Assembly (NCBI GenBank): GCA_030684815.1 | Contig: JAUXXQ010000156.1 | Location: 1 to 54,679 of the forward strand | From: Methylobacter sp. | GTDB lineage: Bacteria > Pseudomonadota > Gammaproteobacteria > Methylococcales > Methylomonadaceae | Length of the DNA: 54,679 nucleotides | Direction of reading: 5' to 3' | Shown here: piece after piece, positions 1 through 54,679 of the stretch | How the letters are laid out: the number at the start of each line of letters is the position of its first letter | Position numbering within the stretch: position 1 is the stretch's first letter | The notes under the pieces: model-generated | Seen by the model: the letters and a program-made list of their open reading frames with translations, nothing else | What the model was told of the DNA's origin: nothing | The model's database searches: none | Made by a program: the position numbers and the translations under genes

Positions 1-57
1 AAGTAAAACAGCTTTAGCTGTTTTACCGCCAATAGCTAAAGCTATTGGACTCCAATG
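1..57. repeat. Palindromic repeat, inverted partner of 10415-10475
   Basis: Two adjacent hairpins, one on AAAACAGC/GCTGTTTT and one on CCAATAGC/GCTATTGG, are followed by GACTCCAAT. The same arrangement occurs in reverse orientation at 10415-10475 with about two substitutions. A third palindrome (AAATAGG-CTTG-CCTATTT) lies just after it, near 68-85. The element is noncoding and resembles a MITE or REP-type dispersed repeat. No transposase is attached. Confidence 0.6.
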
Positions 58-129
58 TATAAATAAAATAGGCTTGCCTATTTAAGTACCTACGCGAGCG
101 TAATTGGCAAAAAATGGGCTATCAACTTA

Positions 130-255
130 ACGCGGGACAGACCTTCCAGGTTTTACGACTGCCATGGATGGCGGAAGTGCTGGAGCCGTCGGGAGCGGCT
201 CCAGTAAAAACCTGGAAGGTCCACTTCGGCATGCTTGTCTCACTTTAAATGGGAA
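130..255. repeat. Dispersed hairpin element, longer copy
   Basis: The arms AGACCTTCCAGGTTTT and AACCTGGAAGGTC form a strong stem, followed by the tail CTTCGGCATGCTTGTC and a TTTAAATGGGAAG motif. A second copy at 5624-5700 has the same arms and tail with only a few loop bases. This copy carries about 45 extra bases in the loop, including a second hairpin (CTGGAGCC/GGCTCCAG). It is noncoding, and its function is unknown. Confidence 0.6.
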
Positions 256-332
256 GCCCGCCTGTAAAGCCAGAGACCAATCCTAATGCGTTCCTTTTTG
301 TACAAGTTAATAAATTTTCATTCCTTAAAACA

Positions 333-655
333 TCAATCGGGAAAAAAACCGCTATCAATAATTTGTTCAAATGGCCAAGGGCAGGTTTCAGGACATTGTG
401 TTTCATCAATGCCCGTTTCCTTTGATGCGTCAATCCGAGCAGCTTCATAAACGGATTCAATCAAGGTGCTTAACTGTGGTTTTAGGCTTGGGTTGTCCTT
501 TAGCAACGACTGGATTTTTAAGCGCTGGCCTTTGATGGTCAGTTCCCAGCTTTTGCCCCTGTAAATGGGCTGGTATTTCCACTTGAGCAGGTGCTTAACA
601 GTACGGTTAAACGGCTGTCCAGCGCCACGTTTTCAAATTCTGATGACAGCAGATT
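333..655 (-). pseudogene. DUF29 family protein, truncated and frameshifted remnant
   Basis: Reading the minus strand from about 602 down to the stop at 333-335 gives the characteristic C-terminal half of a DUF29 protein: HLLKWKYQP, then SWELTIKGQR, then SLLKDNPSL, then YEAARIDASKETG, ending CPWPFEQIIDSGFFPD. The preceding family segment (LDSRLTVLL) is present just upstream but in another frame. The junction near 594-600 lacks one A relative to the expected TTA-AAG. The N-terminal third is missing. DUF29 proteins are short proteins of unknown function, common in cyanobacteria and some proteobacteria. This copy has decayed and lies among other repeat debris. Confidence 0.75.
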
Positions 656-844
656 TTTTTCTGCGCGACAAAAAAAAGCTAAATCTTAGGGCGGTTTCAA
701 TTGCAAAATTAATCGTATTGGCGCACACAGACTGGCTACAAACAAAATAAATCAAGGGCATCCTAACACCCCCAGCTAAATAAAGTGGCTTTACGGACTT
801 TTTGGGTAACTCTCAATATTTTAAATGAATGTTGAGTATTTTTA

Positions 845-892
845 TCCACGAGTAGCGTAAAACCCCCGTCGTTCAGGGCGGGAATGTAAGTG
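845..892 (+). mobile_element. Probable IS200/IS605-type element end (remnant)
   Basis: The stretch around CCCCCGTCGTTCAGGGCGGG followed by AATGTAAG is very similar to the subterminal hairpin found at the right end of many IS605/IS607-type elements, downstream of tnpB and within the guide-RNA scaffold. No tnpA or tnpB reading frame survives in the surrounding 1.1 kb, so this would be a solo end or relic. The call rests on motif recognition alone. Confidence 0.35.
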
Positions 893-1016
893 GCTCAGTT
901 TCGTATTTCTCATCGTGTTAAATTGTTCCATCGTGTTAAAATCAACTGCTTGGCAGTAGCGATACGCACTCACTCTTGATTAATCTCCCTTGCTTTACAG
1001 AATAATGTGTACCTGA

Positions 1017-1053
1017 CCCCAGTTATCTCCCCAGTTATCTGACCCCAGTTATC
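1017..1053. repeat. Three short direct repeats CCCCAGTTATC
   Basis: CCCCAGTTATC(T) occurs at 1017, 1029 and 1043, about 60-90 bp before the histidine kinase start. The spacing is irregular (12 and 14 bp). This could be a regulator-binding cluster or simple repeat debris; the sequence alone does not decide. The rest of 896-1109 shows no gene. Confidence 0.4.
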
Positions 1054-1109
1054 GCCTGCCAAAATTCTTGGCCATTTGTGTACGTTATCCCGAACCGTAA
1101 GCATTACTT

Positions 1110-4100
1110 ATGTCAAATCTACAACTGCTGTCAGCTATTACTCATGCCCAATCCCTGTTCATTGCCGATGCCGATAACCGGTCAGTCTTTGAACAATTAT
1201 TGCAGGATTTGCTGTCGTTAACCGACAGCGAATATGGCTTCATTGCTGAAGTGCTCTATCAAAACGACGGCACGCCGTATTTAAAAACCCATGCTATTAC
1301 CAATATAGCTTGGGATGAAGAAACCCGGGGCTTTTATCAACAATACGCGCCCAGCGGCATGGAATTTCACAATTTGGATACCTTGTTTGGCGCGGCAATT
1401 ACCAGCGCCCAGCCGGTCATCGCCAACCAACCGGATACCGACCCAAGACAGGGCGGTTTGCCGCCAGGGCATCCAGCGCTCAAGGCTTTTTTAGGTGTTC
1501 CCATTCACTACAATGGCCAGCTTAACGCCATGGTTGGCATGGCCAATCGCCCGGAAGGTTATGACCAAGTCTTGATTGATTTCCTCGCGCCCTTAACCAC
1601 CACCATCGGCCAATTATTGGCCGCCTTGCAAAATACCCGGGCACGCCGCCAAACAGAACACGCATTGGCACAGGCCAATAACCTGCTGAATAATGTCTTA
1701 AGCGCCGCGACGGAAATAGCCATCATCGCTACCGATCCGGCGGGGCTCATTACCTTGTTCAACACAGGGGCGGAGCAATTGCTGGGCTATCCTGCCGCTG
1801 AAATAGTAGGCCAAGCGACACCGGCGGTGTTTCACGATCAGGATGAAGTCCGCACACGGGCAAGCGAACTGAGCGCGGAACTCGGCTATGCCGTTGACGG
1901 CTTTCAAACATTTACTGCAAAGCCTTTATTATGCGGATCGGAACACCGCGAGTGGACGTATATTCGTGCGGATGGCCAACGGATACCGGTCAGCTTAACC
2001 GTCACTGCCATTAAAGACCAAGACCGCGTTACCGGCTACCTGGGTATTGCGCACAACATCAGCAAACGCAAAGCGATAGAGCAGTCCTTGCAGCAAACCA
2101 ATCAGCGCTTTTCTTTAGCGACGGATGCGGCTGGCATTGGCATTTGGGAATATGACTTGACCACCCAAGCGTTAGTTTGGGATGACTGGATGCTCCGCTT
2201 GTACCAGATAGAACCTAGCCAGTTTGCCAATCGTTATCAGGATTGGGCCCGCTTCGTACACCCTGAAGACCGTGCCGAGGTGGAAGCCAGCTTGTTACAG
2301 GCACAAATGACCAACAGCACCTGGGATAGCAGTTTTAGAATTGTGCTCGATAGCGGCGAGCTTCGCTACATACAAGCCTTTGCCCGTATGGCCGGCGCGA
2401 CAGCAGGCAAAAATGCCCGCATCATCGGGGTTAATTACGATGTCACGGAGCGGAAACAAAATGAACAAAAACTGATAGAAAGTGAAATTCGTTTTAGAGT
2501 AATGGCAGATTCTGCGCCTGTACTCATTTGGGTGTCAGAACTTGATAAATTGTGTTCTTGGTTTAACCAAGTCTGGCTAGATTTTTCCAGTCGCACAATG
2601 GAGCAGTTGGTGGGCAACGGTTGGGCAGAAGATGTTCATCCTGACGATTTTGAGCGTTGTTTGGATATTTATAGCAGTCATTTTGATGCACGACAATCGT
2701 TTACAATGGAATACCGCCTAAAACGCCATGATGGAGAATACCGTTGGATATTGGATTCCGGTGTGCCGCGTTTTGATAACAAAGGCAACTTTGCAGGTTA
2801 TATTGGCTCGTGCATTGATATTACCGAGCGCAAACAAGCTGAATCCCGCTTGCGCGGCTTGTTTGATTTATCGCCGATGGGTATTGCCCTAAACGATTAC
2901 CAAACCGGCCAATTTTTAGAGATCAACGATGCCTTGCTGGCACCGACCGGTTATTCACGCGAAGAGTTTTTAGCCTTGAGTTATTTTGAAATCACGCCAA
3001 TAGAATACGCACAACAGGAACAGCAGCAAAGCGAAAGCATGGCCGCAACCGGGCGCTATGGCCCCTTTGAGAAAGAATATATCCGTAAGGATGGTAGCCG
3101 CTATCCCGTGTTATTGCAGGGTATGGTGATAGAAGAACTTTCCGGGCGCAAACTGATTTGGTCGATTATCGAAAATATTTCCGAACGTAAAGCGGCTGAA
3201 CACGCCTTGCGGGCCAGTGAAACGCGCTTCCGCGATGTGCTGGATGCGGCCGGCGAGTATATTTGGGAACTCGACACCCAAGGACTGTACACCTTCGTCT
3301 CCCCCCGTATTAGTGAATTATTAGGCGATGCGCCGGACGCAATCATCGGCCATTCGCCTTTTGAATGGATGCCGACAGAAGAGGCCGAACGGGTTAAAGC
3401 CTATTTTTTTACCATCCAGGCGCAACAACTCCCTTTTCATGATTTAGAGCATTGTTCCATCCATCGGGACGGGCACTTGGTTTGGCAGCGGGTGGCGGGC
3501 TTGCCCATGTTCGATGAGCACGGCCAGCTCATCGGTTATCGCGGCGCCGGTTTGGATATTTCCGAGCGTAAAGATGCAGAAATGCAACTACAAGAGCAAG
3601 CCCAACATACACAAACCATTTTGGATAATATCTTCGACGGTATTATCACCATTAACCATCATGGCCTCATCACCAGCTTTAACCACAGTGCCGAGCGGAT
3701 CTTCGGTTATCAGGCCGATATGGTCATTGGCCGTAATGTCAATATGCTCATGCCAGAGCCTTATCACAGTGCGCATGACCAATATTTGCTTAATTATTTA
3801 AGAACTGGCGTACCTCGGGTGATTGGTAATGGCTGCGAAGTTGAAGGCCTACGTCAGAATGGCTCGGTATTTCCATTGGATTTGGCGGTGTCGGAAATTT
3901 TTCATCATGGTGAACCGGTATTCATCGGCGTCGTGCGGGATATTACCGAACAAAAACGCGCTGAACGCATGAAAAATGAGTTTGTTTCTACGGTCAGCCA
4001 TGAATTACGCACCCCCCTGACCGCCATTAACGGTACGCTCGGCTTATTGCAAGGTGGAGTATTAGGGGAGCTGCCTGAGCTGGCATTGAAAATGATTACC

Positions 4101-4661
4101 ATGGCGTTTGAAAACAGCCAGCGTTTAGCGCATCTGATTAATGATTTACTCGACATGGAAAAAATTGCTGCCGGCAAATTGGAATTTAATATGGAAACGC
4201 TGGCGTTGATGCCGCTCATTGAGCAAACCCTGGCCAGCACGCAAGCCTATGCCGACCAATTCCAAGTGCGTTTTGTCTTGGTCGGGCGCGTGGATGATGC
4301 CAAAGTACAGGTGGATAGCCAGCGGCTATCGCAAGTCTTGGCTAATTACTTGTCTAATGCGGCCAAATTCTCGCCAACGGGCGGAACAGTAAACGTGAGC
4401 GTGAACCGTATCGAGGATAACTGGCTGCGAATCGCCGTCCAAGATCACGGGCCTGGCATCGATAATGCGTTTCGTGAACGCATTTTCCAGAAATTTTCCC
4501 AAGCCGATTCGTCAGATACCCGGCAAAAAGGCGGTACGGGGTTAGGTCTGGCGATTACCAAAGAATTGGTTGAACGCATGGGTGGGCGCGTTGGCTTTGA
4601 CTCAACGCCCGGCCAAGGCGCAAGCTTTTATGCCGATTTGCCACCGATTCCTGAGCTATGA
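1110..4661 (+). CDS. Multi-PAS sensor histidine kinase with GAF domain and FixL-like PAS
   Basis: A 1183-residue sensor kinase. Domains in order: GAF (about 15-175), PAS (190-325), three PAS_3/PAS_4-type repeats (335-700), a fifth PAS (705-830), a sixth FixL-like PAS (835-955), HisKA (960-1030, phospho-acceptor His964 in SHELRTP) and HATPase_c (1070-1180, with NYLSNAAKFSP, DHGPGI and GGTGLGLAI). There is no membrane segment and no receiver domain, so it is probably cytoplasmic and must phosphorylate a response regulator encoded elsewhere. Several PAS units end in the DIT/DISERK motif typical of stacked sensory PAS domains. The sixth PAS keeps MPEPY...HDQYL around His889, the position of the heme-ligating His in FixL, so O2 or redox sensing is possible. 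No response regulator gene is adjacent. Confidence 0.9.
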   Translation: MSNLQLLSAITHAQSLFIADADNRSVFEQLLQDLLSLTDSEYGFIAEVLYQNDGTPYLKTHAITNIAWDEETRGFYQQYAPSGMEFHNLDTLFGAAITSAQPVIANQPDTDPRQGGLPPGHPALKAFLGVPIHYNGQLNAMVGMANRPEGYDQVLIDFLAPLTTTIGQLLAALQNTRARRQTEHALAQANNLLNNVLSAATEIAIIATDPAGLITLFNTGAEQLLGYPAAEIVGQATPAVFHDQDEVRTRASELSAELGYAVDGFQTFTAKPLLCGSEHREWTYIRADGQRIPVSLTVTAIKDQDRVTGYLGIAHNISKRKAIEQSLQQTNQRFSLATDAAGIGIWEYDLTTQALVWDDWMLRLYQIEPSQFANRYQDWARFVHPEDRAEVEASLLQAQMTNSTWDSSFRIVLDSGELRYIQAFARMAGATAGKNARIIGVNYDVTERKQNEQKLIESEIRFRVMADSAPVLIWVSELDKLCSWFNQVWLDFSSRTMEQLVGNGWAEDVHPDDFERCLDIYSSHFDARQSFTMEYRLKRHDGEYRWILDSGVPRFDNKGNFAGYIGSCIDITERKQAESRLRGLFDLSPMGIALNDYQTGQFLEINDALLAPTGYSREEFLALSYFEITPIEYAQQEQQQSESMAATGRYGPFEKEYIRKDGSRYPVLLQGMVIEELSGRKLIWSIIENISERKAAEHALRASETRFRDVLDAAGEYIWELDTQGLYTFVSPRISELLGDAPDAIIGHSPFEWMPTEEAERVKAYFFTIQAQQLPFHDLEHCSIHRDGHLVWQRVAGLPMFDEHGQLIGYRGAGLDISERKDAEMQLQEQAQHTQTILDNIFDGIITINHHGLITSFNHSAERIFGYQADMVIGRNVNMLMPEPYHSAHDQYLLNYLRTGVPRVIGNGCEVEGLRQNGSVFPLDLAVSEIFHHGEPVFIGVVRDITEQKRAERMKNEFVSTVSHELRTPLTAINGTLGLLQGGVLGELPELALKMITMAFENSQRLAHLINDLLDMEKIAAGKLEFNMETLALMPLIEQTLASTQAYADQFQVRFVLVGRVDDAKVQVDSQRLSQVLANYLSNAAKFSPTGGTVNVSVNRIEDNWLRIAVQDHGPGIDNAFRERIFQKFSQADSSDTRQKGGTGLGLAITKELVERMGGRVGFDSTPGQGASFYADLPPIPEL

Positions 4662-4862
4662 CAATAGGGGCAGACGTTCGCAGTAACAGTAATTTAGCTA
4701 GCGGGTTCAAGTCCCGCCCAAGGAGTTGTCCATACGCCTTGGTAGTACGCAGGAGCGGCGTTTGGGTAATCAAGGGTCGTGAGTTTCATTCGACCCGCCT
4801 AAAGATAGGCCATGGCTGGTATTTTTTATTTCGGAATTAGCCTAATTCCAAATTGATTTCCC
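4662..4862. other. Intergenic region with tRNA T-arm-like hairpin
   Basis: Bases 4701-4717 form a perfect 5-bp stem GCGGG/CCCGC closing the 7-nt loop TTCAAGT, exactly a tRNA T-arm. No matching acceptor or anticodon arm is found next to it. Further on, GGGTCG/CGACCC (about 4774-4796) forms a second stem, and TGGTAGTACGC resembles a D-loop. These may be scrambled tRNA fragments. No protein-coding frame here is convincing. Confidence 0.4.
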
Positions 4863-5468
4863 ATGACTAAAGATTACTACCGTATTTTAGGGTTGGCCGA
4901 GACTGCTGAAGATGTGGTTATCCGAGCCGCTTTTAAGCTGCTTGCCCATAGATACCATCCCGATAAAAGGTTGGAAGGCAAAGAACAAGCCAACCGCATG
5001 ATGTCGGAAATTAATGAGGCGTACCAATATTTATCCAAGCCAAATTTTAAAGCCCGGTCTGTCCAACTGGCGACATACAGAATGGATTGGTATCGGACTT
5101 TGGGTGTGCAAAGCGGTGTTGACGCCCAGATGATCCAAGCGGCCCATAAAGCTTTAGTACAGAAACATAAAAATTCGTTCGATAAGCTACATGGCATCAA
5201 TCAGGCCTATGCGGTACTTTCTGATGCTGATAAAAGAACGTCTTATGATGCCGAGCTGCAACGTGTTGCTGAGGCTAACAGAAGGCTGCAACATAATCTA
5301 AGGCACAGGAATTCCACGGCTGTCAGCAATAGAAAAGCCTATACCTTTAAGCGGCAAAGCCCGGTGATGCCTGTGCGCCGAAGGCCGGGGCTGAGTTTGT
5401 GGAAGGTCTATCTTGCCTATAATCTGGCATTTTATATTTTGATGGCGGTTATTTTTATCTTTGCTTGA
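4863..5468 (+). CDS. Tandem J-domain membrane protein
   Basis: A 201-residue protein. Residues 1-65 are a canonical J domain (DYYRILGL start, HPD at 32-34), which would stimulate an Hsp70/DnaK ATPase. Residues about 74-135 form a second J-like unit (DWYRTLGV, then YAVLSDADKRTSYD), but its HPD position reads HKN, so it should not activate DnaK. A basic linker leads to a single C-terminal transmembrane helix (about 180-201), which suggests membrane anchoring with the J domains in the cytoplasm. It is not classical DnaJ: there is no G/F region and no zinc finger. It stands alone between the kinase and a dispersed repeat. Confidence 0.85.
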   Translation: MTKDYYRILGLAETAEDVVIRAAFKLLAHRYHPDKRLEGKEQANRMMSEINEAYQYLSKPNFKARSVQLATYRMDWYRTLGVQSGVDAQMIQAAHKALVQKHKNSFDKLHGINQAYAVLSDADKRTSYDAELQRVAEANRRLQHNLRHRNSTAVSNRKAYTFKRQSPVMPVRRRPGLSLWKVYLAYNLAFYILMAVIFIFA

Positions 5469-5623
5469 TTTGGGGTGATTTTTGCGAAATGGCATTTTGT
5501 AACGGCTCAGCGAAAATAGAACACGGACAGCACAAGTAAAATAAGCGCCCATTCTCTCGTTCCCATGCGGCGCGCTCGTCATTAATACACATCCTGCAAC
5601 AGCCCACTACTTAGAGCGCTGCA

Positions 5624-5700
5624 AGTTAGACCTTCCAGGTTTTAAAAATCTGGAAGGTCTACTTCGGCATGCTTGTCCCGCTTTAAATGGGAAGCTAATT
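5624..5700. repeat. Dispersed hairpin element, short copy
   Basis: Shares the arms AGACCTTCCAGGTTTT and TGGAAGGTCTAC, the tail CTTCGGCATGCTTGTC and the TTTAAATGGGAAG motif with 130-255, but has almost no loop. It sits downstream of the converging ends of the J-domain gene and the DUF4124 gene and could act as a bidirectional terminator. The rest of 5469-5724 shows nothing else. Confidence 0.6.
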
Positions 5701-5724
5701 TGTGCTCTGTTTTTTTTCAGGGAA

Positions 5725-6222
5725 TCACTTTATTTCATTGGGTCGGGCAGTAGGCGGCTCTTTTTTGCTGTCATGCCGATAAGGCGGTTGAGGCGGGTAG
5801 CCGGGGTAAGGGTAAAGCGGATAAGGGGGGTAGATCGGATAGGTTGGCTGTCTGTTTTGCTGTTCCAGTGCGTCCGCCTGCCGTTTTGCCTGGATCGCTT
5901 GCTGACGCTGATATTCGGCGCTTCTTTGTAACGCTTCAGCTGAGGCTTGTCTGTCCCGCTCGGCTTGGCGCGCTTTTTCAGCTTCGATTCTTGCCGCTTC
6001 ACGCTGGGCGAAGTTTTCGTTCCAAGCCCTTAATTTGGCTTCCGCTTCGGCAGCTTTGCCGGGGTCGGTTTTTTTTATTTCAATGATTTCCTGCTTTGCC
6101 GCCGATTGGCAGGGTGTAGGCTGATACACCGTTTTACCCGATTCCAGCTGGCATTTAAAAATCTCAGCCTGTACCCCTGAACCGAGCAATAACCCTAACA
6201 TAAAAACCAGTTGTTTCATCAT
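5725..6222 (-). CDS. DUF4124 domain periplasmic protein
   Basis: About 165 residues from the preferred start MMKQLVFMLG. Starting here gives a standard Sec signal peptide cut after SGVQA. An upstream ATG at 6280-6282 overlaps the queG stop (ATGA) but would place 20 polar residues before the signal peptide. The mature N-terminus is a DUF4124 unit (EIFKCQLESGKTVYQPTPCQ), a small periplasmic domain of unknown role. A charged Ala/Glu/Arg-rich coiled coil follows, then a tyrosine- and proline-rich tail (about 130-160). It lies just downstream of queG on the same strand and is probably co-transcribed. Function unknown. Confidence 0.75.
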   Translation of the reverse strand: MMKQLVFMLGLLLGSGVQAEIFKCQLESGKTVYQPTPCQSAAKQEIIEIKKTDPGKAAEAEAKLRAWNENFAQREAARIEAEKARQAERDRQASAEALQRSAEYQRQQAIQAKRQADALEQQNRQPTYPIYPPYPLYPYPGYPPQPPYRHDSKKEPPTARPNEIK

Positions 6223-6278
6223 GACATGCCCGTATCGGTGTGCGTTGGCAGGGATGATACAAACAATTTGCCGGTGCG

Positions 6279-7355
6279 TCATTTAAATTGCTGCTGTTGC
6301 GCCAAAGCCCAGCGCACATGCTCTTTGACGAGGTCGGAGCCATGCCCGAGCATCGGTTTTAAGGCGCCGATGATCAGCGCCGAGGCAGGCGCATTGCCCA
6401 GTGCAACGGCGATATTGCGCAGCCAGCGCTGATGGCCGATTCGGCGTATTGCCGAGCCTTCGGTTTTAGCCAGGAATTCGGCTTCATCCCAGGCAAACAC
6501 GTCAAGCAATTGCTGTGTGTTAAGCCGGTGTCTGGGATGAAAATCCGTTTCGTGGCTTAGCTTGGTAAAGCGGTTCCATGGGCAGATGAGCTGGCAGTCG
6601 TCGCAGCCATAGATACGGTTGCCGATCAGCGGTCTTAAATGTTCGGGAATCGGGCCGTGCAGTTCGATGGTCAGATAGGACACGCAACGTCTGGCATCGA
6701 CCTGGTAGGGGGCAATAATCGCTTGGGTTGGGCAAATGTCCAGGCAGGCGCGGCAATCGCCGCAATGTGCGCTGGCCGGTGTGTCGACAGGTAGCGGCAG
6801 GTCGGTGAACAGTTCGCCTAGAAAAAACCACGATCCGGCTTTACGGTTGATGACATTGGAATGCTTACCGATCCAGCCTAAGCCTGCTTTTTCGGCCAAG
6901 GCTTTTTCCAGTACCGGCGCGCTGTCGACGAAAGCCCTCATGGAACTTGGAAGGTTCAAGCCGATTTGGGCTTGAATCTTATCGGCCAGTTTTTGCAGGC
7001 GGTTGCGCATCAGTTTGTGATAATCGCGTCCTAGCGCGTAACGTGAAATATACGCCGCAGTAGGGTCGGCTAGCACTTGGTTCATCGTAGCGGCGGATTC
7101 GGCCTGGTAATCCATGCGCACCGAGATAACGCGCAAAGTGCCCGGGTGCAATAATTCGGGGCGGCTGCGTTTAAGGCCGTGGCGTTGCATGTAGTCCATG
7201 TCGCCGTGGAAATTATTGTTCAGCCAGTGTTGTAAGTGCGCTTCGGCTTCCGGTAAGGCGGTGTCGGCGATGCCCACTTGTTGGAAGCCCAATTCCTGGC
7301 CCCATTGCTTGATGAGCACGGCGAGGCCGGCCATATTTTGATCGCTTGCATCCAT
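6279..7355 (-). CDS. queG: Epoxyqueuosine reductase QueG
   Basis: A 358-residue cobalamin- and iron-sulfur-dependent enzyme that reduces epoxyqueuosine to queuosine at the wobble position of GUN-anticodon tRNAs, the last step of queuosine synthesis. Visible hallmarks: the N-terminal DUF1730 region (YHKLMRNRLQKLA, FVDSAPVLEKALAEKAGLGWIGKH with the catalytic-site Asp in VDSAP) and two 4Fe-4S motifs, CGDCRACLDICPTQAI and CDDCQLICPWN. The C-terminus carries a HEAT-like segment. The length matches the family. The usual tsaE/nnr neighbours are absent; the next gene on the same strand is the DUF4124 protein. Confidence 0.95.
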   Translation of the reverse strand: MDASDQNMAGLAVLIKQWGQELGFQQVGIADTALPEAEAHLQHWLNNNFHGDMDYMQRHGLKRSRPELLHPGTLRVISVRMDYQAESAATMNQVLADPTAAYISRYALGRDYHKLMRNRLQKLADKIQAQIGLNLPSSMRAFVDSAPVLEKALAEKAGLGWIGKHSNVINRKAGSWFFLGELFTDLPLPVDTPASAHCGDCRACLDICPTQAIIAPYQVDARRCVSYLTIELHGPIPEHLRPLIGNRIYGCDDCQLICPWNRFTKLSHETDFHPRHRLNTQQLLDVFAWDEAEFLAKTEGSAIRRIGHQRWLRNIAVALGNAPASALIIGALKPMLGHGSDLVKEHVRWALAQQQQFK

Positions 7356-7381
7356 GTCCCAAGTTCACCGCCAAAACAGGC

Positions 7382-7915
7382 TTAGTGGATATGGACTTCG
7401 CGGGATTTTACCGTATCGCTCCGGCGTAACGTATAGCGGTCTGCATTACCTGAAAGCCGCGCCCCATCACTGTTCAGCTGAATCAGCGTCCCTTCGTCCT
7501 CAATATAATAGTGGCGTATGCTTGACTCGCCTTTACGTGGCGTTAACACAACAGTATGTTTTTTATCATTCCACTCATATTTCCCTTTTTCATAAAACTC
7601 CCTTGAGGAATCTTTTGCGGGCTGGGTTACCAATAGATAATTGTTATTCTGTTTTAACGAGAGTGTCGCCTTAATTCCATCGCAATCCTTGCAAGGCAAG
7701 TAACCGTAAAAAACACCATGAAATTCCAGGTGCTTATCAATAGGGGCTAAATGGGCAGCATGGTCTGTGTTTTGCTGAAGGAGCTTTACACGCGCCCTAA
7801 GAAGTTTTTCTTGGTCTGCCTGGTCTGTTGCTGCCATTAAAATATTGGCAGGAAGCAGGAGGCTGAAAAAAACCAACGCCATGTTTTTTTTAAATTGTTT
7901 TTTAGATAATTGCAT
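7382..7915 (-). CDS. NlpE-like N-terminal domain periplasmic protein
   Basis: About 177 residues from MQLSKKQF, chosen because a signal peptide (FKKNMALVFFSLLLPANILMAA) follows; a longer frame starts at 7975. The mature protein matches the NlpE N-terminal domain (HGVFYGYLPCKDCDGIKATLSL, then YEWNDKKHTVVLT), including the conserved CxxC. In E. coli, NlpE is an outer-membrane lipoprotein that signals to Cpx on surface contact and copper stress. This copy has no lipobox cysteine, so it should be a soluble periplasmic protein. It is divergent from the TonB receptor and near the copper-protein genes, suggesting a metal-related role by context only. Confidence 0.75.
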   Translation of the reverse strand: MQLSKKQFKKNMALVFFSLLLPANILMAATDQADQEKLLRARVKLLQQNTDHAAHLAPIDKHLEFHGVFYGYLPCKDCDGIKATLSLKQNNNYLLVTQPAKDSSREFYEKGKYEWNDKKHTVVLTPRKGESSIRHYYIEDEGTLIQLNSDGARLSGNADRYTLRRSDTVKSREVHIH

Positions 7916-7999
7916 ATTTTTAAGTGCCTCATGCCAAGAGCGGGAAAATCCGAAAAAGAATTTTACGCGTGCCACGCATTTTTTTACAGTACAAGTTTG

Positions 8000-8031
8000 A
8001 TGCCGCCTGCGGGCAAAGCTATGGGCGGCAT
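8000..8031. other. Hairpin in the divergent intergenic region
   Basis: ATGCCGCC and GGCGGCAT form an 8-bp perfect stem within the 219-bp region between the divergent NlpE-like gene and the TonB receptor. It has no T run on either side, so it is not an obvious terminator. It might be a regulator site or 5' UTR structure. No clear Fur box is seen here. Confidence 0.35.
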
Positions 8032-8134
8032 TAATTAACGGGCTAAATTCGGGATTTTTTCCTATAGGTGATGATAAAAGCAGCTACTAGAATACCCGCC
8101 TTAATTTTCTAATAAAAATACGACAGGGAAAACG

Positions 8135-10351
8135 ATGTCCAAACCTTCTAAAACCCATTTTGGTAGCGTTGCGCATAATACCAATAAGCTGATGGCGCCG
8201 TTTCGGTTGTGCCTGATGACTGCGGCCATTGTTGCTGCGCTTGATGCAAAGGCGGCTGATGCTATTGACGATAAGCCGCCTACCTTGCAATTGCCCAGTC
8301 TGGAAATTATCGGTGAAGACCCTTCGCGGTTGGAGCAGATCCCCGGTTCCGGGTTTGTTATCGACAAAACCACGCTCGACCGCCAAGGGCCGTTGTCGGC
8401 TAAGGACGCTTTGCGCACTGTGCCCGGCATTCATATTGTTGATGAAGACGTGCTGGGGCGGCGGTTTAACTTGGGCATACGCGGTCTGGATCCAAGGCGT
8501 TCGGCGCGCACCCAGTTGTTGGAAGACGGCGCACCGATACAATTGGCACCTTATGGCGACCCCAGCAACCATTACATCCCATCGATGAAACGCGTCGACC
8601 ATATCGAAGTGCTGAAAGGTTCAGGGCAAATCATGTACGGGCCGCAAACGGTCGGTGGTGCAGTCAACTTTGTCAGTGCAGCTATCCCTGAGAAATTCGG
8701 CGGCTCGATTTCCGCAGCGGGCGGCAATAACGGCTATTACGACACCCACCTTAGATTGGGCGGCACGGTCGATAATGTCGGCCTTTCTTTGGATTATATT
8801 CGCCAGGAAGCCGATGGCAACCGGAGCGGACAGCATCAGGAAGTCGACGATTTGGCGCTGAAAAGCCTGATTAAGTTTAATGACCGGCATCGTTTGATGT
8901 TAAAGGGCACGTTGACCCATGAAGATGCGCAGATGGGCGAAGCGGGCCTGACCAGCGAAATGTTCCGCCAAGGCCGCCGCACCAATTTATTGCGCAACGA
9001 TAGTTTTGAAGTCAGGCGTTATTCCGGGCAAGCGCTGTACGAATTCGACGTGTCCGACACGATGCAGTTCAGCACCAATATCTACGGCAACCACATGTTC
9101 CGCGAATCTATCCGTCAGGCCAATGATTCGTCGGGGATGAACAACTGTGCAGACCGACGCACACCCATTTCAGCGGAGGCAGCCTCAACCTGCGGCAATG
9201 AGCAGCGCCCCAGAACGTACAATGTGTTCGGCATCGAACCTAAGCTGGTGTTCAGCCATCATTTGTTTGGCGTGGAGAGTGAGGCCACTACCGGTATTCG
9301 CGGTCATTTCGAGTGGGCCGACCGCGAGCGTTATGTCGGCAATGCCAACCCGACCGACACCACGCAAGGCACCGGCCTGAATAATCATGGCCGCAACCGT
9401 TATCAAAACAACTCGCTGAATACCCAAGCCTTGTCTTATTTTGCCCAAAACCGCTTTTTCTTGGGCGACTTTACCTTAACGCCGGGCGTGCGTGTCGAGC
9501 ATTACGAGCAGGACAACATTAACCGTAAGGACAACAGGAAAGAGCAATATTCGCGTACCGAAGCGTTGCCGGGCATCGGCGCAACCTATAACGGCATCGA
9601 CAATGCCACGCTGTTTGCCGGTGTGCATCGCGGTTTCGCCCCGGCGCGGATTGACGATGTGATGGATCCGAGATCGGGCGTGTTAAGGCAGGTCAATCCA
9701 GAAATGAGCTTGAATTATGAAGCCGGTGTCCGCACCACGCCGATTCCGGGTATCAGCGCCGAGTTGACCTATTTCCGTATCGATTTTGAAGACCAAATCG
9801 TCAATGTGCCGGTACCGAACAACGATGATTATTACGACAACGTCGGCGAGACCGTTCATCAAGGCGTGGAAACCGGTTTCCGTCTGGATTCCGACAAACT
9901 GTTCGGCACTGAATACAACTACTACCTGACCACCTCGTACACCTATCTTGATGCCTATTTCGACAGCACTGTGGCCAGTCGTGAAGAAGGTGGCGGCGAT
10001 CCGGTGGTGATGAAAGGCAACCGCTTGCCTTATGCGCCGGAACATCTGATTAACGCCAACATCGGTGTCGAAACACCTTGGGGGTTGGATATTCGTTTTG
10101 GCGTGCAAAGCGTCAGCCAGCAATTCGCCGATAAGGAAAACACGCTTGTCGAAAATGCGTCAGGGCAAGAGGGTGTCATTCCCGGCTATACCACGTTCAA
10201 TGTCTCAGCCAATTACAAGGTCAACAAAGATATCAATGTATTCATGAACGGCTACAACCTGAGCAACAAAACCTATATCGCTAGCCGTATTGACGGCATT
10301 CAGCCGGGGCAAGGTTTCCAGATGATAGGCGGGGTTAAGTGGGCTTTTTAA
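8135..10351 (+). CDS. TonB-dependent outer membrane receptor (FecA-like)
   Basis: A 738-residue outer-membrane transporter. It has an extended N-terminus and signal sequence (cleavage near 40, after LDAKA), a plug domain (about 60-185: SAKDALRTVPGIHIVDED, NLGIRGLDPRRS, VDHIEVLKGSGQIMYGPQTVGGAVNF) and a 22-strand barrel ending in the terminal Phe of VKWAF needed for BAM insertion. The plug resembles FecA-type ferric-chelate receptors. There is no N-terminal secretin/STN signalling domain and no adjacent sigma/anti-sigma pair, so it is a transporter rather than a transducer. The neighbours (NlpE-like, cupredoxin, multicopper oxidase) make copper or iron chelates the likely cargo, but the substrate cannot be read from sequence. 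AGGG lies 8 bp before the ATG. Confidence 0.9.
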   Translation: MSKPSKTHFGSVAHNTNKLMAPFRLCLMTAAIVAALDAKAADAIDDKPPTLQLPSLEIIGEDPSRLEQIPGSGFVIDKTTLDRQGPLSAKDALRTVPGIHIVDEDVLGRRFNLGIRGLDPRRSARTQLLEDGAPIQLAPYGDPSNHYIPSMKRVDHIEVLKGSGQIMYGPQTVGGAVNFVSAAIPEKFGGSISAAGGNNGYYDTHLRLGGTVDNVGLSLDYIRQEADGNRSGQHQEVDDLALKSLIKFNDRHRLMLKGTLTHEDAQMGEAGLTSEMFRQGRRTNLLRNDSFEVRRYSGQALYEFDVSDTMQFSTNIYGNHMFRESIRQANDSSGMNNCADRRTPISAEAASTCGNEQRPRTYNVFGIEPKLVFSHHLFGVESEATTGIRGHFEWADRERYVGNANPTDTTQGTGLNNHGRNRYQNNSLNTQALSYFAQNRFFLGDFTLTPGVRVEHYEQDNINRKDNRKEQYSRTEALPGIGATYNGIDNATLFAGVHRGFAPARIDDVMDPRSGVLRQVNPEMSLNYEAGVRTTPIPGISAELTYFRIDFEDQIVNVPVPNNDDYYDNVGETVHQGVETGFRLDSDKLFGTEYNYYLTTSYTYLDAYFDSTVASREEGGGDPVVMKGNRLPYAPEHLINANIGVETPWGLDIRFGVQSVSQQFADKENTLVENASGQEGVIPGYTTFNVSANYKVNKDINVFMNGYNLSNKTYIASRIDGIQPGQGFQMIGGVKWAF

Positions 10352-10414
10352 AGAATCCTGATAAATCAGACTGTGCAATCAGAAGAACTGGTAAGCCTAT
10401 TTCTTTTAACATTT

Positions 10415-10475
10415 ACATTGGAGTCCAATAACTTTAGCTATTGGCGGTAAAAGAGCTAAAGCTGTTTTACCGCCA
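10415..10475. repeat. Palindromic repeat, inverted partner of 1-57
   Basis: Begins ATTGGAGTCCAATA and contains the CTTTAGCTATTGGCGGTAAAA and GCTAAAGCTGTTTTAC hairpins seen in reverse at 1-57. It lies in the 315-bp gap between the convergent TonB receptor and cupredoxin genes. That gap also holds the terminator at 10573. Confidence 0.6.
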
Positions 10476-10572
10476 ACTTGTTTGTTAAGAAACTTATAAA
10501 TTGATTTATATTGGGTTATTTTAGTTAAACTAAAAACTTGAACATCGATTTTCAGGAAATCGTCTTATTCGC

Positions 10573-10615
10573 CACAAAGGGCACGGAGGATAAAACTCCG
10601 GGCCCTTTGTGCGTT
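10573..10615. terminator. Strong rho-independent terminator
   Basis: Arms CACAAAGGGCaCGGAG (10573-10588) and CTCCGgGCCCTTTGTG (10596-10611) pair over 15 of 16 positions around a 7-nt loop and are followed by CGTTTT. It lies between convergent genes and can end transcripts of the TonB receptor (plus strand). The minus-strand tail is weaker. Confidence 0.75.
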
Positions 10616-10666
10616 TTAAGGACTCGCCTAAATGTGCCGAATGCGCGTTTGCGTGACTTTGACTTT

Positions 10667-11326
10667 CTATATTTTGTTTCTAATAACAAAAAACGGGATG
10701 GTGCAGCCTAGCAATATGCACATAATCAACACTCCCCACGCGGTTTGGTTCCAATCGACCGGGTAGCTGTCGGCTTTGACTGGTTTGCTGATGCCGGGAA
10801 TGCTGGGCAAATCGCCATCGCCGCCATCGACTTTCAATTGCGCTTTCATGCCTTTTTCCATGTGTTGCGCCAGTTCGCAATGCACCAGATAGGTTTTTTT
10901 CTGGCTCGGCACAATCAACGAGGCTTTCAATTCGCCTTGTCCGTACAGTTCCAGATGGAACATGCCTTGCGGATAAAGATAGCCGGGCAAGCCGTGTATC
11001 ATCAATTGGTGGCGGATTTGGTCGTCATTGATGAAGGTGATATTGATGCGGGAGCAGGGTTTTACATCCCATTCTTGGCCATCGAAGGCAAACATTTTGC
11101 CGGGAAATTTCAGTGCGTATTTGTGTCCGGCGCGGATGGTGATATTGACGTCGCCGGACACTTTCGGGCAGTCCTTGGGCAGGTTGTCGCTGTTGGCGTT
11201 CATGATCATGCCTTTTTCGTCCATCATCATGCTGCCGTGATGCATCATGGCCATGGGTTCGTCGGCCATTGCCGCGTGGCTGTATAGCGCCAGCATAATT
11301 AACAGGGTGATTAATTTTTTCATCAA
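10667..11326 (-). CDS. Membrane-anchored cupredoxin-domain protein
   Basis: 219 residues. The signal peptide ends near AMA (about 21), followed by a Met/His-rich stretch (MAMMHHGSMMM) like those of periplasmic copper-binding proteins. A cupredoxin fold (about 55-170) carries a full type-1 copper ligand set: His106 (IRHQLM), Cys150, His155 and Met160 (HCELAQHMEKGM). A single C-terminal helix (about 194-214, TAWGVLIMCILLGCTIPFFVI) and a basic tail anchor it in the inner membrane facing the periplasm. It follows the multicopper oxidase on the same strand after a 137-bp gap and may be its electron partner or a copper carrier. The electron-transfer role is inference. Confidence 0.85.
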   Translation of the reverse strand: MMKKLITLLIMLALYSHAAMADEPMAMMHHGSMMMDEKGMIMNANSDNLPKDCPKVSGDVNITIRAGHKYALKFPGKMFAFDGQEWDVKPCSRINITFINDDQIRHQLMIHGLPGYLYPQGMFHLELYGQGELKASLIVPSQKKTYLVHCELAQHMEKGMKAQLKVDGGDGDLPSIPGISKPVKADSYPVDWNQTAWGVLIMCILLGCTIPFFVIRNKI

Positions 11327-11439
11327 ATATCCTTGCTGGTTTGAAAGCTCCCTATTTAGTGGGAATCGTTAGATTTGACAACGATGTATTGGCATCGTTA
11401 TCCTCTGGCAACTTCTTCGTTCACGGGGAGGCAAGTCGC

Positions 11440-11483
11440 CGACCTCATCTGTCGATGGCTTTGTCATTCGGCAGATGAGGTCG
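11440..11483. other. Inverted repeat over the multicopper oxidase stop codon
   Basis: CGACCTCATCTG (11440-11451) is a perfect inverted match to CAGATGAGGTCG (11472-11483), extended inward by three more pairs including one G-U. The stem includes the last codons and stop of the oxidase gene. There is no U run on the minus-strand transcript, so it may stabilise or stop mRNA between the oxidase and the cupredoxin gene rather than act as a classic terminator. Confidence 0.55.
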
Positions 11484-13158
11484 AGTGTGGATTGAAATAT
11501 TGTTTTTGTTTCCGTTTGTAAACCAGCAGCACAAAAACAGCCAAGCCTATGGCTAAACCGGCCGCTAGGCCGAAGATGATGATGCGCACATAATCGGGCG
11601 CAATCAGTCCGGCTTCGCCAAGCAAGGGTGCAAAATCGCCTTGTCCCCAGACCGCTTGTTTTTTGGCGTAGTAATCTTTGTTAAACACTTGGTCAAGAAA
11701 GGTGTCATGCATAAGCGGCATGCCTTGTTCATCAATTAACGGCTTGTAGGCCAAAATCGCCATGTTGCCGCCGGGTTCCATGCCGTCGGTGGTAGTGCCG
11801 GTGGGGACATGATCATGGAACATCCATAAGCCGGGGCCGTAGCTGTTTAAGCCGTTATTTTCGGTGCGCAGACGTAAATCAAGCCGTTGTGCCGGGGCAA
11901 TGTCGAACACGTCACGGGTTATTTGTGACGCCGCCGACAAGTCAACGCCGTCGAAAGCGGTGATGGTGGCTTTGTGCCCGTGGATATGCAGCGCGACCGG
12001 GGAGCGCTGGGCGTTGGCGATATGCAGTTTGATGTCTTCGTTATCATTGGCGACGATGACGCCATCGCGCAGTGTGTACGGAAAGGAATGGCCGTTCAGC
12101 ATAAAATAGCTTTCAAACGATTCGTTCATGTTATAGCCGCGGTTCATGCGCTGCGCGATCAGGCGTGGGTCATTGGCATTCTGGATGATCTGCGCCAGCT
12201 TTTTATCGACCGACTGATAATGTAAATCGTATTCCTGGCTGTAGGATTCTTTCACCGCAACGGCAGGATGGCGGACGTGCCCGGCACCGATGTTGAAGGT
12301 CTGCACCCAGTTATTGGGTCGGTTTTCTTCGACGATAATCATGCCGCTCAAGCCCATCATGGTGTGCTGGGCGGTTTGTACGTGACAATGGTAAAGCATG
12401 GTGCCAGCATGGCGGGGCTGGATTTCATAAGTGTGGCTTTTGCCGGGAAACACCGGATGCTCCTCCATGCCGTCATTATCGTCACCTGCGGCGGTTTCCC
12501 AGGGATGATCGACGCCATGCAGGTGGATGGTGTGCGGCAGGTAATGGGTGTTTTCCAATGTGATATAAACCTTGTCGCCCTGTTCAACGCGAATGACAGG
12601 GGAGGGTGCGCGCAACAGCGGATTGGCAACCAGCGAATTGAAATTTTTAACCGCCATGCCGCTGGCTTTGGGCGCGAATACCCACAGTCCCGGCTGGATC
12701 CCGGGGGCAATGTCGAAGGTGTTAATCAGAAAATCGCCGTCGGGGCTGGCGCCGTTAAGCTCCACGACTTCAAGTTTGATGCGGATAATGTCGGGGTCGC
12801 CGTCGCCGTCGAGGTCGTCAGTCTTGGTCAGCGCATCTTGGGCGATATGTGTTTGCATCAGCGTCTGCATCGACACATTGTTGGCGCCTTTGACCGCGAG
12901 TGCGATGTCGTAAGGGTTGTCCGGTTCGCAGGCGAGAGATTCATCAATAGTGATGCCGTCAACAACTTGCGCCGGCCGCCATTCCGGATGTTCATTGGAA
13001 CACGGTTTTTCTACTGCGCTGGTCTCTTCCGAACGGTAAAAAACAGTTTCAGGTGGCGTAATGTCAGCATCTTGTGATGAAGTTGGGGCAAAATAAATGG
13101 CAAGGGCGATTAATGCGAAAAGCAATAGCATTAATGGAATGAGGTGTTTTTTAGGCAT
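11464..13158 (-). CDS. Membrane-anchored two-domain multicopper oxidase (type 1 copper in domain 1)
   Basis: 564 residues with an N-terminal signal anchor (about 5-24) and a C-terminal helix (about 524-546) ending in a basic tail. Four copper-binding elements are visible: HLHG (His212/214), HCH (His257-Cys258-His259) with His265 nearby, HIHGH (391-395) and HDH (448-450). The only type-1 cysteine is in the first domain (YHCHVQTAQHTMMG); the C-terminal element is FHDH without Cys. That layout matches two-domain type-C multicopper oxidases such as the blue copper oxidase of Nitrosomonas rather than CotA/CueO. A DLDGDGDPD calcium-loop-like insert sits at 115-123. It is probably a periplasmic oxidase of Cu(I), Fe(II) or a small organic substrate. 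The cupredoxin gene follows on the same strand. Confidence 0.85.
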   Translation of the reverse strand: MPKKHLIPLMLLLFALIALAIYFAPTSSQDADITPPETVFYRSEETSAVEKPCSNEHPEWRPAQVVDGITIDESLACEPDNPYDIALAVKGANNVSMQTLMQTHIAQDALTKTDDLDGDGDPDIIRIKLEVVELNGASPDGDFLINTFDIAPGIQPGLWVFAPKASGMAVKNFNSLVANPLLRAPSPVIRVEQGDKVYITLENTHYLPHTIHLHGVDHPWETAAGDDNDGMEEHPVFPGKSHTYEIQPRHAGTMLYHCHVQTAQHTMMGLSGMIIVEENRPNNWVQTFNIGAGHVRHPAVAVKESYSQEYDLHYQSVDKKLAQIIQNANDPRLIAQRMNRGYNMNESFESYFMLNGHSFPYTLRDGVIVANDNEDIKLHIANAQRSPVALHIHGHKATITAFDGVDLSAASQITRDVFDIAPAQRLDLRLRTENNGLNSYGPGLWMFHDHVPTGTTTDGMEPGGNMAILAYKPLIDEQGMPLMHDTFLDQVFNKDYYAKKQAVWGQGDFAPLLGEAGLIAPDYVRIIIFGLAAGLAIGLAVFVLLVYKRKQKQYFNPHSTSSAE

Positions 13159-13421
13159 ATTGCGACAGAAAATTGCGGTAAAGTGGCGCTATTGTAAAGG
13201 CCTGCTAAATTAAAACCTAGGTGCATTTATAAAACGGCAGCGTTGTGATTAATTGTAATTCCCGACGACACAGTGTGTTTTAAATAGCACTGGCGGACAT
13301 TATACTTGTTATAATTTCCGCCGAAATTTAATGTTGTTAGGTTAGGTTGTTCTCTAAAGGATATATAAGCCAAGCCTTCCCCGTCCCTAATTTATGCAAA
13401 CCTTTACTTGGTACTGAACGT

Positions 13422-13961
13422 ATGTCTAATTCAAACTCGTATAACCCGGATCTTGATTGGACTCAAGTCAGGGAAACGTCAAAAATGCTTATTTTATCGG
13501 CTATTCAAGTAGAAGATATGCTGAACGAATCCGATTTGTCGGTTAATACGCTGACAGAATCGTTTACCTCGATTGTTGAGCATATGCAGTCCATCAACAA
13601 CCATCTGCTTGCGCTTGATTCCTGCGAAGTAAGGGATGAAGCGATAGCCTGTTGTGCGGAAACAACCGGAAAAATTCAGGCCTCCATTATTGCTTTCCAG
13701 TTTTATGACCGGATGCAGCAATGTCTGCAGCATGTCACCTTAAATTTAAAAGGCTTGTCGGAGCTGGTGGAAAGTCCGCACCGGCTTTATAACCCAATCG
13801 AATGGCGGCAGTTTCAGCACGAAATCCGTTCCCGCTATACCATGGAATCTGAAAAGCTGATGTTTGATGCTATCGTGCAAGGCAAGTCTGTGGATGAGGC
13901 GCTGGCATTAAAAAGTGCGCATCAAGAAGAAGACCAGTCGGACAATATAGAACTGTTTTAA
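13422..13961 (+). CDS. CheZ-like putative chemotaxis phosphatase
   Basis: 179 residues from MSNSNSYNPD; an in-frame TTG start at 13347 would add 25 unlikely residues. It is all-helical in appearance, with no signal peptide. The segment AFQFYDRMQQCLQHV (91-105) contains Asp96 and Gln100 in the DxxxQ spacing of the CheZ/CheX catalytic motif that dephosphorylates CheY-P. The C-terminus is acidic (EEDQSDNIELF), as in CheZ tails. No che genes are adjacent; the next gene (7 bp on) encodes a lipoprotein. Function is inferred from the motif and helical pattern only; an uncharacterised coiled-coil protein is the alternative. A TATAAT lies at about 13307-13312 upstream. Confidence 0.5.
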   Translation: MSNSNSYNPDLDWTQVRETSKMLILSAIQVEDMLNESDLSVNTLTESFTSIVEHMQSINNHLLALDSCEVRDEAIACCAETTGKIQASIIAFQFYDRMQQCLQHVTLNLKGLSELVESPHRLYNPIEWRQFQHEIRSRYTMESEKLMFDAIVQGKSVDEALALKSAHQEEDQSDNIELF

Positions 13962-13967
13962 TCTGCG

Positions 13968-14624
13968 ATGTCATTTAAACGATTAGTCATTATTGGGGCA
14001 TTGCCCTCTTTGCTCGCCGGTTGCGCCGGGATTTACGGCACGCAACCGCCAGCGCCTGTATACGGGGGGCAGCCATCCCCCCCGAAACCTCCTGTCAGCA
14101 CAACTGAAAAAATACCCCCCGCCCAACCGCTTGTTAAAACACAACCGCTCAAAGAGTTTCCGGAAATAAAGCCGGAACCTTGGTTGTCGCCGGAACCGCT
14201 ACCCATAGGGCCTGAACCTTCTGAGCCGGTCATATTGGCGCCATTGGAACCGCCACCGCCGCCGGAATTAACGCCATTTCGGCCGATAGAAGCCACGGTG
14301 CCGTTGTCCCCTGTGGTCAATGCGCTAGTGTTGGCGGCCAACCAAAACACCAAGGCTGGCGATATTGAGTCAGCCGCCTCGTCGATTGAGCGTGCGATCA
14401 GAATCGAACCCAGAAATGCGACCTTGTTTTATAAGTTGGCCTTATTAAGGTTGAAACAGTCGAAGCCGCGTCTGGCCGAGGATTTGGCCAAAAAGTCCGC
14501 GTTACTGGCCGTTAACGACAACACGTTGAAAAAGCATTGCTGGTTATTGATCGCCCATGCCCGAGAATTGCAACAGAATTTCCCCGGCGCCAAAGAGGCC
14601 AAGATGAAGGCCGATAGTTTTTAA
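13968..14624 (+). CDS. Proline-rich lipoprotein with C-terminal TPR repeats
   Basis: 218 residues. A lipoprotein signal peptide ends in the lipobox LLAGC (Cys19), followed by a roughly 85-residue Pro/Glu-rich linker able to span the periplasm. Residues about 118-215 form two or three tetratricopeptide repeats (NTKAGDIESAASSIERAIRIEPRNATLFYKLALLRLKQ, quoted in part from the repeat region). The Ala at +2 predicts outer-membrane sorting. TPR lipoproteins act as scaffolds in envelope assembly; no specific partner is evident. It starts 7 bp after the CheZ-like gene, so the two are likely one operon. Confidence 0.8.
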   Translation: MSFKRLVIIGALPSLLAGCAGIYGTQPPAPVYGGQPSPPKPPVSTTEKIPPAQPLVKTQPLKEFPEIKPEPWLSPEPLPIGPEPSEPVILAPLEPPPPPELTPFRPIEATVPLSPVVNALVLAANQNTKAGDIESAASSIERAIRIEPRNATLFYKLALLRLKQSKPRLAEDLAKKSALLAVNDNTLKKHCWLLIAHARELQQNFPGAKEAKMKADSF

Positions 14625-14716
14625 ACGGTTGTTAAGTAATGTTTCAATCCACATGAAAAATTAGTAACTGCCCAGCGCTATGCTGAACATAATTAAACAA
14701 AACACGGATAACACTC

Positions 14717-15460
14717 ATGCAGATTCTCGGTATAGATATAGGCGGCACAGGCATTAAAGGAGCCATTGTCGATACGGTAACAGGCGAGCTCGTGACCGGA
14801 CGCCATCGGATTGAGACACCGCAACCGGCGACGCCCGAAGCCGTCGCCGCAGTCATTGCCCAGCTTGTCCTCCATTTTCACTGGAACGGGCTGGTAGGCT
14901 GCGGTTTTCCTGCCGCCATTCAACACGGCGTAGCGCGTACCGCTGCCAATATATCGAAAACCTTTATCGGCACTGATATTGACAAGCTATTTTCAGAAGC
15001 CACTAATTGCCCCTGTTATAGCGTCAATGATGCCGATGCCGCCGGTATGGCTGAAATGTATTTCGGCGAAGGTAAAGGCCAATCCGGCGTTGTGCTGCTG
15101 GTGACCATTGGCACCGGATTGGGCAGTGCACTTTTTACCGGCAGGACGTTACTGCCTAATACTGAATTAGGGCATTTGTATTTGGATAACGGTGTAGAAG
15201 CTGAGCATTATGCCTCGGATGCAGTCCGGAAAATTGAGGATATGGGCTGGAAGGTTTGGGGCAAGCGTTTTAACACTTACTTAACTCTGATGGAAAAGCT
15301 ATTTTGGCCTGACCTGATCATTCTTGGCGGCGGCGCCAGTAAAAAAATGGATAAATTTAAAGCACAGCTCACGCTGGAAGCGCCGGTAAGGCCAGCGGCC
15401 TTTTTGAACCAAGCGGGTATTGTTGGTGCCGCATTGTATGCACAATCAAAAATAACGTGA
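14717..15460 (+). CDS. ppgK: Polyphosphate glucokinase (ROK family)
   Basis: 247 residues. It phosphorylates glucose using inorganic polyphosphate (and often ATP). Features: phosphate-1 motif DIGGTGIKG (6-14), the catalytic region [14 protein letters not shown], the phosphate-2 motif [10 protein letters not shown], and the [19 protein letters not shown] segment that in PPGKs replaces the zinc-binding ROK signature. It ends with [13 protein letters not shown]. The length fits bacterial PPGKs. It is monocistronic, with a 92-bp gap before it and a terminator at 15521. Confidence 0.9.
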
Positions 15461-15520
15461 GCGACTTTTTTGGTAATTTCTTAAAAAGAATAAGGCTAAT
15501 AATAGCCTGCCAAAGGAGCG

Positions 15521-15547
15521 AAAAAACACGAAAATCTCGTGGTTTTT
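15521..15547 (+). terminator. Rho-independent terminator after ppgK
   Basis: AAAAAACACGA pairs with TCGTGGTTTTT around the 5-nt loop AAATC with one mismatch, ending in a T run. It lies 61 bp after the ppgK stop. Confidence 0.7.
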
Positions 15548-17319
<1,772 letters not shown>

Positions 17320-17320
<1 letters not shown>

Positions 17321-18522
17321 TGTCGCCTAGAGATATTTTAGACAACATGGAGCCGCATTTCACCAAGGGTGGGCGCTTCGAAAAGTATTACGGTCTCTAT
17401 GAGATGGTCGATACTTTTATTTATACCCCGGCTGACGTCACGCGTGGCACCACGCATGTTCGCGATGGCAATGATTTGAAACGGACGATGACTTTTGTGG
17501 TGATCGCGACGTTTTTTTGCATTTTGATGGCTTGGTATAACACCGGCTATCAGGCCAATTTAGCCTTGGAAGCGATGGGTCTGGATAAAGCCCAGAACTG
17601 GCGTAGTATCCCGATGATGATTTTCGGCTACAGCACGATGAACCCGTTTTCCAATCTGGTTCACGGCGCCTTGTATTTCCTGCCTATTTATATAGTGACG
17701 CTGGCTGTTGGCGGCGTTTGGGAAGTATTGTTCGCAACCGTTCGCGGCCATGAAGTCAACGAAGGCTTTTTGGTGTCGTCAATGCTGTACACATTGATTA
17801 TGCCGCCCGATATGCCTTTGTGGCAGGTGGCTTTGGGCATTTCTTTCGGTATCGTTATCGGTAAAGAAGTGTTCGGTGGCACCGGCAAAAACTTCCTGAA
17901 CCCTGCATTGACGGGTCGAGCATTTTTATATTTCGCTTATCCTGCGTCCATTTCCGGTGATTCGGTTTGGGTTGCGGTTGATGGTTATACTGCAGCGACG
18001 CCATTAGGTTTGGCGGCAGCGGGTGGTCTTGATGCGGTTTACGCGGCCAATTACGGCTGGATGCAAAGCTTTTTCGGTTTTATACCCGGTTGTTTGGGCG
18101 AAACTTCAACGTTGGCGATTTTAATCGGCGCGGCTTTTCTGCTCTATACCAAAGTGGCGTCTTACCGCGTCATGGGCGGCGTGTTTGCCGGTATGGTATT
18201 GACGTCGTTATTGTTTAACGTCATCGGCAGTGATACTAACCACATGTTCGCCTTGCCTTGGTACTGGCATTTGACTATGGGCGGCTTTGCTTTCGGCATG
18301 GTTTATATGGCGACCGACCCGGTCAGTGCGGCGATGACCGATACCGGCCGCTGGGTGTTCGGTGCTTTAGTCGGTGTTATGACGGTATTAATCAGGGTTG
18401 TTAATCCGGCCTTCCCAGAAGGTATTATGCTGGCAATTCTATTTTCCAACATGTTCGCGCCTACGATTGATTATTTTGTCATTCAGGCCAATATCAGAAG
18501 AAGGATGAAACGTCATGCTTAA
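17320..18522 (+). CDS. nqrB: Na+-translocating NADH:quinone reductase subunit B
   Basis: 400 residues, about ten transmembrane helices. It carries a covalent FMN and contains the main Na+ path. The FMN-attachment motif appears as [10 protein letters not shown] with acceptor Thr227, a variant of the usual SGAT core. [28 protein letters not shown] and the C-terminal [11 protein letters not shown] are conserved in NqrB/RnfD. It overlaps nqrC by 8 bp. Confidence 0.95.
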
Positions 18523-19411
18523 ATGTGAACAATTTAATAAAATTTGCGACAAGCTAGATAGTTGCGAGCATTACCAAAAGTTTAAAGTCTATAAGGATAA
18601 AATCCTGGCTTTAGGTAACGATAGCTTAGAAAAAACCATTGCGATTGCGGTTGCGCTGTGTCTAGTGTGTGCGGTTCTGGTTTCATTTTCTGCGGTGGCA
18701 TTAAAGCCACTCCAAGTCCATAACAAAGAACTGGACATGAAGCAGAATATTCTTGATGTGGCGGGCTTATTGCAGGAAGGCAGTGATATTGACTCGGCGT
18801 TCAGCGAAAAAATTGAAGCTAAAATCGTTGATCTGGAAACCGGCGATTATGTCGAAGATATGAATGCCGATGAATACGACCAACGTAAGGCGGCGAAAGA
18901 CCCTGCTTTAAGTGTCGCGATTCCGAAGGATAAGGATATTGCCCATATTAGGGTTAAGGCTAAATATGCCAAAGTCTTTTTAGTTAAAGAAGACGGCGCG
19001 ATTAAGTCTATTATTCTGCCGGTTAACGGTTACGGTTTATGGTCAACGCTGTACGGCTTTTTGTCGGTAGACCCAGACGGTCAAACCGTGCAAAGCATCA
19101 ACTTCTATGATCAAGCGGAAACCCCAGGATTGGGCGGTGAAGTGGTTAATCCTACCTGGCGTGCGTTATGGAAAGGCAAAAAAGTCTATGCCGAAACTGA
19201 GCAGGCCGCTTTGAGCGAAGAACCGGCATTGAGTTTGATTAAAGGCGTGGTTGATAGCGCCAAGCCGGGTTCCCAGCATCAAGTGGATGGTCTTGCGGGC
19301 GCTACCTTAACCAGTACCGGTGTGACCAATCTGGTCAAATACTGGATGAGTAAGGAAGGCTTTGCACCGTATTTAGCTAAAGTAAGAACGGTTAAAGGAG
19401 CTCAGTTATGA
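18515..19411 (+). CDS. nqrC: Na+-translocating NADH:quinone reductase subunit C with N-terminal extension
   Basis: 298 residues. It anchors FMN covalently on the periplasmic side through Thr in [11 protein letters not shown] (near 265). One transmembrane helix (about 43-65) precedes the periplasmic FMN-binding domain. Typical NqrC proteins (about 260 aa) begin only a few residues before this helix. Here about 38 extra residues ([20 protein letters not shown] and on) with three cysteines precede it. The start is supported by AGAAGGATG upstream, and no internal Met lies before the helix. Confidence 0.93.
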
Positions 19412-20088
19412 GTGATATTTTGAATGATGAAACAAAAAAGGTATTAACCACTCCGCTGGTCAATGACAATCCTATTACGTTGCAGGTTTTAGGGATTTGT
19501 TCGGCATTAGCCGTCACTTCGCAAATGTCGACCTCGCTGATTATGGCGCTGGCGCTGACATCGGTAACGGCGTGTTCCAGTGCAGCGATTAGTTCGATTC
19601 GTAACCATATTCCCAGCAGCATCCGGATTATCGTGCAGATGACCATTATTGCTTCGCTGGTTATTGTGGTCGATCAGATTTTGAAAGCTTTTGCTTATGA
19701 AATCAGCAAGCAATTGTCGGTATTTGTGGGCTTGATTATTACCAACTGTATCGTCATGGGTCGCGCTGAAGCGTATGCGATGAAAAATCCGCCGTTGGAA
19801 AGCTTTATGGACGGTATCGGTAACGGCTTAGGTTACAGCTTGATTTTGATTGTCGTTGCCTTTTTTAGGGAAACCCTAGGTTCCGGCAAGTTATTGGGTA
19901 TTGAAGTGTTCAAGCTGACTAAAGATGGCGGCTGGTACGATCCTAATGGCTTGATGTTGTTGCCGCCTAGCGCGTTTTTTATTATCGGCTTGATCATCTG
20001 GTCGGTGCGCCAATGGAAACCTAAACAAGTTGAACAAGCGGAGTTCAAAATTATGTCGATTGCTCATGGTGAAGGAGGGCATCACTAA
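19408..20088 (+). CDS. nqrD: Na+-translocating NADH:quinone reductase subunit D
   Basis: 226 residues, six membrane helices, member of the RnfE/NqrD family. The [16 protein letters not shown] segment contains the half-membrane Cys that, with its NqrE partner, ligates the intramembrane 2Fe-2S cluster. ATGA overlap with nqrC and a 1-bp overlap with nqrE indicate translational coupling. Confidence 0.95.
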
Positions 20089-20696
20089 TGGAAGCTTATA
20101 TCAGTTTATTTGTTAAGGCCGTTTTCATTGAAAATCTGGCGCTGTCCTTCTTTTTGGGCATGTGTACCTTCATTGCGGTATCGAAGAAAATTTCCACCGC
20201 GATGGGTTTGGGTATTGCGGTGATGGTGGTTCAAACCATTACCGTTCCTGCTAATAACCTTATTTATCACACACTGTTAAAAGAAGATGCCTTGTCCTGG
20301 ATGGGCATCACTGGCGTCGATTTAAGCTTTTTGGCGCTGTTAAGCTGTATCGGCATGATTGCCGCGTTGGTGCAAATTCTGGAAATGATTTTAGATAAAT
20401 TCTTTCCGGCCTTGTATCACGCCTTAGGCGTGTTTTTGCCGTTGATTACGGTGAACTGCGCGATTCTTGGCGGCAGCTTGTTCATGATTGAGCGTGACTA
20501 TAATTTTGGCGAAAGCGTCACTTACGGTGTCGGCAGCGGTCTGGGTTGGGCGCTGGCGATTACAGTCATGGCCGGTGTGCGCGAAAAACTTAAATACAGT
20601 GATATTCCCGCCGGTTTGCAAGGTCTGGGCATTACTTTTATTACTGCGGGTCTGATGTCGCTTGGCTTCATGGCTTTCTCTGGAATCCAACTTTAA
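20088..20696 (+). CDS. nqrE: Na+-translocating NADH:quinone reductase subunit E
   Basis: 202 residues, six membrane helices, RnfA/NqrE family, inverted-topology partner of Nqr[14 protein letters not shown] carries the conserved cluster cysteine, and MCTFIAVSK is the second conserved site. Good ribosome site (GAAGGAGGG) before the ATG. Confidence 0.95.
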
Positions 20697-20708
20697 GAAG
20701 GGTGTGTA

Positions 20709-21929
20709 ATGCTGGAAATTCTATTAGGGATTATTATTTTCACGGCTTTTGTCATTGCGCTGGTGTTTGTGATTATTGGTGCAAAAAGCAAATTGGTCGC
20801 GGAAGGCGATGTTGAAATCCTGATCAATGATGAAAAGAAAATTCATGTGCCTGCGGGCTCAAAATTGTTAACCGCGCTGGCTGATAACGGCTTGTTCGTT
20901 TCTTCGGCGTGCGGCGGCGGCGGTACTTGCGGCCAATGCAAGGTTAAGGTGCATTCAGGCGGCGGCGAAATTTTACCGACTGAGCTGAGCCATATTACCA
21001 AGCGTGAAGCGGCCGAAGGCGAGCGCCTTTCTTGCCAGGTTTCGGTCAAACATAATATGAACATTGAAGTTGAAGACGATGTCTTCGGCGTTAAAAAATG
21101 GGAATGTACGGTTAAATCAAACCATAACGTGGCTACCTTTATTAAGGAACTGGTGCTGGAATTGCCTGAAGGCGAAGAAATCAACTATCGCGCCGGCGGC
21201 TACATTCAGATTGAATGCCCCGCCTACGTCGCTAAATACAGTGATTTCAATGTCGAAGAACGTTTCCGCGATGATTGGGATAAGTTCAATTTGTGGCGTT
21301 TTGTGTCTGATGTCAAAGAGCCGACCTTACGCGCTTATTCGATGGCAAGTTATCCTGAAGAAAAAGAAATTATGCTGAACGTGCGTATTGCGACGCCGCC
21401 TCCGGGCGCGCTGGACAGCGTACCGCCCGGCATTATGTCTTCTTTTATCTTTAACCTGAAACCCGGCGATAAATGTATTGTTTCCGGGCCTTATGGTGAA
21501 TTTTTCGCCAAAGACACGCAAAATGAAATGGTCTTTGTCGGCGGCGGTGCAGGTATGGCGCCGATGCGTTCACATATCTTCGACCAATTACGCAGGCTGA
21601 AATCCAAGCGTAAAATGAGCTTTTGGTATGGTGCGCGTAGCAAACGCGAAATGTTCTATGTGGAAGATTTCGATATGCTGGCTAAAGAAAATGACAATTT
21701 TGAATGGCATGTGGCATTGTCAGATCCGTTACCGGAAGATAATTGGACAGGTTATACCGGCTTTATTCACAATGTGTTATTTGAAGAATACATTAAGAAT
21801 CATCCGGCTCCTGAGGATTGTGAATTCTACATGTGCGGGCCGCCAATGATGAACTCGGCGGTGATTAAAATGTTGCTGGATAACGGCGTCGAGCCGGAAA
21901 ATATCTTCCTAGATGATTTTGGCGGATAA
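20709..21929 (+). CDS. nqrF: Na+-translocating NADH:quinone reductase subunit F
   Basis: 406 residues. It takes electrons from NADH into the complex. An N-terminal helix (about 4-26) is followed by a 2Fe-2S ferredoxin domain ([12 protein letters not shown] with the distal Cys in ERLSCQ), an FAD domain (RAYSMASYP, about 205-213) and an NAD(H) domain ([21 protein letters not shown]). It ends with FLDDFGG as in the family. It is last in the contiguous operon and is followed by a terminator. Confidence 0.95.
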
Positions 21930-21985
21930 GTAATGTTGCTGTTTTATCCTTTTTTTAGAAGAATAAAATAGCAAGCAGCAACGAT

Positions 21986-22024
21986 AACGAGGAGCGCGGT
22001 TAAATCCGGTTCCTCGTTTTTTTT
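21986..22024 (+). terminator. Terminator between nqrF and nqrM
   Basis: AACGAGGA (21986-21993) pairs with TCCTCGTT (22011-22018), with an inner GCGG/CCGG extension and an eight-T tail. nqrM thus depends on readthrough or its own promoter. Confidence 0.75.
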
Positions 22025-22055
22025 AGTGTCAGTTTTAACAATAGAGGGTGAGACC

Positions 22056-22250
22056 ATGGTTTATTTTCTAGTGACCTTTGTGTTTATGGCTTTTGTCATT
22101 GCCATTATGGCCGTAGGCGTTATTTTTGGCAGACGCGCCATTAAGGGTTCATGTGGCGGTGCTGCGAATAATGCGGATTGTGTTTGTGTGGAAAAATGTG
22201 ATAAAAGAAAGAAACTGGAAGCGGAAGCCGGTTTAAATCAGGGGTCTTAG
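22056..22250 (+). CDS. nqrM: Nqr maturation factor NqrM
   Basis: 64 residues from MVYFLVTF; GAGGGTGAG precedes this ATG, and the longer frame from 22026 adds ten unlikely residues. One membrane helix (about 3-27) is followed by GRRAIKGSCGG and a CVCVEKC cluster. NqrM (DUF539 family) delivers or assembles the Fe centre between NqrD and NqrE. Position directly after nqrF is the usual one. Confidence 0.9.
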   Translation: MVYFLVTFVFMAFVIAIMAVGVIFGRRAIKGSCGGAANNADCVCVEKCDKRKKLEAEAGLNQGS

Positions 22251-22287
22251 CTTAGGATTATAATAATAAATAACTCAGGAGTTCATT

Positions 22288-22683
22288 ATGCTAGCGAAAA
22301 TTGCTATCGCGGATTATATGTCGAAAAGATTGGTTACGCTGACTAAAGATACCAATGTGCTCGATGCTGTCAAACACTTGCTGGATCATAAAATTACCAG
22401 TGCGCCTGTTGTCGATCAGCGCGGCCACTTATTGGGCATGTTTTCTGAGAAAGATGTGATGCGGATTGTGCTGGAGACGGTTTACAACCAAAGCATGAGT
22501 GGTAAAGTCGGCGATTATATGAGTACGGATATTATCAGCGTCGATGCTGAATCCAGTATTGTCGATTTGGCAGAAAAATTTGAGCAGACGACGGTCAGGA
22601 GTTTTCCTGTATTTCAGGATAATGAATTGGTTGGGATTGTCAGCCGCACCGATGTGTTAAGAGCTTTGGCTGTACATAATTGA
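22288..22683 (+). CDS. Tandem CBS domain protein
   Basis: 131 residues made of two CBS domains (about 8-65 and 73-128; SAPVVDQRGHLLGMFSEKDVMR and SFPVFQDNELVGIVSRTDVLRAL contain the sheet-helix signatures). Stand-alone CBS pairs sense adenine nucleotides and regulate partner enzymes or transporters. No catalytic domain is fused. CTCAGGAG precedes the start. Its place between nqrM and sbcB does not identify a partner. Confidence 0.85.
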   Translation: MLAKIAIADYMSKRLVTLTKDTNVLDAVKHLLDHKITSAPVVDQRGHLLGMFSEKDVMRIVLETVYNQSMSGKVGDYMSTDIISVDAESSIVDLAEKFEQTTVRSFPVFQDNELVGIVSRTDVLRALAVHN

Positions 22684-22712
22684 GTAGTGTAGGCGTCTAA
22701 TGGCCTAAATAT

Positions 22713-24155
22713 ATGCAGACCTTTTATTGGCACGATTACGAAACCTTCGGCACCGATCCTCGGCGAGATCGACCGGTGCAGTTTGCCGGACTGCGCACTG
22801 ATGTTGATTTCAACGTAGTCGATGAGCCGCTGGTTATTTATTGCAAGCCGTCTTTGGATTGTTTACCTCATCCAGATGCTTGTTTAATTACCGGCATTAC
22901 TCCGCAGCTGGCCGAGCAAAAAGGCGTTTGCGAGGCCGAGTTTATCGGTCTGATTCATAATCAATTAGCGCAACCGAATACCTGCACGCTGGGTTATAAC
23001 AGTCTTCGTTTTGATGATGAAGTGACCCGCAATTGTTTGTACCGCAATTTTTACGATCCTTATGCGAGGGAATGGCAGAACGGCAATTCGCGTTGGGATT
23101 TGATTGATGTGGTTAGGGCGGCGAGGGCTTTGCGTCCTGAAGGCATTGTTTGGCCGGTTAGTGATGAAGGTAAGCCCAGTTTTAGATTAGATCAGCTCAC
23201 CGTGGCCAATAATATAAGCCACGATGCGGCGCATGATGCGCTGTCCGATGTCTACGCCACGTTGGCAATTGCCAAGTTGGTTAAGCAAGCCCAGCCTAAG
23301 CTCTATCAATTTTTGTTGCAGCATCGTGTCAAAGCTGAGGCGCTTAAGCTGCTGCAGTTGGGCAGTTTTAAACCGGTGGTGCATATTTCGGGCAAATACC
23401 TGGCGGCTAAAAACTGTCTTGCGGTAGTGTTGCCTGTGTGTAAACATCCAACTAATACCAACGGCGTGGTTGTTTATGACCTGTCGGTTGATCCCGATCC
23501 GCTGCTTAATTTATCGGTCGAAGATATTCGTCAACAGATTTTTACCGCGACTGCCGACCTGCCGGAAGGCATGGCAAGAATCCCATTAAAAACTGTGCAT
23601 ATCAATAAATGTCCAGTTTTAGCGCCCATTTCTGTGATTAGGCCGGAAGATGCGCAGCGCCTGGAAATAGATTTGGCGCTCTGTTTAGCCAACATCAGTA
23701 AAATTAAAGCGGCCAAAGGTTTGGCTGAAAAATTGGCGGAGGTGTTTAGCGCTCAGTTCTACGGCGAACAAGAGTGCGATCCTGATTTGGCTATTTATAG
23801 CGGCGGATTTTTTTCGGACAGCGACAAAAAACAGATGAATAAGATACAGGCTATGCCGCCTGGGCAATTAGCCGCATCTTCCATTAAGTTTTCCGATAGC
23901 CGTCTGCCGGACATGCTGTTTAGATACCGCGCCCGAAATTACCCGGAAACCTTGGTTGCCGAGGAGTTGTTGAAATGGCATGAATTTTGCCGAAATCGAT
24001 TGCTGGGTCGTCAGGCCGGAGGCGGCATTGTGCTGGATGATTATTTCAGTCGCTTGGTAAAAATGCGTGCCGATGCCACTGTCGATACAAGTCTTATTGA
24101 CGCCTTGGAAGCTTATGGGCATGAGAAAATGACTGTGTTGGGCATGGATTGTTAA
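22713..24155 (+). CDS. sbcB: Exodeoxyribonuclease I
   Basis: 480 residues. A 3'-5' single-strand DNA exonuclease of recombination and mismatch repair. DEDDh motifs: Asp8/Glu10 in HDYETFGTDP; YNSLRFDDEVTR; and HDAAHDALSDVYATL carrying the catalytic His and Asp. The SH3-like and C-terminal domains are recognisable (DYFSRLVKMRADA is near the end), and the length matches E. coli ExoI (475). Downstream is initiator tRNA. Confidence 0.95.
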   Translation: MQTFYWHDYETFGTDPRRDRPVQFAGLRTDVDFNVVDEPLVIYCKPSLDCLPHPDACLITGITPQLAEQKGVCEAEFIGLIHNQLAQPNTCTLGYNSLRFDDEVTRNCLYRNFYDPYAREWQNGNSRWDLIDVVRAARALRPEGIVWPVSDEGKPSFRLDQLTVANNISHDAAHDALSDVYATLAIAKLVKQAQPKLYQFLLQHRVKAEALKLLQLGSFKPVVHISGKYLAAKNCLAVVLPVCKHPTNTNGVVVYDLSVDPDPLLNLSVEDIRQQIFTATADLPEGMARIPLKTVHINKCPVLAPISVIRPEDAQRLEIDLALCLANISKIKAAKGLAEKLAEVFSAQFYGEQECDPDLAIYSGGFFSDSDKKQMNKIQAMPPGQLAASSIKFSDSRLPDMLFRYRARNYPETLVAEELLKWHEFCRNRLLGRQAGGGIVLDDYFSRLVKMRADATVDTSLIDALEAYGHEKMTVLGMDC

Positions 24156-24163
24156 AATAGGGC

Positions 24164-24191
24164 TTGCCAAATTTAGGGAATGCTCTATAAT
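24164..24191 (+). promoter_or_regulatory. Sigma-70 promoter for initiator tRNA
   Basis: TTGCCA (24164-24169) and a perfect TATAAT (24186-24191), 16-bp spacer, end 13 bp before the mature tRNA. Confidence 0.75.
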
Positions 24192-24204
24192 GCCCCAAAT
24201 CAAT

Positions 24205-24281
<77 letters not shown>

Positions 24282-24336
24282 TATATAAAACTGCATGGAT
24301 GCAGGAGTTAGTGCAACGTAAGGATTGGTTGTAGAG

Positions 24337-24358
24337 AACCCCGTTTTGGGGTTTTTTA
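24337..24358 (+). terminator. Terminator after tRNA-fMet
   Basis: AACCCC-GTTT-TGGGGTT hairpin with a six-T tail, 56 bp after the tRNA. Confidence 0.8.
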
Positions 24359-24406
24359 TTTTCTGGGCTTTGGTTATTTAAAAGCTCTCAGTTGGTTATT
24401 AATGGA

Positions 24407-24429
24407 AGAGCCGTCGGCTCTTTTTTTTT
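24407..24429 (+). terminator. Terminator-like hairpin just upstream of rimP
   Basis: AGAGCC-GTC-GGCTCT with a nine-T tail, ending 23 bp before the rimP ATG. Because it lies in the leader of the rimP-nusA operon, it may be an attenuator rather than only a second terminator for the tRNA; NusA autoregulation is known in E. coli. It shows that a frame starting at 24402 is not real. Confidence 0.65.
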
Positions 24430-24452
24430 GTGCGAAAGTAAGTGAGGATAAA

Positions 24453-24953
24453 ATGAAACAGGCTCCTGAGCATTTGGTTAATCTGATTGAGCCAATTGTT
24501 GAAGGTTTAGGTTATGAATGCGTCGGCATTGAATATAATCCACATCCTAAACATGGTCTGTTAAGAATCTACATCGATAGTGATAACGGAATCCTGGTTG
24601 AGGACTGTTCTAAAGTCAGTCATCAAATCAGTGGCGTTCTGGATGTCGAAGACCCGATTCAAGGTAACTATCAGTTGGAAGTTTCTTCGCCGGGCGAAGA
24701 CAGGCTCTTTTTTAAAGTGAGTCAGTTTGAGCGTTACATTGGCAGTATGGCGTTCATTCATTTATTTAAAGCCATAAACGGCCGCAGAAAAATTAACGGC
24801 CTGATAGAAAAAGTTGAAGGCGAAGTGATTACGCTTCAGGAAGGCGATGAGGTTTTTGAGGTTCCTTTTAGCGCGATGAGCAAGGCGCGCTTGATCCCTG
24901 AATCCCGTGTATTAAATCAAAGTATTGAAAAAGGAGGGCGCGGTGGCAAATAA
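24453..24953 (+). CDS. rimP: Ribosome maturation factor RimP
   Basis: 166 residues from [11 protein letters not shown] (GTGAGGA upstream). It assists 30S subunit assembly. N-terminal alpha/beta domain ([36 protein letters not shown]) and C-terminal SH3-like domain ([15 protein letters not shown]). First gene of the conserved rimP-nusA-infB cluster; its last codons overlap the nusA start by 11 bp. Confidence 0.93.
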
Positions 24954-26460
24954 AGAAATTTTGTTGGTGGTGGATGTTTTTTCTAATGAAAAGGATATTG
25001 AAAAAGAAGTTGTTTTCCAGGCCATTGAGTCCGCATTAGAAGCGGCCACAATCAAACGCCACGCGAATCAAATTAAAGCCCGTGTTTGCATTAACAGAAA
25101 AACCGGCGATTATGTCACTTACCGAGTGTGGGACGTAGTTGATGCGAATAGTCAAATTGATGGCGATGTTGAGTTTCCGGAAACGCAAATATTGTTGGAA
25201 GTGGCGCGCTTTGACAATCCGGATGCTCAAATCGGCGATGTCATTGAGGAAGAAATTGAATCGGTCGATTTTGGCCGTATTGCAGCACAGACCGCTAAAC
25301 AGGTTATTATTCACAAGGTTAGGGAAGCAGAACGCAAGAAAATTGTTGACGCTTATAAGAGCCGTGTCGGCGAGCTAATTACCGGCATCGTAAAACGCAT
25401 CGAAAAAGGCAGTGTTTATCTGGATTTGGGCGGCCATGTTGAGGCTTATATCGCCAAAGAAGACATGATTCCCCGTGAAGCGATACGCATCGGCGACAGA
25501 ATCCGGGGCTATTTGAAAGACGTGCGTTTAGAGCCGCGCGGCCCGCAATTGTTTGTTAGCCGTACCGCGCCGGAATTATTGATTGCGCTATTCCGGCTTG
25601 AAGTGCCGGAAGTGGGCGAAGGTTTGATTGAAGTTATGGGGGCTGCGCGTGATCCGGGTTCCAGAGCCAAGATTGCGGTTAAAGGCAATGATCCGAGGCT
25701 GGATCCAGTCGGCGCTTGTGTCGGCATGAGAGGGTCGAGAGTGCAGTCGGTTTCTAACGAACTGGCCGGCGAGCGTGTCGATATTATCCTGTGGAATCAA
25801 AGTGAAGCTCAGTTCGTGATTAATGCAATGTCGCCTGCTGAAATTCAGTCTATCGTTATCGACGAAGACAAACACAGTATGGATCTGGCTGTCGGTTCAG
25901 ACAATTTGTCTCAAGCAATCGGCCGAGGCGGTCAAAATGTGCGTCTTGCTACCCAGTTAACCGGTTGGGAATTGAATGTCATTGACGCGTCAAAGGCGGA
26001 ACAAAATAGTGAGGCTGAGGCTGGCAAGATCAAGCAGTTATTTGTTGACCAGCTGGACGTCGATGAAGAGATTGCCACGATTCTAGTTGAAGAAGGTTTT
26101 AATACGGTCGAAGAAATTGCCTATGTTCCGGTCAGCGAAATGTTGGAAATTGAAGGCTTTGATGCCGATTTAGTGGATACTTTGAGAAGCCGGGCTAAAG
26201 ATGCGTTGCTGATTAGCGCTATTGCCGCTGAAGAGAAAATAGAAACAGCCGAGCCTGCACAGGATTTGCTGGAAATGGAAGGTATGGACAGGGATTTGGC
26301 TTATGGCTTGGCAGGTCATGGCATTATTACGATGGATGATTTGGCGGAACAGGCAATAGATGATTTATTGAATTTTCCGGGCATGAATGAAGACAGGGCG
26401 GCAAAGTTGATTATGAAGGCGCGTGAGCCTTGGTTTGCTGAGGAACAGGCGAGTAGGTAA
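24943..26460 (+). CDS. nusA: Transcription elongation/termination factor NusA
   Basis: 505 residues. The GTG start at 24943 is chosen because AAGGAGGG lies 7 bp before it and the protein then begins [11 protein letters not shown] as in the family. Domains: RNA-polymerase-binding N-terminal domain (1-125), S1 (about 135-200), KH1/KH2 (about 205-350; VGMRGSRVQ and IGRGGQNVR GxxG loops) and two C-terminal acidic repeats (about 365-425 and 440-495), as in gammaproteobacteria. It controls pausing, termination and antitermination. Confidence 0.95.
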
Positions 26461-26472
26461 GGGGTATGAAAA

Positions 26473-29085
26473 ATGAGTAATAAAACGGTACGGCAATTAG
26501 CGGAGGTGGTCAAAATACCTCTGGAACGTTTATTGGAGCAGCTGAAAGAAGCGGGGTTATCTGCGACTACGCCTGATGATGTGATCAATGAGGATGAAAA
26601 AATGCAGTTGCTTGCGCATTTGCGTAAGCGCCATGGCAAAGAGGAGGGTGCGGCAGAAGTTTCTTTGAAGCGGGTGACGTTAAAGCGTAGGACGGTCAGT
26701 GAACTTAAGCAGGCCAGTGTGCCTGGCACCACTACCAAAACGATCAGTGTTGAAGTCCGTAAGCAGAAAACGTATATCAAGCGTAGTGAAGTCGCGGATT
26801 CCGATGAGCATAAGAATACGGGGCAGGCGCTTAAAGAACAAGTGGTCTTGCCGGTTGAAACTATTCCTGCTGTTGATGTCGAGGCTGAGGTTATTGTTCC
26901 TGTTGGGGAGCCGATAACAGAAGTCATTTTGGAGCAGCAAGAACAGCCTGTACTTGAGCCGACAGTTGCAGCGGTGGTTGAAACTGAAGAAACTCAAGCG
27001 CCTGTCGCGCCGGAAATAAGCGCCGTTGATTTAGTGTCGGTTACGGAAGAGCGGAAAGAAGAGGCGGCGGCAACGGAAGCCAGAAAAAAACAGCGGGAAA
27101 AAGAACAGCGTCTTGAAGAGTCGATCAAGAGAAATGCGGATAAGGTCAGGCAGCAGGCCTCTGCTAAACAAGAGGTTCTGCATAGAAAAAAACAGGAAGA
27201 AGGCACGCGCTCCGGTGCGGGCGGTAGGGACAGTAAAAAGCCGAAGAAAAAAGGCAGCAAAAAAACCGAACGTGTCAGCATTAAAGCTGAAGGCAAGCAT
27301 CAGTTTGAAATGCCGGTTGAGCCTATTGTCAAAGAGGTTGCGATACCGGAAATGATTATCGTCTCCGATCTTGCGCAAAAGATGAGCGTTAAAGCCGCGA
27401 TGGTTATCAAGCATCTGATGAAGCTGGGTATTATGGCAACCATCAATCAAAGCATAGACCAGGAAACAGCGGTCATTCTGGTGGAGGAAATGGGCCATAA
27501 AGCGATTATGCAGAGTGATGACGATCTTGAGCAGGAAATGTTGTCCGAGGCGCAAGATGAAGATAATCGAGTGGAGCTGCCGCGGGCGCCGATTGTCACC
27601 ATCATGGGCCATGTCGATCACGGTAAAACCTCGCTGCTCGATTATATCCGTAAAACCCGTGTTGCTGCCGGTGAAGCGGGCGGTATCACCCAGCATATCG
27701 GTGCTTATCAGGTAATAACCGACCACGGTTCGGTCACCTTTTTAGACACGCCGGGCCATGCTGCCTTTACTGCGATGCGTGCTCGCGGTGCTGATGTCAC
27801 CGACGTGGTCATTGTTGTGGTTGCAGCCGATGACGGTGTGATGCCGCAAACTAAGGAAGCGGTCGAACATGCCAAGGCGGCTAATGTGCCGATTATTGTG
27901 GCGATGAACAAGATTGATAAGCCCGATGCCAATCCTGACAAAGTCATGCAGGAGCTGGCCAATATCGATGTGATTGCGGAAGAGTGGGGCGGCGATGTGC
28001 AGTTCCTGAAAATTTCAGCAAAAACCGGCGAAGGTATTGATGATTTGATTGAAGCCTTGATTGTGCAAACCGAAATTCTGGAATTGAAAGCCCCGGTCGA
28101 AGGTGCTGCATCGGGTATTGTGATTGAGTCGAGGCTGGATAAAGGCCGCGGTGTTGTTGCTACCGTATTGATCCAAAAAGGGACGTTGGAAAGCGGCCAA
28201 ATGGTGCTGTGCGGCCATGAATACGGCCGGGTTCGCGCCATGTTCAACGAGAATGGTGTTGCCATCAAATCAGCCGGGCCTTGTGCGCCTGTCGAAATTC
28301 TGGGGCTTTCGGGAACGCCGAACGCCGGTGATGAATTCCTGGTGGTGCAAAACGAACGTATCGCCAAAGATTTGGCCAAGCATCGTGAAGACCGCAAAAA
28401 ACTGTCCCGCCATGCGGTACAACAAGCCTCCAAGTTGGATGAAGTTTTCTCCAGAATGGCGACCGGTGAAATTGCCAGCGTCAATCTGGTGTTAAAAACC
28501 GATGTTCAGGGCAGTTTGGAAGCCTTGCGCAGTTCTTTGGTCGGCTTGTCGAATGATGAAGTCGAAGTAAAAGTCGTGTTCGGTGGTGTCGGCGGCATTA
28601 ACGAAGGCGATGCCAATTTGGCTTTGGCTTCAGGTGCAATTTTGATGGGCTTTAATGTCCGCGCCGATGCCACGGCACGTAAACTGATTGAAGAAAAGGG
28701 CATCGACCTGCATTACTACAGCATCATTTATGAAGCGATTGATGAGGTTAAAAAAGCCATCAGCGGTATGTTGGCGCCGGAAATCAAGGAACAAATTGTC
28801 GGTCTTGCCGAAGTGCGCGATGTCTTCAAGTCGCCAAAATTCGGTGCGATTGCCGGTTGTATGGTGGTTGATGGTTTCGTCAAGAGAAATCTGCCGATAC
28901 GGGTTCTGCGTAATAACGTGGTGATTTATGAAGGGCAGTTGGAATCTTTGCGCCGTTTCAAAGACGATGCGGCTGAAGTCAAAATGGGCATGGAATGCGG
29001 CATCGGCGTAAAAAATTACAACGATGTCCAACCCGGCGATCAAATCGAAGTGTTTGAACGCATCGAAGTTAAACGGGAACTGTAA
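26473..29085 (+). CDS. infB: Translation initiation factor IF-2
   Basis: 870 residues. GTPase that places initiator tRNA on the 30S subunit and joins the 50S. IF2_N domain at 1-55, a long charged Glu/Lys-rich linker (about 190-270), a second IF2_N (about 290-345), then the G domain ([27 protein letters not shown]) and the beta-barrel and C-terminal tRNA-binding domains. The linker is highly charged, as in enterobacterial IF2 alpha. GGGTATGAAAA precedes the start, 12 bp after nusA. Confidence 0.95.
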
Positions 29086-29090
29086 ATCTT

Positions 29091-29480
29091 ATGGCAAGAG
29101 AATTTGGCCGCAATGCCCGGGTTTCATCGCAGATGCAAAAAGAGCTTTCAATGATTCTGCAACGCGATATTAATGATTCCCGGTTAGGCTTTATTACTAT
29201 CAATGAAGTGGTGGTCACGAAAGACTTGGCGGTTGCCAAAATTTACGTCACCGTGTTGAATGTTGATGAACAAGGCAAGAAAGCTAACGTTAAATTGCTG
29301 AACGAAATGTCGCCGGTGATCCGGCATCAACTCGCCAAGCGAATGCGTTTGCGGCATATCTCGGATTTGCGTTTTTATTACGACGATTCCTTTGATACCG
29401 GTATGCGGGTTGCCGAGCTGTTGAGTGATCTGGATAAAAAGCCTGCCGATTCCATTCAGAGTGAGTCAGGCGAAGATTAG
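29091..29480 (+). CDS. rbfA: 30S ribosome-binding factor RbfA
   Basis: 129 residues. KH-like fold protein for late 30S maturation and cold adaptation (RVSSQMQKELSMILQRDIND, VYVTVLN-type strand, RLRHISDLRFYYDDSFD). It starts 5 bp after infB and is followed 6 bp later by truB. Confidence 0.95.
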   Translation: MAREFGRNARVSSQMQKELSMILQRDINDSRLGFITINEVVVTKDLAVAKIYVTVLNVDEQGKKANVKLLNEMSPVIRHQLAKRMRLRHISDLRFYYDDSFDTGMRVAELLSDLDKKPADSIQSESGED

Positions 29481-29486
29481 TCCGGC

Positions 29487-30407
29487 ATGAGTAAACGCAA
29501 GTCAGGACTCAATATTCACGGCATCGTGCTGCTTGATAAACGTTTGGGCGTCTCGTCAAACAAAGCCTTGCAGGAAGTTAGGCGCTTGTTTAATGCCAAT
29601 AAAGCGGGGCATACCGGCAGCCTTGATCCTTTAGCTACCGGCTTGCTGCCGCTTTGTTTTGGCGAAGCGACCAAGGTGTCGGCGCTGATGCTTGATGACA
29701 ACAAACGTTATCAGGTGGTTGTCCAGCTTGGCGTGATGACCGATACCGGCGACGCCGAAGGCACGGTGATAGAAACCAAGCCGGTGCCTGAACTATCGAT
29801 TGACGATATTCTGGTCTGTCTGAAAAAATTTACCGGCGAAATCGACCAAGTCCCGCCGATGTATTCGGCGTTAAAACTTAACGGTAAAAAGCTCTATGAA
29901 CTGGCGCGAGAAGGCATTACTGTCGAGCGTAAAGCCCGGCATATCACCATCTTTGACTTGAAGCTGCTGGATTTTGCTAAAGATCAGTTGACGCTGGACG
30001 TGTTTTGCTCAAAAGGCACCTATATCCGCTCCTTGGCTGAAGATATTGGCCATGATTTGGGCTGCGGCGGCACGGTAAAAGAGTTGCGCAGGCTTGAAGC
30101 CGGCCAATTCAATATAAACGATGCCAGAACCATCGAGCAATTAACGGCTATGGATCAGCAAAGTTTGCAGGCTTGCCTAATTAATGTCGATAAACCGCTT
30201 GAGCACCTGCCGTCTGTGCATTTATCGGATGAACAGGCAGTCTCCATCAACTACGGCCAGTCTGTCGAGCTTTCGTCATTGCCCAATGCCATTATCGGCA
30301 CGGTGCGGATGTACCGTGCTGAGATGTTTTTAGGCTTGGGGGAAATGGCTTTGGATGGTAAACTAGCGCCGAAAAAGTTGTTCAATATGAGCAATGAAAG
30401 CATCTGA
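29487..30407 (+). CDS. truB: tRNA pseudouridine-55 synthase TruB
   Basis: 306 residues. Makes pseudouridine 55 in the tRNA T-loop. The catalytic Asp47 lies in AGHTGSLDPLATGLLPLCFG. KRYQVVVQLGVMTDTGDAEG and CSKGTYIRSLAEDIG are family motifs. C-terminal PUA-like segment present. Operon member between rbfA and rpsO. Confidence 0.95.
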   Translation: MSKRKSGLNIHGIVLLDKRLGVSSNKALQEVRRLFNANKAGHTGSLDPLATGLLPLCFGEATKVSALMLDDNKRYQVVVQLGVMTDTGDAEGTVIETKPVPELSIDDILVCLKKFTGEIDQVPPMYSALKLNGKKLYELAREGITVERKARHITIFDLKLLDFAKDQLTLDVFCSKGTYIRSLAEDIGHDLGCGGTVKELRRLEAGQFNINDARTIEQLTAMDQQSLQACLINVDKPLEHLPSVHLSDEQAVSINYGQSVELSSLPNAIIGTVRMYRAEMFLGLGEMALDGKLAPKKLFNMSNESI

Positions 30408-30475
30408 GCTGAAAAGCTCGGATGAAAAAAATACACCTGTTTCTACACCCTATCGTGGACTCAGTGTACTTAAGG

Positions 30476-30504
30476 AGCCGCCCATTATGGCGGCTTTATT
30501 TTTT
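30476..30504 (+). terminator. Terminator/attenuator between truB and rpsO
   Basis: AGCCGCC-CATTAT-GGCGGCT followed by TTATTTTTT, 31 bp before the rpsO ATG. It probably partly ends the nusA operon while rpsO uses its own AT-rich promoter just downstream. Confidence 0.7.
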
Positions 30505-30535
30505 AATTTTTAATCTATTAAAATAGGGATTACAA

Positions 30536-30805
30536 ATGCCATTTACTGCAGAACAAAAAAAAGCGGTTGTCGAAGCGTACCGCCAGTCAGAAACCGATAC
30601 CGGCTCACCTGAAGTGCAAGTTGCTTTATTGACAGCACATATCACGCATTTAACGCCGCATTTTGCAGCACACAAAAAAGACAATCATTCACGTCGCGGA
30701 CTGTTGCGCATGGTTAATCAGCGTCGTAAATTGCTCGATTATCTGAAAAACAAAGACAGCAACCGTTATCGTACATTGATTGAACGTCTCGGTTTACGTA
30801 AGTAA
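30536..30805 (+). CDS. rpsO: 30S ribosomal protein S15
   Basis: 89 residues, full family length. Binds the 16S rRNA central domain ([48 protein letters not shown]). Placed before pnp, as in most proteobacteria. In E. coli S15 represses its own mRNA; no matching pseudoknot was assessed here. Confidence 0.97.
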
Positions 30806-30813
30806 CAGACTAA

Positions 30814-30842
30814 AAAAACGGCACCTTCACAGTGCCGTTTTT
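30814..30842 (+). terminator. Terminator between rpsO and pnp
   Basis: AAAAACGGCAC and GTGCCGTTTTT arms around TTCACA-type loop with T tail, 9 bp after rpsO. pnp (72 bp on) is then read by readthrough or its own start; in E. coli this intercistronic region is processed by RNase III. Confidence 0.75.
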
Positions 30843-30913
30843 GTTGCAAGCCGGGTTAGTAATAGCGTAGCCCGGCACTCACTCCATAACCCACCTCGCA
30901 AAGGAACCTTATA

Positions 30914-32998
30914 GTGAATCCTATCAGGAAAGAATTTCAGTACGGCGATCGACTCGTTAAATTAGAAACCGGTGAAATAGCCCGCCAGGCCGATGGCGCA
31001 GTTATGATCGATGTAGAGGGTACGACACTGTTAGTTACCGTCGTCGGTAAAAAACAGGCCAGCGGCGGCGACTTTTTCCCGTTGACTGTGAACTATCAGG
31101 AAAAAGCCTACGCAGCCGGTAAAATACCGGGCGGCTTTTTTAAGCGGGAAGGGCGTCCCAGTGAAAAAGAAACCTTAACCTCACGCTTGATTGACCGACC
31201 TATCCGTCCTCTGTTCCCTGAGGGCTACACCAACGAAGTTCAGATCATTGCCACCGTTGTATCGCTCAATCCTGAAGTTGATCCCGAAATTCCCGCCTTA
31301 TTGGGCGCCTCCGCTGCCTTGGCAGTTTCAGGCCTGCCTTTTAACGGCCCCGTAGGTGCAGCCACAGTCGGTTATAAAGACGGTGCCTATTTATTAAACC
31401 CAAGCCCTGCTGCCTTGAAAGAATCGCAGCTGGAATTGGTCGTTGCCGGAACCGCCCATGCGGTATTAATGGTCGAATCGGAAGCCGACAACCTGTCGGA
31501 AGAAGTGATGCTGGGCGCGGTTTTATTCGGTCATGAGCAAATGCAGGTTGCCATCAGCGCCATTAACGAATTTGCCGCTGCTGCCGGCGCAGGCGTTGTT
31601 GAGTGGGTTGCTCCTGAAGTGAATGCCGAACTTAAAAAACGCGTCACTGACGAAGTTGAAGCCGGTATAAAAGCCGCTTATCAAGTCGCGGAAAAACTGG
31701 TCAGACAAGAGCAGTTGAAAGACATCAGAAATGCCGCTGTTGAAAAACTGATGGCCGATGCCGAATATGCCGAAAGTGACATTCGCGGCATTATTGAGCA
31801 CTTGGAATACCGCATCGTTCGTAACGCAATTTTGAACGAAAGCAAACGCATAGACGGACGTGCCTTAGACAAAATCAGACCGATTACGGTCAGAACCGGC
31901 GTATTGCCCAGAACTCACGGTTCGGCATTATTTACCCGTGGCGAAACTCAAGCACTGGTTATCGCAACATTAGGCACACAACGCGATGCGCAAATCATCG
32001 ACGCATTGGCCGGTGAGTACAAAGAACCGTTTATGCTGCATTACAATTTTCCTCCGTACAGCGTCGGCGAAACCGGCTTTGTCGGCTCGCCAAAACGCCG
32101 CGAAATCGGTCATGGCCGTTTGGCGAAACGTGGCGTTGCCGCCGTGTTGCCGAACATGGAAGAATTTCCCTACACCCTGCGCGTCGTGTCTGAAGTGACC
32201 GAATCCAACGGCTCAAGCTCAATGGCATCAGTTTGCGGCAGCAGTTTGGCGTTAATGGATGCCGGTGTGCCGATCAAATCACCGGTTGCGGGTATCGCAA
32301 TGGGCCTGATTAAAGAAGGCGATAACTTTGCAGTCTTGTCCGACATCATGGGTGATGAAGATCATCTGGGCGACATGGACTTTAAAGTCGCAGGTTCCGT
32401 AGACGGCATCACCGCGCTGCAAATGGACATCAAAATTGATGGCATTACCGCAGAAATCATGAAGACAGCGTTGGAGCAAGCAAAACATGGCCGTTTGCAT
32501 ATCCTGGGTGAAATGAACAAAGCCTTGTCTTCCACCCGTGAAGAAATGTCCGATTTCGCACCGCGTATTATCACGTTCAAAATTGATCCTGCAAAAATCC
32601 GCGAAGTGATCGGCAAAGGCGGCGCAACCATCCGTAGCATCACCGAACAAACCGGCGCCAGTGTTGATTTGACCGATGACGGTGTGGTTAAAGTGGCATC
32701 CGTTGATAAAGCCGCTGGTGAAGAAGCGCGCCGTTTGATCGAAGAAATTACCGCTGAAGTTGAAGTCGGCAAAGTCTACGAAGGCAAAGTCGTGCGCTTA
32801 ATGGATTTCGGTGCTTTCGTAACCATATTGCCCGGCAAAGACGGCTTGGTTCATATCTCGCAAATTTCAGACGAACGCGTGGATAAAGTCAGCGACAAAC
32901 TGAATGAAGGCGATATCGTTAAAGTCAAAGTGCTGGAAATTGACCGTCAGGGCAGGGTTAGGTTGAGCATGAAAGAAATCGAGATCGATGCAGAGTAA
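30914..32998 (+). CDS. pnp: Polyribonucleotide nucleotidyltransferase (PNPase)
   Basis: 694 residues. Phosphorolytic 3'-5' RNA decay enzyme and degradosome component. Two RNase PH domains (about 10-145 and 310-540; [29 protein letters not shown], then [16 protein letters not shown]), a helical linker, KH ([16 protein letters not shown]) and S1 ([31 protein letters not shown]). It ends about 20 residues after S1, slightly shorter than E. coli (711). Confidence 0.97.
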
Positions 32999-33105
32999 GG
33001 TCAATTAAGGCAATAAATAGACCCTGTTTCCCATGAGGGCACGAAGTATGCGACGTATAATTGTTTTTCTCGTGCTTTCATGGTGAATTCAAGGGATTTT
33101 ATTTC

Positions 33106-33133
33106 TTGATTTAGTTAAGAAAACCTTTAGAAT
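33106..33133 (+). promoter_or_regulatory. Promoter for tRNA-Lys
   Basis: TTGATT (33106-33111) and TAGAAT (33128-33133) with a 16-bp spacer, 15 bp before the tRNA. Confidence 0.6.
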
Positions 33134-33148
33134 TACCCGTCCTACATG

Positions 33149-33224
33149 GGGGTGTTAGCTCAGTTGGTAGAGCAGTGGACTCTTAATCCATAGGTCTAGG
33201 GTTCGAATCCCTAACGCCCCACCA
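33149..33224 (+). tRNA. tRNA-Lys (CTT)
   Basis: 76 nt with encoded CCA. Acceptor GGGGTGT pairs with ACGCCCC (one U-G pair), the anticodon loop CTCTTAA gives anticodon CTT, and the T-arm is TAGGG-TTCGAAT-CCCTA. It is the last host gene before the prophage. Confidence 0.95.
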
Positions 33225-33232
33225 ATAAAATC

Positions 33233-33263
33233 AAGGCCTTACAAGAAATTGAAGGCCTTTTTT
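33233..33263 (+). terminator. Terminator after tRNA-Lys
   Basis: AAGGCCTT repeated at 33233 and 33252 forms a hairpin around a 10-nt loop and runs into six Ts. Confidence 0.75.
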
Positions 33264-33323
33264 ATTATCTGAAATAAAATTTTTCCCATTCCTGTCCCAT
33301 TTCTAAAAAAACAACCGCAACGC

Positions 33324-33503
33324 TTGTGTGAAGACCTGCGATATTGTGTGAAGACCTGCGATATTTGGACAAGGTGATGGGACTAGCGGGGATGACTGGA
33401 GCCTAGACGGGACACGGGTTCTAGGGTTTTTTGGCTGTTTTTGGTTTTGCGCGATATTTGGCGTGATTTTTTCGGTTTTTTGTTTTTTTTGCGCGATATT
33501 TGG
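33324..33503 (+). mobile_element. Left end of the Mu-like prophage with putative transposase-binding sites
   Basis: A 20-bp unit starting TTGTGTGAAG and ending CTGCGATA is perfectly duplicated in tandem (33324-33343 and 33344-33363). The motif GCGATATTTGG occurs at 33358-33368, 33451-33461 and 33493-33503, all in the same orientation. Spacings of 93 and 42 bp echo the L1-L2-L3 arrangement at the left end of phage Mu. TGTGTG at 33345 (or 33325 in the first copy) supplies the 5'-TG terminal dinucleotide expected of Mu-type ends. The right end, needed to confirm the 5-bp target duplication, is outside the window. Early genes and the repressor follow in Mu order. The exact terminus is uncertain by one 20-bp unit. 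Confidence 0.7.
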
Positions 33504-33541
33504 CGGTGTCTGCGTTATTGGTTTTCTTGCTTTGGCCGGAT

Positions 33542-33724
33542 TTAACGGCTCCTTTCTTGGTTTTTTTCTGCGTTTCGTTTCTCGCCTATATATATAGTAT
33601 AACTGTCGCCATAATTTTGCCTACTGTTGTCGGTTATCGATACATTGTAGGTGTTGGTGATGGTGTTTTGCGTTTCTGTCGTCTGCCGTTGCTGCATGAT
33701 GGCTTCCAGTTCTTCTTTTAGCAT
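33542..33724 (-). CDS. Small hypothetical phage protein beside the repressor
   Basis: 60 residues: an acidic helical N-terminus (MLKEELEAIMQQRQ) followed by a Thr/Asn-rich stretch. It lies 14 bp downstream of the repressor on the same strand, with AAAGGAAAG before the start, so probably in the repressor operon. No family recognised. It overlaps the end of the transposase-site region but not the sites themselves. Confidence 0.5.
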   Translation of the reverse strand: MLKEELEAIMQQRQTTETQNTITNTYNVSITDNSRQNYGDSYTIYIGEKRNAEKNQERSR

Positions 33725-33738
33725 ATTGCTTTCCTTTT

Positions 33739-34209
33739 TTAGGTCATTGATTTGACTAGCTCGTTGAGTATGGTTGACGCGCGGTCTTGTCCGGCTTTCG
33801 CCCTTTTTTTATCTTCCTCCTCGTACATTTGATACATCAAGCCGATGGCTTTGGCCTTTTGGTCGGGCTGTAGGCGGCTCCGATGCTTGCTTAGCGCTTC
33901 TTCTATGGTTTCGATGGCGAGCTTGAGGCGCTGGTAGTCGATGACCACCAGCGGCTCCACCAAGTCGCCGATGGGCGCGTTGGGCTGGCTGACGGTGTCC
34001 GCCACCAACATCGGGCCTTGCCCGGTCAATAGCCATGTAGCATTGATGCCAGCATTGATTAAGCGAATGATAGCGTCAGCGCCTGGCTTGCTAATATCCA
34101 TCTCATACTTTTGAATCGTGCTAAACGGGATTCCTAATAAGGAGCTTGCTTCATCTTGTTTAAGCTTCTTATATTCCCTCCATTGTTTTAATCTGCCCCC
34201 GATAGTCAT
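33739..34209 (-). CDS. Phage repressor (XRE-type helix-turn-helix)
   Basis: 156 residues. The N-terminal helix-turn-helix (about 1-60: GGRLKQWREYKKLKQDEASSLLGIPFSTIQKYEMDISKPGADAIIRL) resembles Mu-family c repressors of the XRE class. The middle resembles a GINATWLLTGQGPM segment common in phage CI-type regulators. The C-terminus (from about 95) is helical and probably oligomerises; there is no S24 protease domain, so RecA-dependent self-cleavage is unlikely. It is transcribed away from the early operon, with an operator array starting at its own start codon. Confidence 0.8.
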   Translation of the reverse strand: MTIGGRLKQWREYKKLKQDEASSLLGIPFSTIQKYEMDISKPGADAIIRLINAGINATWLLTGQGPMLVADTVSQPNAPIGDLVEPLVVIDYQRLKLAIETIEEALSKHRSRLQPDQKAKAIGLMYQMYEEEDKKRAKAGQDRASTILNELVKSMT

Positions 34210-34273
34210 GTCGCAACCAATGCGGTCTGTTGCGACACACTCACTTTTTTCTGTTGCGACACTGTCGCAACAG
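34209..34273. promoter_or_regulatory. Repressor operator cluster, GTTGCGACA boxes
   Basis: GTTGCGACA or its complement TGTCGCAAC occurs at 34209-34217, 34229-34237, 34253-34261 and 34263-34271, with a fifth at 34331-34339. The third and fourth form a perfect 23-bp palindrome (34251-34273). One box overlaps the repressor start codon, implying autoregulation. These lie exactly between the divergent repressor and Ner-like genes and are the natural repressor-binding sites. Confidence 0.75.
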
Positions 34274-34350
34274 TAAGCATTTGATAATAATAAATAAAAT
34301 TAAAAATCATTGGTTTGTTCTCCCGACTCTGTTGCGACAAAAATAAAATA

Positions 34351-34398
34351 AATCCTGATTAGGATTCTTTTTGTTTGACTGAACTCCTAATTAGGAGT
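34351..34398. promoter_or_regulatory. Second operator pair, TCCTNATTAGGA palindromes
   Basis: AATCCTGATTAGGATT (34351-34366, one mismatch pair) and ACTCCTAATTAGGAGT (34383-34398, perfect) are two related 16-bp palindromes whose starts are 32 bp apart, three helical turns. They differ from the GTTGCGACA boxes and lie directly upstream of the Ner-like gene, so they are candidate sites for that protein. Confidence 0.6.
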
Positions 34399-34439
34399 CT
34401 AATAATCACTCGTTATTTAACTTGATGAAGGAAAAGACT

Positions 34440-34781
34440 ATGAATGACCTAAGCACAAAAAAAGCCAGTCAAGACGTGGAACCCGCGCAGGACTGGCACC
34501 CCGCCGACGTTAAGGCGGCGCTGGCTAAAGCCGGTTACACGCTCGCGGCACTGGCCGAAGAGCATGGTTTAAAAGGCGGCGCAACACTGTCGAAAGCGTT
34601 GACCTCCAGTTTTCCTATTGCCGAGAAGCGTATTGCTGACGCTATCGGCGTCCATCCTAAAGTGATCTGGCCGAGCCGCTATAACGAAGACGGCAGCCGC
34701 AAACTGCAAGGCTTTAGAGCGATAGAGTCTAGCCGAAGAATGGCGAAAGCTCAAGCTAAGGCAAATGGAGAGCAGCCATGA
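34440..34781 (+). CDS. Ner-like transcriptional regulator
   Basis: 113 residues from MNDLSTKKAS; AAGGAA lies 6 bp before this ATG. The core (about 20-85) matches the Mu Ner/SfsB helix-turn-helix family: DWHPADVKAALAKAGYTLAALAEEHGL, then LSKALTSSFPIAEKRIADAIGVHPKVIWPSRY. In Mu, Ner shuts down repressor and early transcription soon after infection. First gene of the rightward early operon; its stop overlaps the next start (ATGA). Confidence 0.85.
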   Translation: MNDLSTKKASQDVEPAQDWHPADVKAALAKAGYTLAALAEEHGLKGGATLSKALTSSFPIAEKRIADAIGVHPKVIWPSRYNEDGSRKLQGFRAIESSRRMAKAQAKANGEQP

Positions 34782-34933
34782 GCACGGAGGCGGATGTTTA
34801 TGAGCTTGATTTTAAAGTTCGTAGTGTTTCAGAAGCAGGTGACGTCACTTATATGTGTCCTGATTTCAGCGTGCTGATCGATACAGAGACTGGGTTTATA
34901 TCTGCTGTATTCGGTACTGGAGGTAAATCATGA
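34778..34933 (+). CDS. Small hypothetical early protein (51 aa)
   Basis: 51 residues beginning MSTEADVYELDFKVRS, joined by ATGA overlaps to both the Ner-like gene and the next gene, which argues that it is translated. Predominantly beta-type and acidic; no family recognised. Confidence 0.55.
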   Translation: MSTEADVYELDFKVRSVSEAGDVTYMCPDFSVLIDTETGFISAVFGTGGKS

Positions 34934-35307
34934 GTCCAGGAGAGAGAGTAGAGCTTGAGGTAACAGTTTACCAGCTGACCGTACTGATGAATGCGGCTAC
35001 CCATCCGGGTCATCGGTTGCCGAAATTGGACGCTGTGGAAAACGGTACAGTCAATAGTCATCCTATCGAACTGAAAAAACTAATGTTAATTAGGCAGTTA
35101 GAGCAATTATCGATGATACGACGGTTGGTGCCGGACGATACGGAGTCCTGGGAGATGACTGAGCTGGGTGACGCGCTTGTTGAGTGGATCATTGAGGCAG
35201 CGGCGCAGTGTCAAACGCAGCTTGAGAGTAGGCATTCCCAAGCTGGCGCTTGGGAACGAGACAGAATGGCAAAAGCTCAAGCCAAGGCGGAAGGGGGTGA
35301 GGTGTGA
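34930..35307 (+). CDS. Winged-helix-like early protein with in-frame REP insertion
   Basis: 125 residues. The region IRQLEQLSMIRRLVPDD...WEMTELGDALVEWI has the LTxxG-type winged-helix pattern (about 53-90). Residues about 100-112 (SRHSQAGAWERD) are encoded by a REP-type palindrome (35221-35262) read in frame, followed by a MAKAQAKA tail that also ends the Ner-like protein. Function unknown, possibly DNA binding. Confidence 0.6.
   Translation: MSPGERVELEVTVYQLTVLMNAATHPGHRLPKLDAVENGTVNSHPIELKKLMLIRQLEQLSMIRRLVPDDTESWEMTELGDALVEWIIEAAAQCQTQLESRHSQAGAWERDRMAKAQAKAEGGEV
35221..35262. repeat. REP family A, single unit inside a gene
   Basis: CCCAAGCTGGCGCTTGGG palindrome with the flanks GGCATT and AACGAGA. 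Related to the longer copies at 38321, 45587, 48732 and 54441. Confidence 0.7.
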
Positions 35308-35471
35308 AAACGGTCATGACGCCCTTTCCTGATGTTGAGGCACCGTGTCCTAAGTGTGATCGGTCGGTACTGATCGGGGGCTGGGAGTTTGAGACGAGTT
35401 CGCTTTATTTTGCTAAAGCGGTTGCGGTTTGCGAGGACTGTGATGTTGAGTTCTTGGTTCAGGTTGAATAG
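35304..35471 (+). CDS. Small zinc-ribbon-like protein (55 aa)
   Basis: 55 residues with a GTG start overlapping the upstream stop (GTGA). Two cysteine pairs, CPKC (19-22) and CEDC (44-47), predict a zinc ribbon. Probably a small nucleic-acid-binding or structural early protein. Confidence 0.6.
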   Translation: MKTVMTPFPDVEAPCPKCDRSVLIGGWEFETSSLYFAKAVAVCEDCDVEFLVQVE

Positions 35472-35480
35472 GAGACGAGG

Positions 35481-35639
35481 ATGAATCGATATGCATTGTT
35501 GTTGCAAGGCGGCCAATGCGCACTGGACATTGACGCTTGGGACATGGGACATGCACTGAGAACGGCGGCGGAAAAAATTGCCGAGGGCTGGGCGGTGTAT
35601 GCAATCCGGTGCGAAAGCGGCTATGAAGCGCATCTTTAG
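35481..35639 (+). CDS. Small hypothetical early protein (52 aa)
   Basis: 52 residues, MNRYALLLQGGQCALDIDAW to YEAHL, preceded by GGAGACGAGG. Mixed alpha/beta composition, no family recognised. Immediately followed by a family B repeat. Confidence 0.5.
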   Translation: MNRYALLLQGGQCALDIDAWDMGHALRTAAEKIAEGWAVYAIRCESGYEAHL

Positions 35640-35640
35640 C

Positions 35641-35676
35641 GCGTTTAATCGCGGCCGGGTGGCCGCTCCCACAGTA
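35641..35676. repeat. REP family B unit
   Basis: GCCGGGTGGCCGCTCCCAC motif preceded by TTTAATCGCG. Related palindromes occur at 39199, 40137, 42526, 45725 and 51585, several of them read through as protein. Confidence 0.6.
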
Positions 35677-35686
35677 GGAGAAAGTT

Positions 35687-35878
35687 ATGTATACGATGAG
35701 TGATGAGCAATACCGGCGGATGCTGGCCGCCGAAGAAAAGATGGCGGAGGCCGGGGCGTTGCTGCGCGATTGCAGCAGCTATGCCTTTGCCATGGGGCAG
35801 TTCGAGGGCAGCGGCGAGGGCTCAGCGTTATCGCGGCGGGTGGATGCCTTTCTGCGCGATTGGGCGCTGCCAAAATGA
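35687..35878 (+). CDS. Small helical protein upstream of MuA
   Basis: 63 residues (MYTMSDEQYRRMLAAEEKMAEAG...), helical and acidic, with AGTAGGAGAAAG upstream. Its stop overlaps the MuA start (ATGA), so it is translationally coupled to the transposase. No family recognised. Confidence 0.6.
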   Translation: MYTMSDEQYRRMLAAEEKMAEAGALLRDCSSYAFAMGQFEGSGEGSALSRRVDAFLRDWALPK

Positions 35879-38319
35879 GCCCGCCGACCGACATTAACCG
35901 CCCGGCGTCGACGGAGGAGATTGCCGCCGCGCTGGGCTTATCGAAACGCTCGGCTGAACGCAAGGCCGACAAGAGCAACTGGCCTTACACCGAACAAGCG
36001 ACACATAGCCGCCACAAAAAACGCCTGTATGCGCTGAAGACCTTGCCGCAAGACGTGCAATTTGCGCTATTAAACAAACGGATCGACGACCCTGTCGATC
36101 AAACCCTTAATGAACAACAGGACACACACCATGCCACACAAAATACATTTGGACTTTCCCGACCCGATGACGCTAGACGAGGAGCAGCGGCTATTGGACA
36201 TGCGGCGCTGGCTGACCGTGGATCATCTGCTGATTCTGATAAGAATCAAACAGGACACGCCCTATCTGGCGGACATGGCCGACGGGTGGTATCCCCACCT
36301 GGACAGCCTAAAAGTGGCCGAAATACCTGCCTACCGGCTCAAGGAGGAAAAACTGCTGGAGATAGCGCGGACACGGGAGCTGGAGCGCTTGGGCTATCTG
36401 ACGCTGACGGCGGACGAAGCCTGGACGCTGACGGATTGGGGGCTGATGGCGCTCAAGTTTTGGACGGCGTACCTGTACGACACGATCCGAAGGCCGTTTT
36501 AAAAACAGCGTTGGCTAAACCCCAATCTAATCTGCCTCCCTTAAATAAAACGCAAATACGCATCCATGAAGCCATAAAACACATCGTCAATTACGTCACC
36601 GCCACTGGCTTGCCAAAGCGGGCCGCGTTGGCGGTGCTGAACAAGAGCTATGCCGATGGCAGTCTGTCTAAGACCTTGCGCTGGTCGCTGGAACATGCCT
36701 GGGAAAAGCGCCGCGACGGTTGCGTATTGAACGTGAGTACATATAGCAAATGGGAGGCCAACTTTAAAGAACGCGGCCACTATGCGCCGCTGAAGCGGGC
36801 CAAGGATTTCACGCTGAAGCCTTGGCATGTGTTGGCCGTTGACTTAAAGCGCCGCCCGCAAGGCAGTTCAAAGCGCTGGATACATGCCGAACTGGTCAAG
36901 GCCTTAGGCGACGATGCGCCGGGTTACAGCGCGATGTGCGTGTGGTTCCATGAAAAATTGAGCGAAAAAGACCAGCTCGAAGGACGCTATAGCGGGTCGC
37001 AACTGCGCTCAAGGAAGTTTTACCAACACCGCACTAGCGAGGGCTTGGAGCCCGGAACGCTGGTTCATGCCGACGGCTGGAACACGCATTTTAGTGCGCC
37101 GCACCCGGTCACTAGGGAATTCGTCACCTACGAAGTGTGGCATTTCCATGATGTGGCGACGCGTTATGTGCCAAAACCCGGCATTGGCTTGACCGAAAAC
37201 GCCTTGGTCATCACCTGCGCCCTGGAAAACACGGTGCGCGAGCTGGGGGTTCCAGCCCGGGTGCAGACCGATAGCACCAAGGTGGTTAAGGGTGCCGACC
37301 GGTTTACCAAGGCGATGCATTCCTTTGAGGAGCGGCTGGGGTTTACCTGGGTGCATCCCAAGGAAGTCGGCAACTCGCAAGCCAACGGTATTGCGGAAAA
37401 CTTTAATACCAGCTGGCTGGATAAGCGCTCGCGGGAGCTGGCGACCTATCAAAACCGCAACAGTATGGACGACCTGAGCTTTAAACGGGTGCGCAAGCTG
37501 ACCGGGCAAATGGTCAAGGCGATCAACAGCGGCGATACGGAACTGCGCGACCAAAAGAAGCGGGAGATTGAGCGGGTCGGTAAAGGCTTGGTGTTTGACA
37601 CCTATCGGCAAGCTTTCGATTGGGTCATTAAAGTTTGTCACGAATTTAACGACAGGCCGCACAGTTCGCTGAAGAAGGTGACTTGCCCTGCCACCGGAAA
37701 AAGGCGTTACCAGACGCCCCGTGAAGCGCTGAACGAGCATATCAGTCTGGGCTGGACGCCGGTGGCGCTGGACGAGCAGGAATTGATCGACGCTTTCAGA
37801 CCGCATGTGCAGGTCAAGGTGCGGCGGGAAACGGTGTCGCCTTGGGGCGGGATGCGCTACCGCAACCCTGAGGTATTAAGCCATTTGAACGGCAAGGAGG
37901 TGATTGTCGCTTATGACATGTCCGATTACGAGACGGTCTGGGTGAAGGACTTGAAAGGGGTGCCGCTTTGCGAGGCCACCTTTGTTGAGGCGACGCGTTA
38001 CCACGCGGTGACTGCACAGCAGGCGGACGAGGAAAAACGGGCGATTGCGGCGTTGAAACGCTTGGATAAAAAGCGTGATGCGGTAATGGCCAGAGTGCCT
38101 AATCAAGTTATCGAAGGCGAGGTATTAACTCAGGTACCGGTTATTTTCAGAGAGCCTGAGCCTGAGTTGGTGGAAGTGCCGGTGCCGTTTAGGGAGCCGG
38201 AAGTGGCGTTAAAAGCGCCGGTGTTGCCGGGGAATTTTAACAAGAAGGATGAGGAGGCGATGGGGAGTTATGAAGACACGGTGATGATGCTGCAAAAACT
38301 GAAAGAGGCCAAAGAGTGA
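35875..38319 (+). CDS. Mu-type DDE transposase (MuA)
   Basis: 814 residues from the ATG overlapping the preceding stop; the longer frame from 35770 only re-reads that gene. The N-terminal wHTH of Mu-type transposases (about 10-75: RPASTEEIAAALGLSKRSAERKA, LPQDVQFALLNKR) is followed by a Gly/Ala/Asp-rich segment of about 130 residues that looks unfolded. Then come the end-binding and catalytic parts, with Asp400 (HADGWNT), Asp466 (VQTDSTK) and Glu508 (NGIAENF) as the DDE triad. The beta-barrel (VSPWGGMRYRNPEVLSHLNGKEVIV) and basic C-terminus follow. It catalyses strand transfer for integration and replication. The unfolded segment coincides exactly with a nested frame (36131-36502). Confidence 0.9.
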   Translation: MSPPTDINRPASTEEIAAALGLSKRSAERKADKSNWPYTEQATHSRHKKRLYALKTLPQDVQFALLNKRIDDPVDQTLNEQQDTHHATQNTFGLSRPDDARRGAAAIGHAALADRGSSADSDKNQTGHALSGGHGRRVVSPPGQPKSGRNTCLPAQGGKTAGDSADTGAGALGLSDADGGRSLDADGLGADGAQVLDGVPVRHDPKAVLKTALAKPQSNLPPLNKTQIRIHEAIKHIVNYVTATGLPKRAALAVLNKSYADGSLSKTLRWSLEHAWEKRRDGCVLNVSTYSKWEANFKERGHYAPLKRAKDFTLKPWHVLAVDLKRRPQGSSKRWIHAELVKALGDDAPGYSAMCVWFHEKLSEKDQLEGRYSGSQLRSRKFYQHRTSEGLEPGTLVHADGWNTHFSAPHPVTREFVTYEVWHFHDVATRYVPKPGIGLTENALVITCALENTVRELGVPARVQTDSTKVVKGADRFTKAMHSFEERLGFTWVHPKEVGNSQANGIAENFNTSWLDKRSRELATYQNRNSMDDLSFKRVRKLTGQMVKAINSGDTELRDQKKREIERVGKGLVFDTYRQAFDWVIKVCHEFNDRPHSSLKKVTCPATGKRRYQTPREALNEHISLGWTPVALDEQELIDAFRPHVQVKVRRETVSPWGGMRYRNPEVLSHLNGKEVIVAYDMSDYETVWVKDLKGVPLCEATFVEATRYHAVTAQQADEEKRAIAALKRLDKKRDAVMARVPNQVIEGEVLTQVPVIFREPEPELVEVPVPFREPEVALKAPVLPGNFNKKDEEAMGSYEDTVMMLQKLKEAKE
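36131..36502 (+). CDS. Nested ORF inside MuA, putative winged-helix protein
   Basis: 123 residues from MPHKIHLDFPDPMTLDEEQR, in the +1 frame relative to MuA. CAGGACACACACC precedes the ATG (weak AGGA site); an earlier in-frame ATG is at 36110. The product has normal globular composition, with alternating hydrophobic and charged residues: VDHLLILIRIKQDTPYLADM, then RELERLGYLTLTADEAWTLT followed by DWGLMALKFW, an LTxxG-type winged-helix ending. In contrast, MuA read over the same bases is low complexity. The C-terminal pattern resembles that of the 34930 gene. Either a genuine overprinted or inserted gene within the MuA linker, or MuA itself is interrupted here. No known function. Confidence 0.6.
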   Translation: MPHKIHLDFPDPMTLDEEQRLLDMRRWLTVDHLLILIRIKQDTPYLADMADGWYPHLDSLKVAEIPAYRLKEEKLLEIARTRELERLGYLTLTADEAWTLTDWGLMALKFWTAYLYDTIRRPF

Positions 38320-38320
38320 A

Positions 38321-38373
38321 CATCAAGCAGAGCTTGAGGCTAGGCATTCCCAAGCTGGAGCTTGGGAACGAGA
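38321..38373. repeat. REP family A, partial composite copy
   Basis: CAAGCAGAGCTTGAG half-unit plus CCCAAGCTGGAGCTTGGG palindrome and AACGAGA. A further hairpin, GTGGGCA/TGCCCAC, follows at about 38381-38405. All lie in the MuA-MuB gap. Confidence 0.7.
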
Positions 38374-38468
38374 AGAAAAGGTGGGCAAAACAGCATTGCC
38401 CACCCTACGCAGTAACACTATCTGGGTGCAACCAGATGGATTTTTTAACTAAGCAAGAGGAATTATAA

Positions 38469-39197
38469 ATGAAACACCATTACGTTAAAACCAGTAATCA
38501 CATGTTGTTTATGGCCATGCTGCAAACGGTGGAAACCCGTGCGTCAGCGGAAGCGCGGATTTTGCTGCTGGCAGGTGAGCCCGGTACCGGTAAAAGCCGC
38601 TGTGTCGACAACATCGGCGCGGAACGCAACGCCATCCATATAGAAGGGATGCCGGGCATGAATGTGACCTATCTGCGCGACTTGTTGGCCTACGAATTGG
38701 GTTGCCAGGGCGGCTCCAAGTTCATGCAGCATAAAGCCATTGTCGATACCTTTATCCAGCGCAAACCGACGGTGATTCTGGATGAAGCGCAGCATGGGCT
38801 GGAGAAGAAAGCCGACTGTATTGAGTATTTGCGCCGGATCTGCGAACAGGCGGGCAGCGTGTTGATTTTGGTCTGTCACAGCAGCGAGAAGCATCGCTTT
38901 GGCGAACATAAATTGGCGCACATTGCCACCCGGATCAGCGCCCTGGTCGAGTTTGTACCGGCGACCTTGGCCGATTGCCAGTTGTATTTGGCGGAATTGT
39001 GCGAGGTGAAAGTCGATGAAGGCGTGGCCGCGCAGGCCTTGGCGCAGTCGCGCGGGCGTTATCGCTTGTTGTCGAATGCCGGGCGCATTTTGGAGGACAT
39101 TGCCGAGGCCAAGGGGGCGAAGTTTTTGACGGCGGCGGATGTGAAAGGGGTGATGCTGTGCCAGGATGCGATGAAGTCATTGCGCAAGGGCAAATAG
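38469..39197 (+). CDS. MuB-like AAA ATPase, target-DNA activator
   Basis: 242 residues. Walker A GEPGTGKS (about 36-43), Walker B VILDEAQH (about 100-107), an arginine-finger-type region ATRIS. It belongs to the MuB/TniB/ExeA-like AAA group. In Mu, MuB coats target DNA, stimulates MuA and gives target immunity. It directly follows the transposase, separated only by repeat DNA, with AAGAGGAATT before the ATG. Confidence 0.88.
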   Translation: MKHHYVKTSNHMLFMAMLQTVETRASAEARILLLAGEPGTGKSRCVDNIGAERNAIHIEGMPGMNVTYLRDLLAYELGCQGGSKFMQHKAIVDTFIQRKPTVILDEAQHGLEKKADCIEYLRRICEQAGSVLILVCHSSEKHRFGEHKLAHIATRISALVEFVPATLADCQLYLAELCEVKVDEGVAAQALAQSRGRYRLLSNAGRILEDIAEAKGAKFLTAADVKGVMLCQDAMKSLRKGK

Positions 39198-39198
39198 C

Positions 39199-39231
39199 GG
39201 CGGCGGTGGGAGCGGCCACTCCCACGACTCT
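39199..39231. repeat. REP family B unit
   Basis: GTGGGAGCGGCCACTCCCAC palindrome (GTGGGAGCGGC arm) directly after the MuB-like stop. Confidence 0.6.
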
Positions 39232-39272
39232 TATATATAGCATGATCCAAAAACAATAATACGGAGTAGATA

Positions 39273-39602
39273 ATGCGAAGTGGACAAAAAGCCCCCCGGA
39301 CACGCACCAGCGGCTTACGCGCGCGGGCGTGGTGGGTATTACGAAAAAACAAAAGCATGACCCTGGTCGAGATACAAACCACGATCTGTAACGGCGTGGA
39401 AAAAGACCCGGTGGCGAATTTGCGCAAGTACCTGAATAGGCTGGTTGACGCCGGGGTGATGCGCATCGAAGTGGTGGACGACGGCAAGCTGACCAGCAAC
39501 GGCAGTTACCGCTATACCGTCATCCGCAATCTAGGCCCTAAAGCCCCGATCGTGCGCAACGCCGGTACGGTGTTCGATCCTAACAGCGGGGCGCTGTTAT
39601 GA
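39273..39602 (+). CDS. Small winged-helix DNA-binding protein
   Basis: 109 residues. A basic N-terminus (about 1-20) precedes a winged helix (ARAWWVLRKNKSMTLVEIQTTI, NLRKYLNRLVDAGVMRIEVVDDG, YRYTVIRNLG). Such genes are common in the Mu early region between B and gam-like genes. Overlaps the next start by 4 bp (ATGA). Exact role unknown. Confidence 0.65.
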   Translation: MRSGQKAPRTRTSGLRARAWWVLRKNKSMTLVEIQTTICNGVEKDPVANLRKYLNRLVDAGVMRIEVVDDGKLTSNGSYRYTVIRNLGPKAPIVRNAGTVFDPNSGALL

Positions 39603-39898
39603 GTCTGGACTTATTTAAAGCCAAACGCGAAGAACTGGGCACCAAAGGCCTGGCCGACGCTTTAGGCATTACCGGCAGCGCGGTGCGCATGGTGTGCACC
39701 GGGCATTACCCTAACCCAACGCCGATTTTAAACCTGTTTGCACGGCGTTATATCAACATCGTGAGGTGTCCTTACATCGACGAAGACATTGGCCGCGACG
39801 TGTGCCGCAACCGTTCAACCGCGCCGCGCCCGTTTGGCGGCGCATCCAAATTAACCTGGTGGGAAGCCTGCCAGCTGTGTTCACAAAAAGGGGAATAG
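39599..39898 (+). CDS. Helix-turn-helix protein with cysteine-rich C-terminus
   Basis: 99 residues. LGTKGLADALGITGSAVRMVCTGHY is a Cro/LacI-like helix-turn-helix (about 12-40). The C-terminal half carries CPY, DVC and CQLC cysteines, possibly a small metal site. Typical of Mu-like early regions. Target unknown. Confidence 0.65.
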   Translation: MSLDLFKAKREELGTKGLADALGITGSAVRMVCTGHYPNPTPILNLFARRYINIVRCPYIDEDIGRDVCRNRSTAPRPFGGASKLTWWEACQLCSQKGE

Positions 39899-39900
39899 TT

Positions 39901-40104
39901 ATGTTTTTGAATAAATTAGGTTTGGCAAGCGGCGATACCGTGACCACGATGACGGCCATATCCAGCCGGGTGATCCGCTTGGAAATGGAGGTTGATGGGC
40001 AGGTGCAGGCGGCGGTGCTCAATACCGCCGAGTGCGATGCGCTGATTTTAGTGCTGAAGGCGGCTGTGCATCTGGCCGATGTGTATAAGGCGGGGGATTT
40101 ATGA
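39901..40104 (+). CDS. Small hypothetical protein (67 aa)
   Basis: 67 residues from MFLNKLGLASGD, 2 bp after the previous stop, with AAAGGGGAATA as ribosome site. Beta-strand N-terminus and a helical AECDALILVLKAAVHLADVY segment. The frame extending upstream to 39766 is a shadow. Ends overlapping the next gene (ATGA). Confidence 0.6.
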   Translation: MFLNKLGLASGDTVTTMTAISSRVIRLEMEVDGQVQAAVLNTAECDALILVLKAAVHLADVYKAGDL

Positions 40105-40472
40105 GTTTGTTTAATTTGGGCGGGAGTGGTCAGCCTGGTGGGAGTGGCCGCTCCCACGAGGGCGGCGGCTCCTACCAGGCGGACAGCATGAAGAGCTGCC
40201 AAATGCTAAACCGTCCGGTTGAGCCGGTGGCGATCGGGCAAGTTGCCAAGGTGGCGGCGCAGCTCAAGGATATGGGCTTTCAGGTGCTGACCGCGCAATT
40301 TGGTGATTGCCCGTCGGTCACTATTAAGCCTTGTGCCAATACGGTGCGCTTAGTGTCGGTCTGCACCGGACAAAGCGGCGCGGGTGGGCAGATGTACCGC
40401 GATTATGCGGCCGTTATGGATGGCGTGAAGGTGGTTTGGCATAAGCCGATGCGGCCGCTGGGGCTTAACTGA
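40101..40472 (+). CDS. Hypothetical protein with repeat-derived N-terminus
   Basis: 123 residues. Residues about 8-26 (GGSGQPGGSGRSHEGGGSY) are encoded by family B repeat DNA (40137-40181). The remainder (from about MKSCQMLNRPVEPVAIGQVAKVAAQL) looks globular. An internal ATG at 40188 could be the original start, with the repeat having extended the frame. No family recognised. Confidence 0.5.
   Translation: MSLFNLGGSGQPGGSGRSHEGGGSYQADSMKSCQMLNRPVEPVAIGQVAKVAAQLKDMGFQVLTAQFGDCPSVTIKPCANTVRLVSVCTGQSGAGGQMYRDYAAVMDGVKVVWHKPMRPLGLN
40137..40181. repeat. REP family B unit inside a reading frame
   Basis: GTGGGAGTGGCCGCTCCCAC palindrome plus GGCGGCGGCTCCTACCA. Forms the Gly/Ser-rich N-terminus of the surrounding frame. 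Confidence 0.6.
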
Positions 40473-40537
40473 TGGACGGGCTGCTGCTGTTTTTGGCAGT
40501 GCTGCTGATGATGCCGGTGGTTTGGCGGACTTGGTAA
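40472..40537 (+). CDS. Possible 21-residue membrane microprotein
   Basis: ATG overlaps the previous stop (TGATG). Product: MDGLLLFLAVLLMMPVVWRT and a final Trp, one short hydrophobic helix. Translational coupling is the only support; it could be chance. Confidence 0.3.
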   Translation: MDGLLLFLAVLLMMPVVWRTW

Positions 40538-40541
40538 AGGT

Positions 40542-40676
40542 TTAACCGCAGAGGCGCGCAGAGGATTTAAAAAACTCGGTGAGACTCTGCGGAAAACTCT
40601 GCGTAACTCTGCGGTTAAGCAGTAACACACAATTTAACTCTTATTATAGGTACACACATGAACGAATTAACCCACA
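40542..40676. repeat. Duplicated leader module, copy 1
   Basis: TTAACCGCAGAGGCGCGCAG starts a stretch ending with a mirrored CTCTGCGGTTAA; then comes an AT-rich segment (TTTAACTCTTATTATAGG) and the first six codons (MNELTH) of the DUF3164 gene. Nearly identical to 41622-41778. The AT-rich part offers TATTAT as a -10 candidate. Confidence 0.75.
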
Positions 40677-41281
40677 ACGAAATCCCCTTAGGCTACCTGC
40701 GCAACGGTAGCGGCCATCTCGTCCCGACCGCCCTGGTCAGCGAGATCGACAAAACCCGCGACAATCTTGTGCTGGAGATTGTCAGCAAAGCCAACGACTT
40801 GCGGACGATTATGGGCGATTTTAAAAACGAAGCGTTTGGCGACATCCAAGCCTTCGTCGAGCTGTCCGCTGAAAAATACGGGCTGAAATTGGGCGGCATC
40901 AAAGGCAACATTACGCTGTGCAGCTTCGATGGCCAGTATCAAATCAAATTGTCGCAGGCTGACGTGAAGATTTTCGACGAACGCTTGCAAGCGGCGAAAG
41001 AGTTGGTCGATGCCTGCATTCATCGTTGGACGGAAGGCAGCGGCAACGAAGTCAAGGCCTTGGTCGAACACGCCTTCCAGACCGACAAAGAGGGCAAGAT
41101 CAGCCTGGGGCGGATTTACACCCTGCTGCAACTGGATATTGACGACGAGCAATGGATGGCGGCGATGCAGGCCCTGCGCGATTCGATGCAAGTGGTTAGC
41201 ACCAAAGCCTATCTGCGCATCTACCGGCGCAACAGTTCCGGCAAGTTCGACCAGCTGGCGCTGGATTTGGCGGGGTTGTGA
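40658..41281 (+). CDS. DUF3164 family phage protein
   Basis: 207 residues. Matches the DUF3164 family of Mu-like phages: GYLRNGSGHLVPTALVSEIDKTRD, then YGLKLGGIKGNITLCSFDGQYQI, KLGRI-type YTLLQLDIDDEQWMAAM. An early-region protein whose role is not established. Its first codons are part of the duplicated leader module. Confidence 0.8.
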   Translation: MNELTHNEIPLGYLRNGSGHLVPTALVSEIDKTRDNLVLEIVSKANDLRTIMGDFKNEAFGDIQAFVELSAEKYGLKLGGIKGNITLCSFDGQYQIKLSQADVKIFDERLQAAKELVDACIHRWTEGSGNEVKALVEHAFQTDKEGKISLGRIYTLLQLDIDDEQWMAAMQALRDSMQVVSTKAYLRIYRRNSSGKFDQLALDLAGL

Positions 41282-41610
41282 TGATGGACGATCTGATGAC
41301 GCGTGAGGATATTGCCGCCTTGCTGGGCAAAAGCCGGGCGTTTACCGCTGAATTGTTGATGATGTTTGGTGCGCCGCCGGCGGTTTGCAAAAAGAACCGG
41401 TCGTTTATGTACCGACGCGTGGTGGTGATGGAATGGCTGGCAACCGAACCGTACCAACGGCATTTGCAGCAAGTTGCCGAGCGGAAACGCGCGGTGGGCT
41501 TGCGACTGGATCGGGCGAGGCCGAGCGCACTCGATCAGGCGCTGGCGTTGCAGTTCTTGACCGGTCGTGCGGTGGCCATCAACACCGGCCGTGGGCTCGA
41601 GTTTTATTGA
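41281..41610 (+). CDS. Small HTH-type protein
   Basis: 109 residues from MMDDLMTREDIAALLG, start overlapping the DUF3164 stop. The N-terminus (DLMTREDIAALLGKSRAFTAELLMMF) is an excisionase/MerR-like helix-turn-helix, followed by RSFMYRRVVVMEWLA as wing. C-terminal half basic and Ala/Arg-rich. Probably DNA binding. Confidence 0.55.
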   Translation: MMDDLMTREDIAALLGKSRAFTAELLMMFGAPPAVCKKNRSFMYRRVVVMEWLATEPYQRHLQQVAERKRAVGLRLDRARPSALDQALALQFLTGRAVAINTGRGLEFY

Positions 41611-41621
41611 TTTTAAAAGCA

Positions 41622-41778
41622 TTAACCGCAGAGGCGCGCAGAGTAAGGCGCAGAGTCTCGCAAAGGATTTAAAAAGCTCGGCGAGACTCTGCGGAAAACT
41701 CTGCGTAACTCTGCGGTTAAGCAGTAACACACAATTTAACTCTTATTATAGGTACACACATGAACGAATTAACCCACA
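41622..41778. repeat. Duplicated leader module, copy 2
   Basis: Same as 40542-40676 apart from about 21 extra bases after the first CGCAGAG and a few substitutions. It ends with the same AT-rich segment and the same first six codons (MNELTH), here opening the gemA gene. Confidence 0.75.
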
Positions 41779-42185
41779 AACAACAACTGGCAAAAATCCA
41801 CATTGCCAAAAAACAACTGGGGCTTGATGACGACACCTACCGCGCCCTGCTGATGCAGCTGGCAGGTGTTAACAGCGCCAAAGATTTAACAAGCGCAGGC
41901 CGTGCCAGCGTACTGGAACACCTGAAAAAAGTCGGCTTCAAAGGCAGCAAAGTGTACAAAGGCCGTCCGCATAATGCCGGGACAAAGGCCGCCAACGCCA
42001 AACAGCTGGGCAAAATCGAAGCGCTGTTGGCCGATGCCGGACGGCCTTGGGCGTATGCCCTTGCCCTGGCTAAGCGCATGTACAAAAAGGACGCGTTGGA
42101 ATTTTGCGACGGGCGGGAATTGGCCGGGATTATTGCCGCGCTGGCGAAGGATGCGGCGAAACGGGGAGGCGATGATGCAGCTTAA
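41760..42185 (+). CDS. GemA-like regulatory protein (Mu gp16)
   Basis: 141 residues of the DUF1018/GemA family: AKIHIAKKQLGLDDDTYRALLMQLAGVNSAKDLTSAGRASVLEHL (seen in part), then QLGKIEALLADAGRPWAYALALAKRM and LAGIIAALAKDAAKR. In Mu, GemA alters host gene expression and DNA topology. N-terminal codons come from the duplicated leader. Confidence 0.85.
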   Translation: MNELTHKQQLAKIHIAKKQLGLDDDTYRALLMQLAGVNSAKDLTSAGRASVLEHLKKVGFKGSKVYKGRPHNAGTKAANAKQLGKIEALLADAGRPWAYALALAKRMYKKDALEFCDGRELAGIIAALAKDAAKRGGDDAA

Positions 42186-42651
42186 CCGATGCCCCATCTG
42201 CCACAGCCGGATTAGCGTAGACGCGCTGGTACAGGATGAGGCCGGGCGGGAATTGCTGGGGCTGCTGGTGCGGCTGGACATCGAGTCCGGCAGCGCGCTG
42301 GTCGGTTATCTGGGTCTGTTCCGCTCACCCAGCCGCGATCTGGCTAATGATCGGGCGCTGAAACTGGCGAAAGACGCGCTGGGTTTGGGTCATGCCGGGA
42401 ATGTCGCCCAGGCCATGCGGCAGACCGTGGACAGCTTGCAGGGCAAGGGCGGCAGGGCATTGACTAACCATAATTATTTAAAACGGGTGCTGGAGGATTA
42501 TGTACTGGTCAGTGAAAGCGACTCACCGGGTGGGAGCGGCCACCCGGCCGCGATTAACCCAAGTCGGGGCCGGGTGGCGGCTCCTACAGGCGCCACCAGC
42601 AAGACCGCGCAAGCCCTGCAAGCGTTGGAGGATTTCGGCAATGGCTACTGA
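42172..42651 (+). CDS. Phage protein with N-terminal Cys pair and repeat-derived segment
   Basis: 159 residues from MMQLNRCPICHS (GGGGAGGCG ribosome site; overlaps gemA by 14 bp). CPIC at 7-10 may be half of a zinc site. The helical middle (LAKDALGLGHAGNVAQAMRQTVDSL) recurs in Mu-like phages downstream of gemA. Residues about 119-145 (GGSGHPAAINPSRGRVAAPT) are a family B repeat pair read in frame. Confidence 0.6.
   Translation: MMQLNRCPICHSRISVDALVQDEAGRELLGLLVRLDIESGSALVGYLGLFRSPSRDLANDRALKLAKDALGLGHAGNVAQAMRQTVDSLQGKGGRALTNHNYLKRVLEDYVLVSESDSPGGSGHPAAINPSRGRVAAPTGATSKTAQALQALEDFGNGY
42526..42596. repeat. REP family B, inverted pair inside a gene
   Basis: GGTGGGAGCGGCCACCCGGCC and GGCCGGGTGGCGGCTCC-type arms face each other around an AATCGCG-like centre. 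Read in frame in the surrounding gene without a stop. Confidence 0.65.
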
Positions 42652-43012
42652 TGACTTGGACTGGCTTAGAAAAACCGTGTCCGAATGTTTGAAGGCGCTG
42701 GTGGTGCTGCATTTGGACGGCGGCCCTGCTGCTGAAATCATGACCAAAACCGCGTCTATCTGGGTGCGGGTGATTAGCCAATGGCCTATCACCTGGAACG
42801 AAGAGCTGGACAAGCCACGGTTGGAGGCCGCGTTTTTGCAACTGGCCGCGCAAAGCCAGCGCTGGCCGAGCCCCAGCCAATTGCGGCCGCTGTTGCCGCC
42901 GAGGGTATATAAAGATCCGGCCCTGGATGCCCCAGCGTATCCCGAGGACAAGGCGCGGGCGAATCGGGAAAAGATTGCCGCGCTGATTAAGGCTGCGGTC
43001 AGGAGAGTCTGA
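42641..43012 (+). CDS. Hypothetical early phage protein
   Basis: 123 residues from MATDDLDWLRK; the frame extending upstream to 42500 is a shadow. Helical, with TWNEELDKPRLEAAFLQLAAQSQRWPSPSQLRPLLPPR, a pattern seen in Mu-like phage proteins of the gp16-17 region. Function unknown. Overlaps the previous gene by 11 bp. Confidence 0.6.
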   Translation: MATDDLDWLRKTVSECLKALVVLHLDGGPAAEIMTKTASIWVRVISQWPITWNEELDKPRLEAAFLQLAAQSQRWPSPSQLRPLLPPRVYKDPALDAPAYPEDKARANREKIAALIKAAVRRV

Positions 43013-43104
43013 TGGATGCAATAACGCTAGTCTGGCAGGTGTCGGTGGTGCAGTTGGTAATCGTTGCGCTGCTGGTGTCGGTCGAATTATTAACAAAAAG
43101 GTGA
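43012..43104 (+). CDS. Small single-helix membrane protein (30 aa)
   Basis: ATG overlaps the previous stop (TGATG). MDAITLVWQVSVVQLVIVAL continues as a hydrophobic helix to ELLTKR. Its position just before a secreted hydrolase gene suggests a lysis-related helper, but that is only context. Confidence 0.4.
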   Translation: MDAITLVWQVSVVQLVIVALLVSVELLTKR

Positions 43105-43108
43105 TCTG

Positions 43109-43486
43109 ATGAAAAGACTGTTATTAACGCTGCTGCTTGCCCTGCCCGCCGCGCAGGCTGACGAGGCTAAATGCCTGTCTAAAATCCTGTATAGCGAAGG
43201 CCGGGGGGAGTCGATTGAGGGCGTCATTGCCCTGGGCGAAGCCACCAAAGCACGGGCAAAGCGCAGTAAAACCGCTATTTGCAAGATCAAAGGCGTGACC
43301 CGGAAACAACCGCCGGTGCGGCTTGAGCATTATTGGATCACGCTGGCCGACAGCATTTTAACCGACCGCAAAAAGCCGATTGTCGGCAAGGCGGACAGCT
43401 GGAACACCGGCAAAAAACCCGCATTCAAGGGCGATGTGACCCGCCGCATCGGCAGGCATACGTTTTATGTGATGGCGGATTTGTAG
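43109..43486 (+). CDS. SleB-like cell wall hydrolase (Hydrolase_2)
   Basis: 125 residues. Sec signal peptide (MKRLLLTLLLALPAAQA). The mature part matches the SleB/Hydrolase_2 fold: CLSKILYSEGRGESIEGVIALGEATKAR with the catalytic-type Glu in SEGRGES, and IGRHTFYVM at the end. These enzymes cleave peptidoglycan. Located in the early region, away from the second muralytic enzyme at 46299. Confidence 0.8.
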   Translation: MKRLLLTLLLALPAAQADEAKCLSKILYSEGRGESIEGVIALGEATKARAKRSKTAICKIKGVTRKQPPVRLEHYWITLADSILTDRKKPIVGKADSWNTGKKPAFKGDVTRRIGRHTFYVMADL

Positions 43487-43537
43487 GGCTGCGCGGCTTG
43501 CGCGTTTGGAAAAAAATTAATTAAACGAGGAATCATT

Positions 43538-44347
43538 ATGGAATTAACGCAAACAATAGAATTAATAACACCGGATAGGGCTAGACAGCTATTGGCTCTG
43601 AATACAAGAAATAGACCTCTTGTTAAAGCTAACCTGAATAAGCTTATAGATGAAATAAATAAAGGTTTGTACAAGTTTAACGGCGACTCAATAAAGGTAT
43701 CAAAATCAAATGTTATCCTGGACGGGCAGCATCGTTTAATGGCTATAGTGCACACTGGGATAGCAATTAAGACCGTGGTAATAACAGGATTAGATGATGA
43801 CGTGTTTGACACGATAGACCAAGGCACGGCGAGGACGTTAGGCGCTTTGATCGGGATGGATAAAGTCGATAATTATAATATTTGTGCAGCAATTATTCCG
43901 CTGCTGATGATATATGATGAATCGGGCCTGCCTACAACCAATGGACGTCGATCATCAAAACCAATAATGCTTAAGTATTTTAATGAAAACAAAAATGAAA
44001 TTGTTGCCTCGGCTCGTGCGGCAAGATCCCACAGCACGATGAGCCGATGGCTAACGCCTGCTTACGTCGGTTTTTTGCACGTTATCTTATCTAGAGTGGA
44101 CAACGAGTTATGCGCTGATTTTTTTACAAAAATAGAGACAGGCGTCGGCATGGATGATAATTCCCCAGAGTTTTTGCTACGAGAGAAATTAATAAAGATC
44201 ATTTCGTCAGTAAAAAAAGAAAGCATGTTACATAGAACCGCTTACGTCATTATTGCATGGAATTATATGCGCGAAGGAAAGCGTCCAAAATTGCTGCGAT
44301 GGACAGTGAACGGTGAATACGCACAGGATTTTCCTATAGCAAAATAA
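43538..44347 (+). CDS. ParB/DGQHR-like phage protein, AT-rich
   Basis: 269 residues. The segment GDSIKVSKSNVILDGQHRLMAIVHTG followed by DTIDQGTARTLGAL is the ParB N-terminal-like/DGQHR signature found in phage and actinobacterial proteins, often ones that bind nucleotides or DNA. The C-terminus is helical with no known domain. The gene is clearly more AT-rich than its neighbours, with AGA/ATA codons rare elsewhere in the prophage, which suggests recent acquisition (a moron). It is flanked downstream by a hairpin array. Function unknown. Confidence 0.65.
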   Translation: MELTQTIELITPDRARQLLALNTRNRPLVKANLNKLIDEINKGLYKFNGDSIKVSKSNVILDGQHRLMAIVHTGIAIKTVVITGLDDDVFDTIDQGTARTLGALIGMDKVDNYNICAAIIPLLMIYDESGLPTTNGRRSSKPIMLKYFNENKNEIVASARAARSHSTMSRWLTPAYVGFLHVILSRVDNELCADFFTKIETGVGMDDNSPEFLLREKLIKIISSVKKESMLHRTAYVIIAWNYMREGKRPKLLRWTVNGEYAQDFPIAK

Positions 44348-44349
44348 CT

Positions 44350-44770
44350 AGGCGCGACGGGGTATATACTTAGGCGCGACGGGGTATGTACCCCGTCGCA
44401 ACGTTTTGATGGGAGTACGTTAAAACGTTTCGGACGGGGCAACATGCCCCGTCCAGCTCCTGGGTTACGCTACGCTAACCCGACCTACAAGACTTGGCAG
44501 CGAGACAAATCTAAACGATTGACAAAAGATAACCGTGCGGTTACGCTTTGCATCGGAGCTTCGAATCTCCTTACAGCGGAACCCGCACCCGAAAGACCTG
44601 CGGTATTTTTTTGCCTGCCATTTTTCAACCATTGCGAGCCTATGCCCGCCATGGTTCAGCTTATGTGGCGGGAGTTCCGGGAAATAACCAATACCCGGAG
44701 CAGTCTGTAACTGTTCGAAGCTCCTGCCACTCCCTAACGGGATTTTTTCGAAAAACTACAGGACATTATC
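44350..44770. other. Hairpin array and leader region before the antirepressor gene
   Basis: Four successive hairpins: 44376-44399 (GCGACGGGG/CCCCGTCGC), 44400-44429 (AACGTTTT/AAAACGTT), 44432-44454 (GGACGGGGC/GCCCCGTCC) and 44462-44481 (GGGTTA/TAACCC). TAGGCGCGACGGGGTAT is also directly repeated at 44350 and 44372. Farther on, GGAGCTTCGAA (44555-44565) and TTCGAAGCTCC (44714-44724) are perfect 11-bp inverted repeats 148 bp apart. Frames 44444-44710 and 44548-44829 are open here, but neither has convincing protein features; an Icd/Ash-like leader peptide is possible. Confidence 0.5.
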
Positions 44771-45349
44771 ATGAACACTGCATTACAACCCCAATTCAAC
44801 AATACCCCTGTTGCCATCATCGACCATAACGGCAAGAGGTGGCTCACTTCTGCGCAGGTCGGCATTTGCTTAGGCTATGCCCCCGATCATGCGCGCACCA
44901 GTATTAACAAGCTCTATGCCCGCCATGTCGATGAATTTACCCTGGAAGATTCAACCGAGGTCAAATTGACCTCACCTCAAGGGACGCTACAAAATACCCG
45001 TATATTCTCAGACACCGGCTGCATCAAACTGGCCTTTTTCGCCAACACCAAAGCCTCCAAAGACTTCCGCCACTTTGCCAGCCAAACCTTGGCGGCACAC
45101 AACGCTATCAATCAGGACGTGTATCAACACCTGCACGCCGCCCAGCGCGAAATTTTGCGCCTGAGCCCGCGCCTGCGCGAAGTGCAGACCTTGTTGCAGG
45201 CCGGTTTTAGCAAGTCCCGTTCGTGCCAGCTGCTGCAAATCGGCGAAACCACCTTGCGCGGCGATGTCAACAAGCTCAAAGCCTGCGGCCTTGCGCCCAC
45301 GACGGCTAACAGCCAGCAGCAAGTTGACCTGTTTGGCGGTGACTTATGA
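44771..45349 (+). CDS. Phage antirepressor, BRO-N type
   Basis: 192 residues. N-terminal BRO/antirepressor domain (about 12-110: VAIIDHNGKRWLTSAQVGICLGYA, FSDTGCIKLAFFANTKASKDFRHF) and a C-terminal helical region with a helix-turn-helix (LLQAGFSKSRSCQLLQIGETTLRGDVNKL). Such proteins sequester or displace repressors during induction. ACAGGACATT precedes the start. Overlaps the next gene by 4 bp. Confidence 0.75.
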   Translation: MNTALQPQFNNTPVAIIDHNGKRWLTSAQVGICLGYAPDHARTSINKLYARHVDEFTLEDSTEVKLTSPQGTLQNTRIFSDTGCIKLAFFANTKASKDFRHFASQTLAAHNAINQDVYQHLHAAQREILRLSPRLREVQTLLQAGFSKSRSCQLLQIGETTLRGDVNKLKACGLAPTTANSQQQVDLFGGDL

Positions 45350-45543
45350 GCCTGATCCTTGCCGCCCTCGACCGGCTGGATAACGTGTCCGTCTGCCAGG
45401 GCGTGGTCGCTGATCTGATGGCACCCGGCGAGGACGGCATCGACCGCGACAAACTGGCGCAACTGCTGGCGTTTTTGCAGCAGGAACAGTGCGCCGCCCG
45501 TGAACAATTGGCCGCCGCGCTGCTGCCGGAATTGGTGAGTTAG
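45346..45543 (+). CDS. Small hypothetical protein (65 aa)
   Basis: 65 residues, helical, acidic, starting in ATGA overlap with the antirepressor gene. MSLILAALDRLDNVSVCQGV start; no family recognised. Followed by a terminator, so it ends the transcript. Confidence 0.55.
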   Translation: MSLILAALDRLDNVSVCQGVVADLMAPGEDGIDRDKLAQLLAFLQQEQCAAREQLAAALLPELVS

Positions 45544-45560
45544 CCCACACCGCCCCATTA

Positions 45561-45583
45561 AACCCGCTTCGGCGGGTTTTTTT
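45561..45583 (+). terminator. Terminator after the antirepressor operon
   Basis: AACCCGC-TTC-GGCGGGTT with a seven-T tail, 18 bp after the preceding stop. Probably the end of the early transcript. Confidence 0.85.
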
Positions 45584-45586
45584 ATT

Positions 45587-45697
45587 TCTCGCTCCCAAGC
45601 TCCGGCTTGGGAGTGACTACCCTCAAGCTCTGCTTGCAGGATAGCATCAAGCAGAGCTTGAGGGACTGCATTCCCAAGCTGGAGCTTGGGAACGAGA
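45587..45697. repeat. REP family A, full composite copy
   Basis: Outer palindromes CTCCCAAGCTCCGGCTTGGG and CCCAAGCTGGAGCTTGGG flank an inner stem CTCAAGCTCTGCTTG/CAAGCAGAGCTTGAG. Ends are TCTCG and CGAGA. Confidence 0.8.
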
Positions 45698-45768
45698 CAG
45701 GTCGGTAAAGCGTATTCCGCGCTAGTAGCGACGTGGGCGTCGCTCCCACAACCCACAAAACCCGCTTC

Positions 45769-45792
45769 GGCGGGTTTTTTTATGCGCGGTTA
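45769..45792 (+). terminator. Second copy of the same terminator before mor
   Basis: An AACCCGC-TTC-GGCGGGTT hairpin with T tail identical to that at 45561. It insulates the Mor gene (50 bp on) from upstream transcription. A family B palindrome (GACGTGGGCGTCGCTCCCAC) lies just before it at 45729-45748. Confidence 0.8.
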
Positions 45793-45841
45793 TAAAGCAC
45801 AGGTTTATAATAGCTTGCTTTATAAACCCACAGGAGCCGCC

Positions 45842-46174
45842 ATGTTGCCTGAAAATTACCCGGAAAAACTAATAGAAATGCACCAGCTGCTGTGCGTTGA
45901 GCTGGCTAAGCTGGCACAACCGGATGTGGCGGGTATCGCTTTTTGCGTGACAGAAACCATCCGCGCGCATTATTCCGGGACGCCGCTGTATTTCCCGAAA
46001 GGCGAGGCTTACATTCAGCATCAGCGCAATCTTGAGATTTTTCAAAAATTCGACGGCAGTAATCACGACGCGCTGCACCGCGAGTACGGCCTGACCACCA
46101 AAGAAATCTACCGCATCGTTAAGCGCATGTATGCGTCTGAGCTGGCTAAGCGGCAGATGCGGCTGTTTGATTAA
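45842..46174 (+). CDS. Mor-type middle/late transcription activator
   Basis: 110 residues from MLPENYPEKLIEMH, with CACAGGAGCC as ribosome site. Mor/C family: N-terminal dimerisation region and a C-terminal helix-turn-helix (HDALHREYGLTTKEIYRIVKRMYASELAKRQ). In Mu, Mor activates the middle promoter, which then drives C and late genes. Located between the early terminators and the lysis/head genes, which fits that role. Confidence 0.8.
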   Translation: MLPENYPEKLIEMHQLLCVELAKLAQPDVAGIAFCVTETIRAHYSGTPLYFPKGEAYIQHQRNLEIFQKFDGSNHDALHREYGLTTKEIYRIVKRMYASELAKRQMRLFD

Positions 46175-46298
46175 CACCCCCCCCTCTACGCTTTTAACAG
46201 GCGTTAATTTCCTGCCTCGTTGCCGCCGCCTACACTGGCGGCATGAACATTATCTACCGAATTCAAACCTCTCAACGCGGCATCAGCGGAGTACACCC

Positions 46299-46781
46299 AT
46301 GATAAAACGCAGCAATCTGGCGGCGCTGGCGCTGTCCGCCTCGGCCTTGGTCGGCCTTGCCACTCATGAGGGCTATCGGGGCACGGCGTATATCCCGGTG
46401 CCGGGCGATGTGCCGACTATCGGTTTTGGCACCACCTCAGGCGTTAAATTAGGCGACACAATAACACCTGAAAAAGCCTTGTCCAGGGCGTTGACCGACA
46501 TCCAGGCGTTTGAGGGCGCGCTGAAACGGTGCGTGAAAGTGCCGCTGCATCAGCATGAGTACGATGCGGCGGTGTCGTTTTCGTACAACGTAGGGGCGTC
46601 GGCATTTTGCGGATCGACAATGGTGAAAAAATGGAACGCCGGGGATTATGCCGGTGGTTGTAATGAGTTGCCGCGCTGGGTTAAAGCGGGTGGGCGGGTG
46701 TTGCCGGGGCTGGTCAAGCGGCGCGAGGCGGAACGGGTGTTGTGTTTGGGTTTGTCAATCAATAATGAGGTTAAAAAATGA
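46299..46781 (+). CDS. Endolysin, GH24 lysozyme family, SAR-type N-terminus
   Basis: 160 residues from MIKRSNLAALALSASALVGL. The weakly hydrophobic Ala/Ser/Leu-rich N-terminus (7-21) looks like a signal-arrest-release segment. Catalytic Glu24 in THEGYRGTAY, then GDVPTIGFGTTSG (Asp37, Thr40). The C-terminal part (EYDAAVSFSYNVGASAFCGSTMVKKW, RREAERVLC) is typical of phage lysozymes. Cleaves peptidoglycan at lysis. First gene after Mor. Confidence 0.9.
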   Translation: MIKRSNLAALALSASALVGLATHEGYRGTAYIPVPGDVPTIGFGTTSGVKLGDTITPEKALSRALTDIQAFEGALKRCVKVPLHQHEYDAAVSFSYNVGASAFCGSTMVKKWNAGDYAGGCNELPRWVKAGGRVLPGLVKRREAERVLCLGLSINNEVKK

Positions 46782-47023
46782 ATTATAAGCAGCGCGTTGC
46801 AACTATAAAAAAATTGATGGGTTTGGCGCAGGCGCGGGAGGTTTGCCTGGGTTGCCGTATGGCGTCGGCGGGTTACGGTGCGCCGCCTGGGCTGGTGAAC
46901 AAGGTGCTGACGGCAGAGCTGCTGTTGATTAAGCAGCAGGGCCGTGAGGCGGTGTTTGATTTGCTGCTGCACAGTACGCCGGGGCAGTTTTTGGCGTTTT
47001 TGCGCGAGGTTGAGGGCGCGTAG
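46778..47023 (+). CDS. Hypothetical lysis-region protein (81 aa)
   Basis: 81 residues, MNYKQRVATIKKLMGLAQAREVCLGC..., overlapping the endolysin stop (ATGA). Helical, two cysteines, no membrane segment. No family recognised. Confidence 0.55.
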   Translation: MNYKQRVATIKKLMGLAQAREVCLGCRMASAGYGAPPGLVNKVLTAELLLIKQQGREAVFDLLLHSTPGQFLAFLREVEGA

Positions 47024-47038
47024 GCGTCGAGGATCATT

Positions 47039-47269
47039 ATGAAAAAGTTTTTATTAGACCGCCTGGCCGCCTATTTGCTTGGCTCCAAAGTCTGGGGACA
47101 AGCGCAGGCGGCGGTGCAGATTGTTGAAGAGCCACACAAGACCGGGGCGCAAAAACGCGCCGAGGCGCTGGATTTGTTGAAATCGTTCGGCGTTGGCTTG
47201 ATGGGTTTTATGCTTAATTTGGCGCTTGAGTTAGCGGTTGCAAAGTTGCGGTTTGGCGCTGACAGATGA
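47039..47269 (+). CDS. Putative holin-like or membrane-associated protein
   Basis: 76 residues. A helical N-terminus (LLDRLAAYLLGSKVWGQAQAAVQIVEE) is followed by a hydrophobic helix FGVGLMGFMLNLALELAVA (about 50-68). Position after the endolysin suggests holin or lysis regulator; only one clear membrane helix is seen. Confidence 0.4.
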   Translation: MKKFLLDRLAAYLLGSKVWGQAQAAVQIVEEPHKTGAQKRAEALDLLKSFGVGLMGFMLNLALELAVAKLRFGADR

Positions 47270-47496
47270 GTGACGACGCAGACTTGGCCAATGACACGGC
47301 TGAATTGCTTAATGATATTGCGCTAAAACGTCATCAAGGCCGGGTCATGCAGCATCAAGTTTGGAAGGGTGGCGGTGTGTGCTGTACGGATTGCGATGCA
47401 GTGATTCCGCCGGAACGCCTTGCCGCCCTGCCCGGTTGCGGCCGCTGTGTTGGGTGTCAGACGGCGGTTGAACAGGAGTCGCGCGTATGGCGCTAA
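47266..47496 (+). CDS. TraR/DksA-type zinc finger protein
   Basis: 76 residues. CCTDCDAVIPPERLAALPGCGRCVGCQ is the four-cysteine DksA/TraR zinc finger (about 39-66). Phage TraR-like proteins bind the RNA polymerase secondary channel and shift host transcription. Common at this place in Mu-like and P2-like phages. Confidence 0.85.
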   Translation: MSDDADLANDTAELLNDIALKRHQGRVMQHQVWKGGGVCCTDCDAVIPPERLAALPGCGRCVGCQTAVEQESRVWR

Positions 47497-47509
47497 ACAG
47501 GACCATCAC

Positions 47510-47887
47510 ATGAACGCTATAGACGAGAAATTTATTTTTGACGTGGTGCAGACGCTGCTGATTTCAGCGATCGGCATTTTCAACTGGCTGAACAACCGCC
47601 ATCGGGTGACTAATGCGGCTATCAGTCGGCTGGAAGACAACATCGACACGCGGCTGGATGACCATGCCGTCAGGTTGGCGCGGGTGGAACAGGATTTGAA
47701 AAATGCCCCCAGCCACAGCGACCTGGCGGAAATTTACCGCGAAATGCGCAACATGACCGGGGTGCTGTCGACGATGAACGCGGCGCTGGCCGCGCAATCC
47801 TCGACCCTGTCTGCGCTAAAGGAGCAGGTGGCGCGGATGGATTCATTTTGGCGCACACGGGAATCAACCATTGAGGTTAAAAAATGA
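47510..47887 (+). CDS. DUF2730 family protein (Mu gp25-like)
   Basis: 125 residues. An N-terminal membrane helix (about 8-27: FDVVQTLLISAIGIFNWL) and a long coiled coil (AISRLEDNIDTRLDDHAVRLARVEQDL, SALKEQVARMDSFW). Typical of Mu gp25. The shorter frame start at 47510 is preferred over 47420, which overlaps the DksA gene. Possibly a lysis-related spanin-type element. Confidence 0.75.
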   Translation: MNAIDEKFIFDVVQTLLISAIGIFNWLNNRHRVTNAAISRLEDNIDTRLDDHAVRLARVEQDLKNAPSHSDLAEIYREMRNMTGVLSTMNAALAAQSSTLSALKEQVARMDSFWRTRESTIEVKK

Positions 47888-48177
47888 ATTATAACGAACA
47901 TATGACGGCACACCGCCGCTTAACGGTGCTGGGCATACTGGACCGTTCGCCTGCGTATACCGCGCACGAGGTGGACATCAAGCACACCCTGTCATCCCGA
48001 GGCTTGGCGGTCAGCACGGATAACCTGCGCGCTGATTTGCAATGGTTGCATGAGCAAGGTTTGGTGTTGGCGTTGCATCCTGATGAGGTGTGGTTTGCCA
48101 CACTGACCGCGAAGGGCGGCGATGTGCAGCAGGGCTTGGCCTCAGTGCCGGGCGTGGCACGGCCGGAGCCGCGTTAA
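47884..48177 (+). CDS. Mu gp26-like winged-helix protein
   Basis: 97 residues. TVLGILDRSPAYTAHEVDIKHTLSSRGLAVSTDNLRADLQWLHEQGLV is a winged-helix pattern; WFATLTAKGGDVQQGLA closes it. Conserved between gp25- and gp27-like genes in Mu-like phages. Overlaps neighbours on both sides. Confidence 0.75.
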   Translation: MNYNEHMTAHRRLTVLGILDRSPAYTAHEVDIKHTLSSRGLAVSTDNLRADLQWLHEQGLVLALHPDEVWFATLTAKGGDVQQGLASVPGVARPEPR

Positions 48178-48731
48178 TGCCGCCGCGCAGTCCTTTAGAC
48201 ACCCTGCCCGAACCGGTATTGACCGAACTGAACCAGCGCCTGGTGGCTAACGGCTTTAGCGGCTATATCGCGCTGGCCGACTGGCTGACCGGGCAAGGCT
48301 ACAGTATCAGCAAGTCGTCTGTGCATCGGCACGGCTCGGCATTGCAGGCGAGCATGGAAAAATCGATCAACCGGGCGCGCGAGCGCATGGAAATCGCCAA
48401 GGCCTTGCGCGGCGCGAGCGATGAGGACAAGGCCGCGCTGATGGAGGCGAATGAGATGGTGGCGATGGATCAGATTATGGATTTGTTTGATGCCAGCGCC
48501 GATCTTGAGCCTGCGGAGCGTTTATCGGCCGTGCCCAAGCTGGTGCGGGCGATTGCCGATTTAAACCGGTCGGCGATTGGGTCATCCAAGTGGAAGCGGG
48601 AGTTTGAGGCGGAAATCAGACGGCAGGAACGCGAGGAGTCGGCGCGCCTGGCGACTACGGCGGCCAAGGCGGAAGGGGTGTCCGAGCAAGGCGTGTTGCG
48701 GATTCGGGAAGCGCTGGGCTTTGTCGTTTAG
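48177..48731 (+). CDS. DUF3486 family protein, probable terminase small subunit (Mu gp27)
   Basis: 184 residues from MPPRSPLDTLPEPVLTELNQR. The N-terminal helix-turn-helix (GFSGYIALADWLTGQGYSISKSSVHRHG) and long C-terminal helices match DUF3486, the small terminase of Mu-like phages. It is followed by a REP copy and the large terminase. Confidence 0.85.
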   Translation: MPPRSPLDTLPEPVLTELNQRLVANGFSGYIALADWLTGQGYSISKSSVHRHGSALQASMEKSINRARERMEIAKALRGASDEDKAALMEANEMVAMDQIMDLFDASADLEPAERLSAVPKLVRAIADLNRSAIGSSKWKREFEAEIRRQEREESARLATTAAKAEGVSEQGVLRIREALGFVV

Positions 48732-48841
48732 CTCGTTCCCAAGCTCCAGCTTGGGAATGCAGTCCCTCAAGCTCTGCTTGATGTCACCCGGCAAGCGGAG
48801 CTTGAGGGTAGTCACTCCCAAGCTGGAGCTTGGGAGCGAGA
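48732..48841. repeat. REP family A, full composite copy
   Basis: CTCGTTCCCAAGCTCCAGCTTGGG, inner stem CTCAAGCTCTGCTTG/CAAGCGGAGCTTGAG, and CCCAAGCTGGAGCTTGGGAG with CGAGA end. It separates the two terminase genes. Confidence 0.8.
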
Positions 48842-48880
48842 AACAGGTGGCACATCTCCAACAACTGACGAGACTTAACA

Positions 48881-50320
48881 ATGGCCACACAACGCGGCAA
48901 TGCGAAAATCATCCCGCCCAACCCGGACGGCATTTTTCTGGAAGGCCAGGAACGCTGGATCAAGGACAACTCCCGGCTGAAACTGATGGAGAAAGCCCGG
49001 CAAATCGGTATCAGCTGGTCGACGGCCTACGCGGCGGACGAGCGCACGGCGATGGCCGGGGGCAAATGGGATCAATGGGTATCGAGCCGCGATGACTTAC
49101 AGGCGCGGCTGTTTATCGAAGACTGCAAAATGTGGGCGAAGGTGATGAGCATTGCCGCCGCCGATTTGGGAGAGAGGGTGATTGATGAAAAGACTAAACT
49201 TACCGCGTACGTATTGGAATTCGCCTCCGGTCGGCGGATACACTCGATGTCGTCCAACCCCGATGCGCAGGCCGGTAAACGCGGCGGGCGTATCCTGGAC
49301 GAATTTGCGCTACACCCTGACCCGCGAAAACTCTGGAGCATTGCGTATCCGGGTATTACCTGGGGTGGTTCGATGGAACTTATATCCACCCATCGCGGCA
49401 GCCATAATTTTTTTAACCAGCTGATACGGGAAGTTCGCGAGAACGGCAACCCGAAGAATATCAGCCTGCACCGATTGACCTTGCAGGACGCGCTTGACCA
49501 GGGCTTTTTGTACAAGCTGCAAAAAGCCTTGCCCATAGGCCATGAGGTGATGGCGATGGATGAGGCGGCCTATTTCGATTTTATTAAGAGCGGTTGCGCC
49601 GATGAGGAGAGTTTCCGGCAGGAGTACATGTGCGACCCGGCGGACGATGATTCGGCGTTTTTGGAATACGACCTGATTGCCGGTTGCGAATACGCGGCCT
49701 CAGAGGATTGGGAGGTTGACCTAGCCTGCGCCCGCCGCCGGGGTGCCAAGTTGTACGCGGGGCTGGATATTGGCCGGAAGAAAGATTTAACGGTGTTATG
49801 GGTGTTTGAATTGCTCGGCGATGTGCTGTACACCCGCAAGATCATTGAGCTGCAAAGCATGTCCAAGCCCGATCAGGAAAAGGTGTTGTGGCCGGTGATG
49901 GCGCTGATGGAACGCACCTGTGTCGACTATACCGGTCTGGGCATCGGCTGGGGCGATGATGCGCAACGGGCGTTCGGCGAATACCGCGTTGAGTTGGTGA
50001 CGTTTACCAATCGCGTTAAAGAGGAGCTGGCCTATCCGGTGCGCGGGCGCATGGAGGACAAACGAATCCGCATCCCTTACAAACCGGCCATTCGCGCCGA
50101 TCTGCGTGCAGTCACCAAGGTGGCGACCGCAGCCGGGAATATCCGTTTTACCGCTGAACGCTCTGAAAACGGCCATGCCGATAGATTCTGGGCGCTGGCT
50201 TTAGGTGTCCATGCGGCGTCCACGCCTGCCTCGATAATTGAATACACGCCCCTGCCCGGCAAAGATGACCGGTATTGGGGCAATGATGATTTGGATCTTG
50301 ATAGAAAAGGAGCGTGGTAA
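48881..50320 (+). CDS. Terminase large subunit (Mu gp28-like)
   Basis: 479 residues. ATPase part: Walker-A-like EKARQIGISWS (about 37-47) and Walker B RILDEFAL (about 136-143). Nuclease part: AGLDIGRKKDLTVLWVFE (about 288-306) with the catalytic Asp of RNase-H-type terminases, and a C-terminal DRFWALALGVHAA. Packages DNA by headful cutting from host-flanked ends in Mu. Ends in TAATG overlap with the portal gene. Confidence 0.9.
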   Translation: MATQRGNAKIIPPNPDGIFLEGQERWIKDNSRLKLMEKARQIGISWSTAYAADERTAMAGGKWDQWVSSRDDLQARLFIEDCKMWAKVMSIAAADLGERVIDEKTKLTAYVLEFASGRRIHSMSSNPDAQAGKRGGRILDEFALHPDPRKLWSIAYPGITWGGSMELISTHRGSHNFFNQLIREVRENGNPKNISLHRLTLQDALDQGFLYKLQKALPIGHEVMAMDEAAYFDFIKSGCADEESFRQEYMCDPADDDSAFLEYDLIAGCEYAASEDWEVDLACARRRGAKLYAGLDIGRKKDLTVLWVFELLGDVLYTRKIIELQSMSKPDQEKVLWPVMALMERTCVDYTGLGIGWGDDAQRAFGEYRVELVTFTNRVKEELAYPVRGRMEDKRIRIPYKPAIRADLRAVTKVATAAGNIRFTAERSENGHADRFWALALGVHAASTPASIIEYTPLPGKDDRYWGNDDLDLDRKGAW

Positions 50321-51897
50321 TGAGTTTAATCGCAGACTGGCTGGCCGCCAAACTGACCCCGGCCACGGTCAAAACACGGCAGACCGATGCCCCGCAAGCA
50401 GTCGCCTTGCACCGCGAATTTGCCGAACACCCGTCCAAAGGCCTGACGCCCGCCCGGCTGGCGGATATTTTTATCCGTGCCGAACAGGGCGACCTGACCG
50501 CACAAGCCGAGCTGTTTATGGACATGCGCGAGAAAGACACCCACATTGGCGCAGAACTCAGCAAGCGCGAGATGGCAGTCAAGAAGCTGGATTGGGAATT
50601 GCGCCCGCCGCGCGACGCGTCGGCCGCCGAAAAAGCCAACACCAAAAAATTGCAGGATCTGATTAACGACGAGTTGGACATTGGCAGTTTACGCACGGAT
50701 GCGCTGGACGCGATAGGGCACGGCTATTCATGTATCGAGCTGGGCTGGGGGCGCACGGCGGCGGGGCTGTGGTTTCCGAACCAGATTGAACACCGACCGC
50801 CGACCTGGTTTGTCTGTCCGCCGGATCAGCGCAATGTGCTGCACCTGCGCGACAGCGGTTCCATGATCGGCACGCCGTTGCAGCCGTTCGGCTGGATTCC
50901 GCATTTCCACAAGTCCAGGGCGGGGTATATTCCCAGAACTGGCTTGTTTAGGGCGCTGGCGTGGCCGTATCTGTATAAAAATTATTCGGTGCGGGACTTG
51001 GCTGAATTTTTGGAAATCTACGGATTGCCGATTAGAGTGGGCAAATACCCGCCGACTGCCTCTGACAAGGAAAAACGCGATTTGCTCAGGACGGTATTGA
51101 GCATCGGCCACAATGCGGCCGGGATTATCCCCGACACCATGCAGCTGGAGTTGCAGCAGGTGATGGCGTCGGGCAATGCCGACAGCTTTATGGCGATGGT
51201 CAACTGGTGCGAGGCCAGTCAGTCCAAAGCGATTTTAGGCGGCACCCTGACCAGTTCGACCGCCGCCAATGGCAACCGGGCGCTGGGCGAGGTGCATAAT
51301 GAGGTGCGCCTGGACATCCGCGACGATGACGTGGTGCAACTGGATCAGACACTGAGCAGTTACCTGGTCTATCCAATGGCGATGCTCAACGGGCTGTTTG
51401 CCGATAATCGTTGTCCGAGCTGGGTCAGCGATACGCAGGAGCCGGACGATCTGGCGCTGTATGCCGATGCACTGCCTAAGCTTGTGGGTGTTGGTATGCG
51501 CATTCCGGCGCGTTATGCCTATGCACGGTTAAAGATTCCCGAGCCGGAGGGTGATGAGCCGGTGTTGCAAGTGGCGGCCACTGTGGGAGCCGACACTGTG
51601 GGAGCCGACACGGCACTGGCGGCGCTATCAGCTGTTCGCGGCTCGGTGGCCGCTCCCACGGCGGACATCACTGAGGTGCAAACCGATGTGCTGGCCGTTG
51701 CGGCCGGGGCATCGGTCAAAAGCATGGTGGACAGCATCCGGGATCAGGTCGAACAGGCCGACAGTCTGGAATCGTTGCGTGACCGGCTGCTGCATGGCTA
51801 TGGCGATTTGGCCGGTGATGAGCTGGTTAAAGTCATGGCGCTGGCATTTGCTGCTGCGGATTTGTCGGGGCGGTTTGATGTGCGGGAGGAAGGATAA
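50320..51897 (+). CDS. Portal protein, DUF935 (Mu gp29)
   Basis: 525 residues from MSLIADWLAAK. Family motifs: LTPARLADIFIRAEQGDLTAQAELFMDMREKDTHI, YSCIELGWGR, KNYSVRDLAEFLEIYGLPIRVG. Forms the dodecameric DNA gate at the capsid vertex. Residues about 423-447 (VGADTVGADTALA, RGSVAAPT) are encoded by family B repeat units read in frame. Confidence 0.9.
   Translation: MSLIADWLAAKLTPATVKTRQTDAPQAVALHREFAEHPSKGLTPARLADIFIRAEQGDLTAQAELFMDMREKDTHIGAELSKREMAVKKLDWELRPPRDASAAEKANTKKLQDLINDELDIGSLRTDALDAIGHGYSCIELGWGRTAAGLWFPNQIEHRPPTWFVCPPDQRNVLHLRDSGSMIGTPLQPFGWIPHFHKSRAGYIPRTGLFRALAWPYLYKNYSVRDLAEFLEIYGLPIRVGKYPPTASDKEKRDLLRTVLSIGHNAAGIIPDTMQLELQQVMASGNADSFMAMVNWCEASQSKAILGGTLTSSTAANGNRALGEVHNEVRLDIRDDDVVQLDQTLSSYLVYPMAMLNGLFADNRCPSWVSDTQEPDDLALYADALPKLVGVGMRIPARYAYARLKIPEPEGDEPVLQVAATVGADTVGADTALAALSAVRGSVAAPTADITEVQTDVLAVAAGASVKSMVDSIRDQVEQADSLESLRDRLLHGYGDLAGDELVKVMALAFAAADLSGRFDVREEG
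51585..51665. repeat. REP family B units inside the portal gene
   Basis: GTGGGAGCCGACAC occurs twice in tandem (51588 and 51600), and GGTGGCCGCTCCCAC follows at 51645. All are in frame in the portal coding sequence near its C-terminal third. Confidence 0.65.
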
Positions 51898-52187
51898 TGG
51901 CTAAAAAGCGTATTTACCCAACGTACTGGAGACAATGGATTGGTAAGTTTGCAATTCAATCCGTTAAGTCAGGCGAACCCTCTGTTGTCTACATAGTGGG
52001 AATGAATAAATACGGCTCTATGATTGCTAGCAAAGTAAACACAGGGATTATCGGTTTTGTTAAGCCATGGCATTTGATCGATTATTCACCCAGGTTGTTT
52101 GATCGGCTGAATGATGCATGGAAAATTAAGGAAGCGCATCGGGTAATTGATAGACGAACTAAGCGGCTTTTGAGCGGGAAATATTGA
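51897..52187 (+). CDS. Hypothetical protein inserted between portal and gpF
   Basis: 96 residues (MAKKRIYPTYWRQWIGKFAI...), basic, with WHLIDYSPRLFDRL. More AT-rich than the portal and gpF genes around it. GAGGAAGG precedes the ATG, which overlaps the portal stop. Mu has no gene here. No family recognised. Confidence 0.6.
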   Translation: MAKKRIYPTYWRQWIGKFAIQSVKSGEPSVVYIVGMNKYGSMIASKVNTGIIGFVKPWHLIDYSPRLFDRLNDAWKIKEAHRVIDRRTKRLLSGKY

Positions 52188-52191
52188 GCAG

Positions 52192-53478
52192 ATGGCGTTA
52201 AATCTATCCCCAACCCAGATTGCCTTTAACGCCCGTGGCGACGGCAAGTTTAGCCTGCCATTTCAAGAACAAATCGATTTCTTCCGGCAAAAACTCAACC
52301 TGCCCACTGAAGCCTACGACGATATTTTAAAAGCCGCCCATGACCGCGCCTTTGTTGTTGCAGGCGCAACCAAGGCCGATTTGCTGAACGATCTGCGCGG
52401 CGCGGTGGACAAGGCCATTGCCGACGGCAAAAGCATCCACTGGTTTAGAAAGGAATTTGCGGCCATCGTGCAAAAACAAGGCTGGGAAGGCTGGACGGGT
52501 AGCGACACTAAGGCGGGGCGCGATTGGCGTACGCGGGTCATTTACAACACCAATATCATGAGCAGCTACAGCGCCGGGCGTTATGCCCAGCTGCACGATC
52601 CTGATTTACTGAAAGCCAGACCCTACTGGAAATATATCCATAACGACACGGTTGCAAACCCAAGGCCGCTGCATCTGAGCTGGAACGGTAAAGTGCTGCA
52701 TCACACCGACCCCTGGTGGAAAGTGCATTACCCGCCCAACGGCTGGGGCTGCCGTTGCCGGGTGACAGCGGTGCGAGCCAGTGAGTTTAAAGGCGACAAA
52801 GCGCCCAATGACGGAACCTATACCAAAACAGACCGCGACGGCGTGACCCACACGGTGCCGAAAGGCGTTGATTACGGCTGGGACTATGCGCCGGGGGCGA
52901 GTCGCACGACGCCGCTAAAAGACCTGATCGACCAGAAACTGATGCGCTTCCCTGCCGAAATTGGGGCGGAAATGTGGCAGGTGTTGAAGCCGGTGTTAAA
53001 AGCAGAGCAATTAAAAGCTGTGCAAGATATGGTAGCAACAGCTTCAGCTAGTATGATGCCTGCGGGTGCTGGCGTGATTGCCCATGTAATGGAGCCGGAA
53101 ACAGTTAGCGCATTAAAGAATTATGATGTTGATTTGTCTGACGCGGCCATTTGGCTAAGAGACCATGAGCTAATTCACGCGATTAGAGAGACTAAGGCAG
53201 GACGAGGCGCGGCGCTTCCGCTAGACGCTTGGCTAAACTTGCCTGAGCATTTAGAAAGTGCGGTCGCCTATTTTGATAAGGTCAATAAAAATGTTATTTA
53301 TGCCTTTGATCTTCCTGGCGTTGTTGGAAAAGTAGCGGTTGAATTGAATAAACTGGATAAAGTCCGTGATGCAGGCGTTAGGCGGAAAATAACATCAAAC
53401 TTTATTGTGACGGGCGGGATAGTTAAACTGGAAAATATGCAGGAAAGCCGTTATGTTCCATTAAATAAACAACCTTGA
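52192..53478 (+). CDS. Mu gpF-like head morphogenesis protein with toxin-like C-terminal domain
   Basis: 428 residues. Residues about 1-195 are the Mu gpF fold (TRVIYNTNIMSSYSAGRYAQL, then PRPLHLSWNGKVLHHTDPWWKVHYPPNGWGCRCRV with Cys187/Cys189), a minor head protein. From about residue 285 base composition shifts to more AT-rich, and the sequence changes character: DAAIWLRDHELIHAIRETKAG, LDAWLNLPEHLESAVAYFD, VIYAFDLPG, KITSNFIVTGG. This resembles the nuclease-like (barnase/EndoU/colicin/RelE-type) domains often fused to MuF proteins and thought to be injected with DNA. The toxin assignment is inference from this pattern. Confidence 0.85.
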   Translation: MALNLSPTQIAFNARGDGKFSLPFQEQIDFFRQKLNLPTEAYDDILKAAHDRAFVVAGATKADLLNDLRGAVDKAIADGKSIHWFRKEFAAIVQKQGWEGWTGSDTKAGRDWRTRVIYNTNIMSSYSAGRYAQLHDPDLLKARPYWKYIHNDTVANPRPLHLSWNGKVLHHTDPWWKVHYPPNGWGCRCRVTAVRASEFKGDKAPNDGTYTKTDRDGVTHTVPKGVDYGWDYAPGASRTTPLKDLIDQKLMRFPAEIGAEMWQVLKPVLKAEQLKAVQDMVATASASMMPAGAGVIAHVMEPETVSALKNYDVDLSDAAIWLRDHELIHAIRETKAGRGAALPLDAWLNLPEHLESAVAYFDKVNKNVIYAFDLPGVVGKVAVELNKLDKVRDAGVRRKITSNFIVTGGIVKLENMQESRYVPLNKQP

Positions 53479-53551
53479 GCGGTGCCGGATTCGAACCGGA
53501 TAATGCAGTCGCAATAGCGCTTACAACCGTTCCCATTGGAAACAACCGCTC
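53477..53551 (-). tRNA. tRNA-like element, degenerate
   Basis: Read on the minus strand, 75 nt fold as a tRNA body. Acceptor GAGCGGT/ACCGCTC is perfect (7 bp), the T-arm is CCGG-TTCGAAT-CCGG, and a D-arm (GTTT/GAAC) places GG at canonical positions 18-19. The anticodon arm is abnormal: stem GTTGT/GCGAC pairs but closes 10 nt (or a 6-nt loop if extended by two A-T pairs), and no standard anticodon can be assigned. No CCA is encoded. It begins 2 bp inside the gpF stop and runs against late transcription. Pseudo-tRNA or tRNA mimic. Confidence 0.5.
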
Positions 53552-53625
53552 AAAGTATGGTTTAAGTATAGCCAAACCCACGACAATAACAAGCCCATAA
53601 TTTAACCCCAACACAGGACGCCGCC

Positions 53626-53982
53626 ATGCAACGCAACTGGGACATTATCCGAAAAATCCTGCTGAAAGTCGAAGCGCTGCCCACCGAGGGCAGCGACTTT
53701 TATTCGGCCGACCTGGCTGACACTGACGCGGAAACCAGCGCCTATCACATGCGCCTGTTATTGGAAGCCGGGTTAATCATCGGCGGCTGTCGCGACGCGC
53801 TCGGTCCGCCCAGTTGCCATGCCAACCGCTTGACTTGGGAAGGCCATGAATTTTTGGACAAGATTAAAAATGAAACCCTGTGGCAGCGCATCAAAGCGAC
53901 AGCGCGCAGCAAGGGCATTGACTTGTCGTTTACGGTGATTAAAGACGTGGCCAAGGTGCTCATTGCCGGGGCGTTGTTATGA
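53626..53982 (+). CDS. DUF2513 domain protein
   Basis: 118 residues. MQRNWDIIRKILLKVEAL is the DUF2513 start, with MRLLLEAGLIIGGC and NRLTWEGHEFLDKIKN as winged-helix-like motifs, and a C-terminal FTVIKDVAKVLI segment. Found in phages and accessory islands; role unknown. Mu has no counterpart at this position. Overlaps gpG by 4 bp. Confidence 0.8.
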   Translation: MQRNWDIIRKILLKVEALPTEGSDFYSADLADTDAETSAYHMRLLLEAGLIIGGCRDALGPPSCHANRLTWEGHEFLDKIKNETLWQRIKATARSKGIDLSFTVIKDVAKVLIAGALL

Positions 53983-54428
53983 TTAGCATCGACTATAACG
54001 ACACCGCCGTGTTAAACGCCCTGCGCGAGCTGGCACAACACGCCGGCAACTTGCGGCCGGCGCTAAAGGAAATCGGCGAGGACTTAAAAGAATCGACTAA
54101 GCAGCGGTTTGGTACATACACCGGCCCCGATGGTGTGATGTGGGCCACGAATAGCGACGCCACTTATGAGCGTAAAGGCGACAGGAGCGGCATACCTCTG
54201 ACCGACTACGGCACCCTAGGCAATACCATCGGTTATCGGCTAGTGGGTAATGACGAGGTGCAAATCGGCAGCCCCATGGAGTATGCCGCCATGATGCAGT
54301 TCGGCGGCACCAAAGACGAGTTCCCCCATTTATGGGGCGATATTCCGGCACGGCCGTTTTTGGGCATTTCCGATGCCGACAAAGACGGCATATTGGCAGT
54401 ATTGCGCGATTATTTGACGCCGGGTTAA
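53979..54428 (+). CDS. Phage virion morphogenesis protein (Mu gpG)
   Basis: 149 residues of the gpG/tail-completion family: LRELAQHAGNLRPALKEIGEDLKESTKQRF, PLTDYGTLGNTIGYRL, YAAMMQFGGTKDEFPHLWGDIPARPFLGIS. Acts in late virion assembly. Next expected genes (protease/scaffold, major head) lie beyond the window. Confidence 0.88.
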   Translation: MISIDYNDTAVLNALRELAQHAGNLRPALKEIGEDLKESTKQRFGTYTGPDGVMWATNSDATYERKGDRSGIPLTDYGTLGNTIGYRLVGNDEVQIGSPMEYAAMMQFGGTKDEFPHLWGDIPARPFLGISDADKDGILAVLRDYLTPG

Positions 54429-54440
54429 AAAATGCGATTT

Positions 54441-54598
54441 GTCTCGTTCCCAAGCTCCAGCTTGTCTCGTTCCCAAGCTCCAGCTGTCTCGTTCCCAAGC
54501 TCCAGCTTGGTAACGCATACCCTCAAGCTCTGCTTGATGCTACACTGCAAGCAGAGCTTGAGGGTAGTCACTCCCAAGCTGGAGCTTGGGAGCGAGAA
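54441..54598. repeat. REP family A, full copy with two extra partial copies
   Basis: GTCTCGTTCCCAAGCTCCAG occurs three times in tandem (starting about 54440, 54463 and 54486), the first two cut short inside the palindrome. A full inner stem and a closing CCCAAGCTGGAGCTTGGGAG with CGAGA end follow. Confidence 0.8.
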
Positions 54599-54679
54599 AA
54601 CTGCCTGTCATGCTCGGTGAGTTTCAAGCGCACCCCCTGTATCGCCTCATCCAGCTTTTTGATGTCGCTCTTGGTGCTG
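54568..54679 (-). CDS. Partial gene at window edge, tail formed by REP DNA
   Basis: The minus-strand frame entering from the right edge reads STKSDIKKLDEAIQGVRLKL, then TEHDRQF, a coiled-coil pattern seen in small DUF1640/Bdr-type proteins. It then continues into REP sequence as SRSQAPAWE and stops at 54568-54570. The original C-terminus appears to have been replaced by the repeat. Only 36 codons are visible. Confidence 0.4.
   Translation of the reverse strand, partial: STKSDIKKLDEAIQGVRLKLTEHDRQFSRSQAPAWE

Follow-up and report, generated by a model that had tools for sequence, protein, structure and literature searches.

Inh of Tn5 and InsA of IS1 are regulators of transposition that are made from the transposase gene, and phages carry genes embedded out of frame in other genes, such as Rz1 in Rz of lambda or E in D of phiX174. 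MuA is a textbook transposase, and annotation pipelines usually suppress an open reading frame (ORF) that lies wholly inside another one; consequently, nested genes are easily missed, even in well-studied families. Here we describe such an ORF in a stretch of 54,679 nt from Methylobacter sp. (contig JAUXXQ010000156.1, henceforth "the window"), where it occupies the +1 frame inside the gene of a MuA-like transposase.

The locus resembles the phage Mu gene A family (PHROG 310) in the order of repressor, ner, A and B, in the N-terminal wHTH domain and in the Mu-type C-terminal domain. It differs in the presence of the nested ORF, which is missing from Gregale, whose linker is short and whose transposase was the most similar one found among cultured phages, and from 47 of the 59 rows of our transposase tree (including L095, L097 and L111, which are labelled as lacking the gene and miss the linker region). 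As with Inh and InsA, a second product of the same gene could regulate transposition in proportion to the transposase; however, Inh has the frame and the sequence of the transposase and InsA has the N-terminal part in common with it, whereas the nested protein is read out of frame (+1) and is unrelated in sequence. Rz1 and E provide the other likeness, a complete gene inside another frame with a start of its own, but in the present case the outer frame encodes a low-complexity linker, relatives that lack the embedded gene have a much shorter one, and a paralogue of the embedded protein is encoded by a gene that stands alone. We found no description of a nested gene in the MuA linker in the literature on overlapping genes and transposases, on MuA domains, or on Mu-like prophages and Methylomonas, among which few subscription papers were covered. 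The overlapping genes of phage Fc02 adjoin the repressor and, according to the abstract, do not lie in the transposase (PMC9936078).

The early region and the nested reading frame

The early region of the Mu-like prophage in the window shows the order repressor, ner, small gene, A, B. On the minus strand there is an ORF that, by eye, resembles a repressor gene (33739-34209), followed on the plus strand by a ner-like repressor gene (34422..34781; Pfam HTH_35, E=1.7e-24; PHROG 769, transcriptional repressor, E=3.2e-26), a small gene at about 34930..35307, the transposase gene (35875..38319) and the gene of a MuB-like AAA ATPase (38469..39197; PHROG 296, DNA transposition protein, E=3.1e-26; Pfam AAA_22, E=1.6e-11). 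The transposase thus has a ner-like gene upstream and a MuB-like gene downstream, as is typical of MuA, and matches both PHROG 310 (transposase, E=4.7e-58) and Pfam Mu-transpos_C (E=4e-10). Its ORF is listed from 35770; as the start we picked by eye the first ATG, at 35875, which overlaps the stop of an upstream ORF (35687-35878). Further down the early region there is a 131-bp direct repeat with 96% identity (40547-40677 and 41649-41779). All 10,442 bases compared of another contig (L042, JAUXOM010000036.1), binned as a Rhodocyclaceae MAG, are 100% identical to positions 31875-42316 of the window, which means that either the contig was misbinned or the same prophage occurs in two hosts.

The domain names used here for the transposase are those of phage Mu, which we presume to apply. 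The alignment with seven relatives places a wHTH-type domain at 35875..36105 (end approximate), and this alignment together with the homology search assigns 36547..38316 to the end-binding and catalytic part and the C-terminal tail; conserved acidic blocks, candidates for the catalytic DDE triad, are visible in it. Between the two parts lies the nested gene of 123 aa (plus strand, 36131..36502), with an ATG at 36131, the last sense codon ending at 36499 and the stop codon at 36502. It is preceded by a Shine-Dalgarno-like AGGA (36119..36122) located 8 nt before the ATG (pairing energy -4.0), and the +1 frame is free of stops from 36074. Read in the MuA frame, in which the transposase ORF stays open across the nested gene, the same DNA (36130..36501) encodes a low-complexity linker with 53% Gly/Ala/Asp/Ser and 15% V/I/L/M/F/Y/W; the nested protein contains 41% of the latter residues. 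The original prediction, of a low-complexity MuA frame over a globular +1 frame, placed between the wHTH and the end-binding and catalytic part, is therefore borne out in both composition and position.

Relatives of the nested gene

A search with the transposase body matched 9 of 237 genomes of the host family (E 1e-10 or better), the source genome included. Eight full-length copies were compared first: the nested +1 ORF is present in five (the window, L023, L024, L026 and L030), and three (L022, L025 and L027) have a short linker instead, so that homologs without the segment, anticipated as a check, do exist. One of them, L022, has a transposase body 68% identical to that of the window, and its transposase ORF is the same as that of L043, from Methylobacter marinus A45, in line with a host that is probably a methanotroph of the Methylococcales. 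When 311 genomes of the order were searched in six frames with a profile built from the five nested proteins, 7 gave a match; four of these had contributed to the profile, and in the remaining three (L037, L038 and L039) the match again lies within a MuA-like ORF and in the +1 frame. Against the ORFs of the loci, this profile recovered seven of the eight other members, of which L037-L039 had been obtained via the nested profile itself and L028 (a weak member, E=4e-4), L065, L066 and L068 via the transposase; L086 was added by position. The whole set comprises 13 distinct MuA-like genes with a +1 ORF between the wHTH and the end-binding part, each with its own ATG. L037, L038 and L028 belong to a distant branch of the transposase tree, and in L039 the nested ORF sits in a truncated remnant of a transposase, recognized from its N-terminal part. 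L108, also examined, lacks the nested gene.

Leave-one-out HMMs recovered 12 of the 13 members among 7,195 unique ORFs. The one missed is L086, for which homology to the family is thereby not demonstrated; it has a nested +1 ORF (L086:1586-1936) with a Shine-Dalgarno site inside a transposase on a separate branch, and is perhaps an independent case of the same arrangement. Rather than a conserved MuA frame over an unconserved +1 frame, which would speak against a nested gene, we found the reverse: the linker identity in the MuA frame between carriers is mostly 10–30%, and the +1 frames are open and homologous.

Searches beyond the known carriers added no members. With three of the 13 proteins as queries against phage records, two gave no match and the window's protein only a match with E=1; the latter had no match in plasmids or in viral contigs, and two scans of viral contigs with alignments of the nested proteins returned no new contigs. 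A 10-member profile matched one of 369 genomes in a class-wide sample, namely the window's own.

The small gene between the ner-like gene and the transposase turned out to be a stand-alone paralogue of the nested gene. It was found among the window's ORFs by an HMM of nested proteins that did not contain it (E=2.9e-7), and it is the best non-member in all 13 leave-one-out runs (E 1e-4 to 1.5e-7), outscoring the left-out member in the runs of L024 and L028; in BLASTP it is 24% identical to the nested protein over 50 aa (E=8e-4). Used as a query, the paralogue found no match in phage records. The original prediction had left open whether a foreign gene was inserted or the linker overprinted, and this is now partly settled: the absence of the segment from near relatives and the existence of the paralogue favour a pre-existing gene that is read through by the transposase frame. 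A 51-nt direct repeat (73%; 34737-34787 and 35263-35313) has one copy at the end of the ner-like gene and the other at that of the paralogue, both encoding RMAKAQAKA. The interval between ner and A looks like a cassette site, since in L107 other sequence lies between similar repeats.

AlphaFold2, run on 13 sequences, predicts for the nested protein a helix, a helix, a poorly modelled loop (47-60), a helix, two strands and a helix (pLDDT 79, pTM 0.69), which is the correct order of elements for a winged helix. In Foldseek searches of the PDB the matches are mostly winged-helix regulators (MexR, Csa3 and MepR; best E 0.33, hence weak), with DtxR, TubR and MotA ranked lower, and among viral structures there was no match at E 0.001. 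A profile search of PDB sequences identified TubR (4asn, E=6e-4) and SSO2273 (E 0.009). The nested protein is thus similar to winged-helix proteins of the TubR, MarR and DtxR types in the helix-helix-helix-strand-strand-helix plan, but has no significant structural match to them. The suggestion of a winged-helix-like C-terminus agrees with the model and with the profile matches, neither of which is strong, and on this basis we regard the protein as probably a DNA-binding winged helix. The database search proposed for the 123-aa product yielded the homologs in relatives described above but no convincing family in Pfam (best E 0.0058, in two of 13 members) or PHROGs (best E 0.0066, in one of 13), and no match among the PADLOC defence models.

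Constraint on both reading frames

The starts of the 13 nested ORFs show a median Shine-Dalgarno pairing of -5.8, compared with -2.6 for 222 other ATGs that lie out of frame in the same genes (p=2e-6). L026 has the weakest pairing (-2.9), barely above background. When the MuA-frame codons of the window were shuffled synonymously, the +1 frame was open in 0.6% of trials, and when the nested codons were shuffled the MuA frame was open in 8%. Over the whole set, 1.0–3.8 stops per gene are predicted for the nested frame when the MuA-frame codons are shuffled, and 0.07–5.6 for the MuA frame when the nested codons are; none is observed in any of the 13 genes in either frame (Fisher p=4e-12 and p=2e-8, respectively). 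With L086 and L068 (left out as a near relative of L030) removed, the values are 1e-10 for the nested frame and 1e-8 for the MuA frame; for L028 alone the test is powerless (p=0.93 and 0.23). In the third frame the stop count is about as expected under codon permutation. Stop avoidance in both coding frames and its absence from the third, together with conservation in place (13 genes by position, 12 by leave-one-out HMM), are the features of an embedded gene.

Substitution patterns point in the same direction in a single pair. L030 and L068, which align without gaps, differ at 23, 24 and 38 of 119 codons in nested positions 1, 2 and 3, a bias that is not significant alone (p=0.08) but fits selection on the nested frame, because nested position 2 is the third position of the MuA frame. 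Third-position changes in this pair are fewer in the nested stretch (38 of 119) than in the catalytic part (275 of 559; p=6e-4), as expected where two frames are read; this suppression is confined to L030/L068, and in the remaining four pairs for which the catalytic part served as a control, third positions differ about equally often in the two parts. The amino-acid identity of the nested frame exceeds that of the MuA frame in all seven pairs, a comparison that is biased in six of them, as they were aligned on the nested protein, and free of this bias only in L030/L068 (0.67 vs. 0.61).

That the nested ORF merely follows from the Gly/Ala/Asp-rich linker, with a +1 frame open by chance, is extremely improbable, because, although several relatives have long but Pro/Arg-rich +1 or +2 frames here, the nested frames avoid stops throughout, the nested proteins share homology among themselves and with the stand-alone gene, and their starts bear Shine-Dalgarno sites. 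Little more credit can be given to a split transposase, in which the wHTH would be a protein of its own, followed by the nested protein and by a transposase with a downstream start, and the MuA frame would be open only by chance. Singly, an open MuA frame is indeed not very surprising (p=0.08 in the window, 0.93 in L028), but it is stop-free across all 13 genes (combined p value as given above), and relatives without the segment have the wHTH and the catalytic part in one ORF. A +1 ribosomal frameshift leading from the wHTH into the nested frame, and hence to a wHTH-nested fusion protein, would account for the phase, which is +1 in all 13 genes. However, each nested ORF has its own ATG, the Shine-Dalgarno pairing is above background over the set, the +1 frame opens only 1–22 codons before the nested ATG, and +1 is also the stop-poor phase, in which the expected number of transposase-frame stops is the 0.07–5.6 given above, as opposed to about 7–15 in the other phase; we therefore consider this explanation very unlikely as well. 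For the same reason the constancy of the phase is a weak argument for common ancestry, and we dropped it: +1 is the phase to be expected from the genetic code alone.

With relatives in the same place in related prophages, the nested ORF looks real and overlooked rather than fortuitous, and from these sequence patterns we conclude that it is very probably a genuine, expressed gene.

Exchange between prophages and possible role

In the tree of 59 transposase bodies (rows with fewer than 380 model columns, 11 duplicates and 17 overlapping loci were left out) the nested gene is present in 12 rows. At least 8 changes are needed to explain its distribution, compared with a mean of 11.1 after shuffling (3 of 500 shufflings as low); the distribution is clustered but patchy. 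As the gene is absent from most relatives, it is dispensable for transposition as such.

The clearest case of exchange is L107. Compared with positions 34003-39184 of the window, it shows a DNA identity of 98.8% in the repressor-ner region (34003-34762) and of 96% in the wHTH (35889-36060). The identity ends about 70 bases before the nested ATG and resumes only at 38113, in the C-terminal tail (77%); the nested protein and the transposase body of L107 are different ones of the same kinds, the body belonging to another subfamily. Judged by these alignments, the nested gene has evidently been exchanged together with the transposase body beneath an almost unchanged immunity region, and the swap appears to be recent. 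A comparison of L053, which has the gene, with L056, which lacks it, revealed 91 bp of the wHTH at 91% identity (L053:1003-1093), no match in the preceding DNA within the gene, and 91% identity again from L053:1819, inside the body; with so short a match in the wHTH and none ahead of it, this exchange is not clean.

Among 12 genes, the distances between nested proteins correlate with those between the 150 residues that directly follow the nested gene (Mantel r=0.39, p=0.01, with no correction for the four comparisons made). For the wHTH (0.15) and the catalytic core (0.14) the correlation is not significant; the value of 0.71 for the MuA linker frame is expected, as it is encoded by the same DNA. 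The link to the end-binding domain thus comes from one clear recombinant and from four correlations among 12 genes, and it could arise from physical proximity alone.

The nested gene could also be cargo, with an anti-host, anti-defence or superinfection function unrelated to transposition, sheltered in a tolerant linker. Its patchy distribution (12 of 59 rows, at least 8 changes) and the position of the paralogue in a cassette-like stretch between ner and A would fit such a gene, as would the precedent of phage Fc02, whose exclusion gene lies in an overlapping frame near the repressor according to the abstract (PMC9936078). Against it stand the replacement of the gene together with the transposase body in L107, the correlation with the end-binding part and the lack of PADLOC matches, the last being a weak argument, as PADLOC models cover phage cargo poorly. 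A cargo function is possible, and we consider it about as likely as a role at the phage ends.

The explanation that we favour, with moderate confidence, is that the two-frame region contains a small gene inside the MuA-like linker and that both frames are read; the most likely role of the nested product would be to regulate or assist transposition. On the simplest view, a gene from a small winged-helix family, still represented by a stand-alone copy upstream, would have come to lie in the linker, where varied sequence is tolerated; the transposase frame would have stayed open across it, and both frames would have been kept since. Translation from the transposase ATG would yield a flexible linker that joins the wHTH to the end-binding and catalytic part, and translation from the internal ATG, which we infer, the 123-aa protein. 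Since the 123-aa protein would thus be made from the transposase message as well, its level would track that of the message.

In phage Mu, MuA and the repressor use a common operator, or enhancer, which MuA contacts through its wHTH. The enhancer and the ends of Mu and its early transcript from ner onward are among the elements described in PMC3820752. For the nested protein, a role at the phage ends, as a competitor or accessory of the transposase, seems preferable to one at the repressor operator in the lysogeny switch, because L107 has kept the repressor, ner and the wHTH while the nested gene and the transposase body changed. Taken by itself, the assignment of the nested protein as a transposition regulator or end-specific regulator is tentative, as it is drawn from such sequence comparisons. 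More tentative still is the idea of a mobile two-frame cassette, in which a complete regulator gene would travel inside transposase genes together with the end-binding domain, be read in the other frame as the linker of the transposase, and control transposition specifically at the ends from the same message.

If confirmed, a conserved out-of-frame partner gene in the MuA linker would represent a new layer of control in Mu-like phages, and the gain, loss and recombination of a two-frame segment could be traced across near relatives with and without it.
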